From Phycisphaera sp. (GTDB lineage: Bacteria > Planctomycetota > Phycisphaerae > Phycisphaerales > Phycisphaeraceae): DNA of 58,286 nucleotides. Location: NCBI GenBank assembly GCA_028285385.1, contig JANQPR010000095.1:1-58286 (forward strand), read 5' to 3'. The notes under the pieces are model-generated. The model worked only from the letters and a program-made list of their open reading frames with translations. It was not told where the DNA came from and did not search any database. This document shows positions 1 through 58,286 of the stretch, one piece after another (position 1 is the stretch's first letter; each line of letters begins with the position of its first letter). Both the position numbers and the translations under genes were made by a program.

Positions 1-525
1 GACCAGCCGGCGCGCGGCGGTCGAGTCGTCGATCAGCAGCACCCGGCCGCGCAGCCGAACGATCGGCTTGGTCCGCGTCGAGGTGCGCGGGCCGGCCTCG
101 TCGTCCGCGATACCGTCCAGGAACCCGTCGAGGTCAAAGAGAGAGTCGAACACCATACCGACGTCGTGGACGCCGCTGGTGACGTACTCGCAGTGCTTGG
201 TTGTGCCCGTGACGCTGTGCTGCTCGCCCTGCGGGGTCTGAAACGTCGCGACACACTTCGAGCCCGGGTGAACGAACGCGCCGTGCAGGAAACCGAGCCC
301 ACCCTCCGACAAGTTCCGGCAGCGGACCGCGAAAACGGCTTCGGTCCCGCCGACCTGCTTGATCCGGACGGTGAGCTTGATGTTCTCGGGCAACGCGACA
401 CGCTCGTGCCGGCGGCGGTCGACGTGGCCACTCGATGTGGCGGCCGCGTCCAGTTGTTTGATGATCTGCGCCTGCTGATGGTCGCTGACGCGGATCGTGC
501 TGACCGCCGGTCGATCGGTGTTCAT
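1..525 (-). CDS. PilZ domain - response regulator receiver protein (C-terminus off the left edge)
   Basis: The reading frame starts at an ATG on the minus strand (position 525) and runs off the left edge without a stop, giving 175 visible residues. Residues about 37-130 look like a PilZ domain, which normally binds cyclic di-GMP: there is an RRHERVALP motif (the RxxxR half) followed by NLSEGGLGF (the [D/N]xSxxG half). The last visible residues, RGRVLLIDDSTAARRLV, match the start of a CheY-like receiver domain with its acidic pair. The protein therefore probably links cyclic di-GMP sensing to a phosphorelay. It is divergent from ispG, with 125 bases between the starts. The rest of the receiver domain and anything after it cannot be seen. 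Confidence 0.75.
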   Translation of the reverse strand, partial: MNTDRPAVSTIRVSDHQQAQIIKQLDAAATSSGHVDRRRHERVALPENIKLTVRIKQVGGTEAVFAVRCRNLSEGGLGFLHGAFVHPGSKCVATFQTPQGEQHSVTGTTKHCEYVTSGVHDVGMVFDSLFDLDGFLDGIADDEAGPRTSTRTKPIVRLRGRVLLIDDSTAARRLV

Positions 526-650
526 GCCGTGAACCGAACCCTCTCCCCCCCAAGTCAAGCCCCAATCGTCAAACCCGAAGACGCATGCAGCGGGATCGGC
601 CCTATCGCCGGCGGTTTCCAGCCCGATTGGGCGCGTCCTAAGATGCGGCC

Positions 651-1952
651 ATGATTCCGACCGTTACAAGACGCACAACCCGCCAAGTCGTCGTCGGTGA
701 CGACCGCACCGGCCGGGTCCGTATCGGCGGGGATGCCCCGGTCTCCGTGCAGACGATGACCGCGGGTTACACCTACGAGGTGGACGCCTGCGTGGCCGAG
801 ATCAACCGCCTGGCCGCCGCGGGGGCGGACCTGGTCCGCGTCGCTGTCCCCAACCGCAAGGACACCGAGGCCCTCAAGGAGATCATCCCGCAGGTCTCGG
901 TCCCGGTCGTGGCGGACGTGCACTTCCACTTCGGCCGGGCGCTGGAGGCGGTCGACGCGGGCATCCACAAGATCCGCCTCAACCCCGGCAACATCCAGGA
1001 TCGCAAGCACGTCGAGGAGGTCATCGCCGCCTGCAAGGAAAAGGAACTGCCCATCCGGGTCGGGGTCAACGAGGGAAGCATCGTCGAGCGCAAGGACAAG
1101 CAGAAGCGGATGAAAGAACTCGGCGGCGTCTTCTCCGACCACCGGCACGGCCACTTCCTCGCGATCATGCTCGCAAAACTCGAAGAGTACCTCGACATCT
1201 TCTACGAGAACGATTTCTTCGACATCGTCATTAGCGCCAAGTCGCCCGACCCGACGCTGGTGATCGACGCGTACACCGAGATCAGCAAGCGCTTCGACCA
1301 CCCGCTGCACCTCGGGGTCACCCACGCCGGCCCGCGCGAGACCGGGAGCATCCGCAGCGTCGTCCCGCTGGGCCACCTGCTCGCGTCCGGCATCGGCGAC
1401 ACGGTGCGCATCAGCTACGCGAACGACCCGGTCTACGAAGTCGAAGACGCGCTCGAGATGCTCTACGTGCTCAGGCTGCGTGATCGCAAGGGCGTGGACC
1501 TGATCGCCTGCCCGACCTGCGGCCGAATCGAAGTCGACCTGTTCACGCTGGTGCAGGACGTGCGGAAAACGCTCGCCGATGAGATCGAGCTGCCGATCAA
1601 GGTCGCGGTCATGGGCTGCATCGTGAACGGCCCGGGCGAGGCCGAGGGAGCGGACGTCGCGGTGTTCGCCGGCAAGCAGCGCGGGATCATCTACGTGCAG
1701 GGTGAGAAGGTCGCGACCGTGCCCGAGGCCGAGATCCTCGATGCGCTGCTCGCCGAGTGCAGGGCGTTCGAAGCCAAGGTCAACGCCGGCGAGGCCAAGC
1801 TCGGCGAGAAAGTGGTCGAGATCGTCCCGCCCGACCCGATCGGCGAGTTAGGCAGCGGCATGGCAAGGATCGTCGCCGGGGACACCGAACGCGTGGGCGG
1901 TGGGGGGGTGACGCCGCTGACCGTAGAAGGGCATCCAGGCGGACGGTCCTGA
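651..1952 (+). CDS. ispG: 4-hydroxy-3-methylbut-2-en-1-yl diphosphate synthase (IspG/GcpE)
   Basis: 433 residues. IspG converts 2-C-methyl-D-erythritol 2,4-cyclodiphosphate to HMBPP in the cytosolic MEP isoprenoid pathway and needs a [4Fe-4S] cluster. The N-terminal TIM-barrel part has the family pattern VSVQTMT...DLVRVAVP, then VVADVHFHF and IRLNPGNI. The cluster ligands are visible as CPTCGR (C287, C290) and GCIVNGPGE (C323, with E330 as the fourth ligand in known family structures). The length fits the short bacterial form without the large plant-type insert. No other MEP gene is adjacent. The start at 651 has no strong ribosome binding site, but no better in-frame start precedes the conserved region. 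Confidence 0.95.
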   Translation: MIPTVTRRTTRQVVVGDDRTGRVRIGGDAPVSVQTMTAGYTYEVDACVAEINRLAAAGADLVRVAVPNRKDTEALKEIIPQVSVPVVADVHFHFGRALEAVDAGIHKIRLNPGNIQDRKHVEEVIAACKEKELPIRVGVNEGSIVERKDKQKRMKELGGVFSDHRHGHFLAIMLAKLEEYLDIFYENDFFDIVISAKSPDPTLVIDAYTEISKRFDHPLHLGVTHAGPRETGSIRSVVPLGHLLASGIGDTVRISYANDPVYEVEDALEMLYVLRLRDRKGVDLIACPTCGRIEVDLFTLVQDVRKTLADEIELPIKVAVMGCIVNGPGEAEGADVAVFAGKQRGIIYVQGEKVATVPEAEILDALLAECRAFEAKVNAGEAKLGEKVVEIVPPDPIGELGSGMARIVAGDTERVGGGGVTPLTVEGHPGGRS

Positions 1953-2073
1953 GCGAACAGAGCCGGGTTTCACCTGTTTCTCACGCCGATCGCCCGATTT
2001 CCCGTTGCCGGCGTCCGGGCCCCGGGGTTAGGCTGTCTGCCTGCATCTGACGTCACCCCGGAGGATCCGACCC

Positions 2074-3300
2074 ATGGCCGCACGCCCGTCCGCTTGCCGT
2101 CTCGCCGTCGTGCCCGCGTCGCTACTGCTCTCGACCGCGGTGCCGGCCGGGGCGATCAACATCGTCCTGGACTACACCTACGACACGCAGAACTTCTTCG
2201 GCGCAGGCAACCCGGACGGCGCCGCCGCCGGTGCGCAGGCGAAAGCCGCGCTCGAGGCCGCCGCGCAGTACTTCACGGACCTGCTCGAAGACGAGTTCAC
2301 GGCGATCATGAACCCGCCGCAGTACAACAGCCAGGCCTTCAACGGCCAGGTCACCTGGGACTGGAGCCGCAACTTCACGCACCCCGGCACCGGTGGCACC
2401 GCCACCGAGTCCGGGCCGATCGCCGCCAACGAGTACCGCGTCTACGCCGGTGGCCGCAGCCTGACCGGCAACACGCTCGGCCGCGGCGGGCCCGGCGGCT
2501 TCAGCTGGAGCAGCAGCCCCTCCGGCGGGTTCACCCAGCAGGAGATCAACGAGATCCAAGCCATCACGGACCAGTTCGAGTCCGACGTCGAAACCCGGGG
2601 CCAGGGCACCGGCTGGTCCCGGTGGGGCGGCTCCATCACCTTCGACAACGACAGCTCCCCCGACTGGCACTACGACCACACGACCGAGCCCACCGGCTTC
2701 AACACCGACGACTTCTTCTCCGTCGCCCTCCACGAGCTCGGCCACGCGCTGGGCATGGGCACCTCAAGTCAGTGGAACGGCTTCCTCTCCGGCGGGAACT
2801 TCACCGGCGCCAACGCTGTCGCCTCCTTCGGCGGGCCCGTCCCGGCCGACACCGGGCACTGGGACGAGGGCGTCACCAGCGTCGTCTACGGCACCAGTAC
2901 CAGCCAGGAAGCCGCGATGGACCCGACGCTCCTTGGCGGCACCCGCAAGCTCTGGACCGACCTCGACGCCGCCGCGATGCGCGACCTCGGCTGGGAAGTC
3001 GCAGCCGCCATGGTCGGCGGCGTCACCGGCGACTACGACGACTCCGGCCAGGTCGAACAAGGTGACCTCGACATCGTCCTCCAGAACTGGGGCACCGGCA
3101 CCTTCACCGGCAACGAGTCGAACCTCGTCGGCGGCGGCCCGTTCGACGGCACCGTCGACCAGAACGAGCTCGACGGCGTGCTCCAGAACTGGGGCTCGAC
3201 CAGCGCCCCGGACTTCGCCGGCGCTGCCGTTCCCGAACCGGCCTCCGCCGGGGCATTGGCAGCTCTGGCCGCCGGCCTCTTGGCCCGTCGCCGGAAGTGA
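2074..3300 (+). CDS. Secreted metalloprotease-like protein with dockerin-like repeat and PEP-CTERM anchor
   Basis: 408 residues, with a ggagg ribosome binding site just upstream. A Sec signal peptide (about residues 1-27, ending near VPAGA) is followed by a domain with the zinc-protease motif HELGHALGMG (H220, E221, H224). The third metzincin histidine expected in HExxHxxGxxH is a threonine here, but a GHW motif follows at H262 and may supply the ligand, as in other PEP-CTERM-associated protease families. Residues about 318-375 carry two dockerin-like calcium loops (GDYDDSGQVEQGDLD... and DGTVDQNELD...NWG). The C-terminus is a PEP-CTERM signal: VPEPAS, a hydrophobic helix, then RRRK. Export and exosortase-dependent surface sorting are inferred. 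Protease activity is untested. Confidence 0.8.
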   Translation: MAARPSACRLAVVPASLLLSTAVPAGAINIVLDYTYDTQNFFGAGNPDGAAAGAQAKAALEAAAQYFTDLLEDEFTAIMNPPQYNSQAFNGQVTWDWSRNFTHPGTGGTATESGPIAANEYRVYAGGRSLTGNTLGRGGPGGFSWSSSPSGGFTQQEINEIQAITDQFESDVETRGQGTGWSRWGGSITFDNDSSPDWHYDHTTEPTGFNTDDFFSVALHELGHALGMGTSSQWNGFLSGGNFTGANAVASFGGPVPADTGHWDEGVTSVVYGTSTSQEAAMDPTLLGGTRKLWTDLDAAAMRDLGWEVAAAMVGGVTGDYDDSGQVEQGDLDIVLQNWGTGTFTGNESNLVGGGPFDGTVDQNELDGVLQNWGSTSAPDFAGAAVPEPASAGALAALAAGLLARRRK

Positions 3301-3348
3301 CCGCCGGGTCTCGCCTTAGTTTGAGTCGTAAGATTTCGTGCGTCGTCG

Positions 3349-3600
3349 GCCTCACGACCGGGAGCGCGACTCGGCTCTACATCGTGCGTGGTCCGCGTCA
3401 TCGACCCGCTTCAGGTGTCGGCGGCCGTCGCGGCCGTGCCGACGGAGATCGAGTTGGCACGGAAGTACCCGGCGTGGTCACCCGACGCGATCGACGAGTA
3501 CCGATCGCATCTCATTGCAGAAGCCATCGAACATGGCCGGTGAAGGTAGGGCCGTGACCGGCCCGCGCGACGGGTCGGGTTGAGATCAGCCAGGCCGCGG
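3349..3600 (+). repeat. Copy A of the secretin 3'-end repeat (diverged)
   Basis: This stretch matches the last ~200 bases of the phage secretin gene plus the bases behind it (copy C, 14390-14682). It is clearly more diverged than copy B: it has a 4-base insertion near 3387 that breaks the secretin reading frame, and a shortened post-stop segment. The encoded C-terminus (…HLI-EAIE-GR stop) is still recognisable at about 3510-3543. The hairpin of copies B and C is degraded here. It marks the oldest visible remnant of a related inovirus unit, immediately left of the DUF4062 gene. The 383 bases between 3301 and 3683 hold nothing else I can recognise. Confidence 0.75.
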
Positions 3601-3683
3601 TCTCAAACCCTACGTGTTCTGTAGAGTTGGGTAGCATCTCCCAAGAATGGCGAGATGAGCCCAGCTATTGAATGGAGCAGGTG

Positions 3684-4715
3684 ATGGTTCCGTCTGTGTT
3701 TATTAGTTCGACCATCGCAGACCTTCATTATCTTCGTGATGGAGTGCGTGATGCGATCGTAGAGCTCAGTTACCGACCGGTGATGAGTGAACACGCCGAA
3801 GTGGGATACATCAACCCGACCACCGCGGCGGATTCGTGTTATCGATCCGTGAGTCAGTGTCATTTGATGGTGCTTATCATCGGACGGAGGTATGGGACGG
3901 TCGGCGACGATGGGGTTAGCGTCACGCATCGCGAGTACCGGGCGGCTAGGGCAAAGGGCATACCGATGATCACGTTCGTGGAGCCGCAGCTGCTGTCGTT
4001 TCACGAGGTTTTTGCAGTCGATCCAGATGCAAAAGTTTGGGAAAGATTTGAGGGGTTGGATAATGCCAAGATGACGTTTGCGCTGTTGACGGAGGTGCAA
4101 CGATCGGAGACATACAATGCGATGATTCCATTTGCGTCGGTTGACGATGCGAAGAAAAAGCTAAAGCTTCAAATTGCGGATTTTGTCGGGGAGCGGCTGG
4201 CGACCGGCGCTGACGGTCTCAACGAGGAGATTCGGGACGTTCTCGCGGAAGTCAAGACGATCCGGAACTTGCTGTCAGAAGAGCAAAAAAAACGCGAGCC
4301 GGCGTCGGGCGACTTGAGCACTCGGTATCTTGTGGCAGCACGTTTTTTGCTTAGCAAGCGAGCTGAACTGTACCGGGACTTCCTTGAAGCCGTGTTTCGG
4401 AGTTTTGATGTGGCGCTGGGTCATGTGGCAAACGGCGGTAGCCTAAAGGGTTTGACTGAAGAAGCGGGTTGCAACCTGATCGTCACTGATGACATCCCCC
4501 TCATGGGGGAGGTATTGGATGAGGCGGCGTTCAAAGAGAAGGAACCGCCTAAGGTTCTAGGTTGGTACTCGGGAACCCACTACCCTTATGGGTTGGGGCA
4601 TATAAAGTGGACCTTGTGGAGCGACGGGTCGTTATACATAGGTACTAATGCGTTCGAAAAGTTCAGTGACATGCAACGAGAAATACACCGCGCGTGTTTC
4701 CCAAGCCGATCTTGA
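3684..4715 (+). CDS. DUF4062 domain protein (phage-associated cargo gene)
   Basis: 343 residues from the ATG at 3684, preferred over the ATG at 3672 because ggag lies six bases upstream. Residues about 1-100 match the DUF4062 pattern: VPSVFISSTIADL, a cysteine region, LMVLIIGRRYG, then SVTHREYRAARAKGIPMITFVE. DUF4062 is a TIR/SIR2-like Rossmann-type fold often found at the N-terminus of NTPase, signalling or defence proteins. The remaining ~240 residues include a short helical stretch (about 175-205) and a C-terminal region with no recognised family. The base composition is visibly more AT-rich than that of the host genes. The gene stops six bases before copy B of the secretin repeat, so it sits in the slot following secretin copy A. 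Function is unknown; a role in defence or superinfection exclusion is only inferred from family and position. Confidence 0.75.
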   Translation: MVPSVFISSTIADLHYLRDGVRDAIVELSYRPVMSEHAEVGYINPTTAADSCYRSVSQCHLMVLIIGRRYGTVGDDGVSVTHREYRAARAKGIPMITFVEPQLLSFHEVFAVDPDAKVWERFEGLDNAKMTFALLTEVQRSETYNAMIPFASVDDAKKKLKLQIADFVGERLATGADGLNEEIRDVLAEVKTIRNLLSEEQKKREPASGDLSTRYLVAARFLLSKRAELYRDFLEAVFRSFDVALGHVANGGSLKGLTEEAGCNLIVTDDIPLMGEVLDEAAFKEKEPPKVLGWYSGTHYPYGLGHIKWTLWSDGSLYIGTNAFEKFSDMQREIHRACFPSRS

Positions 4716-4720
4716 CTCGT

Positions 4721-5013
4721 CTACACGGCCGACCGCCACGACCGCAGCGCCACGCGGCTCTACATCGTCGTTCGCATGATCGACCCGCTGCAGGTGTCGG
4801 CGGCCGTCGCGGCCGTCCCGACCGAGATCGAACTGGCCCGCAAGTACCCGGCGTGGTCACCCGACGCGATCGACGAGTACCGATCGCACCTCATCGGCCA
4901 GGCCATCGAACAGGGCCGGTGAACGGAGCCGGGACATCCCGCCGGCCGTGCCGGTGGGTGCCCGGCGACCGGCCCGCGACGGCCCGGGTTGAGATCAACC
5001 CGGCCGCGGGCCG
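4721..5013 (+). repeat. Copy B of the secretin 3'-end repeat
   Basis: 293 bases that align without gaps to copy C (14390-14682) with only scattered substitutions. About 200 bases encode the last ~65 residues of the secretin in an intact frame (TADRHDRSATRLYIVVRMID... ending EAIEQGR, stop at 4920-4922). The rest is the conserved segment behind the gene, ending in a GC hairpin (ccgggttga - ga - tcaacccgg). There is no secretin upstream of it, so it is a truncated gene end left from a second inovirus unit. It borders the DUF4062 gene on one side and the RelA/SpoT-like gene on the other. Confidence 0.88.
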
Positions 5014-5079
5014 TCGTAGTAGGCCCTCGTTCAATCTGAACTGGAAAGTTGCACTGATGAGGATTACGCTGCCTTCGCA

Positions 5080-6114
5080 ATGGCAGACCTTAATGAAACG
5101 CTTCGAAATGAATACGTGACTAATGAGGCTCTGGCTAAAGACTTCGCGGTCGCAATAGCCGATCAGATTCAACATTTGCTTGATGAAGAAGGCCTACGGC
5201 TCGGCGTCCCAGTTCAGACTCGAGTAAAAAGCTGGAGTTCGATCGCCAAGAAACTCGAACGCAAGGCGATGTCTTTGGAGCACATTAAAGACCTGAGCGA
5301 TTTGGTTGGCGTTCGACTGATTTTCTTGTTCTCACGCGATGTCGAGAAGACGTGTCATCTTGTTTCGAAGTCATTTAAGTTGATTGAACAAGAGAATACG
5401 ATGGGTCGATTGCGTGAAGATCAGTTTGGCTACCAATCACTTCACTTGACTGTTCAGACGCCGTCAGCGTGGTTGAGAATTCCTTCGCTCAAGAGATTCG
5501 CAGGGTGGAGGGCGGAGGTGCAGATTCGTACGTTGGCACAACACATATGGGCAGATGCGTCACATCGACTTCAATACAAGAACGAAACCGGCGTTCCTTT
5601 GCCAGTTTTGCGGTCCATTTATCGTCTCTCGGCGTTACTCGAAATTGCCGACCTCGAGTTGGAAAGGGTGCTTGGCACACGTGAGGTTTACTTGCAGCAG
5701 GAAGATGACCTCCCGGCTGACGAGCCACTAAACGTCGACGCTGTAAGGATGGTTATTTCGCGAAGCTGGCCAATCGAATACCAGATGAACAATGATGACG
5801 ATAACTACGCAAGCCTACTCGAAGAGCTGCTGCACTTCGACATCAATACGGTCGCAGAGTTGCGGACACTCGTTAGTGATGGCAAAGACGCAGCGATCGC
5901 AAGAGACCAGGAGCTGGTCGCCCGGTGCCGAGATGGGAAACCAAACTGGTACGAGGGTGGAGCAGACGATTGGGATCGCGTCGTTCAAACTGGTCGACTT
6001 TACAATCAAATTGGCCTAACACGGCATGCCATATCGCATCGCGTAGGCAAGGAGAAATTCGAGGACTACTTGCAAGAGAAAGCACTCATGCAGGAGACCG
6101 CGGGTGATTCGTGA
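5080..6114 (+). CDS. RelA/SpoT-type nucleotide synthetase domain protein (phage-associated cargo gene)
   Basis: 344 residues. Residues about 35-200 match the RelA_SpoT catalytic domain: RVKSWSSIAKKLERK (R48, K50, S51), DLSDLVGVRLIF, GYQSLHLTV (G117-H122) and AEVQIRTLAQHIWAD (E146, Q148). These include the known substrate and magnesium-binding positions, so the domain looks catalytically intact. There is no HD hydrolase, TGS or ACT domain. This makes it a small alarmone synthetase-like protein; relatives act in stress signalling, as toxins (toxSAS) or as phage sensors (CapRel). The last ~145 residues are acidic and have no recognised family. No antitoxin-like neighbour is visible. The gene is AT-richer than the host genes, follows secretin repeat copy B, and its 3' end overlaps the convergent DUF2726 remnant by 29 bases. 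Confidence 0.85.
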   Translation: MADLNETLRNEYVTNEALAKDFAVAIADQIQHLLDEEGLRLGVPVQTRVKSWSSIAKKLERKAMSLEHIKDLSDLVGVRLIFLFSRDVEKTCHLVSKSFKLIEQENTMGRLREDQFGYQSLHLTVQTPSAWLRIPSLKRFAGWRAEVQIRTLAQHIWADASHRLQYKNETGVPLPVLRSIYRLSALLEIADLELERVLGTREVYLQQEDDLPADEPLNVDAVRMVISRSWPIEYQMNNDDDNYASLLEELLHFDINTVAELRTLVSDGKDAAIARDQELVARCRDGKPNWYEGGADDWDRVVQTGRLYNQIGLTRHAISHRVGKEKFEDYLQEKALMQETAGDS

Positions 6115-6594
6115 CTGCAGCGATGATGGGCTCGAAGTTGTAATCGCGTGAAGGTAAAATGCGAAGAAGTCTCAATCCAACGGAAAGGCATGCATCATTT
6201 TTGTATTGATCGGATCGTTTGGCTTTTGATGTTTTGTGTGATGTGTCGTCGAGTTCAATCGCACACAACGGTTCAAGGCCGGGCCATTGGACGATGACGA
6301 AATCGAAGTGTCGAGACTTCATCCGGCTCCGCGCGGCTTGACGCTCCTTCCAACTGCCCGAACGGCCGACGCGGATCACGTCTTCCATCCGGACCATGGC
6401 CATGACGACGAAGGGCTTCCCTCGGAGGGCTTCGACGAGCTGCTGGTAGAACCCCAGTTCGGTTGTCGTGAGCAGGCTCGTGCGGGCATAGAGATCGTCC
6501 GTGAGAGCCGCAACCTTCGGCTTGGGCTTGGGCGTAATGGATGCACCGCACCCGGAACGGGTGGTTTGCCGAATAGACGCTGGAGCAGACCCAT
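6086..6594 (-). pseudogene. DUF2726 gene, copy 1, frameshifted near its start
   Basis: This is the counterpart of the intact copy at 16006-16464. The start MGLLQRLFGKPP at 6594 matches MGLLDLIFGKPK of copy 2. After about 18 codons that frame diverges, and the conserved body (DDLYARTSLLTTTELGFYQQL... then FDFVI...CAIELDDTSH) continues in another frame from about 6530 down to the stop at 6086. No start codon exists in the body frame before internal methionines. A one-base indel is the simplest explanation; a sequencing error cannot be excluded. The DUF2726 body has the D...ExD pattern of a PD-(D/E)XK-like nuclease fold. Its 3' end overlaps the RelA/SpoT-like gene. Confidence 0.65.
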
Positions 6595-6653
6595 GCGATT
6601 CCCCGGGGGTAACACAACGAGTGCGACGACGCCGGAAGCTAACGCCTCTGCAC

Positions 6654-6863
6654 ATGCCGTGCTGTGCGTGGTGCCTGCGGTGGTTCAGCCCGACTAGGCC
6701 CGGGCATGTGTTTTGTACGCCGCGGTGCCGCCAGCGATCGTGACAGGCCGGGAGAGCCCGATACGGCGTAACGCGGGTTGTGATGCCCACGACAGCCGAA
6801 ATCCTCAAAAAAACTTTCGGCGAGGCCTACGCCCGTAAGTGTTTGCGACACCGAGGATTCTGA
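6654..6863 (+). pseudogene. Small zinc-ribbon gene, copy 1, with an internal stop
   Basis: Copy 1 of the gene at 16517-16732. It begins MPCCAWCLRWFSPT and keeps the four cysteines (CxxC, then CxxxC), but the tryptophan codon that follows CRQQS in copy 2 is TGA here (6741-6743). Behind the stop the same frame continues with RARYGVTRVVMPTTAE and ends LRHRGF at 6861-6863, closely matching copy 2. So it is either a nonsense-mutated pseudogene or a 29-residue truncated zinc ribbon. It is divergent from the DUF2726 remnant, as in copy 2. Confidence 0.65.
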
Positions 6864-6865
6864 AA

Positions 6866-6893
6866 AGGTCTGATAATGCATGTTCGTAAAGAG
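6866..6893. other. dif-like Xer recombination site, left boundary of the inovirus unit
   Basis: The 11-base left arm aggtctgataa is identical to that of the site at 16737-16764. It is followed by a six-base centre (tgcatg) and a right arm ttcgtaaagag that differs from the other site. The layout (11-6-11, inner ATAA...TT) resembles XerC and XerD arms of bacterial dif. It lies directly behind the zinc-ribbon copy 1 and in front of the phage replication genes. If the reading is right, this is a hybrid junction made by phage integration. It is called by eye from dif sequences of other phyla. Confidence 0.5.
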
Positions 6894-7195
6894 TTAGGGT
6901 TGCAACGCCTATAGCGGTCGTTAGGCTTGCCCTCGTGCCCCGTTGCACCGGAGCACAAAAAGATGAGCCGCCCTGTTGCACCAGGACGGCTCGTGCCAGT
7001 CACCCGCCAGGTTAGGGACACGGATGACCGACAGCATCAGGGTACCACGGACGTCGCACGCCGCCCACAGTGGCCGCGTGCTTTTTCGTGGTTCCGGGCT
7101 GTTTCTCCGGCTCAGCGGCGGGCCTGGCGGGGTCGCCCGCTACCCCCGGCGGTCGATCCTTTCGGGCAATTCCGCCCGGTTAGGAGCCGTCGATC
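6894..7195. other. Phage intergenic region, candidate replication origin
   Basis: About 300 bases without a convincing gene, between the left dif-like site and the first phage gene. It holds the strong inverted repeat at 6965-6992 and a second small hairpin near 7164-7179 (cgggc...gcccg) just before the ribosome binding site of the next gene. Filamentous phage genomes carry their rolling-circle origin and packaging hairpin in such an intergenic region, so these functions are inferred from position. No nick site motif for the Rep was identified. Confidence 0.4.
6965..6992. repeat. Inverted repeat (11-base stem) in the phage intergenic region
   Basis: The arms gagccgccctg and caggacggctc pair over 11 positions with one G-T wobble around a six-base loop. 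On the minus strand the hairpin is followed, after two bases, by a run of T, so it could be a leftward terminator. On the plus strand there is no T-run. As the phage intergenic region is expected to hold a packaging signal and origin hairpins, either role is possible. Confidence 0.5.
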
Positions 7196-7471
7196 ATGTC
7201 AGATCGCGATAACGAAGGCCGGTACGCCGGTGTCATTTCCCACGTCGAGGTGCCCCGGGAGAACAACGGTCGCCCGCCGTCCGGGAACTTCGTAACGGTC
7301 GCCCGCATGGGCGAGTCGTTGAAGTTCTACATGCCCAAGAGCCTCGTTGCGACCCCGGCCATCGGGCAGGAGGTCGAGGTCACGTACCGACTGGTGCCCC
7401 GGGACAACAACGGCTGGCCGAAGTCGAAGGTCGTCGCCGTCCTCGTCGCGGAAGCCGCGGGCAAGAAGTGA
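7196..7471 (+). CDS. Small putative ssDNA-binding protein (inovirus pV-like)
   Basis: 91 residues; aggag lies nine bases before the ATG. The sequence has two similar charged turns (PRENNGRPPSG and PRDNNGWPKSK) separated by beta-rich segments, as expected of a small OB-fold protein, and no membrane segment. Filamentous phages encode a small ssDNA-binding protein next to the replication initiator, and this is the first gene of the phage transcription unit, ahead of Rep. The assignment is by size, composition and position; I do not recognise the family itself. The next gene starts inside its stop codon (gtga). Confidence 0.5.
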   Translation: MSDRDNEGRYAGVISHVEVPRENNGRPPSGNFVTVARMGESLKFYMPKSLVATPAIGQEVEVTYRLVPRDNNGWPKSKVVAVLVAEAAGKK

Positions 7472-7692
7472 CGACGATCCCCCCGCCTTATCGCGTCGTG
7501 CCCGAACGCGGCGTCCGTGGCGGTTTCGCCATCGTGGACGCGACGGGTCGTTCGGTGTTCGCTGGGTCGTTGGCGAAGTGGTTCGCCGACGAGATCTGCA
7601 AACAACTCAACGCGACAGCCCGGTCGTTCTACGCCACGGGTCACCGGCAGGGCGTCGCCGAGACGCAACAGATGGAGCTGTTCGCCGCCTGA
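7468..7692 (+). CDS. Small phage protein of unknown function
   Basis: 74 residues from a GTG that overlaps the previous stop by four bases (gtga), the usual sign of translational coupling. It is a soluble protein with a short beta-rich N-terminus (YRVVPERG, GGFAIVDATG) followed by a helical part ending QMELFAA. No family is recognised. It precedes a terminator and the rep gene, so a role in phage DNA replication or its control is plausible but unproven. Confidence 0.6.
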   Translation: MTTIPPPYRVVPERGVRGGFAIVDATGRSVFAGSLAKWFADEICKQLNATARSFYATGHRQGVAETQQMELFAA

Positions 7693-7707
7693 TCTCTCTC
7701 CTCTCCC

Positions 7708-7737
7708 GCCCGTCGGCTTAGCGCCGTCGGGCGTTTT
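7708..7737 (+). terminator. Rho-independent terminator before rep
   Basis: The arms gcccgtcggc and gccgtcgggc form a ten-base stem with one mismatch around a five-base loop, followed by gtttt. It separates the two small early genes from the rep gene and would limit read-through. Confidence 0.7.
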
Positions 7738-7754
7738 CACGCACGGACGCAAGG

Positions 7755-9140
7755 ATGCCCCGAAGCATCATCCCCGACATCATCCGGCAGCACGGCACGG
7801 ACCGCCCCGACCTGGTGTGCGACCTGTTGCGTTACCGGGACCGGATGAAGGCCAACCCCCAAGCCCTGCTCGATTCGCTCGACCGCGAGGACGAACAGCG
7901 GACCATCAACGCGTACCACCGCGCTGCTGCCCGTGAGTCGACGTTCCTGCGGGGTGGGGGGGGCGTCGGGGTGCAGGGGGCGGGCGTTAAGCCCCCTGCG
8001 TGCGGCCCGTCAGGGCCGGCGGCAGCCGACTCCAACCCGCAGGACTACTTGATACATGAACCTAACTGCGCCACACCCGCGCATCAGGCTACCGCTGCGC
8101 ACGATCTCGACGACCACACTCAAGGCGTGGAAGACCGCTGCGACCGCTTTGCGGGCGCGAAGCTCCAAGGGTTCGAGATCGCTCGGTGGTTGGAGTCAGA
8201 GCATCGGCGGGAGGATCAACTGCACCCGTCGATGGACGAGCTCGCCCACGACCTGCGTCGGTGCGGGCGCGTGCTTCACTTCCACGAGTACGCGGACCTA
8301 GGAGAGAACCGGCTGGTTGCGGCGAAGTTCTGTCAGCGGCCGTTGCTCTGCCCGTGCTGCGCGATCCGACGTGCGGCGAAGATGATGCGGCGTTACGCCC
8401 CGCTGCTGCTCGACGCGATCAACACCGAAGCGCTAGACCCGTGGCTGGTGACGTTCACGGTGAAGGATGGCCCGGACCTGGTCGAACGGCTCAGGCACCT
8501 TAAGAACGCGATGCGGAGGGTGAACGAAGATGCGAGGCGCTATCGCACGTGGATTGAAACGGGCCTGGGTCGTCGTCGCGCTGCGACGCCTTGGGCGGAC
8601 GTTGCGGGCGCTGTGTACAGCATCGAGGTGAAGCGGGGCCGCAACTCGGGGCAGTGGCACCCGCACGCCCACGCGGTGGCGTTGTTGCCCACGGGCAAGA
8701 CGCTCGATCAGGAACAACTTTCGGAACACTGGCGGAGGGTCACCGGTGACTCATTCATTGTCGATTGTCGTCGCTTCCGGTCTGCTGATCGCCTCCGTGG
8801 TGTTGCCGATGTTGACGATGCTCTGGGTGACCTGGTGGGCGATCTGGTCGAGGTCATCAAATATGCGGTCAAGTTTTCCGGGATGGAGCCGGCTGATGTC
8901 TACCACGCGTTCGCGCGTGTTCGTGAGCATCGCATGCGTCTTCTCGGCCGGCTTGGTTGTCTTCACGGTTGGGGCCTCGATCCTTCGTATCTGGACGCAC
9001 CGCTAGAGGCGGACGACCTGCCGTTCGTCGAGGCGATCGCCACGTACGTGGGCGACGACGGTTATTCGATTGAGCGGGTGCAGGGTGCCCCGCGCAAGAG
9101 CACACTTGTCGAGGATGAATCATGCGCTGTGCCGTTTTGA
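7755..9140 (+). CDS. Rolling-circle replication initiator (Rep, HUH endonuclease)
   Basis: 461 residues. The protein has the layout of plasmid/phage Rep_1-type initiators: a zinc-finger-like CPCC motif (C199, C201, C202), the metal-binding HUH motif HPHAH (H302, H304, H306) in the context GQWHPHAHAVALL, and a downstream catalytic tyrosine in IKYAVKF (Y370). Such proteins nick the plus-strand origin and become covalently joined to the 5' end. Residues about 65-100 are a Gly/Pro/Ala-rich linker. The start at 7755 follows a weak aagg; the first ~60 residues are helical and less conserved in appearance. The 3' end overlaps the next gene by 19 bases in another frame. Together with the coat, Zot and secretin genes it identifies the element as an inovirus. 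Confidence 0.88.
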   Translation: MPRSIIPDIIRQHGTDRPDLVCDLLRYRDRMKANPQALLDSLDREDEQRTINAYHRAAARESTFLRGGGGVGVQGAGVKPPACGPSGPAAADSNPQDYLIHEPNCATPAHQATAAHDLDDHTQGVEDRCDRFAGAKLQGFEIARWLESEHRREDQLHPSMDELAHDLRRCGRVLHFHEYADLGENRLVAAKFCQRPLLCPCCAIRRAAKMMRRYAPLLLDAINTEALDPWLVTFTVKDGPDLVERLRHLKNAMRRVNEDARRYRTWIETGLGRRRAATPWADVAGAVYSIEVKRGRNSGQWHPHAHAVALLPTGKTLDQEQLSEHWRRVTGDSFIVDCRRFRSADRLRGVADVDDALGDLVGDLVEVIKYAVKFSGMEPADVYHAFARVREHRMRLLGRLGCLHGWGLDPSYLDAPLEADDLPFVEAIATYVGDDGYSIERVQGAPRKSTLVEDESCAVPF

Positions 9141-9589
9141 CGTTGGGTGTGTTGTGTTCGGTCACGGCGTTGGCCGCGCCGGTCACGCTGGACGTGACGC
9201 ACTTCGGGGAGGGCCCCGGCGTAACGCTGGTCGAGTTCGGCTTTGACGGCGACACCGATTGGCGGGTGGGGGGTGCGGTCGAGACGGTGACCATCGACAA
9301 CCCCGGCCGGGTGTACTACCGAGCGAACGGTGACGACGGGACGATTACAGGAGCGGACCTCCCCGACCTGACCGGAGCAACGACACTGCAGGTGGCCGCG
9401 TCGGACTACCGCCTCTACGGTGCGCCACTCCCGTCGCTGAACTTTCAGGTCGACGGTGGATCGACGATCAGCGGCACGGTCACGGCCGGGGGGACACCGT
9501 CTTTCATTCCGGAGCCGGGAACGGCAGCGCTAACGGCTCTGGGTCTCTTGTTGCTGTCACCGACGCGATCGACGTTCCGGCGTCGGTAG
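9122..9589 (+). CDS. Phage-encoded secreted protein with PEP-CTERM sorting signal
   Basis: 155 residues; the ATG lies inside the end of rep (19-base overlap). A clear Sec signal peptide (MRCAVLTLGVLCSVTALAAP) is followed by about 100 residues of beta-rich sequence and a C-terminus that looks exactly like a PEP-CTERM signal: FIPEPGTAALTALGLLLL, then a basic tail TFRRR. PEP-CTERM is normally found on host surface proteins processed by exosortase. Finding it inside the coat-gene block of a filamentous phage suggests capture of a host sorting route, perhaps for a minor coat or surface-remodelling protein. The function is unknown; the signal itself is visible directly. Confidence 0.75.
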   Translation: MRCAVLTLGVLCSVTALAAPVTLDVTHFGEGPGVTLVEFGFDGDTDWRVGGAVETVTIDNPGRVYYRANGDDGTITGADLPDLTGATTLQVAASDYRLYGAPLPSLNFQVDGGSTISGTVTAGGTPSFIPEPGTAALTALGLLLLSPTRSTFRRR

Positions 9590-9687
9590 CGTCGTCCCTG
9601 GCGGCGGCTGCGGCAGCTGCGGTGTCGGTGGCCGGACTGGTCATCGCGTTCGCCACCGGCTGGTGGCTCGTTGGGATGATCAAGTGA
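9529..9687 (+). pseudogene. Coat-protein-like transmembrane segment without its own start
   Basis: In a frame different from the PEP-CTERM gene, this segment encodes VTDAIDVPASVASSL, a hydrophobic helix VAGLVIAFATGWW and a short tail LVGMIK before a stop at 9685-9687. It matches the major coat candidate at 10056-10235 (VTDAIDYAGSTSAAL, then AGFTIAFGIGWW). I find no ATG, GTG or TTG in frame near its beginning, and the frame stays open upstream through the PEP-CTERM gene. It is either a decayed coat gene or the 3' part of a protein made by frameshifting from the upstream gene. Confidence 0.5.
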
Positions 9688-9776
9688 CCAGTTACACGCA
9701 GGGCATCGAGACGGCATTTCGTTCTGAAACGAACAGCTCTCATGATGAGCTTTGAAAGACGACGGAGGCCGGGACG

Positions 9777-9887
9777 ATGGAAGATTTCGGAACTCATCTG
9801 CTTGAAGGCGCGGGATTCACATTTGTTTTTTTCTGCGTCTATAGCCTCGTGATCTGGATCCTTGTGAGGGTCTGTGATGACCTTTAG
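9777..9887 (+). CDS. 36-residue one-helix protein (minor coat candidate)
   Basis: A good ribosome binding site (ggagg) lies nine bases before the ATG. The peptide is MEDFGTHLLEGAG, then a hydrophobic helix (FTFVFFCVYSLVIWILV) and a short RVCDDL tail. Size and single helix fit the tiny minor coat proteins (pVII/pIX type) that cap filamentous virions. The next gene overlaps its end by 11 bases. Homology cannot be claimed at this length. Confidence 0.55.
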   Translation: MEDFGTHLLEGAGFTFVFFCVYSLVIWILVRVCDDL

Positions 9888-10017
9888 CGAGTACGTCGAG
9901 ACCTGGCTGCCGGTGTTGGGCGCGGGCATCTCCGTGGGCATGGCGGTGACGTTCATCACCCACGTCGCGGGCATCCCGATGCGTTTCATCACGCACGCGG
10001 CACGATCTCTTGATTGA
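9877..10017 (+). CDS. 46-residue one-helix protein (minor coat candidate)
   Basis: It starts inside the previous gene (atgacc) and encodes MTFSEYVETWLPV followed by a Gly/Ala/Val-rich helix and a weakly basic C-terminus. It is one of four one-helix proteins in a row ahead of the large phage structural genes. A minor coat role is inferred from size and position only. Confidence 0.5.
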   Translation: MTFSEYVETWLPVLGAGISVGMAVTFITHVAGIPMRFITHAARSLD

Positions 10018-10055
10018 TGGGAGACACGAACGCCCAGTGGGCAAGGAAGGTTCTG

Positions 10056-10235
10056 ATGTTTGGTGGCATCTTTGGGCAGGCTCCCGCGGTGACGGTCACG
10101 GACGCGATCGACTACGCGGGCTCCACGTCGGCGGCGTTGACGACCGGCGGCACGGCCATGGTGGCGGTCGCGGGTTTCACCATCGCTTTCGGCATCGGTT
10201 GGTGGGTCGTCCGCAAGATCCGCAAGCCGCAGTGA
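10056..10235 (+). CDS. Major coat protein candidate (inovirus pVIII-like)
   Basis: 59 residues from the ATG at 10056, chosen because aaggaagg lies six bases upstream; an in-frame ATG at 10017 would add 13 residues. The N-terminus MFGGIFGQAPA could be a short leader. The mature part begins VTVTDAIDYAG, has a small-residue transmembrane helix (AMVAVAGFTIAFGIGWW) and ends with the basic RKIRKPQ that contacts DNA in pVIII-type proteins. A terminator follows at once, as is usual behind gene VIII, which must be highly expressed relative to its neighbours. It is homologous to the startless segment at 9529-9687. Confidence 0.72.
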   Translation: MFGGIFGQAPAVTVTDAIDYAGSTSAALTTGGTAMVAVAGFTIAFGIGWWVVRKIRKPQ

Positions 10236-10247
10236 CTCCCATCGGCT

Positions 10248-10277
10248 CGTCGCCCATCGTCGGGCGGCGGGTCTTTT
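10248..10277 (+). terminator. Terminator behind the major coat gene
   Basis: An eight-base stem (cgtcgccc with gggcggcg, one G-U pair) around a six-base loop is followed by tctttt. It lies 13 bases behind the coat stop codon. A partial terminator here would separate abundant coat mRNA from the downstream structural genes. Confidence 0.6.
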
Positions 10278-10302
10278 CTCGTACGGAAGGCAGACATGCA
10301 CG

Positions 10303-10446
10303 ATGACCGAAGCCCAGGCCGATCAGTTGATCCAGCTCGTCGAGTTCATCGCGTGGGCGGGCGTGTCCGCCATTGGCTTCGCGATCGGCGTGCTCGTCAT
10401 GCTGGTGCTCATGCGTTCGGTGTCGCGTACCTGGCAATCGCTGTGA
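10303..10446 (+). CDS. 47-residue one-helix protein (minor coat candidate)
   Basis: From the ATG at 10303 (ggaagg about 12 bases upstream) it encodes MTEAQADQLIQLVEF, a transmembrane helix (AWAGVSAIGFAIGVLVMLVLM) and a short basic end RSVSRTWQSL. The stop codon overlaps the GTG start of the next gene (gtga). Size and membrane layout fit an inovirus minor coat protein. Confidence 0.55.
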   Translation: MTEAQADQLIQLVEFIAWAGVSAIGFAIGVLVMLVLMRSVSRTWQSL

Positions 10447-11447
10447 ACGCGTCGGCGGCGTGGACGTCGATTCAAGTCAGCGAATCGGTGAATCACTCCC
10501 GTCACGTGGCGACCAAGGTCTTTGACGGGGCAACGGGCACGTACACGATCGCCGCGAAGCAAGGGGCGGTGACGCAGGGGAACTGGGCTCACACCTGGGG
10601 GCTGGTCGCGGGTGCGGCGCAGATGCTCACCAGTTACAACCCGACGACGCAGTTCAATGTGCCCCTGCAGTCGCAGGTCGACGCGTATGTCGATGGCGCG
10701 GGTTTTCACTTCGAGGATTTCCTCGAGTTGGGCATGCGCTTTTTCCGCGACCCGATCGACCTCACGACGGGAGACCTGACGGTCGAGACCGAGTGGACGG
10801 CGGCGGACGTGTCAGCGGTGCGGAACGCCGTGGAGAACAGCCTGGCGCTCGACCAGATCTACCAGCAGGCCATGCTGACGTGGATTCAGAGCGACCTCTC
10901 GGTTCAGCAGGGCATGAGCAACGACGTCGCCGAGTTGGTCGCGATCGGACAAGACCTGTTCTCCGAAGTGGGGGACATCGGGATCGATGTCAGCAACATC
11001 ACACCGGCGATTCAGGCGTTGGATCAAACCACGGCGGACATGTCGGATGCGTTGCAGACGGGACCGGTTGGCACCGTGGCGCCCGCGCCGCTGTCGGGCC
11101 CGGCGTTGACGCCACCCGAGTTTGTACCGCCGTCGGGATCGTTGAAGGGCGAGATCGAGAGCACGCCGCGTCGAACGGTGGCGGACGTGGAACCGGACGC
11201 GACGAACGAACGGCCGGTGTTGATGGAGCCGATCGAGTTCGACTGGATCCCGACGGGCAACACCGGCCCGGCCCCGCTGTTGAACTTTCCGATCAACCTG
11301 TCGGCGGTGGGTGGGCCGACGCTGAACTTCGCGGCGGACATGTCGTGGTACGACGGCGAACTCCGGGCGTTGGTGCACACGGCGATCCTGGCGGTCGTGA
11401 CGATCGGGGCGGCCGGCTACCTGTACGAAGAGTTCAGGAGGGCCTAG
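10443..11447 (+). CDS. Large C-terminally anchored phage protein (pIII-like adsorption protein candidate)
   Basis: 334 residues from the GTG at 10443, chosen for its four-base overlap with the previous stop; the frame is open upstream to an ATG at 10296, but that extension is an Arg-rich shadow of the small coat gene. After a soluble N-terminal domain, the middle (about 200-290) is rich in Pro, Thr and acidic residues, and the protein ends with one hydrophobic helix (HTAILAVVTIGAAGYLY) and EEFRRA. A C-terminal anchor on a large protein, placed between the coat genes and pVI/Zot genes, is the hallmark of the receptor-binding pIII protein. No classic signal peptide is seen with this start, which is odd. 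I do not recognise the sequence family. Confidence 0.6.
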   Translation: MNASAAWTSIQVSESVNHSRHVATKVFDGATGTYTIAAKQGAVTQGNWAHTWGLVAGAAQMLTSYNPTTQFNVPLQSQVDAYVDGAGFHFEDFLELGMRFFRDPIDLTTGDLTVETEWTAADVSAVRNAVENSLALDQIYQQAMLTWIQSDLSVQQGMSNDVAELVAIGQDLFSEVGDIGIDVSNITPAIQALDQTTADMSDALQTGPVGTVAPAPLSGPALTPPEFVPPSGSLKGEIESTPRRTVADVEPDATNERPVLMEPIEFDWIPTGNTGPAPLLNFPINLSAVGGPTLNFAADMSWYDGELRALVHTAILAVVTIGAAGYLYEEFRRA

Positions 11448-11450
11448 CCG

Positions 11451-11915
11451 ATGTGGGACTGGCTCGTCGATCTCCTGCAAGGCGTCGTCGACTCGTTGGT
11501 TCAGATCGCGCTGGACCTGCTCGCGATCGGTGTGGGGTACGTCGAGCAGTACTTCGACTGGTTGGCGGGGATCTACCTCCACATCGTGGCGTTGGCGATC
11601 GAGTTCCTCGCGGAGTGGTGGCCGCCGTTCATCGAATGGCTGTGGGGCGTCGCGGAAGACGGGTACGACTGGTTCTGGTTGAAGTCGGCGGCGTTCCTGG
11701 AATGGTTTTGGGCCGAGATGGAGGCGAGGGGGGTCAACATCCGGCCGGACGCGTTGATCGACGCGTGGAACGGGCTGCAGCCGATCTATCAGCCTGTGGA
11801 CTGGCTGTTACCCGTGACCGAATCGGTGACGGTGTTCGCCGGGTTCTTCACGCTGGCGTTTGGTGTGCGGGCGTTTCGTTGGATCAAGTCCTTCATCCCG
11901 ACGCTGGGTGACTGA
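11451..11915 (+). CDS. Multi-helix membrane protein (pVI-like)
   Basis: 154 residues, very hydrophobic and Trp-rich (WWPPFIEWLWG, DWFWLKSAAFLEWFW). There are two or three membrane segments, the last being VFAGFFTLAFGVRAF followed by RWIKSFIPTLGD. Inoviruses encode a hydrophobic pVI protein directly between the pIII gene and the Zot/pI gene, which is the position here. Its stop overlaps the next start by one base (tgatg). The assignment rests on order and membrane character. Confidence 0.6.
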   Translation: MWDWLVDLLQGVVDSLVQIALDLLAIGVGYVEQYFDWLAGIYLHIVALAIEFLAEWWPPFIEWLWGVAEDGYDWFWLKSAAFLEWFWAEMEARGVNIRPDALIDAWNGLQPIYQPVDWLLPVTESVTVFAGFFTLAFGVRAFRWIKSFIPTLGD

Positions 11916-13387
11916 TGCCGCGGCCGCTCACCACCGGCATCTACGGCATCGTGGGACGCCCCGGCTCGGGCAAGTCGCTCCTGGCGGTCCGCGAGATGAA
12001 ACGCATCGTCATTGAGGAACGCCGGCCGGTTTACACATCGGTGCCGATAGAGCCCATCAAGTTCCGGGCGTGGATCGCGTGGCGGATGGCCCACGGCGGA
12101 CGGAACATCTGGTCGTGTCGCAAGGTCGGCAACCTCGTACGCACGTGCACGCGGGTTCACTTCGACGCGTTTTGTCAACGGTTGCAACGGATCAGCCAGA
12201 CGACGGAGCACGTCATCATCGAGCGGGGCGGCGACCCGAACGACCTCGCGGCGATGGACGTGATGGTGCACAAGGAGTGCGTCTACGAGGCGATGCGTCG
12301 CGTGACCGAGCAGCACGGCGAGCCGATCGTCACGGGCAGGGGGGCGAACTGGTTCCCGCCCGGGTCGTGCTTCTTCCTCGACGAGATACACAAGTGGTAC
12401 CCGAGCACGAACCGGCAGGAAGACCCGGCCATCCTCGCCTTTACGTCGATGCACCGGCACCTTCAGATGTGTGTTTTCGTCATTACGCAGCGCTGGAAGA
12501 ACGTCTCGTTGACGTGGCGGGCGATGAGCGAAGAAGTCTGGCACGCGATCAACTTTTCGAAGATGCCGTTGTTGGGCCCGTTCCGGCTGCACAAGTGGAT
12601 CAACATCTTCCACTTCACGCGGTGGCAGGGCATCGACATCGACAACGACACGGACAAGCCCAAGATCGGGGCCAAGCCGATCTTGCGCGAGTACTACTGC
12701 CCGGAGCTGACCGGGGCCCGCGAGTACGACGTGTACCGCTCGTACTCGCACGGCGGCGACCTGGCGGATCAGCAACACGAGATGGCGGTGACGGCGGCGG
12801 CGATGATGGGGCAGCCGCCACCAGAAAGGGACGCGGCGATGGCGGGCAAAGAGAAGCGTTGGAACCCGGTCGGTTGGTTCACGAAGAACTTCATCCGGAT
12901 CGCGGTGCTGTACCTGGTCTTTTCTCTCGGATGGTGGATGAAGCCGGACGGGACGGCCGGCGGGAGCGACACCGCGGAGGCGGCGGCCGCGGAGCAGGAG
13001 CCGGTGTCGGTGGACGCCGGCCCGGCGGTGGGGCGGCAGGGGCGTCCCACCCTGCCCCGGTTCGGGTTCCAGGAAGGGCGGCGTATCTCCGGGATGCGCA
13101 ACGAGGGCGTGCAGGTCGGCACGCGGTTTATCGCAATGGGAGACACACTCGATGGGATGTACCTTGTTGGCGTGGAGGCGGCGGAGGGCGACTCTGCCTG
13201 GCTGTCTCCGATGGGTGACGTGTGGCGTTGGCGTGCTGGCGGCGACCCTGAGCCCGGGGTGCTCCCGGCCGAGCTTGCTCCCCGAGTCGAGCCGCTCCGT
13301 CGAGAGCTCCTTGCCCGAGCAGCGCTTGCCGAGGCTGCCGCGCGGGCGTCAGTCGACGACCCTGCCCGACCACGGGCCGGAGGTTGA
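11915..13387 (+). CDS. Zot-like assembly ATPase (inovirus pI)
   Basis: 490 residues. The N-terminal domain starts GIYGIVGRPGSGKSLLA with a Walker A motif (G14-S21, K20) and has a Walker B motif SCFFLDEIHKW (D156, E157), as in the zonular occludens toxin family. This inner-membrane ATPase drives extrusion of filamentous phage. A single membrane helix (IRIAVLYLVFSLGWW) lies near 328-342, followed by a periplasmic part of about 145 residues rich in Ala and Glu. The secretin gene begins inside its 3' end, in another frame. Zot is the diagnostic inovirus gene and anchors the identification of the whole block. Confidence 0.88.
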   Translation: MPRPLTTGIYGIVGRPGSGKSLLAVREMKRIVIEERRPVYTSVPIEPIKFRAWIAWRMAHGGRNIWSCRKVGNLVRTCTRVHFDAFCQRLQRISQTTEHVIIERGGDPNDLAAMDVMVHKECVYEAMRRVTEQHGEPIVTGRGANWFPPGSCFFLDEIHKWYPSTNRQEDPAILAFTSMHRHLQMCVFVITQRWKNVSLTWRAMSEEVWHAINFSKMPLLGPFRLHKWINIFHFTRWQGIDIDNDTDKPKIGAKPILREYYCPELTGAREYDVYRSYSHGGDLADQQHEMAVTAAAMMGQPPPERDAAMAGKEKRWNPVGWFTKNFIRIAVLYLVFSLGWWMKPDGTAGGSDTAEAAAAEQEPVSVDAGPAVGRQGRPTLPRFGFQEGRRISGMRNEGVQVGTRFIAMGDTLDGMYLVGVEAAEGDSAWLSPMGDVWRWRAGGDPEPGVLPAELAPRVEPLRRELLARAALAEAAARASVDDPARPRAGG

Positions 13388-14591
13388 GCTGGCGGGCCTG
13401 TTCCGCGGCACGCCGCTGGAGCTGATCGAGTACGTCGGCGAGCAGGGCATCGTGCTGGCACTCGGTGAAGGCGTTGAGATCTTCGACGACGAAGAGGCGG
13501 CGGCGTTGCGTGCTCAGTGGGGCCGTGGCGTGCCGGCGTCGGACGCGCTGAAGGTCATCGCCAGCCAACTCGGCGAGGGCGTCCACGTTCTGCGTCGCGG
13601 CCCGGTGGCGTACGTGCTCGGCGTCCCGGCCGACGACGACCTGATCGCCCGCGTGTTCCACGCCCCAGGCACGGACGCGGAGGAACTCCGCACGGCCGTC
13701 GAGGCGTTGGCGACCGACTCGGCCAAGGTGGCGGCGGTGGGGGACGCGCTCGTCATCCGCGACACGGTGGCGGGCATCGCCAACGTCGAGGCGTTGTTCC
13801 AGTCGCTGCAGTCGGCCCGCGGGCAGTGGTGGTGCTCGGTGCAGTTTCTCGAAGTGTCGGCGACGGGAGCCGAACGCCTCGGCATCGATTGGACGGCGTT
13901 GGCCGAGGCGGACCTGTCGCTCGTGTTTGGTGACGGGTCACTCCAGGCCGCCGAACTGTTCACGGCACGCCTACGCGGCCTCCTCGAGCTCGAGAAGAGC
14001 GAGCAGCACGTCCGGCAGGTCACGAGCGTCCGGCTGCACGTCGTAGAAGGGCGGGACGCGACGTTCCAGGTGGGCGAGACGATCCCGGTGCCGGGTCAGT
14101 CGACGCTCACCGATGGGGGGGCGTTGCGTCAGGACTTCGAGGAGATCGACACGGGCGTCCTGCTCCGTGTTGGCGTGCGCACCGAACCCGACAACCGGTT
14201 ACGGGTCCTGGTCGAACCGGAGATCTCAAGCGTCGCCGGCTTCATCGAGCAACGCCCGATCCGCACACGGCGACGGGTGCAGACCGAAGCCGTTCTCGAA
14301 CCCGGCGGGGCGTTGATCGTGGGTGGCTTCACGTCGTCGGAGTACTCTTCGGGCTCGAACGGACTCGCGGGCAAGATGTTCCGACCCGGCTACACGGCCG
14401 ACCGCCACGACCGCAGCGCCACCCGGCTGTACATCGTGGTCCGCGTGATCGACCCGCTGCAGGTGTCGGCGGCGGTCGCGGCCGTCCCGACCGAGATCGA
14501 GTTGGCCCGCAAGTTTCCTGCGTGGTCCCCCGACGCGATCGACGAGTACCGATCGCACCTGATCGGCGAGGCGATCGAACAGGGCCGGTGA
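13215..14591 (+). CDS. Phage secretin (inovirus pIV-like outer-membrane channel)
   Basis: 458 residues from a GTG at 13215, which gives a short signal peptide with a possible lipobox (AATLSPGC); an ATG at 13152 in the same frame is an alternative. The gene overlaps the Zot gene by about 170 bases. An N-domain region (ELAGLFRGTPLELIEYVGEQ...) precedes the C-terminal secretin domain, seen as VRLHVVEGRDATFQVGETIPVPGQ, FEEIDTGVLLRVGVR and LRVLVEPEIS. Secretins form the outer-membrane pore for virion exit, which fits a diderm host. Its last ~200 bases are repeated at 3349-3600 and 4721-5013. The cargo gene follows behind the conserved hairpin. Confidence 0.82.
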   Translation: MTCGVGVLAATLSPGCSRPSLLPESSRSVESSLPEQRLPRLPRGRQSTTLPDHGPEVELAGLFRGTPLELIEYVGEQGIVLALGEGVEIFDDEEAAALRAQWGRGVPASDALKVIASQLGEGVHVLRRGPVAYVLGVPADDDLIARVFHAPGTDAEELRTAVEALATDSAKVAAVGDALVIRDTVAGIANVEALFQSLQSARGQWWCSVQFLEVSATGAERLGIDWTALAEADLSLVFGDGSLQAAELFTARLRGLLELEKSEQHVRQVTSVRLHVVEGRDATFQVGETIPVPGQSTLTDGGALRQDFEEIDTGVLLRVGVRTEPDNRLRVLVEPEISSVAGFIEQRPIRTRRRVQTEAVLEPGGALIVGGFTSSEYSSGSNGLAGKMFRPGYTADRHDRSATRLYIVVRVIDPLQVSAAVAAVPTEIELARKFPAWSPDAIDEYRSHLIGEAIEQGR

Positions 14592-14682
14592 ACGTAGCCG
14601 GGACATCCCGCCGGCTGTGCCGGTGGGTGCCCGGCGACCGGCCCGCGACCGGCCGGGTTGAGATCAACCCGGCCGCGGGCCG
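14390..14682 (+). repeat. Copy C of the secretin 3'-end repeat (end of the intact gene plus hairpin)
   Basis: 293 bases, gapless against copy B. It comprises the last 202 bases of the intact secretin gene and 91 bases behind it. The non-coding part ends in an inverted repeat with 11-base arms (ggccgggttga and tcaacccggcc, two bases between). The hairpin may stop transcription, although no T-run follows, or may be a recombination or replication structure. Conservation of the non-coding part in copies B and C, with unrelated genes behind them, marks the border of the cargo slot. Confidence 0.88.
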
Positions 14683-14752
14683 AAGAAACCTAGACAGGCC
14701 GAAACAGTGAAACGAAGCCAACTGGCGTAAGGACTAGAATCATGGGCACGCT

Positions 14753-15946
14753 ATGTCGGGACGAATAAATGTTACGGGGTACATCAAAATGGCAGACAGT
14801 CAGTCCAATACTCAGGCACAAATGGTGAAGTTTGTCCGGGAACGTGATTATGAGATGAAATGCGATCTGGGGTCGGGGTCGACCGGTAAGACTGTCTTGC
14901 TTTTCGACGACCAGATAGATGAGCACTTCGTATGCAAGAAGTACGCGCCACAATGGAAGACACAACAGAAAGAGTTGTATGAGAATTTTGTGCGGGAGAT
15001 CAAGCTATTGCACCGGGTGTTTCATGAGAACGTTGTCCGGGTATTTAACTACTATCTTTACCCGGCTCAGTACGTTGGCTACATATTGATGGAGTACGTC
15101 GATGGGCCGGACGTCGAAGAGTACATTGAGCAGCATCCCGAGAACATCAACGACGTGTTTCTGCAGGTGGTGGAAGGATTCGCGTACCTCGCAGAACGCG
15201 CCATCTTGCACCGCGATATTCGTCCGCAGAACATTCTCGTTGGACAGGATTCGAAAGTTAAGATTATAGACTTGGGGTTTGGGAAGCGCATCGAGATCTC
15301 AGGTGATTTCGACAAGAGTGTCGCGTTGAACTGGTGGTGTGAGACGCCGGCCGAATTCTCGGAGAAGCGGTACGACTTTCGAACAGAGGTTTACTTTGTT
15401 GGCAAGCTCTTCCAAAAGCTCATCGAGAACAATGGCATCTTACACTTCAAGTATCCGCTGGTGCTTGGTGAAATGTGTGATCACGAACCTGAAAAACGAG
15501 TTGGCACGTTCGAGGAGGTTCGCCGGCGAATCCGAAACGACAAGTTCCCTGAGTTCGAATTTTCGGATTCAGAACGGAAAGCGTATCAGGTATTCGTCGA
15601 ACAAGTCTGCGATTGTCTTGTAACGATTGACAGGACGGCCAAATTCCAAACGGACGAAGAAATAGCAGTCCGAAAACTCGAAGCGGTTTATAGAAGCGGA
15701 ATGTTGTCTGAGTTCGTGCCGAGAGTAGTGCTAGTCTTAGCTTGCTTCATAAACGGTACTTTCAGCTATCGACGAGATGGACAGATTGAGGTGAGTGCGC
15801 TTAAGAGCTTCCTTTCACTGTTTTCACAAGTTACAGAAGAGAGGCGGGGAATTGTATTCGCCAATCTATACACCAGACTCGGTGGAATCGAGCGGACGAC
15901 TCGGAAAGAACCACCGCCGATTGACGAAGATCAAGTACCCTTCTAG
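14753..15946 (+). CDS. Serine/threonine protein kinase-like protein (phage cargo gene)
   Basis: 397 residues; AT-richer than the phage core and the host. An N-terminal Hanks-type kinase domain is visible: glycine loop LGSGSTGKTVL (about 42-52), lysine in FVCKKY (K62), hinge LMEYVDGPD, catalytic loop HRDIRPQN (H153, D155, N160), DLG in place of DFG (D173) and YDFRTEVYFVGKLF. All key catalytic positions are kept, so activity is likely. The ~130 residues behind the kinase domain have no recognised family. There is no membrane segment, unlike PASTA kinases. In-frame methionines at 14789 and 14822 are alternative starts. It occupies the same slot as the DUF4062 and RelA/SpoT-like genes. Kinases in phages and defence islands can mediate abortive infection or exclusion, but the role here is inferred. 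Confidence 0.8.
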   Translation: MSGRINVTGYIKMADSQSNTQAQMVKFVRERDYEMKCDLGSGSTGKTVLLFDDQIDEHFVCKKYAPQWKTQQKELYENFVREIKLLHRVFHENVVRVFNYYLYPAQYVGYILMEYVDGPDVEEYIEQHPENINDVFLQVVEGFAYLAERAILHRDIRPQNILVGQDSKVKIIDLGFGKRIEISGDFDKSVALNWWCETPAEFSEKRYDFRTEVYFVGKLFQKLIENNGILHFKYPLVLGEMCDHEPEKRVGTFEEVRRRIRNDKFPEFEFSDSERKAYQVFVEQVCDCLVTIDRTAKFQTDEEIAVRKLEAVYRSGMLSEFVPRVVLVLACFINGTFSYRRDGQIEVSALKSFLSLFSQVTEERRGIVFANLYTRLGGIERTTRKEPPPIDEDQVPF

Positions 15947-16005
15947 GCGGGCCGGTACAGAGTTCTGGGCGTACAAGAACTCAGGCGGGAACAGACGGTC
16001 AGGGC

Positions 16006-16464
16006 TTACGCATAGTTTAAATGAGTGAAGATTTGAGTGAAGTTGTACCGTCGTGACGGTTGAAACCGGTGAATAGGCAAACCGACGTTGGCACAGGCCG
16101 TGCTTTTATAAGCGTCGGAACTAATGGCTTTCTTGCGTGTGTGTGAGGAATCATCGAGTTCGATCACACACGACGGCTTGAGGTCTGGCCACTCAGCTAT
16201 GACGAAATCGAAGTGTCGCGACTTCAGCCGGCTCCGTGCGGCCTGACGATCTTTCCAACTGTCCGAACGGCCGACGCGGATGACGTCTTCCATCCGGACC
16301 ATCACCATGACGACGACGGGCTTCCCTCGGAGGGCTTCGACGAGCTGCTGATAAAACCGAAGCTCGGTGTCGGTCAGGAGGCTCTTTCGAGCGTACAGGT
16401 TGTCGGTGTGAGCCGGTGCAGGTGGGGCTTTCGGCTTGCCGAAGATGAGGTCGAGCAGACCCAT
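16006..16464 (-). CDS. DUF2726 protein, copy 2 (PD-(D/E)XK-like nuclease fold)
   Basis: 152 residues from the ATG at 16464 (MGLLDLIFGKPK), with gggga upstream. The DUF2726 domain covers about residues 25-150: LTDTELRFYQQLVEAL, VRMEDVIRV, then SRHFDFVIAEW and CVIELDDSSH, and finally the IHRFQPSRRY region. The D...ExD arrangement and predicted fold resemble PD-(D/E)XK nucleases, although the lysine of the motif is not where it is usually found. A copy, now frameshifted, lies at 6086-6594 in the same place relative to the cargo gene, so it belongs to the phage module rather than to the host. It faces the cargo kinase gene and is divergent from the zinc-ribbon gene. Confidence 0.8.
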   Translation of the reverse strand: MGLLDLIFGKPKAPPAPAHTDNLYARKSLLTDTELRFYQQLVEALRGKPVVVMVMVRMEDVIRVGRSDSWKDRQAARSRLKSRHFDFVIAEWPDLKPSCVIELDDSSHTRKKAISSDAYKSTACANVGLPIHRFQPSRRYNFTQIFTHLNYA

Positions 16465-16516
16465 TCGTTTCCCCGGGGGTTCAGTGAAAAAGCGACGGAA
16501 GTTCGGCCCGCTGGTG

Positions 16517-16732
16517 ATGCCGTGTTGCGCGTGGTGCCTGACCTGGTTCACGCCGACGCGACGCGGCCATCATTTCTGCTCGGCGTCCTGCCGTCAACAG
16601 TCGTGGCGGTCCGGGAGGGCCCGATACGGTGTAACGCGAGTCGTTGTGCCTACGACGGCGGAAATTCTGAAAAAAACTTTCGGAGTCGCGTTTGCCCGTA
16701 AATGCCTGAGGCATCAGGGGTTCGATAACTGA
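16517..16732 (+). CDS. Small zinc-ribbon protein, copy 2 (intact)
   Basis: 71 residues from the ATG at 16517; an upstream in-frame ATG at 16436 would overlap the DUF2726 gene. The peptide has CxxC (C4, C7) and CxxxC (C21, C25) in MPCCAWCLTWFTPT...HHFCSASC, followed by a basic stretch and the conserved tail VPTTAEILKKTFG...RKCLRHQG. This suggests a small zinc-binding nucleic-acid protein. It is divergent from DUF2726 with 52 bases between starts, a pairing repeated at 6594/6654. The stop lies four bases before the dif-like site, so it is the last gene of the phage unit. Confidence 0.65.
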   Translation: MPCCAWCLTWFTPTRRGHHFCSASCRQQSWRSGRARYGVTRVVVPTTAEILKKTFGVAFARKCLRHQGFDN

Positions 16733-16736
16733 TCCA

Positions 16737-16764
16737 AGGTCTGATAATGAATGTTATGTATAAC
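16737..16764. other. dif-like Xer recombination site, right boundary of the inovirus unit
   Basis: The left arm aggtctgataa, a six-base centre tgaatg and the right arm ttatgtataac match the 11-6-11 layout of bacterial dif, including the inner ATAA...TTATG palindrome and the TTATGT start typical of XerD arms. The left arm is identical to that of the site at 6866-6893, the right arm is not. This fits a phage-chromosome junction in which this copy keeps the chromosomal XerD arm. Called by eye; the true dif of this organism is not known to me. Confidence 0.6.
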
Positions 16765-16834
16765 CGTGCACTGGGCTGAGGGGCTGGAATCGCTGTTTCC
16801 GGCGGCTTGGCTGTGTGGGTGCGTTCCGTTGGTC

Positions 16835-19111
16835 TCACCGCCGCCGTCGTCGGGACCCGCAACTCACGGCGGGACCCACCAAGGCCAGCCATGCTCCGCC
16901 AGCCGGCTCCGGGACGACGCGAGCGGACAAACCCGGTGCGGCGGTCGACCCCCATTCCTGCAGCACCACGTCCAGCTCGCGTTGGCCCACGAAGTCGCCA
17001 GTCGGCCGCTGATTGATCCACGGGCCGGTCAGGTTCGTTGGCGTCTGGCCCCAGTTGAACAGCACGAGGTCGAGGTCGCCTTGCTCGACCTGCCCGTTGT
17101 CGTTGTAGTCCCCGAACACCGGGAGCGCGTCGGCCAGGTCGATCACGAGCATCGCGGTCAGCCGGGCGCTGTCGCTGCGTTCGAGCGCCGCCCAGACCGC
17201 GACCCGGCCGGCGTCGTCCAGGTACCGCGGCCGGCCGTCCTGCCCGCTCGTGCTCTCCGCGCCGATTTCGTTGCCCGGGAGTTCCGCGATGGTGGCGCTG
17301 AGCACGGTGAACTCGTCGGTGACGAACGGCTCACCCGGAAAGAGGCTGAGCGTCACCGTGTCGCCGGTCTGCAACACGGGTCGTAGCGCGTCCGTCTCGA
17401 ACTCGTGCACGAACACGCCGGCGATTGGGTCCACCACGCCCGGTTCGGGCTCGGGGGCCGCGGGGTCGGTCAGGGTGGCGGCGAACACGAGGTCGCCCGT
17501 CGGGCCGGTCGCGATCCGGCCGAACTCGTCGAAGAGCAACCCGCCCGGCGCAACCTGCCCGGTCTGAGCCAACGCGACCGCGCCCTGCCCGGCGCGGTAC
17601 CGCCCGACCGCCTCGAAGACTTGCGCCGCTTGGCCCGGCGGCGGGATCAGTGCGCTGCGGAAGAACACCTCGCCCGCGTCCGACACGACCGGGTCCGACA
17701 GCGAGCTGACCCGGCGCGGCGTCTCGGGCAACGACGGGCCCGCGGCACCGGGAACGGCCGGCAGTTCGTCCTGATTCCGGACGATGTAGGTCAGTTCGTC
17801 GGCGGCGGGATTGTCGGGATCGCTGGGGTCGGGCGTGTGCAGCACGAGGCCCCCGAGTGAGATGTCATTTTCGTCGATCACGTCGGCCGCGAACACGGTC
17901 TGCCCGAGCCCGTTCACCGAGAGCCCGGCGCGCGGGTTGCCCAGCCGGTAGCCGGGCATGGCCGGGTCGTTCAACGGCTGCCCCGAAAACACAAGCGGAC
18001 GACCGGCGACCGGCTGGGCGGCGTTGTCCGGGTCGAGCCGCAACTCGACGATGGCCTCGGTGCTGCCGACGATCGTGTCCAGACCCGGGGTGCCGAAGTT
18101 GTCGCCGCCTTCTTCCCGGAGGCCGACCGAGGTGCGGAATACCACGCGTCCGTCGGGGGCCAGCACAAAGCCCTGACGCTCCGGCACCAGCGCGTACTCG
18201 GCTTCGGGCACCGCGTCGGGGAAGGTCTGAAAGTAGTTCGGCAGCGCGGATCGCGGCAGAGCATTCAACGCCGCCGCGGCATTGGGGATCGGCGCGCCGT
18301 GCCGGGCGATCTGGCGTGGCGTCGGGTTGGGGTCGGCCGGTGTCGTCGCCGGAGTGAGCCAGATGCCCGCGTCGGTTGGCTGAGTTGGGTTGTCCAGCGC
18401 GCTGCGAAACAACACCTGTCCGGCGTCGTTGAACCGTGGCCAATCGAACTCACCCCCGACCCCGGACGCCGGATACAGCACCCCGCCCGGCAGCGGTTGG
18501 CCGCCCACGTCGGTCGCCGGCGTACCCGAGACGACCACCGGTAGCGCGTTGGGGTTCCCCGGGACGAAACGGAACAGCCCGTAAGAAAGAACAAAGCCGC
18601 CCTGTTCAAAACGCCCCCCGAGGAGCACGTCCCCCTGCGCGTTGCCCACCATCGGGATCTCCGGCTGGCCCAGCGAGAACAACGTCTGCCCAAACGGCAC
18701 GCCCGGCAGCCCCCTGCCGTTGCGCGTCAACGTTGTGACGTCCGCGTCGAATGGCGCGTTCGAAAAACTCGCGCCCGGCGTCCCACGGTAGAGCCCGACG
18801 TTGTCGCGCTCGGTCACGGTGTCGCCGAACAGCGGATTGGTGAACACCAAGCCTTCGCCGGCCAGCGAGACCGGCGGGCCGTCGGCCCCGGGCACGGTGT
18901 TGTTGAAGAACTCCGGGAACGCCCCGCCGACCGTGATCGGCTGTCCCGCGAGCGCGACGACCTCGACCGGGACGTCGCGCCCCGCGTCGGCGTGACCGGC
19001 TTGAAGCGCCGTGAAGCACACCGCGGCCGACAACAACCATCGGCCGCCCCGCTGGTGTGGTCTCGTCCGTCGTCTGGCTTTCTCCCGGTCCGCCGGATGG
19101 AACAGATGCAT
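16835..19111 (-). CDS. Large secreted protein with dockerin-like repeat and PEP-CTERM anchor
   Basis: 758 residues from the ATG at 19111; an in-frame start at 19177 is less likely. The N-terminus has a basic n-region and a hydrophobic segment (LLSAAVCFTALQAGHADA) typical of export. The long middle consists of repeated beta-rich segments of the kind LVFTNPLFGD, ...VFRTSVGL... and GEVFFRSAL, similar to NxxGxxAF-type tandem repeat proteins of planctomycetes. Near the end a dockerin-like calcium loop (FGDYNDNGQVEQGDLDLVL) and a second loop (FVGQRELDVVLQEWG) are followed by VVPEP, a hydrophobic helix and an Arg-rich tail. It is probably a cell-surface protein; its ligand is unknown. It is the first host gene right of the prophage. 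Confidence 0.75.
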   Translation of the reverse strand: MHLFHPADREKARRRTRPHQRGGRWLLSAAVCFTALQAGHADAGRDVPVEVVALAGQPITVGGAFPEFFNNTVPGADGPPVSLAGEGLVFTNPLFGDTVTERDNVGLYRGTPGASFSNAPFDADVTTLTRNGRGLPGVPFGQTLFSLGQPEIPMVGNAQGDVLLGGRFEQGGFVLSYGLFRFVPGNPNALPVVVSGTPATDVGGQPLPGGVLYPASGVGGEFDWPRFNDAGQVLFRSALDNPTQPTDAGIWLTPATTPADPNPTPRQIARHGAPIPNAAAALNALPRSALPNYFQTFPDAVPEAEYALVPERQGFVLAPDGRVVFRTSVGLREEGGDNFGTPGLDTIVGSTEAIVELRLDPDNAAQPVAGRPLVFSGQPLNDPAMPGYRLGNPRAGLSVNGLGQTVFAADVIDENDISLGGLVLHTPDPSDPDNPAADELTYIVRNQDELPAVPGAAGPSLPETPRRVSSLSDPVVSDAGEVFFRSALIPPPGQAAQVFEAVGRYRAGQGAVALAQTGQVAPGGLLFDEFGRIATGPTGDLVFAATLTDPAAPEPEPGVVDPIAGVFVHEFETDALRPVLQTGDTVTLSLFPGEPFVTDEFTVLSATIAELPGNEIGAESTSGQDGRPRYLDDAGRVAVWAALERSDSARLTAMLVIDLADALPVFGDYNDNGQVEQGDLDLVLFNWGQTPTNLTGPWINQRPTGDFVGQRELDVVLQEWGSTAAPGLSARVVPEPAGGAWLALVGPAVSCGSRRRRR

Positions 19112-19195
19112 GCGAAAAGTAGACGCGCTGCCCCTCCCTGCGTCAAGGAAAAACCGGCCTCCCCGCGCAGAACTCACGGGCGTCCGCCGCCCCGC

Positions 19196-21037
19196 TCAGA
19201 CCCGGAAGATCGCCCCGAGTTTCTTGCCCATCAGCACGCTCGCGCCGACCAGCGTCACCGTCAGCAACGCCATGCCCCAGACTCCCATCGCGCTGGCGAT
19301 GTACGGCCCGTCACCCAATCGGTTGAAGAGCGTCCAGATCGCCTTGGTAATCGGGTAGTGCGGCTCCTTCTCGGCCAGGATCAACGAGTCGGACACCTCG
19401 AGCATCGCGAAGCTGAACACCAGGATGCCGCCGGCGATCAGGTTCGCCAGGATCAACGGCACGACCACGCGCCGGATGGCGGTCATGGGCGACGCGCCGA
19501 GGTTCAGCGCCGCTTCTTCGAGGTCGCCGGAGGTCTGTTCGAGCCCGGCGGCGGCGGACCGCAGGATGTAGGGCAGCCGGCGGATGGTGTACGCGATCAC
19601 CAGGAACACGAGCGGGTTGGGCGTCCCGCCGCGCACCGCGAACAACGAGCCGAGCTGGTGCCACACGCTCGACGGGTCGCCGCCGGCCAACGTGTCCTGG
19701 AACCACGAGGAGAGCTCCGGGAACGGCCAGTGCAGCGACATCGCGACGTAGCCGAACGCCATTACCAGCCCGGGCACCGCCAGCGGCAGCATCCCCAGCG
19801 CGTCGAGCGCCCAGCCGCCCTTCACCTTGCAGCGCACGGTCAGGTACGCGATGCACAACCCGAGCACGATGCAGAGCACCATCGCCGCGCTGGCGTAGAT
19901 CAACGAGTTGAAAATCGACGTCATAGCCAACTCGTGCGTCAGCGCCCCCTCGTAATGCGCCAACGTCAACTCACGCGGCAGCACCGACCGGTACCACGAG
20001 CCGTCGACGGCCAGCGACGAGAACACCACGCCCAGGTGCGGCAACACCGCGAGGAACGTCACGGCCACAAAGAACGCCGCGGCACCGAAACCCTTCCAGC
20101 CCGTGAGCCGCAGCTCGCTAACAGCGGCGGTCGCTTTGCTTTGCATCGCGTAGGCGCGACCCCCGAACGCAAACTTGCCCAGCAGGTAGAGCCCCACCGC
20201 GGCAATCAGCATCACCACCACCAGCGCGTACGGCCGCGGATTGCTCTCGATCTCCTGCAGCCCGTAGAACACCTGCACCGGCGTCACGGTCTTGTACTCG
20301 AACATCAGCGGCGTGCCGAGCTCGGTGAAGCTCCAGATGAACACGATCGTCGCTCCCGCAAAGACGCCGGGAAGGATCAAGGGGAACGTGCACTTCCAGA
20401 AACGCTTCCACCGCGACGCGCCGAGGTTCTGCGCCGCCTCGTCCAGCGACGGGTCGAGGTTCGCCAGCGCCGCGGTGATGTTCAGGTACAGGATCGGGTA
20501 GAGGTGCAACGCCTCCATCAGCACGACCGCACAGAACCGCCCCCCCACCGCCCCGCCGAGGAAGTCGATGCCCGGCCCGTCCGCGTCGATCAGCCCGAGG
20601 TTCATTAGCAGCGTGTTGATCGCGCCGAAGCGCCCGAGCAGCGCCTGCAGCCCGATCGCCCCGACGAACGGCGGCAGGATCAACGGCACCAGCACCAGCG
20701 ACGTGATCGCGGCCTTCCCCGGGAACGCGTACCGCGCCGCGATCACGGACATCGGCAGCGTCACGACCAGGCACAACGCCGTCGTACACACCGCGATCAT
20801 GAACGCGTTGACCAGCCCGGCCCGGTACAGCGGGTCGCGCAGCACGCCGACGCCCTCGCCGACGAAGTAACGCAGCGTGAAGCCGCCGTCCTCGTCGCGG
20901 AACCCCTGGACCACGGTCAGCCCGATCGGCCAGAGCAGGAACACGCCGAGGATCAGCAGCAGCAGCGCGAACAGGCTGTAGCGGTACAGGTCCCGCGTCC
21001 TGCCGTACATCCGCGTGGCATGGGCTTGGTCGCTCAT
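19196..21037 (-). CDS. ABC transporter permease with two fused membrane domains (iron(III)/thiamine type)
   Basis: 613 residues from the ATG at 21037 (MSDQAHATRMYGR). There are about 12 membrane helices in two halves, each with a binding-protein-dependent permease EAA loop: DEAAQNLGASRWKRFWKCTFPLILPG in the first (shown only in part: EAAQNLGASRWKRF) and EEAALNLGASPMTAI in the second. Such two-domain permeases (FbpB, ThiP, PhnV-like) import Fe3+, thiamine, phosphonate or similar solutes. No ATPase or binding protein is adjacent inside the window, so the substrate cannot be told from context. The gene is convergent with no neighbour; the 230 bases upstream separate it from the divergent GGDEF gene. 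Confidence 0.85.
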   Translation of the reverse strand: MSDQAHATRMYGRTRDLYRYSLFALLLLILGVFLLWPIGLTVVQGFRDEDGGFTLRYFVGEGVGVLRDPLYRAGLVNAFMIAVCTTALCLVVTLPMSVIAARYAFPGKAAITSLVLVPLILPPFVGAIGLQALLGRFGAINTLLMNLGLIDADGPGIDFLGGAVGGRFCAVVLMEALHLYPILYLNITAALANLDPSLDEAAQNLGASRWKRFWKCTFPLILPGVFAGATIVFIWSFTELGTPLMFEYKTVTPVQVFYGLQEIESNPRPYALVVVMLIAAVGLYLLGKFAFGGRAYAMQSKATAAVSELRLTGWKGFGAAAFFVAVTFLAVLPHLGVVFSSLAVDGSWYRSVLPRELTLAHYEGALTHELAMTSIFNSLIYASAAMVLCIVLGLCIAYLTVRCKVKGGWALDALGMLPLAVPGLVMAFGYVAMSLHWPFPELSSWFQDTLAGGDPSSVWHQLGSLFAVRGGTPNPLVFLVIAYTIRRLPYILRSAAAGLEQTSGDLEEAALNLGASPMTAIRRVVVPLILANLIAGGILVFSFAMLEVSDSLILAEKEPHYPITKAIWTLFNRLGDGPYIASAMGVWGMALLTVTLVGASVLMGKKLGAIFRV

Positions 21038-21267
21038 CGGGGGCAATGTAGCGGCTGCCGTGACCGGCAGCGTCACGGATAACCATGCGACGGATTCTCG
21101 GCCGGATCGGTCTCGCCCCCATGAAGCCTTGCGGGTTGTGCGGGCTGCTCGTCCGGGGCACGGGGCGTCCCCCCATACCCGGTGCGATCCCGGAGAAGTC
21201 GCTTTGACTCGGTTGCGCGTTCCCCGATGTCCGCGTCTGTCGGGGGGAGGCTGCCGGGAGCCAACGC

Positions 21268-22860
21268 ATGGGTACCGCTACCTCCTATCGCGTACTGCTT
21301 GTCGAGGATGACCCGCTGCAGCTCCGGCTGTTGACGCGGCAGTTGGAGAAAGACGGCCCACGGTTCGACGTCACGCCCGTGTACTCCGTCGAGCAGTTCA
21401 CGCAGCGCGTCGCGAGCACGGAACCGTTCGACGCGGTGATCCTGGACTACCATTTGGGCCCGAGTCACGACGCACCCAACGCGTCCGACCTGTTGCGTCG
21501 TCACGCGCAGCGGCTTGGCGAGACGGCGGTGGTCGTCGTCTCCGCGAGCCAAACGCAGGACGTCGTGATCGAGACGCTGCGCCGCGGCGCGTGCGACTTC
21601 CTGCCCAAGGACCAGGCGCTGCAGCCGGGGACACTGTCGAGCTGCCTGTCGAACGCGATCTCCGCGTCGCGCCGCAGCCTCGCGGAGCGCCGGCGGGTCG
21701 AGCGTCGCTGCCGCAAGCTCAGCCGTCTGGCCGAGACCGACCCACTGACGCAGGTGCCGAACCGGCATTACTACAACCGCTGCGTCCGCGAGGGCAAGTG
21801 GCGCCGCGATCGCCGGCGCCACACGTGCGCGATCGTCGATATAGACCTGTTCAAGCGGGTGAACGACACGCACGGACACGCCGTCGGGGACGCCGTGCTC
21901 CGCGAGGTCGCGCGGCGCCTCCAGGCCGAGTTGCCCCACGACGCGACGCTGGTGCGCTGGGGCGGCGAAGAGTTCGCGGTCGTGCTGGGGTGCCGGCGGA
22001 CCAGCGACGGCTTCGCCTGGGCAGAGCGCGTGCGGTGCGCGATCGCCGACACACCGATCCAAGGCGGCGACGGCGTGGCGCCGCTGCGGCTTACCTTGAG
22101 CATCGGGTGCGGGCGGCCAGGGTTACTCCGCGACGGACGCCCGGATTTCCGCGCCGCCGACGCCGCGCTCTACGTCGCCAAGCGCATGGGCCGAAACACC
22201 GTCGTCACCCCCGGCCTGCGTCGGCTCTACCGCGCGGTGCGACAGACCCGTCGACACGCCCACGGATTGACGCTGGCGGAGCAGCACACCCGTCTGGTCC
22301 GGCGGCTGGCGTCGCCAAAGCACCCGGTCCGCGACGAACACGTCGGGCCGCATTGCCGACAGGTATCCGTGCTGGCCACCAGTTTGGCGTGCCGGCTCGG
22401 GATGGCGGCCCACGGGGTCCGCTGGGTCCGCGTCGCCGCCGTGCTCCACGACATCGGCAAGGCCGCGGTACCCGAACGCATCCTCGCCAAGCCCGGGCGG
22501 CTCAGCTCGAACCAGTGGGCGCTCGTCAACCAGCACGCCGCCGTCGGCGCCTGGATCGCCACCCAACTCGGGGCGCCGCGCGCGGTCGCGTGGCTGGTCC
22601 GTCACCACCACCAACGCTTCGACGAACCCACGCCGGCGCCACCCCCGGGCGTCAACGCCGACACGGCCCGCCGCGCGCTGGGGGCTCTGAGCCTGGCCGA
22701 CGCCGCGGTCACGATGCGCACCGAGCGGCCGTACGCGCCGGCGCGCCCGCACGACGAGGTCGTCGCCGAAGTCACCCGACTCGCCGGCCAGCAGTTCGCC
22801 CCCGACGCCGTCCGCACGCTGTCGCAGATGCGTCACCGACCACTGACACGCGCCGCCTGA
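21268..22860 (+). CDS. Receiver - GGDEF - HD domain signalling protein
   Basis: 530 residues. Residues 8-125 are a receiver domain (LLVEDD, phospho-acceptor D60 in VILDYHLG, a lysine near FLPKD). Residues about 150-320 are a diguanylate cyclase domain with an intact GGEEF signature (232-236) and the DIDLFKRVNDTHGH substrate region. Residues about 345-520 are an HD domain (HDIGK, H394-D395, and a later HHH). The HD part is HD-GYP-like, but the HHERxDGxGYP motif is replaced by HHHQRFDEPTP, so cyclic di-GMP hydrolysis is doubtful. The protein probably makes cyclic di-GMP on phosphorylation. A PilZ-like gene follows by 50 bases, supporting this. Confidence 0.88.
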   Translation: MGTATSYRVLLVEDDPLQLRLLTRQLEKDGPRFDVTPVYSVEQFTQRVASTEPFDAVILDYHLGPSHDAPNASDLLRRHAQRLGETAVVVVSASQTQDVVIETLRRGACDFLPKDQALQPGTLSSCLSNAISASRRSLAERRRVERRCRKLSRLAETDPLTQVPNRHYYNRCVREGKWRRDRRRHTCAIVDIDLFKRVNDTHGHAVGDAVLREVARRLQAELPHDATLVRWGGEEFAVVLGCRRTSDGFAWAERVRCAIADTPIQGGDGVAPLRLTLSIGCGRPGLLRDGRPDFRAADAALYVAKRMGRNTVVTPGLRRLYRAVRQTRRHAHGLTLAEQHTRLVRRLASPKHPVRDEHVGPHCRQVSVLATSLACRLGMAAHGVRWVRVAAVLHDIGKAAVPERILAKPGRLSSNQWALVNQHAAVGAWIATQLGAPRAVAWLVRHHHQRFDEPTPAPPPGVNADTARRALGALSLADAAVTMRTERPYAPARPHDEVVAEVTRLAGQQFAPDAVRTLSQMRHRPLTRAA

Positions 22861-22910
22861 CGACGGCGCGGCGGGATCTGTCCCAGAGATGTTCCGTTCG
22901 GAGGCAACGC

Positions 22911-23285
22911 ATGGTGTTTGGAAGTCGTAATCGTCGCAAGGAAACCCGGTTCCGCAACCTGACCGGCACCCGGCTGGCGTGGAACAACGAGTCCGGCGCA
23001 CGCGCCCGACGCAAGGGCTGGACGCTCGACGACTCGGGCAACGGCCTGGGGTTCCTCGCCGAGAAACCCCGGTTACCGCAGCCGGGACAGACGATCCGCG
23101 TGCGCCGTCGGCCCGACCAGCCGGACCAGCTCTATGAGGTCGTCCGTATCGTGACCCTGCCCGGCAAGCTCGGGGTCGTGGGCTGCGAACGGCTGTACGG
23201 CAAGGAGGCCGAGCTCGCCCTGCCCGAACCCGCGTGGTCGCAGTCCAAGCGGCAGACGCACCACGCCTCGGCGATGGCCGCGTAG
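22911..23285 (+). CDS. PilZ-like domain protein
   Basis: 124 residues; ggagg lies six bases before the ATG. The pattern RRKETRFRNLTG, then GWTLDDSGNGLGFLAEKP and PGQTIRVRRR resembles a PilZ domain with the two cyclic di-GMP motifs (RxxxR and DxSxxG) in the usual order, although the first is not perfect. It is probably co-transcribed with the receiver-GGDEF-HD gene just upstream and could be its effector. Alternatively it is a PilZ-fold protein that no longer binds the nucleotide. Confidence 0.6.
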   Translation: MVFGSRNRRKETRFRNLTGTRLAWNNESGARARRKGWTLDDSGNGLGFLAEKPRLPQPGQTIRVRRRPDQPDQLYEVVRIVTLPGKLGVVGCERLYGKEAELALPEPAWSQSKRQTHHASAMAA

Positions 23286-23349
23286 CGCATCACATCACAC
23301 TTGACCGAGATCGAACCCCCGCGCCGCGGCGGGCCCGGGCCGCCGGGGC

Positions 23350-24834
23350 TCAGCCGGCCACCGCGTTTTCGCCCCGCCACGGGCCGGTGATCGCCAGCGT
23401 CAACCCGTCGATCTGGATGTTCAAGAACAGCGTTGAGCCGTCGGGGCTGAAACACGATCCGGCAAGTTCCGAGTCGCTCAGCACGTTCTGCCCGAGGTGG
23501 TAGATGTCGCCCGCCGGCGTAACGCCGACGAGGTGGTTCTTCGTCGCCGCGTCCTCGCAGAGCACGACGTCGCCCCACGGCGCGACGCAGAGGTTGTCGC
23601 AGTTCTCGACCAGGTCGTGGTCGTTGGGCTCGAGGAACAACTCCAGCCGCCCCGGGAAACGCCGTTCTTCCGGGCGACCCTCGAACCGCGACGGCACGTA
23701 CCGCCAGACCTGCCCCTTGCGGTTCAGACCGCCGGTCGTGCACGCGAAGTACACCGCGTCTTGGCCGAACCACATGCCCTCGCCGCGCGCGAACCGCGCC
23801 GCGCCGGCGTCAAACGCGCGGAAACGGAGCGTGTCTTCCGGGTCGTCCACGTTCTCCAGGTCGATCCAGCCGACGTCGAGCACGGTGTTCGTCGCGATCG
23901 TCGGCATCGACCGGCCGCGCAACTGCCCCTCATCGACCTGCACGTGCCCGCCGCCGACCTGCGTCTCCGCGTCGTTGTCGATCCAGTTCCGCGTGTCGAA
24001 CGAGGGCTGTCCGACGACCGCCAACGCCTGCAGCCGGCCGCCCGCACGGAGGTTGCCGGGTTCGTTAGGGAGGAAACGAGTGATCACGCCATCCTGCCGG
24101 TCCTCGGTCTGGTAAACGATGCCCGAGTTGGGGTCGACGCAGACCGCCTCGTGGTTGAACCGCCCCATCGCACGGAGCGGCACCGGGTCAACCAGCTGGA
24201 CCTTTGCCGTCGCCGGCACCTCGAAGTTGTAGCCGTGGTCGACGGCCCGGCCGTCCTCACCGGCGCGGCCGACCGTCTCTTCGCAGGTGATCCACGAGTT
24301 CCACGGCGTAGGGCCTCCGGCGCAGTTCCGCTCCGTGCCCGCCAACGACATGAACTGCCGGACCACGCGCTGAGTCTTCGGGTCGTAGACGACAGTGCTC
24401 GTGCCGCCCTGCGCAGGACGGTCGGCGTCGGGCTCGCCGACGTCGAACAACTTCTCGGCCGGAACCAGGTGCGCCAGCTCGCGTGACCAGCCGAACGGCC
24501 CGCTGCGTGCCGGCGTGTTGCGCATCTCGTGGTTGCGGATCAGCAGCACCGTGCCGTCGGGCCCGTCGAACGCCGCCATGCCGTCGGGCAGGCCCGGCAC
24601 CAACAAGCCGTCGTCCATCACCTGCCCGATCTGCGAGATCACGCGGTAGGAGAACCCGGCCGGCAGGTCGAACACGCCCTCGGGGTCAGGTAACAGCGGG
24701 CCGTAACCCACGCCGCTCGAGCCGGCCAAGCCGTTGACCGCCTGCCCCCGCGCGTCGAAGGCTTTGAGCCCGAGGAAGCCCGCGGACACCGCCGCCGCCG
24801 ATCGCAGGAAATCACGCCGTTGCATCGCCACCAT
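23350..24834 (-). CDS. PhoX-family (DUF839) phosphatase-like protein, Tat-exported
   Basis: 494 residues from the ATG at 24834 (ggag at a good distance). The N-terminus MQRRDFLRSAAAVSAGFLG is a twin-arginine signal. The body shows the PhoX pattern: YGPLLPDPEGVFDLPAGFSY, RNHEMRN, TSTVVYDPKTQ, WNSWITCEETVGR, MGRFNHEAVCVDP and YQTEDRQDG, with the cluster of Glu and Asp residues that hold iron and calcium in the known enzyme. PhoX enzymes release phosphate from phosphomonoesters in the periplasm. DUF839 relatives exist without proven activity, so the exact substrate is open. No Pho box was identified. Confidence 0.82.
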   Translation of the reverse strand: MVAMQRRDFLRSAAAVSAGFLGLKAFDARGQAVNGLAGSSGVGYGPLLPDPEGVFDLPAGFSYRVISQIGQVMDDGLLVPGLPDGMAAFDGPDGTVLLIRNHEMRNTPARSGPFGWSRELAHLVPAEKLFDVGEPDADRPAQGGTSTVVYDPKTQRVVRQFMSLAGTERNCAGGPTPWNSWITCEETVGRAGEDGRAVDHGYNFEVPATAKVQLVDPVPLRAMGRFNHEAVCVDPNSGIVYQTEDRQDGVITRFLPNEPGNLRAGGRLQALAVVGQPSFDTRNWIDNDAETQVGGGHVQVDEGQLRGRSMPTIATNTVLDVGWIDLENVDDPEDTLRFRAFDAGAARFARGEGMWFGQDAVYFACTTGGLNRKGQVWRYVPSRFEGRPEERRFPGRLELFLEPNDHDLVENCDNLCVAPWGDVVLCEDAATKNHLVGVTPAGDIYHLGQNVLSDSELAGSCFSPDGSTLFLNIQIDGLTLAITGPWRGENAVAG

Positions 24835-24942
24835 CTTTTCGACTCCAAAGCATGCGCGGTGCATTCGCAAGAACACATTGTACGGTTGGCGTCCGGCAGG
24901 ATCATGAGCGACGCGTTAGCGATCAGACAGCCCACGCCACGC

Positions 24943-25599
24943 TCACGCCTCGTCGATCCACGCCGTGTCGCCGCGCCACCGGACCCGCCCCGCGGCCACC
25001 GCGGCGATCGCCTCGGGGTACGCCGCGCACTCCTGCCCGAAAACCCTTGCCGCGAGCGTCGCCGGCGTGTCGTCGGGCAACACCGGGCACGTCCGCTGGT
25101 GCAGGATCGGCCCGGTGTCGTAGGTGTTGTCCGCGAAGTGCACCGTGCAGCCGGACAACTTCACACCCGCCGCCAGGACCGCTTCGTGCACGCGTCGTCC
25201 GTACATGCCATGACCGCCGAAACTCGGCAGCAGCGAGGGATGAATGTTCAGCACCCGCTTGTCGAAGTCGTCCGGGATCGCGAGCAGCGAGAGAAACCCC
25301 GCTAGACACACCAACTCGACGCCGGCTTCGCGCTGGGCCGTGAACACGGCGTCGGAAAACGATGCGACGCCGTCGAACGACTTGCGCGGGATCACTTCGC
25401 ACGGCAGGCCGTGCCTCGCCGCTACATCAACGGCCCCCGCGTCGGCGCGGGACACGACGACCGACGCCACTTCGGCACGCAACTGGCCGGCCGCGATGCG
25501 TTGCGCCAGGTTGTCGAGCGTCGTGCCGCCGCCGCTGACCAGGACGCCCAACCGCAGCGGCTCGGCGCTGGCGTCGCGATCGTCAGGCGGTTTGGGCAT
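24943..25599 (-). CDS. purN: Phosphoribosylglycinamide formyltransferase (PurN)
   Basis: 218 residues from the ATG at 25599. GAR transformylase adds a formyl group from 10-formyl-tetrahydrofolate in step 3 of purine synthesis. The family landmarks are present: LGVLVSGGGTTLDNL (phosphate loop), VSRADAGAVDVA, LVCLAGFLSLL, VLNIHPSLLPSF (catalytic N and H) and GCTVHFADNTYDTGPIL (with catalytic D). It is divergent from gluQ; an alternative start at 25620 would overlap gluQ. purL is elsewhere in the window at 54777. Confidence 0.92.
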   Translation of the reverse strand: MPKPPDDRDASAEPLRLGVLVSGGGTTLDNLAQRIAAGQLRAEVASVVVSRADAGAVDVAARHGLPCEVIPRKSFDGVASFSDAVFTAQREAGVELVCLAGFLSLLAIPDDFDKRVLNIHPSLLPSFGGHGMYGRRVHEAVLAAGVKLSGCTVHFADNTYDTGPILHQRTCPVLPDDTPATLAARVFGQECAAYPEAIAAVAAGRVRWRGDTAWIDEA

Positions 25600-25618
25600 C
25601 GCGTTACGATAACCGGTC

Positions 25619-26566
25619 ATGACCCGACGGACCCGCCTCGCGCCCTCGCCGACCGGCGCTCTGCACTTGGGCAACGCGCGGACCTTCCTGATCAACTGGG
25701 CGTTGGCGAAACAGCAAGGCTGGGAGTTGCTGCTGCGCATCGAAGACCTCGACACCCCGCGGACCAAGCCCGGCGCGACCGAACAAGCCGTGGAGGACCT
25801 GCGCTGGCTGGGCCTGACGTGGGACACCGGCCCGGTGACGCAACGCATCGACCTCTCGCCGTACGAAGCGGCGCTCGACCGACTCGACGCGCGGGGCCTG
25901 ACCTACCGCTGCCCAGCGACGCGCCAGGAGATCGCCGCCGCCGCGTCGGCCCCGCACGGCGACGAACACGAGCTCCGTTACCCCGGGCTCTACCGCCCTT
26001 CCACGGACTCGCCGCCGTTTCCCTTCGACAACGACGAACCCACCGCCGTCCGCGTGATCGTGCCCGACGAACCCATCACGTTCACCGACGAACTGCATGG
26101 CCCGCGATCCGTCAACGTCCAGCAACACGTCGGCGACTTCGTCATCGCCAGCAAGGTCGGGTTGCCCGCCTACCAACTCGCGGTCGTGGTCGACGACGCG
26201 CGGCAAGGCGTCACCGACGTCGTCCGTGGCGACGACCTGCTCGCCTCCACCGCCCGACAGGCGCTGCTCTACCGACTGCTCAGCCTCGGGCCGCCGCCGC
26301 GGTACTTCCACGTGCCGCTGGTGCTCGGACCGGACGGGCGACGCCTCGCCAAGCGCCACGGCGACACACGGTTGTCTTCCTACCGGGGAAAAGGCGTGCC
26401 TGCCGAACGCGTCATCGCCCTACTCGCCCGATGGTCCGGCGTACCCGACACCGGAGAGGCGATGTCGGCCGAGACGTTCGCGCAGCGGTTCACGCTGGAT
26501 ACACTCCCGCTCGAACCCGCGGTGATGACTGAAGGAGACGACGCATGGCTTCGCGACCCGGTGTGA
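25619..26566 (+). CDS. gluQ: Glutamyl-Q tRNA(Asp) synthetase (GluQ-RS)
   Basis: 315 residues. GluQ-RS attaches glutamate to the queuosine of tRNA(Asp) and is a shortened glutamyl-tRNA synthetase. The class I signature HLGN (H16-N19) in APSPTGALHLGNARTF and the KMSKS-like LAKRHG (K245) are visible. The length and lack of an anticodon-binding domain distinguish it from GltX. The ends of the catalytic domain are normal. Its 3' end overlaps the DUF192 lipoprotein gene by 22 bases, suggesting co-transcription. Confidence 0.88.
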   Translation: MTRRTRLAPSPTGALHLGNARTFLINWALAKQQGWELLLRIEDLDTPRTKPGATEQAVEDLRWLGLTWDTGPVTQRIDLSPYEAALDRLDARGLTYRCPATRQEIAAAASAPHGDEHELRYPGLYRPSTDSPPFPFDNDEPTAVRVIVPDEPITFTDELHGPRSVNVQQHVGDFVIASKVGLPAYQLAVVVDDARQGVTDVVRGDDLLASTARQALLYRLLSLGPPPRYFHVPLVLGPDGRRLAKRHGDTRLSSYRGKGVPAERVIALLARWSGVPDTGEAMSAETFAQRFTLDTLPLEPAVMTEGDDAWLRDPV

Positions 26567-27108
26567 CGCGACCGAGTTTCTGTGTTTGCTTGGCTTTCGC
26601 CATGCTTGCGGGCGTGGCCGCCTCGGGTGCCGGCTGCCAGCGCACCGAGGCTCCGCCGTCGCCCGCGCAAACGGGCGAGACCGCACAGACGGAATCGGCT
26701 CCCAAGGTCGAGACGCAGGCCGTCACCATCGACGCCCGGACGTTCGACCTCGAGCTCGCCCTCGACGACGACACCCGCTGGCAGGGCTTGTCCGACCGGG
26801 AGTACATCGCCCCGGACGGCGGGATGTTGTTCGTGTTCCCCGAGGCGCGGCGGGCGGCGTTCGTGATGCGTCGCTGCCTGGTGCCGATCGACATCATTTT
26901 TCTCGGGCCCAACGGCCGGGTGATCACGAGCTACGCGATGGCCGTCGAGCCGTACCACTTCACCGATGACCAACTGACGCAGTACGACAGCCGGTACCCC
27001 GCACAGTTCGTGATCGAACTCGCCGGCGGAACATTGGAGACGCTGGACCTGAAACCCGGCGACGCGGTCGACCTGCCGGTGGAGCGACTCAAGCGCCGGG
27101 TCCGTTGA
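26545..27108 (+). CDS. DUF192 lipoprotein
   Basis: 187 residues; ggaga lies upstream within gluQ. The N-terminus has a hydrophobic segment and a lipobox (ASGAGC, C about 31), followed by a Thr/Glu/Ala-rich linker to about residue 60. The rest is a DUF192 domain: FDLELALDDDTRWQGLSDRE, GMLFVFPEARRAAFVMRRC, PIDIIFLGPNGRV and QFVIELAGGT. DUF192 is a small beta fold of unknown function often fused to lipoprotein signals. Location is probably the periplasmic face of a membrane. Confidence 0.82.
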   Translation: MASRPGVTRPSFCVCLAFAMLAGVAASGAGCQRTEAPPSPAQTGETAQTESAPKVETQAVTIDARTFDLELALDDDTRWQGLSDREYIAPDGGMLFVFPEARRAAFVMRRCLVPIDIIFLGPNGRVITSYAMAVEPYHFTDDQLTQYDSRYPAQFVIELAGGTLETLDLKPGDAVDLPVERLKRRVR

Positions 27109-27167
27109 GCCGACGTTTTCAGGGTCTTCTGCGTCCCTGAACCCGTCCCGGATCCACGCCCCGCCCG

Positions 27168-28451
27168 ATGAATGCCGCGACCCTTCTGCTCATCGGCGAC
27201 GACCCCACGTTACTCGGCGCGCTGAGGCATGCCGCCGACGGTGCGCTCCCGGTGCTGGGCCTCGACGCGGACCGCGTCAAGACCATCGACGCCGAGACGC
27301 TGCTTCTCGATTCGACGCCGCTGCCACCAAGCGCGATCGCCTGGGTATCGCTGTCCAGCGGCTTCAAGCTCGGCGACCTGTACGAGTTGACCGCACAGCT
27401 GCAGGACGCGCACGTCCCTGTCGCGATCACCACGCCAACGATGGAAGGCACGCAAGCCGTCGGGCAACCGCTCGATGACGGCAGCGTGCACCTGCCCGTC
27501 GACACCCAGGCGCCGCTCATTGCCGCGGTGCTCGGCGCGTTGTCGTCGCAAGCCGCAACGCTCGCTACCCTCGGCCGTGAAGCGGAACTGCTCCGGGCTC
27601 ACCAGACCGGCATGGCCGACCAGATCGGGCGCATCGATGAAGAGCTCCGCATGGCCGTTAAGATCCAGCGCGAGTTCCTGCCCAAGCAGCTGCCCAACTT
27701 CGAGACCCTCGAATACGAGATCGTCTGGCGGCCCGCGGGTTACGTGTCCGGCGATATCTACGACATCGTCCGCCTCGACGAGTCCCATGTCGGCGTGTTC
27801 ATCGCCGACGCGGTCGGGCACGGCGTCCCCGCGGCGCTCATGACCATCTACATCAAGCAGTCCCTCCACACCAAAGAGATCACGCCCGGCCAGGGACGCG
27901 GCTACCGGCTGCTCGAGCCCGCGGAGACCCTGACCCGCTTGAATAAGGCGTTGCTCGACCAGGACGGCGGCTCGATGTGCTTCGCAACCGCGGCGTACGC
28001 CGTGATCGACACCAACACCGGCAAGATGACCCTCGCCCGGGCCGGGCACCCGATCCCGATGCTGCTGAGGTCCGCCGGGCCCACCGAGCCGGTCGACCCC
28101 GAAGGCCCGATGCTTGGCGTGTTCGACACCGACGACTTCGAGCAGCGCACACTCGTGCTCAACCCCGGCGACCGCCTGCTGCTCTACTCCGACGGTTTCG
28201 AGATGGCCTACCCGGACCGCGAGAACGACACCTCCGCCGCGTCGGAGCGATACCTCGACGCGTTCGAGGCATTGCGGGACGGCAGCCCCGAGCAGGCCGT
28301 GAAGCGTTTCCTCGCGCACCTGGACATGCAGACCGGCTCGCTGAACCAGCGCGACGACCTGACACTGCTCTGCGTCGCCGCCGACGCCAAGGCCGACTTC
28401 GCGGAACTCGCCGAACCAATCGGCAGCGTGCACGCCACCCGCGCGGCGTAG
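27168..28451 (+). CDS. SpoIIE/RsbU-type PP2C phosphatase with N-terminal receiver-like domain
   Basis: 427 residues. Residues 1-130 fold like a receiver domain but lack a clear phospho-acceptor aspartate (LLLIGDD, then IAWVSLSSG), so it may be a pseudo-receiver. A helical linker (about 140-165) leads to a SpoIIE domain: VKIQREFLPKQLPN, YVSGDIYDIVRLDE, IADAVGHGVPAALMT, LARAGHPIP, LLLYSDGF and DDLTLLCV, with the metal-binding aspartates present. Such phosphatases act on anti-sigma factor antagonists in partner switching. A STAS protein that could be a substrate is encoded at 42050-42421, but not nearby. Confidence 0.88.
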   Translation: MNAATLLLIGDDPTLLGALRHAADGALPVLGLDADRVKTIDAETLLLDSTPLPPSAIAWVSLSSGFKLGDLYELTAQLQDAHVPVAITTPTMEGTQAVGQPLDDGSVHLPVDTQAPLIAAVLGALSSQAATLATLGREAELLRAHQTGMADQIGRIDEELRMAVKIQREFLPKQLPNFETLEYEIVWRPAGYVSGDIYDIVRLDESHVGVFIADAVGHGVPAALMTIYIKQSLHTKEITPGQGRGYRLLEPAETLTRLNKALLDQDGGSMCFATAAYAVIDTNTGKMTLARAGHPIPMLLRSAGPTEPVDPEGPMLGVFDTDDFEQRTLVLNPGDRLLLYSDGFEMAYPDRENDTSAASERYLDAFEALRDGSPEQAVKRFLAHLDMQTGSLNQRDDLTLLCVAADAKADFAELAEPIGSVHATRAA

Positions 28452-28466
28452 CGCGGCCACCAACGC

Positions 28467-29225
28467 TTATCGCTTGTGCTCCGGGCTCTGGCAGCCCGCG
28501 TGGCAGCCGGCATCCCACGCGTCGGGCTGGTTGCCGTGCGCGGGGATGCCGCCCTGATCCTTGAGCATCCGCGCCAAGTGCAGGCAGTTCCACACAAGGA
28601 ACGTCGTGTTGCGGTTGGTGAAGTCGTTCTCCGGACCGCCGGAGCCTTCGTCGCGGTAACTGGGACCCGGCCCGGCCTCGCCCATCCAACCCGCGTCCGC
28701 TTGGGGCGGGACCGTGTACCCGATGTGCGACAGGCTGAAGAGGATGTTCATCGCGCAGTGCTTGACGCCGTCCTCGTTGCCGGTGATCAGCGTCGCGCCG
28801 ACCTTGCCGTAGTCGCGGTACTGCCCCTTCTCGTTGAAGCTGTGCGTGTAGCCGTACATGCGTTCGAGCACGCGGTTGCACACCGACGACTTCTCGCCCA
28901 GCCAGACGGACGTGCAGAGGATCAGGATGTCGCAGGCATCCACCTCCTTCTGGAGCTGCGGCCAGTCGTCGCGGCCCCACTCGTCGGTCTCGGCCATATC
29001 CTGCCCAAGCCCCGCCGCGATCTCGTAATCGACCGGCCGGATGTGCTTGTGCGACACGCCGTTGGCGTCCAGGATCTGCTGTGCCACACCGATCAGCCCT
29101 TCGGTGTGCGAGAGCACGGGCGTCCGGTTCAGCGTGCAGTTCAGGAACAGCACCTTCAGGTCGTCGTACTTCGCCGGGGCAACGGAGCACTGCTGGGCGG
29201 TCATGTTGGCGAGCTGTTCGGACAT
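28467..29225 (-). CDS. Flavodoxin-fold NAD(P)H-dependent oxidoreductase
   Basis: 252 residues from the ATG at 29225. The pattern VLFLNCTLNRTPVLSHTEGL and later CDILILCTSVWLGEKSSV matches the FMN-binding loops of NADPH-dependent FMN reductase/WrbA-like proteins. It ends with a His/Cys-rich tail (DAGCHAGCQSPEHKR) that could bind a metal. The physiological electron acceptor is unknown. It is convergent with the SpoIIE gene (15 bases apart) and divergent from coaE. Confidence 0.75.
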   Translation of the reverse strand: MSEQLANMTAQQCSVAPAKYDDLKVLFLNCTLNRTPVLSHTEGLIGVAQQILDANGVSHKHIRPVDYEIAAGLGQDMAETDEWGRDDWPQLQKEVDACDILILCTSVWLGEKSSVCNRVLERMYGYTHSFNEKGQYRDYGKVGATLITGNEDGVKHCAMNILFSLSHIGYTVPPQADAGWMGEAGPGPSYRDEGSGGPENDFTNRNTTFLVWNCLHLARMLKDQGGIPAHGNQPDAWDAGCHAGCQSPEHKR

Positions 29226-29341
29226 CGTTTCCCTCGCTGGGGGACGCGGACACGCGCTAAACCGAGAAAGTACCACACCACCCGGGTACGTTTCACGGCC
29301 ACAGTCAAAGCCCCGCTACAGTCCTCCGCCCGGCACCCGTT

Positions 29342-30334
29342 ATGACCACCGAACTCGTCTTCGTCTACAACGCGGACTCCGGAACGGTGAACGCGCTCAT
29401 CGACGCGGCGCACAAGGCCGTGTCGCCCGGCACGTACGGCTGCTCGCTGTGCAGGCTCACGCACGGTGTCGTCGGCGAGAAAACCGAGTGGCGCGCGTTC
29501 GTGGAAGGGCTTGGCGTGAAGGCGACGTTCCTCCACCGGGACGAAGCGACCACCCGATTCGGCGACGCGGTGAGCGGCGTGGACTGGCCGGCGGTACTGC
29601 GCGTAAACCCACGAACGCCGACCGCGGCGCCGCTCCCGCGCCTGTGGATCGACAAGCCCGGACTCGACGCGTGCGTGACCTTCGAAGCCCTGCAAGCGTT
29701 GGTCCGACGCCGGCTCAACCGTAAACCGGTGCTCGGCCTCAGCGGCGCGCCGGGCTCGGGGAAGTCGACCGCCGCGGCACTGCTCGCCGATCGCGGCGGC
29801 GCGGTCATCGACGCCGACGCCCTGGCCCACGCGAGCTTCGACGAACCGGCCGTGCGCGACGCGATCCGCGATGCCTTTGGCGATGGCGTGTTCCACGACG
29901 ACGGCCGCCCCGACCGAAAGGCCCTCGCGGCGCTCGTGTTCGACAACCCCGACGCCAAGGCCCGGCTCGAAGCGATCGTCCACCCTCGCGTCGCCGCCGG
30001 CCGTGAACGCCTCCACGAACGCTTCGCCGACGACCCGGCCGTCCGCTTCGTCGTCGAGGACTGCCCGTTGCTCATCGAGACCGCCCTGCACGACGCGTGC
30101 GACTTCGTCCTGCTCGTCGACGCCCCGCGCGACGTTCGCCAACAGCGCCTCGCCGCCTCGCGCGGGTGGGACGACGCCGAGCTCACGCGCCGGGAGCAGA
30201 ACCAGTTGCCCTTCGAGCAGCGCCGCCCCCACGCCGACGCCGTCCTCGACAACACCGGCGACCGCAACGATTTAGCGACGCAGATCGACGCCGCACTCCA
30301 ACAGTTCGGTTTGCTGGCGGTGCACGAGCCGTAG
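29342..30334 (+). CDS. coaE: Dephospho-CoA kinase with an extra N-terminal domain
   Basis: 330 residues. The C-terminal ~205 residues are dephospho-CoA kinase, which makes CoA in its last step: Walker A GAPGSGKST (K141), IDADALAHASFDEP, VHPRVAAGRERLHERF, EDCPLLIETALHDACDFVLLVDAP and the lid LAASRGWDDAEL. Residues 1-115 are a separate domain (LVFVYNADSGTVNALIDAAHK...CSLCRLTHG, with C34 and C37) known to me as a stand-alone small protein in other bacteria. The fusion is unusual. The ordinary CoaE length is about 200 residues. It is divergent from the flavoprotein gene. Confidence 0.85.
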   Translation: MTTELVFVYNADSGTVNALIDAAHKAVSPGTYGCSLCRLTHGVVGEKTEWRAFVEGLGVKATFLHRDEATTRFGDAVSGVDWPAVLRVNPRTPTAAPLPRLWIDKPGLDACVTFEALQALVRRRLNRKPVLGLSGAPGSGKSTAAALLADRGGAVIDADALAHASFDEPAVRDAIRDAFGDGVFHDDGRPDRKALAALVFDNPDAKARLEAIVHPRVAAGRERLHERFADDPAVRFVVEDCPLLIETALHDACDFVLLVDAPRDVRQQRLAASRGWDDAELTRREQNQLPFEQRRPHADAVLDNTGDRNDLATQIDAALQQFGLLAVHEP

Positions 30335-30687
30335 CGCCGCGTTTGCACCGCCAAGCCGCGAACCCGGGTCACCTGTCACATCGCCCGTCGCTCGGCTATC
30401 ATGCGTATCGACCGGCAGCCGCCGCGTCGCTCCCCCCCGCCCCTTCGTTGGTCGGCTCCGCCCGGCCCGCCGCTGGCCCGCCCCGCCGCGTTGCCCGTTG
30501 CGACCCAGGTCAACCCCCCGGGTAGCCCCACGGCGCGTGCTGGCCGCCACCCGTTCCGGCTTGCCATCCACGCCCGCTCGCCTCCCGCCCGAACTCCCTC
30601 GGCAATCCCCGCCTTCCGTCCCCGCCGGGCCGCCCCGGCTCCCCACCCACCATCCCGATCCCGATCAGTACCCGGAGTCCGCCGCCC
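30335..30687 (+). promoter_or_regulatory. C-rich, G-poor leader of rho (possible rut/autoregulation region)
   Basis: The 353 bases before rho contain long C-rich tracts on the coding strand (a run of seven C near 30429, then many ccgc and cccg words) with few structured repeats. Rho binds unstructured C-rich RNA, and rho genes in several bacteria are autoregulated through their leader. This function is inferred from composition. No gene is convincing in this stretch. Confidence 0.45.
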
Positions 30688-32277
<1,590 letters not shown>

Positions 32278-32296
32278 AACTGCCGCCAAGTGTGAA

Positions 32297-32968
32297 ATGA
32301 ACAAGCCATCACTCGCAACTCAGGTTAGGCTGACTGCGGCCAGTGCGTACCGCGGCCTCCAAACGGCTCGTAGGAAGCACATACCAACAGCAAAGCAATT
32401 TCAAAGCTGGACGATCCCAAGCAAGGCGTCTTTCCTGGGGCTATTGATTGGATTGGCTGGAGTCCTGCTCAGTATCGTGTTCTTTGCTTGGACAATTCTT
32501 CCCAACGACAGAGCTTTCAGCCATTCGGAAAACCGACTGATCGAGGCTGTGGTGCAGCTTGAGAAGAACCTAACTCGAATACGATCTTGTTCTGCTGAGT
32601 CATTTCCCAGCTACGAACTAGGTCCTCAACCGCTAGTGATGCTGCCGAATGCCGAGGATATGCGGCTCGTCAAAGGAGCGACCGTTACCGCCAATCGTAT
32701 GGTTCATTTTGAGCAAGTTATGATCCCCTTGTACTCACTTGTCAGCCAATCCGCTAAAGCGACAGCTTCGCCGCCTCATGGCATTCATGAACTGCTTGAT
32801 CGATTTGAGGAAATCGATCGGAATGTGAGGGATCGCGCAGGCATTGATCGATCGACCATTATGTACGCCGACGAACATGGAATCACGTCAGTTACCAAGA
32901 AGTTTGATTTTTATCGAGAGCAATATGCAGATGCCTACCTCAATTCGATCAATATGGCTCGGCCTTAA
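32297..32968 (+). CDS. AT-richer membrane protein of unknown function
   Basis: 223 residues with one N-terminal membrane helix (SFLGLLIGLAGVLLSIVFFAWTIL, residues about 45-68; shown in part: LLIGLAGVLLSIVFFAW) after a basic 40-residue cytoplasmic part. The remaining ~150 residues are outside or periplasmic and contain a helical region. No family is recognised. Base composition is clearly less GC-rich than rho just upstream and the codon use is more relaxed, which suggests recent gain. It begins 19 bases behind rho, so it may be read together with it. Confidence 0.6.
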   Translation: MNKPSLATQVRLTAASAYRGLQTARRKHIPTAKQFQSWTIPSKASFLGLLIGLAGVLLSIVFFAWTILPNDRAFSHSENRLIEAVVQLEKNLTRIRSCSAESFPSYELGPQPLVMLPNAEDMRLVKGATVTANRMVHFEQVMIPLYSLVSQSAKATASPPHGIHELLDRFEEIDRNVRDRAGIDRSTIMYADEHGITSVTKKFDFYREQYADAYLNSINMARP

Positions 32969-33094
32969 CATAAGCTAATCCAACTTAACATCTCACGCGC
33001 AGCGTGATGTTTGCGGACGATCTACAATCTTACGCGTTTGGATGACCGGAGGCGGCCAGTCGACTGCGGCAAGGTAAGGCATGGAGACACTGCG

Positions 33095-33496
33095 CTATTC
33101 GACCTCGACAAGCCGGTCGCCGCGTTCGACGTCGTGCATGGACTGGTCGGGGCCGAAGAAGAAGCGGTGGCGTTCGTTGTAGGCGTAGCCCTGGAGGTCG
33201 CGCTTGCGGTTGAAGCGCACGTCGACGGCGTGGCCGAACGCCCAGTCGTCGGCGTGGCGGCGGCGCAGCGCGGCGCGGTACGGCTCCCCGAACCGCCAGT
33301 CCGGCGTGACCCAGCCGGCGTAGGACAACTCGTCGACGCCGAAGTACCCCTTGATCCGCAGCTCGTACCCCCGCGGCGGCTCCCCGAACTCGGCCGCCGC
33401 GAGCTGCTCCTTCGGCACCGACGCGCAGCCGAGGGCCGCCACGAGCCCGCCCAGCAGGAAGACGAGAGCGAGCGGGCGTCGAGTGGCGGGTGACAT
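33095..33496 (-). CDS. Small lipoprotein of unknown function
   Basis: 133 residues from the ATG at 33496 (an in-frame ATG at 33517 is possible). A hydrophobic stretch ends in the lipobox LVAALGC, so it is a likely lipoprotein. The rest contains many aromatic and basic residues (YELRIKGYFGVDELSYAGW, HRFFFGPDQSMHD) and no family I recognise. It is divergent from the acetyltransferase gene, about 115 bases apart. Confidence 0.6.
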   Translation of the reverse strand: MSPATRRPLALVFLLGGLVAALGCASVPKEQLAAAEFGEPPRGYELRIKGYFGVDELSYAGWVTPDWRFGEPYRAALRRRHADDWAFGHAVDVRFNRKRDLQGYAYNERHRFFFGPDQSMHDVERGDRLVEVE

Positions 33497-33612
33497 CGGG
33501 GTCGCGCGGGGGTGCATGCGGGAGGCTCCGGGGCCAGGAAACTGAACGGCGTGCCGTGACTGGCGTCACCCTAACGCAGCGGCCGACGACGCGGGGCGGG
33601 TATCGTCTGCGG

Positions 33613-34260
33613 ATGTCGCAAGTCGAGCCGTTATCGACAAAGGAAACCGACGCCGCGGTCGCGTTGCTCGGGCTCGCGTTCGCCGACCACCCGATGTCGC
33701 CGGCGGACCCGGCGGGGAAGCCCAAGGGGCACTCGGCCGGGCGGATGATGGGGGCGTTGCTGGACGCGTTCGACGGGGCGACCGACCTGCACTGGTTCGC
33801 GATCCCCACCCACTCCCTTGAAGGCGAAGGCACGGCGTCACGCGAAGGCGAGTTGGCGTGTTTCGCGATGGTGTTTGAGTACGGGTACGAGCCGCCGCTG
33901 CGGAAGATGCCGGGGATGATGTGGCGGATGATCCGGCTGTTCGGGTTCCGCAAAGCGATGACGTACGGCCGGCTGATGAACGAGAAGCACCCGACCAAGC
34001 GCGAGGGCGAACGCCGGCTGGAGCTGTTGATCCTCGGCACGCACCCGGAACACCAAAGCCACGGCCTGGGCCGGGCGATGCTGCGGCACGTGTACGGCTG
34101 GGGACAGCAGCGGGGGTACGACGCGGTGCTGCTCGAGGCGGCGAAGCACACCCCGGCGTACGGGTTCTACGAGCGCGAGGGGTTCGTGGCCGAGAAGGAG
34201 GTCGCCCTGCCCGAGATGCCGCTGGTGTGGATGCGGCGGGAGTTGGGCGGTTCGGATTAG
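33613..34260 (+). CDS. GNAT-family N-acetyltransferase
   Basis: 215 residues from the ATG at 33613. The GNAT acetyl-CoA binding region is visible: LELLILGTHPEHQSHGLGRAML (motif A with the Q/RxxGxG/A loop), then AVLLEAAKHTPAYGFYEREGF (motif B). The N-terminal half contains a membrane-like but probably buried helix region. The substrate is not predictable. Confidence 0.82.
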   Translation: MSQVEPLSTKETDAAVALLGLAFADHPMSPADPAGKPKGHSAGRMMGALLDAFDGATDLHWFAIPTHSLEGEGTASREGELACFAMVFEYGYEPPLRKMPGMMWRMIRLFGFRKAMTYGRLMNEKHPTKREGERRLELLILGTHPEHQSHGLGRAMLRHVYGWGQQRGYDAVLLEAAKHTPAYGFYEREGFVAEKEVALPEMPLVWMRRELGGSD

Positions 34261-34710
34261 CCTCACGGCAAGGCGGCTGCGCAGGAACTTCGACATAGAC
34301 ATGGGTTTCACGCATTGCGGCGCAGGTTGTTGCGTCTTGCCCCTTTGGTAGGAGCGGCGCGGGGAGCGCGGCGGGTGGGGATGACGCCCTGGCAGGCAGA
34401 AAACTGGCCCGGCACCGCGTCGCCGAAGCGTCCCGCACGAACGCGTCGCTCGCCCTCGGCCGGACCGACTCCGCCCCGGGATGCGCCTCGCCCACACCAA
34501 CCGCCACCTCGGTCTCCGGGACTTGCTCTGCGGGACTTCCAGGGGCGGGGGTGGGTGGGGCCCGCCCGCGGCCGACCGGACACCCGCCGGGGGAGTCGGC
34601 CCGGTTCTTTGGCAAGTCGAGCAGAGGCGTGTTGCCTCCATGAAGCAAGCGTGAAGCGCGTCACGGCGTGCTGCGCTTGGGGTAGAGACAGAACGATCAT
34701 CAGGGCACGA
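34261..34710. other. Intergenic region without a recognised gene
   Basis: About 450 GC-rich bases behind the acetyltransferase gene. Open frames on both strands are Pro/Arg-rich and look like composition effects. No tRNA, repeat or promoter was recognised in it. Confidence 0.4.
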
Positions 34711-34739
34711 AAAAAAGCCGCGCCTCGCAGCGCGGCTTT
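34711..34739 (-). terminator. Terminator of rpsD (usable in both directions)
   Basis: A perfect ten-base stem (aaagccgcgc with gcgcggcttt) around a six-base loop. On the minus strand it is followed by a run of seven T and lies 30 bases behind the rpsD stop codon. The A-run on the other side means it could also stop transcription from the left. Confidence 0.85.
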
Positions 34740-34769
34740 CGTGTGATTGCTTGGCGTCGACGCCGCCGG

Positions 34770-35372
34770 TTAGCGGTAGAACTCGATGATGAGGTTCATG
34801 TTGACGTCGAAGGGCACCTGGTCGGGGGTGGGGGTGCCGTTGACCTTGCCGGTGAGGGTGGAGGGGTCGAACCCGAGCCAGTCGGGGACCTCGTGCCCGG
34901 GGAGGGACTCCATGTTCTCGCGGATGAGCTTATTGGCGTTCTCTTTCTTGATGGTGATCTCGTCGCCGACCTTGACGCGGTAGGACGGGATGTTGACCTT
35001 CTTGCCGTTGACGAGGATGTGCCCGTGGCCGACGACCTGGCGGGCGGCCCAGATGGATCGGGCCCAGCCGAGCCGGCGGATGACGTTGTCGAGGCGTTGC
35101 TCGAGGAGTTGGAGCAGGACGACGCCGGTGTTGCCCTTGGTGTGGCCGGCCTCGTCGAGAAGTCGGCGGAACTGCTTCTCGAGGATGTTGTAGTGGTAGC
35201 GGAGCTTCTGCTTCTCGTTGAGTCGGACGCCGTAGTCGCGTAACCGCCGCCCGCGGAAGCCGTGGACGCCCGGGGGGTTGAGCTGGCGCTTGGTGGTGTG
35301 CTTGGGGAGGTCGGCGATGGGCACGCCGACGCGGCGTGAGAGCTTGACCTTGGGGCCGGTGTAGTTGGCCAT
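34770..35372 (-). CDS. rpsD: 30S ribosomal protein S4
   Basis: 200 residues from the ATG at 35372 (MANYTGPKVKLSRR). S4 binds 16S rRNA early in 30S assembly. The N-terminal domain lacks the four-cysteine zinc knuckle (a C-minus type, with PGVHGFRGRRLRDYG in its place). The S4 RNA-binding domain (LEQRLDNVIRRLGWARSIWAARQVV) and C-terminal strands ending NLIIEFYR are intact. It is encoded alone rather than in the usual alpha operon with rpoA or rpsK. Confidence 0.96.
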   Translation of the reverse strand: MANYTGPKVKLSRRVGVPIADLPKHTTKRQLNPPGVHGFRGRRLRDYGVRLNEKQKLRYHYNILEKQFRRLLDEAGHTKGNTGVVLLQLLEQRLDNVIRRLGWARSIWAARQVVGHGHILVNGKKVNIPSYRVKVGDEITIKKENANKLIRENMESLPGHEVPDWLGFDPSTLTGKVNGTPTPDQVPFDVNMNLIIEFYR

Positions 35373-35536
35373 GATTTGCTTACCGATCCGGTTGCCCGGT
35401 TCGGCCCTTGAGGGTGCTCGGCCGTGGCTACGGCTCCGCGGTTCCAGAAAGTTCAGGCCCACGGCGGGCCTGCGTCGAGCCGCGTAGTTTGCCTGAAACC
35501 GTTAAACCCGTCAAACCGGAAGGGAGGGTGCCGGGG

Positions 35537-36358
35537 CTAGATCACGATCGTCGGCTTCCCGGTGTCCGTTGAGGTGCCGTCGGGGTCTACCTGCCGTTGG
35601 ATTTCTGCCAGCTCGCGCGTCACGCCCTCGGCGAAGAGGCGGAGGTCGCTCGAGTGGATCAGCAGATTCAGACCGGCCCGGACCCAGGCGGCTTCTTGCT
35701 CCGTGTGATTCCAGAAGTGGATGCCGGCCCCGATCCCGTGCCGGCGGGCGGTGGTGATAACGGTGTGCACGGCTTGCTCGAAGCGCTCGTGCTGGTATTG
35801 CTCGGGGATGCCGAGGCTGCAGGTCAGGTCGTGCGGGCCGATGAGGGCGGCGTCGACGCCGGGGACGCCGAGTAGGCTGTCGAGGTTGTCGAGGGCGGAC
35901 GTGCTCTCGATGTTGACGATCAGGAGGTTTTCGCGGCTCTTCTCAGCGAGGTAGGCGTCGAGCTCGGGCTCGAGCGGCTCGGCTTCGGCGAGGTGGGCGT
36001 CGAGGCGTATGCCCTTGAGCGGCCGGCGTTTGGCGGCGCCGACAAGAGCGCGGACCTGCTCGACGGTTTCGACGTAGGGCGCGACCACGCCGACGGCCCC
36101 GGCGTCGTAGGCCATGCACGCCAGGTACGGGTCGGGCTCGGGGATGCGAAGCAGCGGCGGAAGCCCCAGGGCGCGGTACGTCCGGCACATCCACGCCGCC
36201 GACTCCCGGCCGATCGGGATGTGCTCGGTGTCGATGAAGACGAAGTCCAACCCGAGCTGCGCGACCGTCTCAGGCCAGCGCGGGGAGCAGGAGACGACGC
36301 AAGTGCCGAAGACGGGTCGGCCTTCACGGAACGCGGCTTTGAGCTCAGCGGGGGACAT
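35537..36358 (-). CDS. HpcH/HpaI-family aldolase
   Basis: 273 residues. The protein has the class II pyruvate aldolase pattern FVFIDTEHIPIG, LLRIPEPDPYLACMAYDAGAVGVVAPYVET, IVNIESTSALDN (metal-binding E) and IGPHDLTCSLG (metal-binding D region). Such enzymes cleave 2-keto-3-deoxy sugar acids or 4-hydroxy-2-oxoacids. The particular substrate cannot be told. It is divergent from the small lipoprotein gene at 36495. Confidence 0.85.
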   Translation of the reverse strand: MSPAELKAAFREGRPVFGTCVVSCSPRWPETVAQLGLDFVFIDTEHIPIGRESAAWMCRTYRALGLPPLLRIPEPDPYLACMAYDAGAVGVVAPYVETVEQVRALVGAAKRRPLKGIRLDAHLAEAEPLEPELDAYLAEKSRENLLIVNIESTSALDNLDSLLGVPGVDAALIGPHDLTCSLGIPEQYQHERFEQAVHTVITTARRHGIGAGIHFWNHTEQEAAWVRAGLNLLIHSSDLRLFAEGVTRELAEIQRQVDPDGTSTDTGKPTIVI

Positions 36359-36494
36359 GGAGGCCTCGGCAACCTACCCCGGGGCGATTCGCCCGTCCAT
36401 CGAGGCCTCACAACCGGCCGCGACACGCTCAACCGGCCCTAAATCCGTCGGGAATTTTGGGTGCGATCTTTCAATCCCGTGGCACACTGAAGGC

Positions 36495-36875
36495 ATGGGA
36501 GAAAGCCCGAGACACCCCCGCCGCCGCGGGAGCGCGGTGATGCTGCCCCTGCTTGCCGTCGGCGTGATGCTCGCCACCGGTTGCCAGGCCCCGGCGGTCG
36601 TGCCGATCGACGACGCCCCGGCGATGCGTCATCCGGCCAAAGGGCGGTCGCTCTCTTTTTCCCCGTACGAAGCGACGTCGCCGCGGCAGCACGCCGCTTG
36701 GTACGACCACCGCAACGACCACGGGCTCGCTGCCTTCGCCGGCTACGACTACCCCGAGGAGGAGTTCATCACGAAGCGCGAGTACCACCGCGTGCACGTG
36801 AGCAACGGCCGGGTCCACGATCGCAGCCACGGATACACGCTCCGCGAGTCCTACAAGGCGACGGTGCGGTACTGA
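36495..36875 (+). CDS. Small lipoprotein of unknown function
   Basis: 126 residues. A basic N-terminus (RHPRRRG) and hydrophobic stretch end in the lipobox MLATGC. The mature part is His/Tyr/Arg-rich (WYDHRNDHGLAAFAGYDYPEEEF) and ends LRESYKATVRY. No family is recognised; the composition suggests a small metal-binding or envelope protein. Confidence 0.65.
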   Translation: MGESPRHPRRRGSAVMLPLLAVGVMLATGCQAPAVVPIDDAPAMRHPAKGRSLSFSPYEATSPRQHAAWYDHRNDHGLAAFAGYDYPEEEFITKREYHRVHVSNGRVHDRSHGYTLRESYKATVRY

Positions 36876-36993
36876 TTCCAACCATTTCACGCTCGGGGTA
36901 TCGACCGTCACGGCGGCAAGTGATCTGGCCGCCTGTCCAACAGGCGAGGCCGCGACCGCTCGTGGTGATCGGCGGGCTTCTACAATCCGATCC

Positions 36994-39900
36994 ATGTCCG
37001 TGATCGATTCCCCCCCGTCCACTCCGTCGCCGGCCCCAGAGAAACCCATCGACACCGCCCAAACCGACGCCCTCGTTGCCGACCTCCGCGCCGCGGTCCG
37101 GGGCGAGGTGCTGACCGACGAGGTGCTGCGCGGCATCCACGCGACCGACGCGTCGCACTACCAGATGACGCCGGCCGCGGTGTTCGTGCCGGTCGACGCG
37201 GACGACTGCGTCGCCGGGATCAAGGTCGCGCACCAACACGGGGTCCCGCTCACGCCGCGCGGCGGGGCGACGTCGCTTTCCGGCCAGACCTTCGGCACGG
37301 GGCTGGTGATCGATGCGTCGAAACACCTGAATCAAGTCCTCGAGATCAACGCCGACGAGCAGTGGGCCCGCGTCCAACCCGGGCTGGTACGGGATCAGTT
37401 GAACGCACAGCTCGCGCCGCTGGGCCTGCACTTCGCCCCCGACCCCGCGACCAGCTCGCGCGCGACCGTCGGCGGCATGATCGGCAACAACACCTCCGGC
37501 ACGCGGTCCATCGTCTACGGCAAGACCATCGACCACACGCTGTCCTGCACCATCGCGCTCGGCGACGGGACGGTCGTCGAGTGCGGGCCCTGCGACGACG
37601 ACGCCTGGCAACGCCGGGCCGGCGGCGAGGGCGTGAGCGAACGAGAAGCCGAGCTGTACCGAGGCGTCAAGCAGCTCATCAACGAAAACCAGGACGAGAT
37701 CAAACAGCGTTACCCGAAGGTGATGCGCCGCGTCTCGGGCTACAACCTCGACGAGTTCGTCGACGGCGCGGGCTACACCGGCGCCATCGGCCCGAGACAA
37801 GACCACAACCAGGGACACCGGACGTGGAACCTGTCGAACCTCGTTGTCGGCAGCGAGGGCACACTCGGCTTCCTGCTCGAAGCCAAGGTCCGGCTCACCC
37901 CTCTGCCCAAGGCGACGGGCGTATGCGTTCTGCACTTCGACGACGACCTCGACGCGCTCGCGCACGTCCCGGCGATCAACGCGCACGGGCCGTCGGCCGT
38001 CGAGCTGCTCGACCGTTTCGTGCTCCGTGAAGCCAAGGTCAACGCCGCAACGCGGGACATGGCTTGGTGGATCGAGGGCGACCCGGCGGCGGTCCTGATG
38101 TGTGAGTTCTTCGGCGACGACCCCGACGAGATTCGGCGCAAGCTCGAGCAGTTCGTCGCCGAGATGCAGGCCACGGGCATCGGCTACGCCCACCCGCTGA
38201 TGACCACGGCGGAACACCAACGCGACGTCTGGGAGACACGCAAGCTCGGGCTCGGCTTGATCTCCAACGTCAAGGGCCCGGTCAAGGGGCAGGCGTTCGT
38301 GGAAGACGCTTGCGTCCCCGTCGAGGTCCTGGCCGAGTACATCGGCAAGCTGCGGGCGAAGTGCCACGAGCTCGGGATCGACACGTCGATGTACGCCCAC
38401 GCGTCGGTCGGGGTGATCCACTTCCGCCCCGCCGTCGACCTGCACCGCGACGACCACCGCCAGAAGATGAAGCAGATCGCCGACCACGCGTTTGACATGG
38501 TCGTCGGCTACGGCGGGATCTTTGCCGGGGAACACGGCGACGGGCTGGTCCGCGGCGAGTTCATCCCCCGATTCTTCGGCAACGACTTGTACGAAGCGTT
38601 CCGCCAACTCAAACGGCTCTTCGATCCCGACAACCGGATGAACCCGGGCAAGCTCGTCGACGCCCCCTCGATGATCGATCCGTCGATCCTGCGCTACGGC
38701 GACCACTACCGCGTCGCCGAGGTCGAAAGCGGGTACCACTACCGTGACCAGGGCGGGTTCCGCTTGGCCGTCGAGCAGTGCAACGGTGTCGGCGCGTGTC
38801 GGAAGCTCGGCAGCGGGACGATGTGCCCGTCGTACATGGCGACACGTGACGAGAAGGACACGACCCGCGGCCGGGCGAACGCGTTGCGGCTGGCGATGTC
38901 CGGGCAACTCGGCGCGAGCAACGGTGACGTGAAGGCGGCGCTCGCGTCGGATGGCGTGGACGAAGTCCTAGACCTTTGTTTGGCGTGCAAGGCGTGCAAG
39001 ACGGAGTGCCCCAACGCGGTCGACATGGCCAAACTCAAGAGCGACGTGCTGCAGATGCGGCACGACCGCCAGGGCGTCCCCCTGGGCAACAAGCTGATGG
39101 GGCGGATGCCCGACGCGGCGCGAAAGGTGGCGGGCCCGTTAGCGAAGCTTGTGGCGGCGTTGGACAAGGTCCCGGGGTACCGCGCGGCGCTCGAGAGGTT
39201 TGCCGGGATCGATCGACGCCGACCGCTGCCCGCGTTCACCAGCAAGCCGCTTAAGAATCGCCTCGCCGAACGCAACGGACACGAAGCGCGACCCTCCGAG
39301 GGACGTGGCAAGGTCGTGCTCTTCGACGACACCTACGCGAACTACATGGAGCCGCACGTCGGCGTCGCCGCGGTCGAGTTGCTCGAGGGTTGCGGTTACG
39401 AGGTGATCGTCGCCAACGCCGGCTGCTGCCAGCGGACGCGGATGTCCAAGGGGCTGTTGCACGAGGCGAAGACACTTGGCGAGCAGACCTTCCGGAACTT
39501 GGACCGCTACGCGTCGCAAGGCCTGCCGATCCTGTGCCTGGAGCCGTCGTGCGCTTCGGCGTTGCGGGACGACTTGCCAGACCTGATCGACGACGTAGAA
39601 CTCGCAAAGCGCGTGTCGGAGCAGGTCAAGATGATCGACATATTCCTCGACGAGGAAGGCGTCGAGCTCACCAGCGATGCCGGCGAGGTGCTGCTGCACG
39701 GGCACTGCCACCAGAAGGCGATGTTCGGCACCGCCGCCATCAAGCGGCGCTTCGCGAAGATGGACGCCACGGCCTGCACCGAGGTCGACTCCGGCTGCTG
39801 CGGCATGGCGGGCTCGTTCGGGTACGAGCACTACGAGCTGTCGAAGCAGATCGGCGAAGACCGGCTGTTCCCAGCGGTCCGCGACGCGGTCCGGGACGGC

Positions 39901-40002
39901 AAGACGGTCGTCGCCTGCGGCATCTCCTGCCGGCACCAGCTGCACGACTTCCTCAACGTCGAAGCGAAACACTGGGTCGAGGTCGTGAGGCCTAAGGGTT
40001 GA
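36994..40002 (+). CDS. Fused FAD-linked oxidase / Fe-S (CCG) oxidoreductase, GlcD-GlcF type
   Basis: 1002 residues. Residues about 45-260 are an FAD-binding (PCMH-type) domain (LTPRGGATSLSGQ, SSRATVGGMIGNNTSGTRS, NLVVGSEGTLGF) and about 270-570 the FAD-oxidase C-terminal domain (GEHGDGLVRGEF). A ferredoxin-like part follows with CNGVGACRK (C596) and CLACKACKTECP (from C662), and the last ~200 residues carry cysteine-rich CCG motifs (NAGCCQRT, CLEPSCASAL, HGHCHQKAM, DSGCCGMAG). This architecture belongs to D-lactate or glycolate dehydrogenase-type quinone-linked enzymes (Dld/GlcDF fusion). The exact substrate is unknown. Confidence 0.88.
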   Translation: MSVIDSPPSTPSPAPEKPIDTAQTDALVADLRAAVRGEVLTDEVLRGIHATDASHYQMTPAAVFVPVDADDCVAGIKVAHQHGVPLTPRGGATSLSGQTFGTGLVIDASKHLNQVLEINADEQWARVQPGLVRDQLNAQLAPLGLHFAPDPATSSRATVGGMIGNNTSGTRSIVYGKTIDHTLSCTIALGDGTVVECGPCDDDAWQRRAGGEGVSEREAELYRGVKQLINENQDEIKQRYPKVMRRVSGYNLDEFVDGAGYTGAIGPRQDHNQGHRTWNLSNLVVGSEGTLGFLLEAKVRLTPLPKATGVCVLHFDDDLDALAHVPAINAHGPSAVELLDRFVLREAKVNAATRDMAWWIEGDPAAVLMCEFFGDDPDEIRRKLEQFVAEMQATGIGYAHPLMTTAEHQRDVWETRKLGLGLISNVKGPVKGQAFVEDACVPVEVLAEYIGKLRAKCHELGIDTSMYAHASVGVIHFRPAVDLHRDDHRQKMKQIADHAFDMVVGYGGIFAGEHGDGLVRGEFIPRFFGNDLYEAFRQLKRLFDPDNRMNPGKLVDAPSMIDPSILRYGDHYRVAEVESGYHYRDQGGFRLAVEQCNGVGACRKLGSGTMCPSYMATRDEKDTTRGRANALRLAMSGQLGASNGDVKAALASDGVDEVLDLCLACKACKTECPNAVDMAKLKSDVLQMRHDRQGVPLGNKLMGRMPDAARKVAGPLAKLVAALDKVPGYRAALERFAGIDRRRPLPAFTSKPLKNRLAERNGHEARPSEGRGKVVLFDDTYANYMEPHVGVAAVELLEGCGYEVIVANAGCCQRTRMSKGLLHEAKTLGEQTFRNLDRYASQGLPILCLEPSCASALRDDLPDLIDDVELAKRVSEQVKMIDIFLDEEGVELTSDAGEVLLHGHCHQKAMFGTAAIKRRFAKMDATACTEVDSGCCGMAGSFGYEHYELSKQIGEDRLFPAVRDAVRDGKTVVACGISCRHQLHDFLNVEAKHWVEVVRPKG

Positions 40003-40100
40003 TTCGGCCCGGCTTGGCGGGTGCCGTGGCGACCCGGCATGAGGCAAGCTTGGCTTCTGGGCGAGAACACGGACCGGGGTCTAGTCCGTAGACTCCGGTG

Positions 40101-42032
40101 ATGTCCGCGCTGCTGACCTGGCTGTCCAACCTCGGCCCGACGAACCCGATGGTCCGGCGGATCGTGCACGGCGGGTCGCGGCGGATGCAGCACTTCTTTG
40201 TGCGGGTCGGCTACCTGGCGGTGCTGGTCGGGCTGGTCGTGTTCACCATGCTGACCGGCGGGGCGATGGAGGGGTCGGTCGCGATGAGCGAGCTGGCCAA
40301 GGCCGGGTCGGCGGTGTTCGCGGTGGTGGCCTATGGGCAGGTCATCGGGGTCTGCCTGCTGGCGCCGCTGTTCATGGCCGGGGCGATCGCGTCGGAGCAG
40401 TCCGGGCGGACGTACAACATCCTGCTCACGACGCCGTTATCGAACTTCCAGATCGTGCTGGGGTCGCTGCTGGGTCGGTTGTTCTTCGTACTGGTGTTGC
40501 TGGCGTCGGGGCTGCCGTTGTTCGCGGTGCTGCTGGTGTTCGGCGGGGTGCGGGGCGGCGCGGTGGTGGAGGCGTTCGCGGTAGCGGGCGCGACGGCGGT
40601 GCTGGTGGGCGCGGTGGCGGTGACGCTGAGCGTGGCGCGGGCGGGGGGACGCAAGGCGGTGTTCACGTTCGTGATCGCGATCGCGGGGCTGCTGGTCGGC
40701 GGGTACGCGGTGGACGTGCTCTTGCTGCGGGCGTTGGACCCGTCGCCGTACACGACGTGGCTGACGCCCCTGCACCCGCTGCTGGTTCTGGAGAGCTCGA
40801 TCCGCACGGTAAGTTACGGCCCGCCGCCGCCGGAAGCGACGGCCGGTTGGCCGGGCTGGTACGCGTGGTGGGTGGGACAGCCGTTCCGGGCGTTCCTGTC
40901 GTGGACGCTGGGCGTGAGCGTGTTTTTGATCGCGGGTTGTTCGCTGTTCGTGCGGCGGTTCGGGCAGGGCTTCGGTTCGGCCCCGGGCTGGGTTGCGCGG
41001 TTGCTGCGGCTCAAGGGGGCCGAGCGGTTCCGGACGCACCGGCTGGTCCACGGCAACCCGGTGGCGTGGCGGGAGGCGCACACGCGAGGGCAGGTCGCCA
41101 GTGGCATTCTGGCGCGCTGGGGTTTTGTGGTGGTCGCGTGGGGGGCGGCGGCGGTCTTGCTGTGGATGTTCCACCGAGGGGAGTTGCCGGAACTGCCGAC
41201 GACGACGGGCGCGACCCGCGGCGCCGGCGCGGCGCAAGTCGAGACGCTGCACGCGCTGCTGGCGGCGCTGTTGTTGGTCGAGGTCGCGGTGGTGGTGCTG
41301 GTCGCGATCTACATGAGCGCGGGGTGCGTGAGCCGGGAACGTGAAGACGGCTCGCTGGACATTATGCTGACGACGCCGGTGACGCCCCGGCAATACGTGT
41401 GGGGCAAGCTGCGGGGCCTGGTGCGCTTCTTGTCGCTGTTGATCGCGGCGCCGGTGGGGACGCTGCTGCTGGTCGGCGGGTACGCGCTGCTGGGTTTCGT
41501 CACGGGCTGGTACGACGGCACGTACCGCTACGCCTGGGACGGGCTGTCGGGCAGCGGCGCGGTGGGGAGCTTCGGCGGCTCGGCGCCGATGGTGGTGGAC
41601 GCGTGGGTGGTGCTGCCGGAGGCGGGTGTGCTGCTGGCGCTGATGCTGGTGCCGTTTGTGGCGCTCTGCATCGCGGCGGGGATGGGTTGGAGCCTGAAGG
41701 CCAAGAGCGTGCTGGGCGCGGTGGTGCCGACGGTAGGCATCCTGGGCGCAGTGGCGGCGGTGCTGGGGCTCTGCGGCGGGATGGCGACAACCAACATCGC
41801 GTTCGTCGGCCCGGTCATCAACGCGCTGTCGCCGGCGACAAACGTGCTCATGCTGATCGACCCGTACTCGAATGTGTCCGCCTTCGTACAAAGCCCGGAG
41901 GTGGGTCGCAGCTCGCTTTGGTTCGGCGCCGTCGCGGCGGCGGGCATGTACGGCATGATCGTCTACGCGTTGATCTTCACGATGGTGCGCGGCTTCGACC
42001 AGACCGTACGGAAGCTCAGCGGGACGGGGTAA
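40101..42032 (+). CDS. ABC-2 type transporter permease protein
   Basis: 643 residues with about 12 hydrophobic segments. Two internal repeats have the ABC-2 type feature SEQSGRTYNILLTTPLSNFQIVLG and SREREDGSLDIMLTTPVTPRQYVWGKLRG (given here in part: REDGSLDIMLTTPV), in which the coupling region contacts an ATPase. The ATPase partner is not next to it. It may act in export of polysaccharide, drug or lipid. A GTG three bases upstream is an alternative start. Confidence 0.75.
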   Translation: MSALLTWLSNLGPTNPMVRRIVHGGSRRMQHFFVRVGYLAVLVGLVVFTMLTGGAMEGSVAMSELAKAGSAVFAVVAYGQVIGVCLLAPLFMAGAIASEQSGRTYNILLTTPLSNFQIVLGSLLGRLFFVLVLLASGLPLFAVLLVFGGVRGGAVVEAFAVAGATAVLVGAVAVTLSVARAGGRKAVFTFVIAIAGLLVGGYAVDVLLLRALDPSPYTTWLTPLHPLLVLESSIRTVSYGPPPPEATAGWPGWYAWWVGQPFRAFLSWTLGVSVFLIAGCSLFVRRFGQGFGSAPGWVARLLRLKGAERFRTHRLVHGNPVAWREAHTRGQVASGILARWGFVVVAWGAAAVLLWMFHRGELPELPTTTGATRGAGAAQVETLHALLAALLLVEVAVVVLVAIYMSAGCVSREREDGSLDIMLTTPVTPRQYVWGKLRGLVRFLSLLIAAPVGTLLLVGGYALLGFVTGWYDGTYRYAWDGLSGSGAVGSFGGSAPMVVDAWVVLPEAGVLLALMLVPFVALCIAAGMGWSLKAKSVLGAVVPTVGILGAVAAVLGLCGGMATTNIAFVGPVINALSPATNVLMLIDPYSNVSAFVQSPEVGRSSLWFGAVAAAGMYGMIVYALIFTMVRGFDQTVRKLSGTG

Positions 42033-42049
42033 CCAACCAGCCGTTTGGT

Positions 42050-42421
42050 TCAACGCGCCGCATCGTGGAGCGCGTCGGCGAGGTCCGTGTAGACCGGGAT
42101 CAGGGTGTCGAGTTCCGTGGTGCGTAGCACGCACGCGACCGGGGGCGTCGGGCCGGCGAAGCCCACGGAGCCGCCGCGCCGGTGCACCGCGCGGGCGAAG
42201 TCGACGACATGGCCGAGCATCAGCAGCGGCAGCGTATCGACACCCGCGAGATCGATCACGGCCACAAGGGCGTCCCCGCCGCTATGGGCCAGGAGTTGCA
42301 GGCCGACTACCTCGGCGTGATCACCGGACAGGTCCGCGGGCAACCGGATCACGCGGACGGGTTGGCGGCCGTCGATCCGGAACAGGTCCGACGTCAGGTG
42401 CTGGACGGTCGCGGATTCCAT
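42050..42421 (-). CDS. STAS-domain protein (anti-anti-sigma factor-like)
   Basis: 123 residues from the ATG at 42421. The strand-helix order, with VIRLPADLSGDHAEVV, ALVAVIDLAGVDTLPLLMLGHVVDFAR and GGSVGFAGPTPPVACVLRTTELDTLI, fits a STAS domain. The usual phosphorylatable serine after the D[S/T]xG motif appears replaced (DLAGVDTLP), so regulation by a kinase is uncertain. A possible phosphatase partner of the SpoIIE class lies far away at 27168. Confidence 0.7.
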   Translation of the reverse strand: MESATVQHLTSDLFRIDGRQPVRVIRLPADLSGDHAEVVGLQLLAHSGGDALVAVIDLAGVDTLPLLMLGHVVDFARAVHRRGGSVGFAGPTPPVACVLRTTELDTLIPVYTDLADALHDAAR

Positions 42422-42783
42422 GCTCACTCCCGGTGTGCTATTTGGCTGGTGGACGCGGTGCTTGCGATCCAAGCGTGCCGAACGCCCTCGATCGACTACG
42501 GCGAGGGCGGGTCGACAAGGTCACATGCGTCAGCCAACGGACGCCTGCTTATCAGGAATGTCCCCGATGGATGAGTCGTGCTGTTGGTACCGGGATCGAC
42601 CCGACGCGCCCGGCTCGGTTGCTCATCGCAGACAGAAGCGGTGGCGGGAGTGAAGCCATACCCACGCCGCTACCCGGCCGAACCCGACCGGGTGAGCGAC
42701 GCCACCGCACGCCCTTTCCACTCCCGGGGGTGAGGGTCGCTTCCCATCACCGCGGGCAGGTGGGGTGCAAACTGATTCGACCG
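42422..42783. other. Intergenic region without a recognised gene
   Basis: About 360 bases between the divergent/convergent neighbours STAS and YHS genes. Open frames here are short and arginine-rich. A GC hairpin-forming stretch (ccctcgatcg...cgagggcg near 42485-42510) is present, but its role is unknown. Confidence 0.35.
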
Positions 42784-43395
42784 TCAATACCGGCCGGGTT
42801 TTCGCTTCCGCGTTTGGTCTCCGAAGTCTTCACGCTTGCCGTCGGAGGCAATTGATTGCCACCGCTCATCGGCGCGTTCCGCATACCCCGTCGGGTCTTC
42901 GCTCCAGGGCTGGCGAGTGTCGGTTCCCCACGCGTTGTAGAACACGAGCAAGCGGCCGTCTTGGATCAGGAACGCCTCGGGGTTGATCTCGACCTTCTGC
43001 CCGTCAGCGACGGCGTACGCGCACCACCCGCCGTAGGCGGGGGCGTACTTCGCGGGGTTTGATCGGAAGCGGTCGCGGTTGGCCTCGTTGACGAATCGGT
43101 ATGTTGCGCCCGCGTGGTTGGCCGCGATACTCATTTTTCCTTTCGCCGCCTCACCGCCGCCTTCAGGGAAGTACGCGACGGGGTCGTAGCCCTGCAGCGC
43201 GAGGGCACCGGGCCCGAGGTTCCGGTGCTCTCCTTCGGTGCTCGCGCTCGTGTGGCCCGCGTCCGGCCTCGCGTCATCGGAAGCCGGAGGCGATGCACAG
43301 CCGACAACAAGGACGAGCGCCGAGATGGCCAACAGGCCCAGCAGGTGTCCAGCATGAAACATCGTGCGGGCAACGAGGCGAAGAGAAGTGGCCAT
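42784..43395 (-). CDS. YHS-domain lipoprotein
   Basis: 203 residues from the ATG at 43395; an ATG at 43362 is an alternative. A hydrophobic segment with the lipobox LVVGC is followed by a Asp/Ala-rich linker and a YHS-type domain: LQGYDPVAYFPEGGGEAAKGK, ATYRFVNEANRDRFRSNPAKYAPAYGGWCAYAV (key parts: FVNEANRDRF, PAKYAPAYGGWC). Related YHS proteins bind metals and are often periplasmic. The tail is very basic (RKRKPGRY). Confidence 0.8.
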   Translation of the reverse strand: MATSLRLVARTMFHAGHLLGLLAISALVLVVGCASPPASDDARPDAGHTSASTEGEHRNLGPGALALQGYDPVAYFPEGGGEAAKGKMSIAANHAGATYRFVNEANRDRFRSNPAKYAPAYGGWCAYAVADGQKVEINPEAFLIQDGRLLVFYNAWGTDTRQPWSEDPTGYAERADERWQSIASDGKREDFGDQTRKRKPGRY

Positions 43396-43490
43396 CAGCG
43401 GTATTCCGGCGGTGGTGACGAAGAAAACCGATGCTGCTGCGCCAACGCGGTTGGCGGCAAAGTCATTCCCGAGCCGCAATACAACTTTAG

Positions 43491-44495
43491 TCAAGCCTGC
43501 CCCCCGGCGCGCGCCGCGGTTAGCGCATTGGCCCCGTTGATCGCGCCGTTGAAAAAGATAGGCATCAGCACCAGGTTGACCAGCCCCAGGAAGATCCCGA
43601 CGAAGGGCAGGATCGACGCCACCGCCACCACACAGATCGCCAGCGCCAGGCCCTCCGACGCGCGGTGCGGCGCGAGGCCCAGCGCATCGGCGGCGCGGTT
43701 GTGGTCCTTCGCCCAGCCCCAGTACGCCTGAAACACCCAGTAGAAGTTGAAGAACGGGATGAACAGGAACCCGATCGCCTTGCCTGGGCTGGTCCGCGCG
43801 TAATGCGGCGGCAGCGCGGCCCAGAGCTTGTACAGCAGGATGAGCAGCATCACGACGCCGAGCACGGTCGGGATTGCCGACCCGCACGACATAAGTGCTC
43901 CCGCGATCTGGACGTCTTCGTCACGGCTGCCATAGATGAGCAGCAAGCCCGGGATCGATAACAACATCGACACCCCAAACGCGCCAAACGTCACGCCGAG
44001 AAAGACGCCTTTGGAGATCGGCGCGGGCGGTGGCGACGCGGGTGTTGAAGCCACGGGGGGCGCGGCGGGCGGTGTGGCGGCCGGCGTTGCCTGAGGCGTG
44101 GTGGGCGCGGCGGTTGCCGGTCCGAGCGGCGGCGCAACCTCCACCGGGGCACGCTTCCCACGCCACCCCAGCGCCGCGGCGATCATCAGCCCCCAGATCG
44201 CGGCGGACAGCAGGCCAGACACCACCGCGTGGGCCCGCAGCCAGAACTCGAAGAGCTCCCAGCCCTCGCCGTACTCGAACACGCGCCGGTGCTGCCACGA
44301 CATTAAGAACGGCAACACGAGCCAGTCGATCACGGCCAGCAGCGACGCTACCAGGACACACACCGCCGGCCACGGGCAACGCCGGATCGACACGAGCGCC
44401 CACACCACGCCCGCCAACGCCACGAGGTACAGCGGCACGGCGCCGCCGATCAGCCACCAACGCATCGGGTCCAGGCCTTCGTCGAACAGGGGCAT
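43491..44495 (-). CDS. Multi-pass membrane protein of unknown function
   Basis: 334 residues from the ATG at 44495. Four hydrophobic segments (about residues 13-125) are followed by a Pro/Ala/Thr-rich linker (about 130-175) and a further group of membrane helices. The motif YARTSPGKAIGFLFIPFFNFYWVFQAYWGW (short part: GKAIGFLFIPFFNFYW) is seen in uncharacterised planctomycete membrane proteins. No function is known to me. It is convergent with nothing close by and divergent from nadA. Confidence 0.65.
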   Translation of the reverse strand: MPLFDEGLDPMRWWLIGGAVPLYLVALAGVVWALVSIRRCPWPAVCVLVASLLAVIDWLVLPFLMSWQHRRVFEYGEGWELFEFWLRAHAVVSGLLSAAIWGLMIAAALGWRGKRAPVEVAPPLGPATAAPTTPQATPAATPPAAPPVASTPASPPPAPISKGVFLGVTFGAFGVSMLLSIPGLLLIYGSRDEDVQIAGALMSCGSAIPTVLGVVMLLILLYKLWAALPPHYARTSPGKAIGFLFIPFFNFYWVFQAYWGWAKDHNRAADALGLAPHRASEGLALAICVVAVASILPFVGIFLGLVNLVLMPIFFNGAINGANALTAARAGGQA

Positions 44496-44696
44496 GCGCA
44501 ACACTCCCTCAGACAGGTGGTAAGGATGCTTAGTTTGGACGAGACACACGCGGGACAAGGACGTGAGACACACCGCGTTGCGATCAAACTACTCCGCCTC
44601 GTACCGAACCACAAACACGGCCTGCGTCCTCGCTCAACGCTCGCCGTGGAGGTTCAGACCGTGTAGCGACGCCCCGATGCCCTAGAATCCTTCCCG

Positions 44697-45941
44697 ATGC
44701 TTTGGCAGCCCCCGATCCCGGACCGTTACGTGACCATGCCCGACGATGCGGTCGCCGCGGCGATTTCACAGCGCAAGCGTGACTTGGCCGGCGACGTCGT
44801 GATCCTCGGACACCACTACCAACGGGACGACGTGATCCGGCACGCCGACTTCACGGGTGACAGCTTCAAGCTCTCGCAGCTCGCCGCCGAGCGGGTGCGG
44901 ACGGTCGGCGCGAAGCACGTCGTGTTCTGCGGCGTGCACTTCATGGCCGAGACCGCGGACGTGCTGACCGACGACGACGTGGCCGTCATCCTCCCGGACA
45001 TGGGCGCGGGCTGCAGCATGGCAGACATGGCCGACTACGACCAGACCGTCGACGCCTGGGAGCAACTCTCTGCGCTCTACGAGCGGCACAACCGGAGCGT
45101 CCGAATCATCCCGGTCTGCTACATGAACAGCAGCGCGGCGATCAAGGCGTTCGTCGGGCAGCACGGCGGCGCGGTCTGCACGTCGAGCAACTGCGACAAG
45201 GTGTTCGACTGGGCGCTCGCGGGCGGCGAAGAAGCGTTGGCCGACGGCGAGGAAGTCAAGGTCCTCTTCATCCCCGACCAGCACCTCGGGCGCAACACCG
45301 CCGCCGACGCCGGCTTCCGCCCCGACCGGCCGCTCGACGCGACGGGCCTCCCCCCCGCCGACGCGCAGATGTGCGTGTGGGACCCGCGCAGCCACGACGA
45401 ACTTGGCGGCGCGCCCGAAGAGGCGTTGCTCGACTCGGTCTTCATCCTCTGGAACGGCCACTGCTCGGTGCACAAGCTGTTCCGGCCCGAACACGTCGAC
45501 GACATCCGCGCCCAGTGGCCCAACGTCACGGTGATCGCGCACCCCGAGTGCAGCTACGAGGTCTGCCGCAAGGCCGACCTGACCGGCAGCACCGAGGGAA
45601 TCATCAAGGCCCTCGAGGACGCCGAACCCGGGAGCAAGTGGGCGATCGCCACGGAGGTGCACCTAGTGCAACGGCTCTGCGACCAGGCGGCGAAGCGAGG
45701 CGTGACGGCCCGGATCCTCTCCGAGTGCCAGTGCCTGTGCACCACGATGATCCGCATCGACCCGCCGCACCTGCTCTGGGTGCTCGACGAACTCGCGGCG
45801 GGCCGTGTCGTCAACCGCGTCAGCGTCCACCCCGACGCCCGGCACTGGTCCCGTGTCGCGTTGGACCGCATGCTCACGATCACCGGGGCCGCCCCGCTGG
45901 ACCAGGCCGCCCCGGTCGACGCCGACGCGCTGGTGGATTGA
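44697..45941 (+). CDS. nadA: Quinolinate synthase A (NadA)
   Basis: 414 residues. NadA condenses iminoaspartate with dihydroxyacetone phosphate to quinolinate in de novo NAD synthesis and holds a [4Fe-4S] cluster. Visible family parts: VILGHHYQRDDVIRHADFTGDSFKLS, VVFCGVHFMAETADVLTD, LPDMGAGCSMADM, VCYMNSSAAIKAF, SSNCDKVFDWAL, WNGHCSVHKLF, HPECSYEVC and LSECQCLCTTM, with the cluster cysteines in the CGVHF, HPECSYEVC and ECQCLC contexts. The N-terminus and length (about 350-415 in long-form enzymes) are normal. No nadB or nadC is adjacent. Confidence 0.95.
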   Translation: MLWQPPIPDRYVTMPDDAVAAAISQRKRDLAGDVVILGHHYQRDDVIRHADFTGDSFKLSQLAAERVRTVGAKHVVFCGVHFMAETADVLTDDDVAVILPDMGAGCSMADMADYDQTVDAWEQLSALYERHNRSVRIIPVCYMNSSAAIKAFVGQHGGAVCTSSNCDKVFDWALAGGEEALADGEEVKVLFIPDQHLGRNTAADAGFRPDRPLDATGLPPADAQMCVWDPRSHDELGGAPEEALLDSVFILWNGHCSVHKLFRPEHVDDIRAQWPNVTVIAHPECSYEVCRKADLTGSTEGIIKALEDAEPGSKWAIATEVHLVQRLCDQAAKRGVTARILSECQCLCTTMIRIDPPHLLWVLDELAAGRVVNRVSVHPDARHWSRVALDRMLTITGAAPLDQAAPVDADALVD

Positions 45942-45998
45942 CCGGCCAAGGAGCCCGGCGCATCAACCAGCGGTGCCCGATTGGTCGATACCGCTTCC

Positions 45999-46262
45999 GT
46001 GGATGATCGCGATTACATCCTCGATATCGAAGGGCTGCAGCCGACGGGCCAGACGACGCCGGAGGGCTCCGGTCGCCGTTCCGACCACAACGGTCGGCGC
46101 CCTTGGATCGCGATCCACTTCCGGTGCTGCCACGCCTACGCCCGGCTGTACCGCAACCCTGCGGGCAACGCGTACGAGGGCCGCTGCCCCAAGTGCGGCG
46201 CGGCGACCCGCGCGACGATCGGCCCCGGCGGGACCGACCAGCGCTTCTTCACGGCCGAATAG
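45999..46262 (+). CDS. Small zinc-ribbon-like protein
   Basis: 87 residues from a GTG at 45999; a TTG at 45981 would give 93. Most of it is soluble, with CC (FRCCHAYARLYRNPAG) and CPKC (EGRCPKCGAATR) motifs that could form one zinc site. It lies between nadA and the sucrose-type cluster and is of unknown function. The start is uncertain. Confidence 0.55.
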   Translation: MDDRDYILDIEGLQPTGQTTPEGSGRRSDHNGRRPWIAIHFRCCHAYARLYRNPAGNAYEGRCPKCGAATRATIGPGGTDQRFFTAE

Positions 46263-46328
46263 TCCGCGGGATCGGCAACCACCGCGTCTCGGTTGGTCGC
46301 GCCGCGCGATCCCGCCTATGGTGGGGCC

Positions 46329-47894
46329 ATGTACGCCTCGAGCGGTTTCCTGCGGTCCGACATCGGCGACGTGGACGTGCTCTTCCACGACGGGCAGTTC
46401 CACCTGTTTCACCTGGTGCTGCCGAACCACGACTTCATCGCCCACGCCGTGAGTGACGACGGGCTGAACTGGCGGCGGGTGAAGAACGCGTTGTTCGTCG
46501 GCGAGCCGGGGTCGTGGGACGACGACATGCTCTGGACGATGCACGTCAGCGCCGACCCCGACGAGGCCGGCCGGTGGCGAATGTTCTACACCGGGTTGTC
46601 GCGCCGCGAGTACGGCCGAGTGCAACGCGTCGGGTTGGCGACGTCGACCGACCTGCTGCACTGGGAGAAACAGGACCACAACGGCTACCCGGTCGAGATC
46701 ACGGGCGAGCATTACGAGTCCAGCGTCGACGAGGGTCGGCAGTGGGTCAGCTTCCGCGACCCGTTCTTCTTCCGTGACCCGGGCAGCGGCCGGAGGGTGT
46801 TGCTGTCGGCGGCACGGGTAAAGAACGGGCCGTTGGTGCGGCGGGGCTGCGTCGGCTTGGCCAGCGAGATTGAGCCCGGCAAGTTCGAGTTCGCCGCACC
46901 GCTGCATCACCCCCGGCTGTACGACGACGTCGAGGTGCCCAACCTGTTCCAGATCGACGGCCGGTACTTCCTGCTCGGCTCGATCCGCGAGGACACGAAG
47001 GTCCACTACTGGTACGCCGACGAGATGGACGGCCCGTACCTCAACTTCTTCGACAACGTGCTGCTGCCCCGCGGCAACTACGCCGCCCGTGTGTGCCACC
47101 ACCCCGGCGGGCTGCTCCTTTACAACTTCTTTTCGAAGACCGAGGTGCACTACGGCCGGGAGATCTCGAAGAAGGTGCTCCCGCCGCCCAAGAAGCTGGT
47201 GACCGATGAGACCGGCCGGTTGCGCTTGATGACGTACTGGGGCTTCGACGCGTTCGTCACCGAAGACTGCGACGTACCGAACCCCGCGGGCCTCGAGCGC
47301 CTGTTCAGCAACCCGCTCGGCGAGGCGACGGGAACGGCGCAAGAGATGCACCTGCACTGCCCCAGCGGGTACGAGGCGTTCCTGATGCCGAGCGACTTCG
47401 AAAGCGTCCGGCTGCGGGCGACGATCGGCCTCGAGGGCTCGGGCAAGTGCGGCGTCGTGCTCCGGGTCGACGAAGAGGGCAACGGGTACTACTTGTCGCT
47501 CGACCTGTTTAAGGGTGTCGCGCAGATCCGGGCGTGGGGCGCGAACAGCCACCCGGACTCCGAACACGCGTTCAAGTACGAGCAACTGCAGGCGGGGTAT
47601 TTCGTCAGCCGCGACGAAGGGCCGTGGCAGCTGGAGGTGCTCGCCCACGGGATGTACCTCGAGGTGTCAATCAACGGGTACGTCACGCTGAGCCTGGTCG
47701 ACGACACGTTCTGCGAAGGGCGGATCGGGTTCTATACCGAGTCGGCCAAGATCGAGCTCGACGGGATGACCGTCGAACGGCTCAAGCCACCGCAACAGGA
47801 GCAGCCGGGCGGCCCCATCTACACGTCCGCCGCCACGCAGCCGATGCCCGACCTTGCCGAAGCGTCGGCTACCACGCCGGAGGCCGTCAAGTAA
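46329..47894 (+). CDS. Glycoside hydrolase, GH32/GH43-like (possible sucrose or fructoside hydrolase)
   Basis: 521 residues. The N-terminal ~300 residues look like a five-bladed beta-propeller of the GH32/43/68 type: GDVDVLFHDGQFHLFHLVLPNHD, LWTMHVSADPDEAGRWRMFYTG, VSFRDPFFFRDPGSGR (RDP motif of the transition-state stabiliser) and DDVEVPNLFQIDGRYFLLGS (E-x-PN, acid/base glutamate region). The C-terminal ~170 residues form a beta-sandwich (LRATIGLEGSGKCGVVLRVDEE...). The genes behind it encode sucrose-phosphate phosphatase-like, sucrose-phosphate synthase-like and PfkB kinase proteins, so cleavage of sucrose or a related fructoside is likely. Confidence 0.72.
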   Translation: MYASSGFLRSDIGDVDVLFHDGQFHLFHLVLPNHDFIAHAVSDDGLNWRRVKNALFVGEPGSWDDDMLWTMHVSADPDEAGRWRMFYTGLSRREYGRVQRVGLATSTDLLHWEKQDHNGYPVEITGEHYESSVDEGRQWVSFRDPFFFRDPGSGRRVLLSAARVKNGPLVRRGCVGLASEIEPGKFEFAAPLHHPRLYDDVEVPNLFQIDGRYFLLGSIREDTKVHYWYADEMDGPYLNFFDNVLLPRGNYAARVCHHPGGLLLYNFFSKTEVHYGREISKKVLPPPKKLVTDETGRLRLMTYWGFDAFVTEDCDVPNPAGLERLFSNPLGEATGTAQEMHLHCPSGYEAFLMPSDFESVRLRATIGLEGSGKCGVVLRVDEEGNGYYLSLDLFKGVAQIRAWGANSHPDSEHAFKYEQLQAGYFVSRDEGPWQLEVLAHGMYLEVSINGYVTLSLVDDTFCEGRIGFYTESAKIELDGMTVERLKPPQQEQPGGPIYTSAATQPMPDLAEASATTPEAVK

Positions 47895-47909
47895 ACCATC
47901 GCACGCGCT

Positions 47910-48692
47910 ATGGCCCCCGAAACCGACCAACCCGAAACGGTCTGGTTACTCATCAGCGACGTCGACGACACGCTGACCGGCGACGCCGCGGCCTTGCAAT
48001 CGCTAGGCGAAGCCATCGAGTCTCGTCGTGACAAGCTGTTTGTCGCGCTCAACTCGTCTCGCCCGGCGGCGAGCGTGGACCGCACCGTCGCTGAAGTGTT
48101 CCCGCCCGGGTTCCCGATTGACGCGGTCGTCACGGCCATGGGAACCGAGGTCCGTTTCGACGGTATCCCGTCTAGCGTTTGGTCGGCTCGGTTCGAGGGC
48201 TGGCCCCGTGACGACATTGCCGAAGCCGTCACCGCTCTTGGGCACACGCCGCACGACGCCGAGTTTCAGACGGCGTTTAAGGCGAGCTTCGCGGTCCCGC
48301 GGGGCAGCGCGCAGGAAGAGGTTCGCGACGCCTTGGCAGAACGGGGGTTGCCCTGCCGAATCATCGCGTCCGGCGCGGACGACCTCGACATCCTCCCGCC
48401 CGACGCGGGCAAGGACCACGCGACGCGGTTCGTCCACGAACACTTCCGACGCGAGCACGGCGTAAGCGCTGATCACCTCGTCGTCGCCGGCGACTCTGCC
48501 AACGATCTCGCGATGTTTCAGACCGCCCCCCACGCGATTGCTGTCGGCAACGCCCGTGACGAACTGATCACGGCCATGCCCCCCGATCGGAGTTACCGCG
48601 CCCGCGCCCACCACGCGGCCGGTGTGCTCGAAGGGCTCCGCCACTTCGCATCGCTCCCATCGACTGCATCACCCGAACCGTGGCATCCCTGA
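47910..48692 (+). CDS. Sucrose-phosphate phosphatase-like HAD hydrolase
   Basis: 260 residues. HAD motif I is ISDVDDTLTGD (with D17-x-D19 as nucleophile and acid/base), the cap region contains FEGWPRDDIAEAV, and motif IV is VAGDSANDLAMF. This matches the S6PP group, which removes phosphate from sucrose-6-phosphate or mannosylfructose-phosphate. It starts 15 bases behind the glycoside hydrolase and is followed by the glycosyltransferase that would supply its substrate. Confidence 0.82.
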   Translation: MAPETDQPETVWLLISDVDDTLTGDAAALQSLGEAIESRRDKLFVALNSSRPAASVDRTVAEVFPPGFPIDAVVTAMGTEVRFDGIPSSVWSARFEGWPRDDIAEAVTALGHTPHDAEFQTAFKASFAVPRGSAQEEVRDALAERGLPCRIIASGADDLDILPPDAGKDHATRFVHEHFRREHGVSADHLVVAGDSANDLAMFQTAPHAIAVGNARDELITAMPPDRSYRARAHHAAGVLEGLRHFASLPSTASPEPWHP

Positions 48693-48714
48693 GAGACACG
48701 AAAGGCCCACCCCA

Positions 48715-50004
48715 ATGTCGTCCGCCCCGCAAGGCTCCGTTCTGATGATCTCGCTCCACGGCTACGTCGCCGCCGAGCCCGAGCTCGGCAAGCCCGACAC
48801 CGGGGGGCAAGTCGTCTTCGTCCTGGAGCTGGCCAAACGCTTCGCACGGCTGGGGTACACGGTCGACGTCCTCACCCGACAGTTCGAGGACCAGCCGGAC
48901 CAGGACAAGGTCAACGCCAACCTCCGCGTGTTCCGCGTCCCGTTCGGCGGCGCGAGGTTCATCCGCAAGGAGGACATGCACGACCACCTCGGCGACTTCG
49001 TTACCAACACGCTCGCGGTCATCCGCAAGCGTGGACTGAAGTACGACGTGGTCAACAGCCACTACTGGGACGCCGGCGCCGGCGGGCAGAAGATCGCCGA
49101 AGAACTGCAGATCCCGCACATCCACACGCCGCACTCGCTGGGCTGGTGGAAGCGGCACCGCATGAAGGGCGCCAAAGAGGCCGGCGAGGGCGGCGGCCTG
49201 CGTTTCGAGGAACGCATCCAGAAAGAGTTCGTGCTGTACCGGTCCTGCGACCATGTCATCGCCACCAGCGAGCAGCAGGTCGACCTGATCGAGGACGAGT
49301 ACCAGCTGCCCCGCGACCACGTGACGATGATCCCACCCGGCATCGACGAGGGCCGTTTCACGCCGGTTCCGCCGAAGCAGTTGGACCAACTCCGCGAGAA
49401 GCACGGCATCCGCGACACGGACGTCTACGTCGTCGGCCGTGCGGCGCACAACAAGGGCTACGACCTGATCATCAAAGCGCTGCCGCAACTCAAGAAGCTC
49501 CAGCCCAAGGCCCGCCTCGTCCTCGCGGCGGGCGCGAACTCCGCCCAGGACAAGAAACTGCTGGCCAAGTGGAAGAAGGCCGCGCAGGAAGCCGGCGTCG
49601 CGCGGTCGGTGAAATGGCTGGGGTACATCCCCGACGAAGACCTCGCCGACTACTACCGGGTACCGGGCGTGTTTGCGCTGCCGTCGCGGTACGAGCCGTT
49701 CGGGATGACCGCGGTCGAGGCGATGGCCTGCGGCACGCCGACTGTGCTGACCACGCACGGCGGGCTCTTCGAGCAGATCGAGTTCGGCAAACACGCACTC
49801 GTCGCCGACCCCAAGCGCCCCGGCGAGTTCGCCGCCGCGCTCAGCATGCCGATGCAGTATCCGTGGCTCCGCGACACACTGACCGTCGAGGGCGCACGCT
49901 TCGCCCGGCGCACCTTCGGCTGGACTGGCATCGCACGTAGAACGCTGTCGGTCTTCGATCAGTTCAAGGGCCGCTACGCCCGCCGCCGACACGACGACAA
50001 CTGA
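48715..50004 (+). CDS. Sucrose-phosphate synthase-like glycosyltransferase (GT4)
   Basis: 429 residues from the ATG at 48715. The N-terminal GT-B half has SLHGYVAAEPELGKPDTGGQVVFVLELAKRF, VVNSHYWDAGAGGQKIAEEL and HTPHSLGWWKR, all typical of the SPS/mannosylfructose-phosphate synthase branch of GT4. The C-terminal half has MIPPGIDEGRF, VGRAAHNKGYDLI and the donor-binding EPFGMTAVEAMACGTPTVLT. It probably joins a nucleotide-sugar glucosyl (or mannosyl) to fructose-6-phosphate. A mannosylfructose product cannot be excluded. The HAD phosphatase gene lies just upstream. Confidence 0.85.
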   Translation: MSSAPQGSVLMISLHGYVAAEPELGKPDTGGQVVFVLELAKRFARLGYTVDVLTRQFEDQPDQDKVNANLRVFRVPFGGARFIRKEDMHDHLGDFVTNTLAVIRKRGLKYDVVNSHYWDAGAGGQKIAEELQIPHIHTPHSLGWWKRHRMKGAKEAGEGGGLRFEERIQKEFVLYRSCDHVIATSEQQVDLIEDEYQLPRDHVTMIPPGIDEGRFTPVPPKQLDQLREKHGIRDTDVYVVGRAAHNKGYDLIIKALPQLKKLQPKARLVLAAGANSAQDKKLLAKWKKAAQEAGVARSVKWLGYIPDEDLADYYRVPGVFALPSRYEPFGMTAVEAMACGTPTVLTTHGGLFEQIEFGKHALVADPKRPGEFAAALSMPMQYPWLRDTLTVEGARFARRTFGWTGIARRTLSVFDQFKGRYARRRHDDN

Positions 50005-50051
50005 CGCCGCGGTTGCGCTGGAAGACCTCGCTTACCCGACCGGATTGATCC

Positions 50052-50978
50052 ATGGCTGAACGCCCCGCCCGCCCGTGCGTCGTCGGCATCGGCGAAGCGC
50101 TCTACGACGTGTTCGACAGCGGCCCGCGGCTCGGTGGCGCGCCGCTGAACGTCGCCGTGCACGCTAACCGGCTCCTGTCGCCGCACGGCGGCCGTGGCGT
50201 CGCCGTCTCACGCGTCGCGGACGACAACCTGGGGCAGCAACTACTGACCGACGCGCAGCAACTCGGACTCGACCCGACTCTCCTCCAGCGTGACGCCCCC
50301 GTCCCGACCGGCCGCGTCGACGTCGAGCAGTTTGACGACGGCTCCCACGCCTTTCACATCGCCGACCCGAGCGCGTGGGACCACCTCACGCTGACGCCCG
50401 ACCTCACCGACCTGGCCAAACAGTGTGACGCCGTCGCCTTCGGCTCTCTCGCGCAACGGCACGCGACGTCCCGCGCGACGATCCGTGCCTTCCTCGACGC
50501 CGCCTCGGATGCGATCAAGCTCTTCGACGTCAATCTCCGGGCTTCTGACGGCAACGCTTTCTACGACACCGAGGTTCTGACGGCCGGCTGCCACGCCGCC
50601 GACATCGTCAAGCTCAACGACGAAGAGCTCGAAACGGTCTGCGATCTGACCGGCACCGCGGACGCCGACGCATTGCTCAAGCAGTTCGGCCTGCGCGCGG
50701 TGATCCTGACGCGGGGCAAAGACGGCACCGCGGCGCTCACACGCGACGGCTGGGACCAAGGAGAGCTTGTCTCGTACGACCGCCAACCCGACGCCGACAC
50801 CGTTGGCGCCGGGGACGCGTGCTCGGCGGGGCTACTCGCCGCGCTGGTCCGGCAGCCCGCGGGCCGGTTCGACATCCAGCCCGCGCTGGACCTCGCGAAC
50901 CACCTGGGCGCGTTCGTCGCCGGGCGGGTCGGCGCTACACCGCCGCTGCCGGGCTCGATCATTCAACGCCTGCCGTGA
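50052..50978 (+). CDS. PfkB-family sugar kinase (fructokinase candidate)
   Basis: 308 residues. The PfkB pattern is present: VVGIGEALYDVFDSGPRLGGAPLNVAVHANR, VILTRGKDGTAAL and the catalytic anion hole DTVGAGDACSAGL (D-TVGAGD with the catalytic aspartate). Placed 47 bases behind the glycosyltransferase, it most likely phosphorylates fructose, closing the cycle of sucrose breakdown. Other hexoses or 2-keto-sugars remain possible. Confidence 0.82.
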   Translation: MAERPARPCVVGIGEALYDVFDSGPRLGGAPLNVAVHANRLLSPHGGRGVAVSRVADDNLGQQLLTDAQQLGLDPTLLQRDAPVPTGRVDVEQFDDGSHAFHIADPSAWDHLTLTPDLTDLAKQCDAVAFGSLAQRHATSRATIRAFLDAASDAIKLFDVNLRASDGNAFYDTEVLTAGCHAADIVKLNDEELETVCDLTGTADADALLKQFGLRAVILTRGKDGTAALTRDGWDQGELVSYDRQPDADTVGAGDACSAGLLAALVRQPAGRFDIQPALDLANHLGAFVAGRVGATPPLPGSIIQRLP

Positions 50979-50986
50979 ACGCCGGC

Positions 50987-51892
50987 TCAGGGCTTCTTCG
51001 CGCGCCGCTCGAGCGCGTGCCGGACCGACCGCACCTGGGACGCCAGTTCGTCGACCCGTTCCTCCATCAGCACCAGCTCCTCGGCCGCCGTGAGGTGCCC
51101 GTCGGCGTGGAGGCTCTTCTCCCGCTTTGCCCGGTTCTGTTCGTCCTCGGCTTCCTCCATGCTCTTGATCACCACGCCGATGAACAGGTTGAGCATGATC
51201 ATCGTGCCCAACAGGACAAACGACACGAAGTAAAGCGCCCCGACCAGCGGCCGGCCGCGCGACTCGAACTCGAACCGCTGCCGGTCCTGCGGGGGGAAGT
51301 CGTACTGGTCCGAGCCGTACATCTGGATGTACATCACGTCGGTCCAGTCTTCGAGCGTGACCACGCGGAACAGCGTCAACAGCGCCTTCGGCAGGTCACG
51401 GAAGTGCACCGGGTCGTTCGCGCCGAACAAGAACACGCCCAGCACCGCGTAGACATAGAACATGATCCCCAGCAACGCGCCGACGTATACCATCGCCGGC
51501 ATCGACTTCAGCAGCGAACCCACGAGCAGTTGCAGCTTCGGGATGCCCGAAACCAGGCGGAGTGTCCGCAGCACCCGTGCCAGGCGCAGCACCGCGGCGT
51601 ACTGGCTCTGCAGTGGCAGGAAGCACACCACGACGATGACGAAGTCGAAGACGTTCCACGGGTCCAGGAAGTACCGGTAGAATCGACGCCCGTGCGCCGC
51701 CATCTTGACCAGCGCCTCCAGCGCAAACAGCCAGACGACGACGCGGTCCATCGTCTTGAGCAGCTTGCCGTGGCTGGCCATCAGCTCCGGCGACGTCTCC
51801 AGCCCGACGAGCGCCGCCGCGAACAGGATCAGGATCAGCACGATCCGCTTGAACGGCTTCGAGTCGACAAGCTGGGCGAGGCGGTCTGTCAC
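50987..51892 (-). CDS. Voltage-gated cation channel (bacterial Nav/Cav type)
   Basis: 301 residues from a GTG at 51892. Six membrane helices are visible: S1 (VLILILFAAALVGL), S2, S3 (NVFDFVIVVVCFLPL), an S4 with repeated arginines (VLRLARVLRTLRLV), S5 and S6 (LLGTMIMLNLFIGVV). The pore filter is TLEDWTD, close to the bacterial TLESWAS and engineered calcium-selective TLDDW filters, so mixed Na/Ca selectivity is possible. A charged cytoplasmic C-terminus with a likely coiled coil (about 240-295, EELVLMEERVDELASQVRSV) fits a tetrameric channel. It starts about 5 bases behind polA on the same strand, an unexpected neighbour. Confidence 0.85.
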   Translation of the reverse strand: MTDRLAQLVDSKPFKRIVLILILFAAALVGLETSPELMASHGKLLKTMDRVVVWLFALEALVKMAAHGRRFYRYFLDPWNVFDFVIVVVCFLPLQSQYAAVLRLARVLRTLRLVSGIPKLQLLVGSLLKSMPAMVYVGALLGIMFYVYAVLGVFLFGANDPVHFRDLPKALLTLFRVVTLEDWTDVMYIQMYGSDQYDFPPQDRQRFEFESRGRPLVGALYFVSFVLLGTMIMLNLFIGVVIKSMEEAEDEQNRAKREKSLHADGHLTAAEELVLMEERVDELASQVRSVRHALERRAKKP

Positions 51893-51896
51893 GTGC

Positions 51897-54755
51897 TCAC
51901 TTCGCCTCGTACCAATCCGGTCCCACGCCGGCGGCGACCCGCAGCGGGCAACGCAGGTCCATTGCCTTCTCCATCGTCTCGACCACGGCCTGACGCACCC
52001 CTTCAACTTCCCCAACCGGGCACTCCACCACGAGCTCGTCGTGGATCTGCAGGAGCATCCGGCACGGCAACGCCTCGTTCTCGATCCGGCGTTGCAGGTT
52101 GACCATCGCGAGCTTGATGAGGTCGGCGGCGCTGCCCTGCACCACCGAGTTGATCGCCAGACGCTCCGCGAGCGCGCGGCGCTGCGGGTTGCGGGCGTCG
52201 ATCTCGGCGATCGGACGGCGTCGGCCAAGCACCGTCGTGACGTGGCCGTGTTCGCGGGCCTGCTCGACGCACTGCCTAAAGAAACGATCGATGCCGGTGA
52301 ACCGGGCCTTATAGTCGGCGATCAGTTGCTCGGCGGCTTTGTTGTCCAGGTTCTCGACGCGTCGGGCCAGGCCGAACGCCGTGATGCCGTAAATGATGCC
52401 AAAGTTGATCATCTTGGCCTGAGCGCGTTGCTCGCCGGTCACGTCGTCAAGCGCGACCCCGAACACCTCCGCCGCGACGGCCCGGTGGATGTCGCGGTCG
52501 TCACGGAACGCCTCGAGCAACGCCGCGTCCTCCGACAGGTGCGCTAGCACCCGGAGCTCGATCTGCGAGTAGTCGGCGGCGATCAGCGTGTGCCCGGGCT
52601 CGACGACGAATGCCCGACGGATCTCCCGGCCGACGTCCGTTCGGATCGGAATGTTCTGCAGGTTCGGGTTGGAAGAAGACAGACGCCCCGTCGCCGCGCC
52701 GGTCTGGTGGAACGTGCCGTGCACGCGACCGTCGGGCTCGATCGCCTCGGCAAGCTGTTCGAAGTAGGTGCCGACCAGCTTGGTCAGCATCCGGTACTCA
52801 ACCATCATCGCCGGGATTGCCCGCGCGGCATGCGGAACATCGGGCAACTCATCCACCGACATGTCGGCGAGCTTCTCCAGCACCTCGGCGTCAGTCGAGT
52901 AGCCGGTCTTGGTCTTCTTGATCACCGGGAAGCCGAGCGAGTTGAACAAGGCCTCGCCGAGTTGCTTCGGGGAGTCTGGGTTGAAGTCTTCCTTCGCGGC
53001 GTCAAGCACGGCGCGACGCAACTCCGTGGCGCGGGTGTCGAGCTGCTCCCGCTGCGTCGCGAGGATGTCCGGGTCCACGCGGATGCCCGCCGCTTCCATC
53101 CGGTGCAACACCGCGATCAGCGGCATCTCGACGTCCCGCGCCAGCGCCGCGACTCCAAGGTCTTCACAACGCTTCTCGAACCGCCGACAGAGTTGGAGCG
53201 AGACGTCGGCGTCCTCGGCGGCGTACGGCGTAACGGCGTCGAGCGAGACTTGGTCCATCGTTTTCTGCGGCGGGTCGGACTTCTTCCGCGGCTTGTGCCC
53301 GATCAGGTCCGTGATCGGGATGCAGCGACGACCAAGTTCCGCGAGCGCGAGGTCGTCCATGCCGATGCCCGGCGCGTTGCAGAGGAACGCGCCGATCATC
53401 GAATCGAAGACCTCGCCGTGGACCTCGCTCCCGGCGCGGCGCAGGACATGCAGGTCGTACTTCAGGTGGTGCCCGTACTTCTTGATGGACCCGTCTTCGA
53501 GTATGGGACGCAACGCGTCGATCACCACTGCCGTGTCGAGATGCCCCTCCGGTTCGAGCGAACGCACCGGGATGTACACGCCGGCGCCCGGCCGCCAAGC
53601 CAGGCAGACGCCACACAACGCCGCGTTGTGACCGAGGCCAACGGTCTCGGTGTCGACGGCGACCAGGCCCGCCTCCCGGACGGAGGCGACGATTTCGGCG
53701 AGTTCCTCCGTGGTGCGGATACAGCGGTAATCGCCTTCGGCGCGGATAGTCCTGGCCGATTCGTCGCCCTTACCTTGTGCGAAGAGACCGAACCCGGCGA
53801 CGCCCTCGTCTGTGATCTGCGGATCGGTTTTTTCGATGATCTCGCCGGTCCTCGTGTCGTTCTCGCCGCCGACGAGCTCAGCCAGATCGCGGCGGTGGCG
53901 GTTGAAGCCGAGGTTCCGGAAGTCCTCTTCGAGTTGCGTTGCGTCGATGCGGCCGACTTCAACACGCGTTTCTTCGAGATCGAACTCGACGTCGACGTCC
54001 TGACGGAGCGTGACGAGCTTCTTCGACAGCGCGAGCTGTCCCGAATCAATCGCCGCCGCGACGTTCTCCTTTTGCTTGCCCTTGAGCTGGTCAACGCCGG
54101 CGATGAGGCCGTCGAGGTTGGCGAAGTTGTCCAGGAGCTTCACCGCGGTCTTAGGTCCGACGCCCTTGATACCGGGGATGTTGTCGATGCTGTCGCCGAT
54201 CAGGGCCTGATAATCAATCGCCTGCCCGGGCGTAATGCCGCGCTTGTCTTTAAGCCCGGGGACGTCGAGTTCGCTGCCTTCCTGAACGTCGAAGAGTGTG
54301 ACCCGGTCCGACAGCACCTGCTCCAGGTCTTTGTCCTTCGAAACCAGTCGGACGTGCAGGTTCGCGTCCGCGGCGGTGAGTCGGGTCGCGAGCGTGGCCA
54401 TCACGTCGTCGGCCTCGGCACCCGGCACCCCAAAGACGGGGATGCCGAAGCGCCGCGTGATCTCGATCATGCGTGGGATCTGCGGCTCGAAGTCCTCCGG
54501 CGGGTCGTCACGCTGGGCTTTGTATTCCGGGTAGAGTTCGTTGCGGAACGTGGGCTCGGGGGTGTCGATCACCAGCGCGACGTGCGTCGGCTCGTAGTCC
54601 TTGAAGAGCTTCAGCAGCATCGCCGTGTAGGCAAAGGTCGCGTTGGTGGGCTCACCGGTGACGGGGCTGGTCATGCCCCCGCGGATGGCGAAGTAGGCGC
54701 GGAAGAACTGGTGATGCCCGTCGATGAGGTACAGCGTGGTGGAGGCGTCGGGCAT
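51897..54755 (-). CDS. polA: DNA polymerase I
   Basis: 952 residues. The 5'-3' exonuclease domain (YLIDGHHQFFRAYFA, GVPGAEADDVMATLA, DSIDNIPGIKGVGPKTAVKLL) is followed by a 3'-5' exonuclease domain with its DxE motif intact (VAVDTETVGLG) and by the polymerase with PNLQNIPIRTDVGREIRRAF, DYSQIELRVLAHLSED (motif A) and QIHDELVVECP (motif C). So proofreading is retained, unlike in some Gram-positive PolI. The gene overlaps nothing; the ion channel follows. Confidence 0.95.
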   Translation of the reverse strand: MPDASTTLYLIDGHHQFFRAYFAIRGGMTSPVTGEPTNATFAYTAMLLKLFKDYEPTHVALVIDTPEPTFRNELYPEYKAQRDDPPEDFEPQIPRMIEITRRFGIPVFGVPGAEADDVMATLATRLTAADANLHVRLVSKDKDLEQVLSDRVTLFDVQEGSELDVPGLKDKRGITPGQAIDYQALIGDSIDNIPGIKGVGPKTAVKLLDNFANLDGLIAGVDQLKGKQKENVAAAIDSGQLALSKKLVTLRQDVDVEFDLEETRVEVGRIDATQLEEDFRNLGFNRHRRDLAELVGGENDTRTGEIIEKTDPQITDEGVAGFGLFAQGKGDESARTIRAEGDYRCIRTTEELAEIVASVREAGLVAVDTETVGLGHNAALCGVCLAWRPGAGVYIPVRSLEPEGHLDTAVVIDALRPILEDGSIKKYGHHLKYDLHVLRRAGSEVHGEVFDSMIGAFLCNAPGIGMDDLALAELGRRCIPITDLIGHKPRKKSDPPQKTMDQVSLDAVTPYAAEDADVSLQLCRRFEKRCEDLGVAALARDVEMPLIAVLHRMEAAGIRVDPDILATQREQLDTRATELRRAVLDAAKEDFNPDSPKQLGEALFNSLGFPVIKKTKTGYSTDAEVLEKLADMSVDELPDVPHAARAIPAMMVEYRMLTKLVGTYFEQLAEAIEPDGRVHGTFHQTGAATGRLSSSNPNLQNIPIRTDVGREIRRAFVVEPGHTLIAADYSQIELRVLAHLSEDAALLEAFRDDRDIHRAVAAEVFGVALDDVTGEQRAQAKMINFGIIYGITAFGLARRVENLDNKAAEQLIADYKARFTGIDRFFRQCVEQAREHGHVTTVLGRRRPIAEIDARNPQRRALAERLAINSVVQGSAADLIKLAMVNLQRRIENEALPCRMLLQIHDELVVECPVGEVEGVRQAVVETMEKAMDLRCPLRVAAGVGPDWYEAK

Positions 54756-54776
54756 GGCGCGTCGGATGCGGCTGGC

Positions 54777-57700
54777 TTACCAGTCGAGCGTGCCGCGCCA
54801 GGCGTCGCGGAGTTCGGTAAGCGCGACGTCGAGGACTCGGCCGGCGTGGGCGTCGCGGAGTGTGAGGCGGTCGTGCTCGGCGAACATGCCGACCTGGGCA
54901 AAGGCGACACCGGCGGCGCGGAAGGACTCGATTACCGCGCCGACGTGTTGGGGCTCAACTTCGAGCAAGTATCGCGACGCGGTTTCGGCGAAGGCACGAA
55001 CGGCGAGACCGCAAGACGAAACGACCGGTTGATGCGTCAGGTCGAGGTCGATGCCGACGCCGTTGTCGCCCCCGGAGAACGCCATCTCGGCGGCGGCGAC
55101 GAGCAGGCCGCCCTCCGAGCAGTCGTGGGCTGAACGCACCTGGCCATCGGCGATGAGCGTGGCGACCGCGACGGCGTGGCTTGGCCCGGCGTCGAGGTCG
55201 ACCGTCGGGATCGGGCCGGCGTCCGCATCGAGGACGGCGGCGACGTGCGAGCCGCCTAGGCGCGGGTCGGTCGAGCCGACGAGGAACAGCGCGTTGCCCG
55301 GCTGCTTGGCGTCCATCGTGACGCAACGACCCACGTCGGGCACGATGCCCAGCGCGGTGACGAGCAGGGTCGGCGGGATCGCGATGAGTCGTCCGTCTTC
55401 GGCGGTGAACTGGTTGTGCAGCGAATCCTTGCCCGAGACGAAGGGCGTTCCAAACGCCATCGCACCGTCGAAACACGCCTCGGCGGCGCGGACGAGCGTG
55501 CCCATCGCCTTGGGGTCGTCGCAACTCGGCCAACAGAAGTTGTCGAGGATCGCGATCCGATTCGGGTCGGCGCCGACGCACACGGCGTTGCGGACGGCCT
55601 CGTCGATCGCGTGCAGCGTGGCCTGGTACGAGTCGCCGCCGGGCGTCTTCTCCGAGAGCCACGGGCAGACGCCGTTGGCGAGGGCGACACCAATCTCGCT
55701 ACCGAGTTTGGGCCGAAGCACAGCGGCGTCGGACGGGCCGAGTTGCATCGGGCCAACCAGCGGCTTAACGACGCTGCCTCCCTGCACTTCGTGGTCGTAC
55801 TGGCGGACGACCCAGTGCTTGCTGGCGATGTTCGGGTGGGCGAGGAGCTTGAGCAGCGCAGCGCCGATGTCGATGCCGTCGATGCTCGGCGTCGGACCGG
55901 TGGGTGTCGGCGTCCAAGTCGCGTCGCGCGTCGGCATCGGGATGCCGTCGTGCAGCAACGGCATGGGCAACTCGCCGACGATGGTGCCGCGGAAACTCAA
56001 ACGCAGCGTCGGCTGCCCGTCGTTGGTGTGCCCGAAAGCGCCCAGGTCACAGAGCTCGACGTCCTCTTGCTCGCAGAGTTGGCGGAGCGCGGCGACATTG
56101 CCGGGCGGGACCGAGAGCACCATGCGCTCCTGGGCCTCGCTGATCCAGACTTCATCATAGGTCAGCCCGTCGTACTTGAGCGGCGCACGTTCGAGGTGGA
56201 CGTCGGCGCCGACCCTCTCACCCATCTCGCCGATAGCACTGGAGAAGCCTCCGGCACCGCAGTCGGTGATGGCGGAAAACAGGCAGCCGGCGTCGTGGTC
56301 GCGAGCGCGGAGGATGACGTCAAGGACCTGTTTCTCGGTGATGGCGTTGCCGATCTGCACGGCGTGACCGAACTCGTCGGCGTGGGAGTCGGTGAGTTCG
56401 GCGGAGGAGAACGTGGCGCCGTGGATGCCGTCGCGCCCGGTGCGCCCGCCAAGGGCGACGATGCGGTCGCCGGGGCGGACGGTGCCAAAACACTTGTCGA
56501 GCGGGATGAGCCCGACGCAGCCGGCGAAGACGAGCGGGTTGGCGAGGTAATCGTCGTGGAAGAGCACCGCGCCGTTAACGGTGGGGATGCCCATACGGTT
56601 GCCATAGTCGCGGACGCCGGCGACGACCTGCTCGAGGATGCGCCGCGGCGGGATCACGCCGTCCGGGAGGTCGTCGGCGGGGAAGTCGGGCCGGGCGACG
56701 GCGAAGGTGTCGGTGTTCGCGATCGGCTTGGCGGCGAGCCCGGTGCCGACGATGTCGCGGATGCAGCCGCCGATGCCGGTGGCGGCGCCGCCGTAGGGCT
56801 CGATTGCCGAGGGGTGGTTGTGGGTCTCGACCTTGATGGCAACACCGTGAGACTCGTCGAGCTTGACGACGCCGGCGTTGTCGTCGAAGACGGAGACAAG
56901 CCAGTCACCCTTCCCGCCTTGGTCGGTTGCCTGGTCACGCAGCGCGAACGTGGCCGCGGCCACGGTGGACTTCAGCAGGTTGTGGATCGTGATGGTGCGG
57001 GCGAGACCGTCGTCGTTGGCTTCGTGCCCGGGCTTGCTGCGGAAGATGGCGAGGGATTCCGCGTCGCCCGTGACGCGTACCGTGCTCTTAAGCGTCTTGT
57101 GCACGCAGTGCTCGGACCAGGTCTGGGCGATGGTCTCGAGCTCGATGTCCGTGGGCTCCCGGTCGATGGCGCGGAAGTGTCCGCGGACCGTCCGCATCTC
57201 TTCGAGCGAAAGAAACAGGTGGGCTTCGCGCGAGAGCTTGGCCATCGCCTCATCGTCCAAGTCGCACAGCGGGACGTGCGTGACTTGCAAGTCGTAGTGC
57301 TGACCGGCCGGGAACGCATCCGGACAATAGGGCTCGGCAAAGAACGACTCGATGACCGGGTTGCCCAGGTGCGACTCGGCAAACGCCATCGCCCGCTCGG
57401 CCGACAGCGACCCGTCGTGGGTGAAGTCGTAACGTTGCCCCGTCCGGACGGCGACGCTGTCGGACGATAGATCCGGGAGCAGGTCGAGGATCGCGGCCTC
57501 GGTCGACTGCGCGACCGGGTCCATGACGCCGGGCTGGGGGTGGACCTCGATCGAGATGGTGTTGCCGCCCACTTCGCCGCTACCCGGTGCGGCGTGTTGT
57601 GTGACCGGGTCGGCCAGCAGCTCGGCGGCGAGGGCTTCTCGCTGTAACTCGCACAGCGGGGCTTCGATCAAGAAGACCTCGGCGTGGCGCACGTCGGTGA

Positions 57701-57836
57701 CGCCCGGGAACTCGGCCCGAGCCTGAGCCAGGACGCGCGCGGCGTGAGCGTCATCGGCCGCACGCTTCGCCCAGACCTCGACCCGGTGGACCCGGCGGAC
57801 ATTGGTCGCGGTGGCGGCGGTGTCGAGGGCGGTCAT
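54777..57836 (-). CDS. purL: Phosphoribosylformylglycinamidine synthase, extended PurL without glutaminase
   Basis: 1019 residues. The enzyme makes FGAM from FGAR in purine synthesis. The N-terminal ~220 residues resemble the N-terminal part of long or PurS-containing forms (VHRVEVWAKRAADDAHAAR; EHCVHKTLKS begins the core). The two ATP-binding lobes show GIGGCIRDIVGTG, ALGGRTGRDGIHGATFSS, TDCGAGGFSSAIGEMGE and ISEAQERMVLSVPP. The C-terminus ends LRDAWRGTLDW, so the glutaminase domain of the large ~1300-residue form is missing. PurQ must be encoded elsewhere. It lies directly behind polA's start on the same strand. Confidence 0.92.
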   Translation of the reverse strand: MTALDTAATATNVRRVHRVEVWAKRAADDAHAARVLAQARAEFPGVTDVRHAEVFLIEAPLCELQREALAAELLADPVTQHAAPGSGEVGGNTISIEVHPQPGVMDPVAQSTEAAILDLLPDLSSDSVAVRTGQRYDFTHDGSLSAERAMAFAESHLGNPVIESFFAEPYCPDAFPAGQHYDLQVTHVPLCDLDDEAMAKLSREAHLFLSLEEMRTVRGHFRAIDREPTDIELETIAQTWSEHCVHKTLKSTVRVTGDAESLAIFRSKPGHEANDDGLARTITIHNLLKSTVAAATFALRDQATDQGGKGDWLVSVFDDNAGVVKLDESHGVAIKVETHNHPSAIEPYGGAATGIGGCIRDIVGTGLAAKPIANTDTFAVARPDFPADDLPDGVIPPRRILEQVVAGVRDYGNRMGIPTVNGAVLFHDDYLANPLVFAGCVGLIPLDKCFGTVRPGDRIVALGGRTGRDGIHGATFSSAELTDSHADEFGHAVQIGNAITEKQVLDVILRARDHDAGCLFSAITDCGAGGFSSAIGEMGERVGADVHLERAPLKYDGLTYDEVWISEAQERMVLSVPPGNVAALRQLCEQEDVELCDLGAFGHTNDGQPTLRLSFRGTIVGELPMPLLHDGIPMPTRDATWTPTPTGPTPSIDGIDIGAALLKLLAHPNIASKHWVVRQYDHEVQGGSVVKPLVGPMQLGPSDAAVLRPKLGSEIGVALANGVCPWLSEKTPGGDSYQATLHAIDEAVRNAVCVGADPNRIAILDNFCWPSCDDPKAMGTLVRAAEACFDGAMAFGTPFVSGKDSLHNQFTAEDGRLIAIPPTLLVTALGIVPDVGRCVTMDAKQPGNALFLVGSTDPRLGGSHVAAVLDADAGPIPTVDLDAGPSHAVAVATLIADGQVRSAHDCSEGGLLVAAAEMAFSGGDNGVGIDLDLTHQPVVSSCGLAVRAFAETASRYLLEVEPQHVGAVIESFRAAGVAFAQVGMFAEHDRLTLRDAHAGRVLDVALTELRDAWRGTLDW

Positions 57837-57906
57837 GCCGTGATGATAAGGGGTCGGGCCAGTGCGGTCCGGCTGCCCCTGACCAACACGACCAACGCCC
57901 TGCCGT

Positions 57907-58286
57907 TCACACCGGCGTCGTGACGTCGGCGATCATTTGTTGAGTGAGTTCCCAGAGGCCGACCTCGCGGAACGGGCTGGCGGCGCCGCGCAGGTTGCCG
58001 TGCCGCTGCGTGTGATGGTTCCAGTGCGACTGCGCCTGGAGCAGGCGGCGGCGGACTTCCTCTGCATCGCCCGGGCGTTTGGAGCTTCGGAACCTCCGGA
58101 ACGCCGCGAACCCCGCGATCAAGTCTCGCAACGCCTCGAAGAACGACTCGGCGTAAAGCAGCGTGCCCAGCATGGCTTCGCACACCCCGGGACGCTCGCC
58201 GACGCGCTGCTGAAAGACGTGCCGGAGCCGCGACGCGGCCTCGGCGGCGCGGCGTTTCTCCTCCACGGCGGCGTCGAGGTCCGCCA
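57907..58286 (-). CDS. C-terminal part of an unidentified protein (cut by the right edge)
   Basis: At least 126 residues ending at 57907; the frame is open to the window edge, so the start may be outside. The visible part is largely helical and Arg/Glu-rich (RLRHVFQQRVGERPGVCEAMLGTLLYAES..., then FRRFRSSKRPGDAEEVRRRL). A GTG at 58266 is a possible start but the frame continues beyond it. No family is recognised. Confidence 0.5.
   Translation of the reverse strand, partial: ADLDAAVEEKRRAAEAASRLRHVFQQRVGERPGVCEAMLGTLLYAESFFEALRDLIAGFAAFRRFRSSKRPGDAEEVRRRLLQAQSHWNHHTQRHGNLRGAASPFREVGLWELTQQMIADVTTPV

Follow-up and report, generated by a model that had tools for sequence, protein, structure and literature searches.

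The window analysed here, a 58,286-nucleotide stretch of a Phycisphaera sp. genome, carries a gene in which a predicted thioredoxin-like domain of an uncharacterised family precedes a complete dephospho-CoA kinase (CoaE) in a single reading frame. The fusion looks real, while the role of its front part is a guess. The architecture is new: a literature search on dephospho-CoA kinase, coaE and Planctomycetes returned no report of such a fusion, and we know of no report of a CoaE joined to a front domain with a CxLC motif.

The fused gene and its kinase half

The gene and its surroundings have the following features:

29342..30334, plus strand: fused gene, 330 aa, predicted thioredoxin-like domain and CoaE; same fusion in a second genome of the genus (G242)
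29342..29707, plus strand: N-terminal domain of an uncharacterised family, ending at about residue 122, predicted thioredoxin-like (profile match, AlphaFold)
29441..29452, plus strand: CxxC motif, C34-S-L-C37; both cysteines conserved in the family
29534..29536, plus strand: H65, possible partner of the cysteine pair; 62/63 rows
29588..29590, plus strand: P83, just ahead of the third predicted strand (residues 84-88); 63/63 rows
29729..30289, plus strand: dephospho-CoA kinase domain, residues 130-316 (PF01121, TIGR00152)
29744..29767, plus strand: P-loop GAPGSGKS, residues 135-142, read from the translation
29810..29818, plus strand: DxD motif of CoaE, D157-A-D159, read from the translation
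30688..32277, plus strand: rho, the gene after the fusion; coaE-rho order kept in the family
28467..29276, minus strand: divergent upstream gene for an FMN_red-type flavoprotein (PF03358, 28.5 bits, cut-off 24)

Elsewhere in the window, a low-GC stretch at 3672-6808 (GC 0.54 at 4001-6000) holds DUF4062, RelA_SpoT and DUF2726 genes, and its RelA_SpoT protein matches PADLOC PDC-S33. A second such stretch at 14753-16551 (0.56 at 14001-16000) holds a protein kinase, whose best PADLOC match is mad6, and another DUF2726 gene; the two may be related islands.

The open reading frame and its translation run without interruption from the ATG at 29342 to the TAG at 30334, a total of 330 codons, and the gene product would be a single two-domain protein. 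A first-pass annotation of this DNA had proposed an extra domain with a CxxC motif ahead of CoaE. Both elements are present, as a front part without a Pfam model in frame with a complete CoaE, and as C34-S-L-C37, which is conserved across the family alignment. The domain measures about 122 residues rather than the approximately 115 first given.

The same two-domain frame occurs in a 327-aa gene of a genus-mate, Phycisphaerae bacterium Co_bin.173 (G242, loci L003/L091), and the fusion is therefore not an assembly error. The two proteins are 66.7% identical over 198 residues of the CoaE half and 49.1% identical over 114 residues of the front half. Nucleotide changes between the two genes favour the third codon position both in the front part (45/46/66 changes at positions one to three of 117 codons) and in CoaE (55/45/80 of 203 codons). 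This bias shows coding constraint on the front half, which also retains the invariant residues of its family in both genes.

The first-pass annotation had named a start codon near residue 120 as the case against the fusion; CoaE would then be made from that start, with the front part normally unattached. The window gene does have GTG112, TTG120 and GTG130 in frame, and TTG120 and GTG130 would suit such a start. However, these candidates are not shared by G242, which has GTG113 and then no alternative before residue 155, and neither gene contains an in-frame ATG after codon 1. No stop separates the two parts, so that every ribosome initiating at ATG1 yields the fusion protein, and the coding constraint on the front half also speaks against separate production. 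We regard an internal start as very improbable.

The C-terminal half matches PF01121 over residues 130-307 (139 bits, cut-off 27) in the Pfam search and TIGR00152 over residues 130-316 (113.9 bits, cut-off 65.55) in the NCBIfam search, and its P-loop and DAD motif (157-159) are intact. The fused gene is the sole CoaE match in the window's genome, which is 96.9% complete, and the CoA pathway presumably depends on it. As the sole copy, the C-terminal half is presumably the genome's one dephospho-CoA kinase, and would phosphorylate dephospho-CoA to CoA.

Wider literature searches brought up a paper on CoaE-UPF0157 (PMC2765170), which describes other CoaE fusions, and papers on CoAlation. CoaE of M. 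tuberculosis also carries an extra domain of unknown function, UPF0157, but that domain is C-terminal and belongs to another family, whereas the extra domain of the window protein is N-terminal. The eukaryotic CoA synthase CoaD-CoaE resembles the window protein in that CoaE forms the C-terminal part; its partner, however, is an enzyme of the CoA pathway (PMC2765170). Pfam models gave no match to UPF0157 behind CoaE in the fused protein, where CoaE extends almost to the C-terminus.

The front-domain family and its predicted fold

Searched alone, the front part matches nothing in Pfam, NCBIfam or PHROGs at E<=1. A profile of 63 rows, the window's own row among them, finds it at 29345-29722 with a score well outside chance (E 4.5e-40), and the same profile matches an independent stand-alone gene in G393, a genome from another genus of the window's family (E 3.7e-43). 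Two motif patterns, run in one scan against 84,980 species genomes, yielded 453 relatives. The best 80 were retained and come from Gammaproteobacteria, Acidobacteriota, Chlorobiota, Chloroflexota, Bacteroidota, archaea and others. CxLC is present in all 80 of these best 80 of 453, 78 of them having been picked by a regular expression that itself requires CxLC. The other two, L082 and L100, were read by eye, and lie outside the 78-locus set used below because the expression missed both.

The window's front domain has the family's invariant residues F7, Y9, D21, H24, K25, P29, Y32, C34, L36, C37, W50 and P83. Both cysteines occur in 63/63 aligned rows, and C34, C37, H24 and H65 as a group are conserved in 62-63 of the 63. 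The motif scan preselected parts of HK..P.TY and VYNADSG, so the invariance of these segments is partly built in, yet W50, H65 and P83 lie outside the scan motifs and also hold in 62-63/63 rows.

The relatives had been described as stand-alone small proteins of unknown function, and this description fits: none of ten members compared with Pfam, or of five compared with NCBIfam, passed a curated cut-off, and RefSeq names WP_216644828.1 a "hypothetical protein". The stand-alone members, of which this protein is an example, share the window's domain from end to end (LxFVYNADSG...HKxxSPxTYxCxLC...W...FLHRDE...P) but are only about 115-130 aa long and, unlike the window protein, have no CoaE attached. 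One match was found among plasmid records, annotated as a "hypothetical protein". Four stretches of viral contigs matched a pattern and none of them encodes a relative, and the front family was not matched in phage records.

Within the window's taxonomic family (f1), CoaE is present in 48 of 51 genomes and the front family in five: the window's genome, G242, G393, G409 and G185. The stand-alone gene of G393 is intact, and the copy in G185 is divergent, without H24, K25 and C37. G409 has a 66-aa remnant of a stand-alone gene with an internal deletion (L134:4632-4832). The front family was found in 6/392 genomes drawn from the phylum, 6/301 from the order and 5/397 from the class (the draws overlap), and no further CoaE fusion was seen in these draws. 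Other fusions of the domain, which it had been suggested at the outset to look for, were confirmed at two of the 80 loci (best 80 of 453): the CoaE fusion of G242 and a TIGR04282 fusion in Halochromatium salexigens considered below.

Several candidates were set aside. Long open frames at L057, L099, L096, L117, L103, L065 and L068 have upstream parts that look non-coding by eye, and among such long frames L105 alone was confirmed as a further fusion. Long CoaE frames also occur in G426 (328 aa) and G356 (752 aa), but neither contains a front-family domain. DCC1-like proteins (PF04134) were considered as a parent of the front domain by aligning 20 members from 20 relatives and comparing them with the front family; hhalign gave a probability of 2.2 and aligned only eight columns around CxLC. 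Separately, a stand-alone gene in G653 (L142:6578-7325) overlaps the end of a ZIP zinc-transporter gene, a possible metal hint.

AlphaFold models of the window's front domain (pLDDT 84.1, pTM 0.78) and of a member from Geobacteraceae (pLDDT 81.4, pTM 0.73) have the same element order, strand-helix-(helices)-strand-helix-strand-strand-helix. For both models, thioredoxin-fold proteins make up nearly the whole of the match lists from VIA-align and Foldseek. Both VIA-align lists are headed by S. aureus thioredoxin 2 (4ruv), with Z 7.3 (rmsd 2.9 over 89 residues) for the window's domain and Z 7.2 (rmsd 3.1 over 87 residues) for the second model; a Z under 8, as even the best of these is, may reflect only a common arrangement. 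With the second model, Foldseek gave a probability of 0.99 for 3vfi and 4ruv, and E-values were never below 0.016. When the family profile was run against the sequences of solved structures, nothing credible came up (best E 1.3). Confidence is low at residues 11-30 of the window model and 19-33 of the second, next to the CxxC. Overall, a thioredoxin-like fold is probable but falls short of proof.

Thioredoxins have a cis-proline just before the third strand, and in a classical thioredoxin the CxxC opens helix 1, with strand 1 immediately ahead of it. The window domain resembles 4ruv in its predicted order of strands and helices, its CxxC and its proline ahead of predicted strand 3, but the two are 11% identical and, in the model of the window domain, a helix is inserted after strand 1, ahead of the CxxC. 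In the window model, strand 1 spans residues 4-9, a helix residues 13-24 and the CxxC residues 34-37, about 24 residues past the strand. By the modelled placement of its CxxC the front domain is therefore not a classical thioredoxin, the cysteine pair being displaced in the model behind an extra helix.

Gene neighbourhoods and the origin of the fusion

Flanks of up to 4 kb on each side, several of them shorter, were fetched for the 80 loci (best 80 of 453). CoaE occurs within them at only one locus, L091, which is the genus-mate. A TIGR04283-like gene (>=82 bits) is found near the front family at 16/78 loci and a TIGR04282 gene at 8/78. At E<=1e-6, TIGR04283 matches 26/78 loci, but ten of these score <=46 bits and were left out of the count; one of the ten, L074, proved on scanning to be a generic glycosyltransferase. 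Eight of the 16 TIGR04283-like genes were scanned with NCBIfam, and six are above the cut-off, with L096 and L057 just below. Other neighbours include ArsM-like methyltransferases and sterol-desaturase-type genes. The "arsenosugar" label on the neighbour family is NCBI's, and the literature listings searched held no arsenosugar paper on this family. The window's own genome has no TIGR04283 match above the cut-off (best 64.5 bits against 182).

In Halochromatium salexigens (L105:1553-3148, NZ_NHSF01000027.1, a single 3.5-kb contig), a front-family domain is fused in one frame behind a TIGR04282 transferase scoring 192.5 bits against a cut-off of 134. The domain is shared with the window protein, but here it is C-terminal and its partner is TIGR04282, whereas in the window it is N-terminal and its partner is CoaE. 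The neighbours and this fusion argue that the front family is not generally tied to CoA. The link to CoA metabolism that had been predicted from the fusion is weakened as a general one, CoaE being near 1/80 loci (best 80 of 453); as a local link it has the coaE locus of G393 in its favour. The family's general role probably lies outside CoA synthesis, with the CoaE fusion a local event.

At that locus, a stand-alone front-family gene, a peptidase-like gene, coaE and rho follow each other in the same orientation, with an overlap of 23 bases between the first two genes. The order in G242 is peptidase-like gene, fusion, rho, and in the window it is FMN_red gene (opposite strand), fusion, rho. Rho follows coaE in nearly all the family f1 loci examined. 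At least nine genomes besides G242 (L020, L027/L137, L028, L031, L034, L036, L040, L043, L136) have a homologue of the G393 peptidase-like gene immediately ahead of coaE and in its orientation, a lower bound since the flanks are just 1.5 kb for most loci. As only one gene separates the stand-alone gene from the downstream coaE-rho pair in G393, which belongs to a related genus, the fusion probably arose by a local event at the coaE locus. A tree of the front family (69 rows) is poorly resolved, and the window and G242 group at only 55/33; a tree constrained to keep the window, G242 and G393 together surpassed the result of the unconstrained search by 4.42 log units (p-AU 0.605). This weak tree is consistent with descent of the three copies from one copy in the family.

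The FMN_red-type protein of the window (28467-29276) is 88.5% identical to its counterpart in G393 (L131:3411-4166), compared with 83.5% for Rho and 47% for CoaE, and the position of its gene has shifted around coaE-rho between the two genomes.

These neighbourhoods bear on whether the front domain acts on CoA at all. It may simply keep an ancestral job outside CoA metabolism, in a bifunctional protein without cross-talk whose halves were joined only because their genes had become neighbours. The G393 gene order, the absence of CoaE near 79/80 loci (best 80 of 453), the TIGR04283-like and TIGR04282 associations and the Halochromatium fusion all favour such a bystander, whereas the short linker, the presumably essential enzyme and the persistence of the fusion in a pair of genomes whose versions of this protein share about 50-67% identity do not. 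We consider this a credible possibility, nearly as likely as the explanation preferred below.

Possible roles of the front domain

We tentatively favour a reading in which the front domain serves as an active thiol module, tethered to CoaE, that acts either on the kinase or on the thiol of CoA. A predicted thioredoxin-fold domain with its own conserved cysteine pair, C34 and C37, would have been joined to CoaE when the peptidase-coaE-rho locus rearranged locally in an ancestor of the genus. Beside the kinase, this domain could sense or reset thiol state, or bind a metal or thiol ligand, and could thereby adjust CoaE or keep the dephospho-CoA/CoA thiol reduced. The invariant CxLC, the proline before strand 3 and the thioredoxin element order in two models point this way, as do the sole CoaE copy scoring above its cut-offs, the fusion shared with G242, the third-position bias in both halves, the G393 gene order and the tree that keeps the three copies together. 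Against it stand the fold matches, which are not strong, the CxxC behind an extra helix, the distance of the family from CoaE elsewhere, and the restriction of known fusions to two genomes of one genus.

The domain might instead only make the kinase soluble or stable, perhaps through a metal site formed from C34, C37 and H24 or H65. UPF0157 is reported to be necessary for folding of the mycobacterial CoaE (PMC2765170), and the four residues are all but invariant. However, 46 of the 48 CoaE-bearing genomes of family f1 have no such fusion, and a domain serving solubility only need not retain its family's invariant residues. A folding aid of this kind seems unlikely.

A broader version of the thiol-module reading, in which a widespread thioredoxin-like family serves as a redox switch and was captured in this genus as a built-in regulator coupling CoA supply to thiol state, is an idea we rate as rather doubtful.

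The fusion offers a handle on a conserved family, present in archaea as well as bacteria, for which neither Pfam nor NCBIfam has a model and the sources searched gave no assigned function. Should the front domain alter CoaE, CoA synthesis would have a redox input built into it; should it have no effect on CoaE, the TIGR04282 fusion of Halochromatium and the genes found around the family would point to another role for it.
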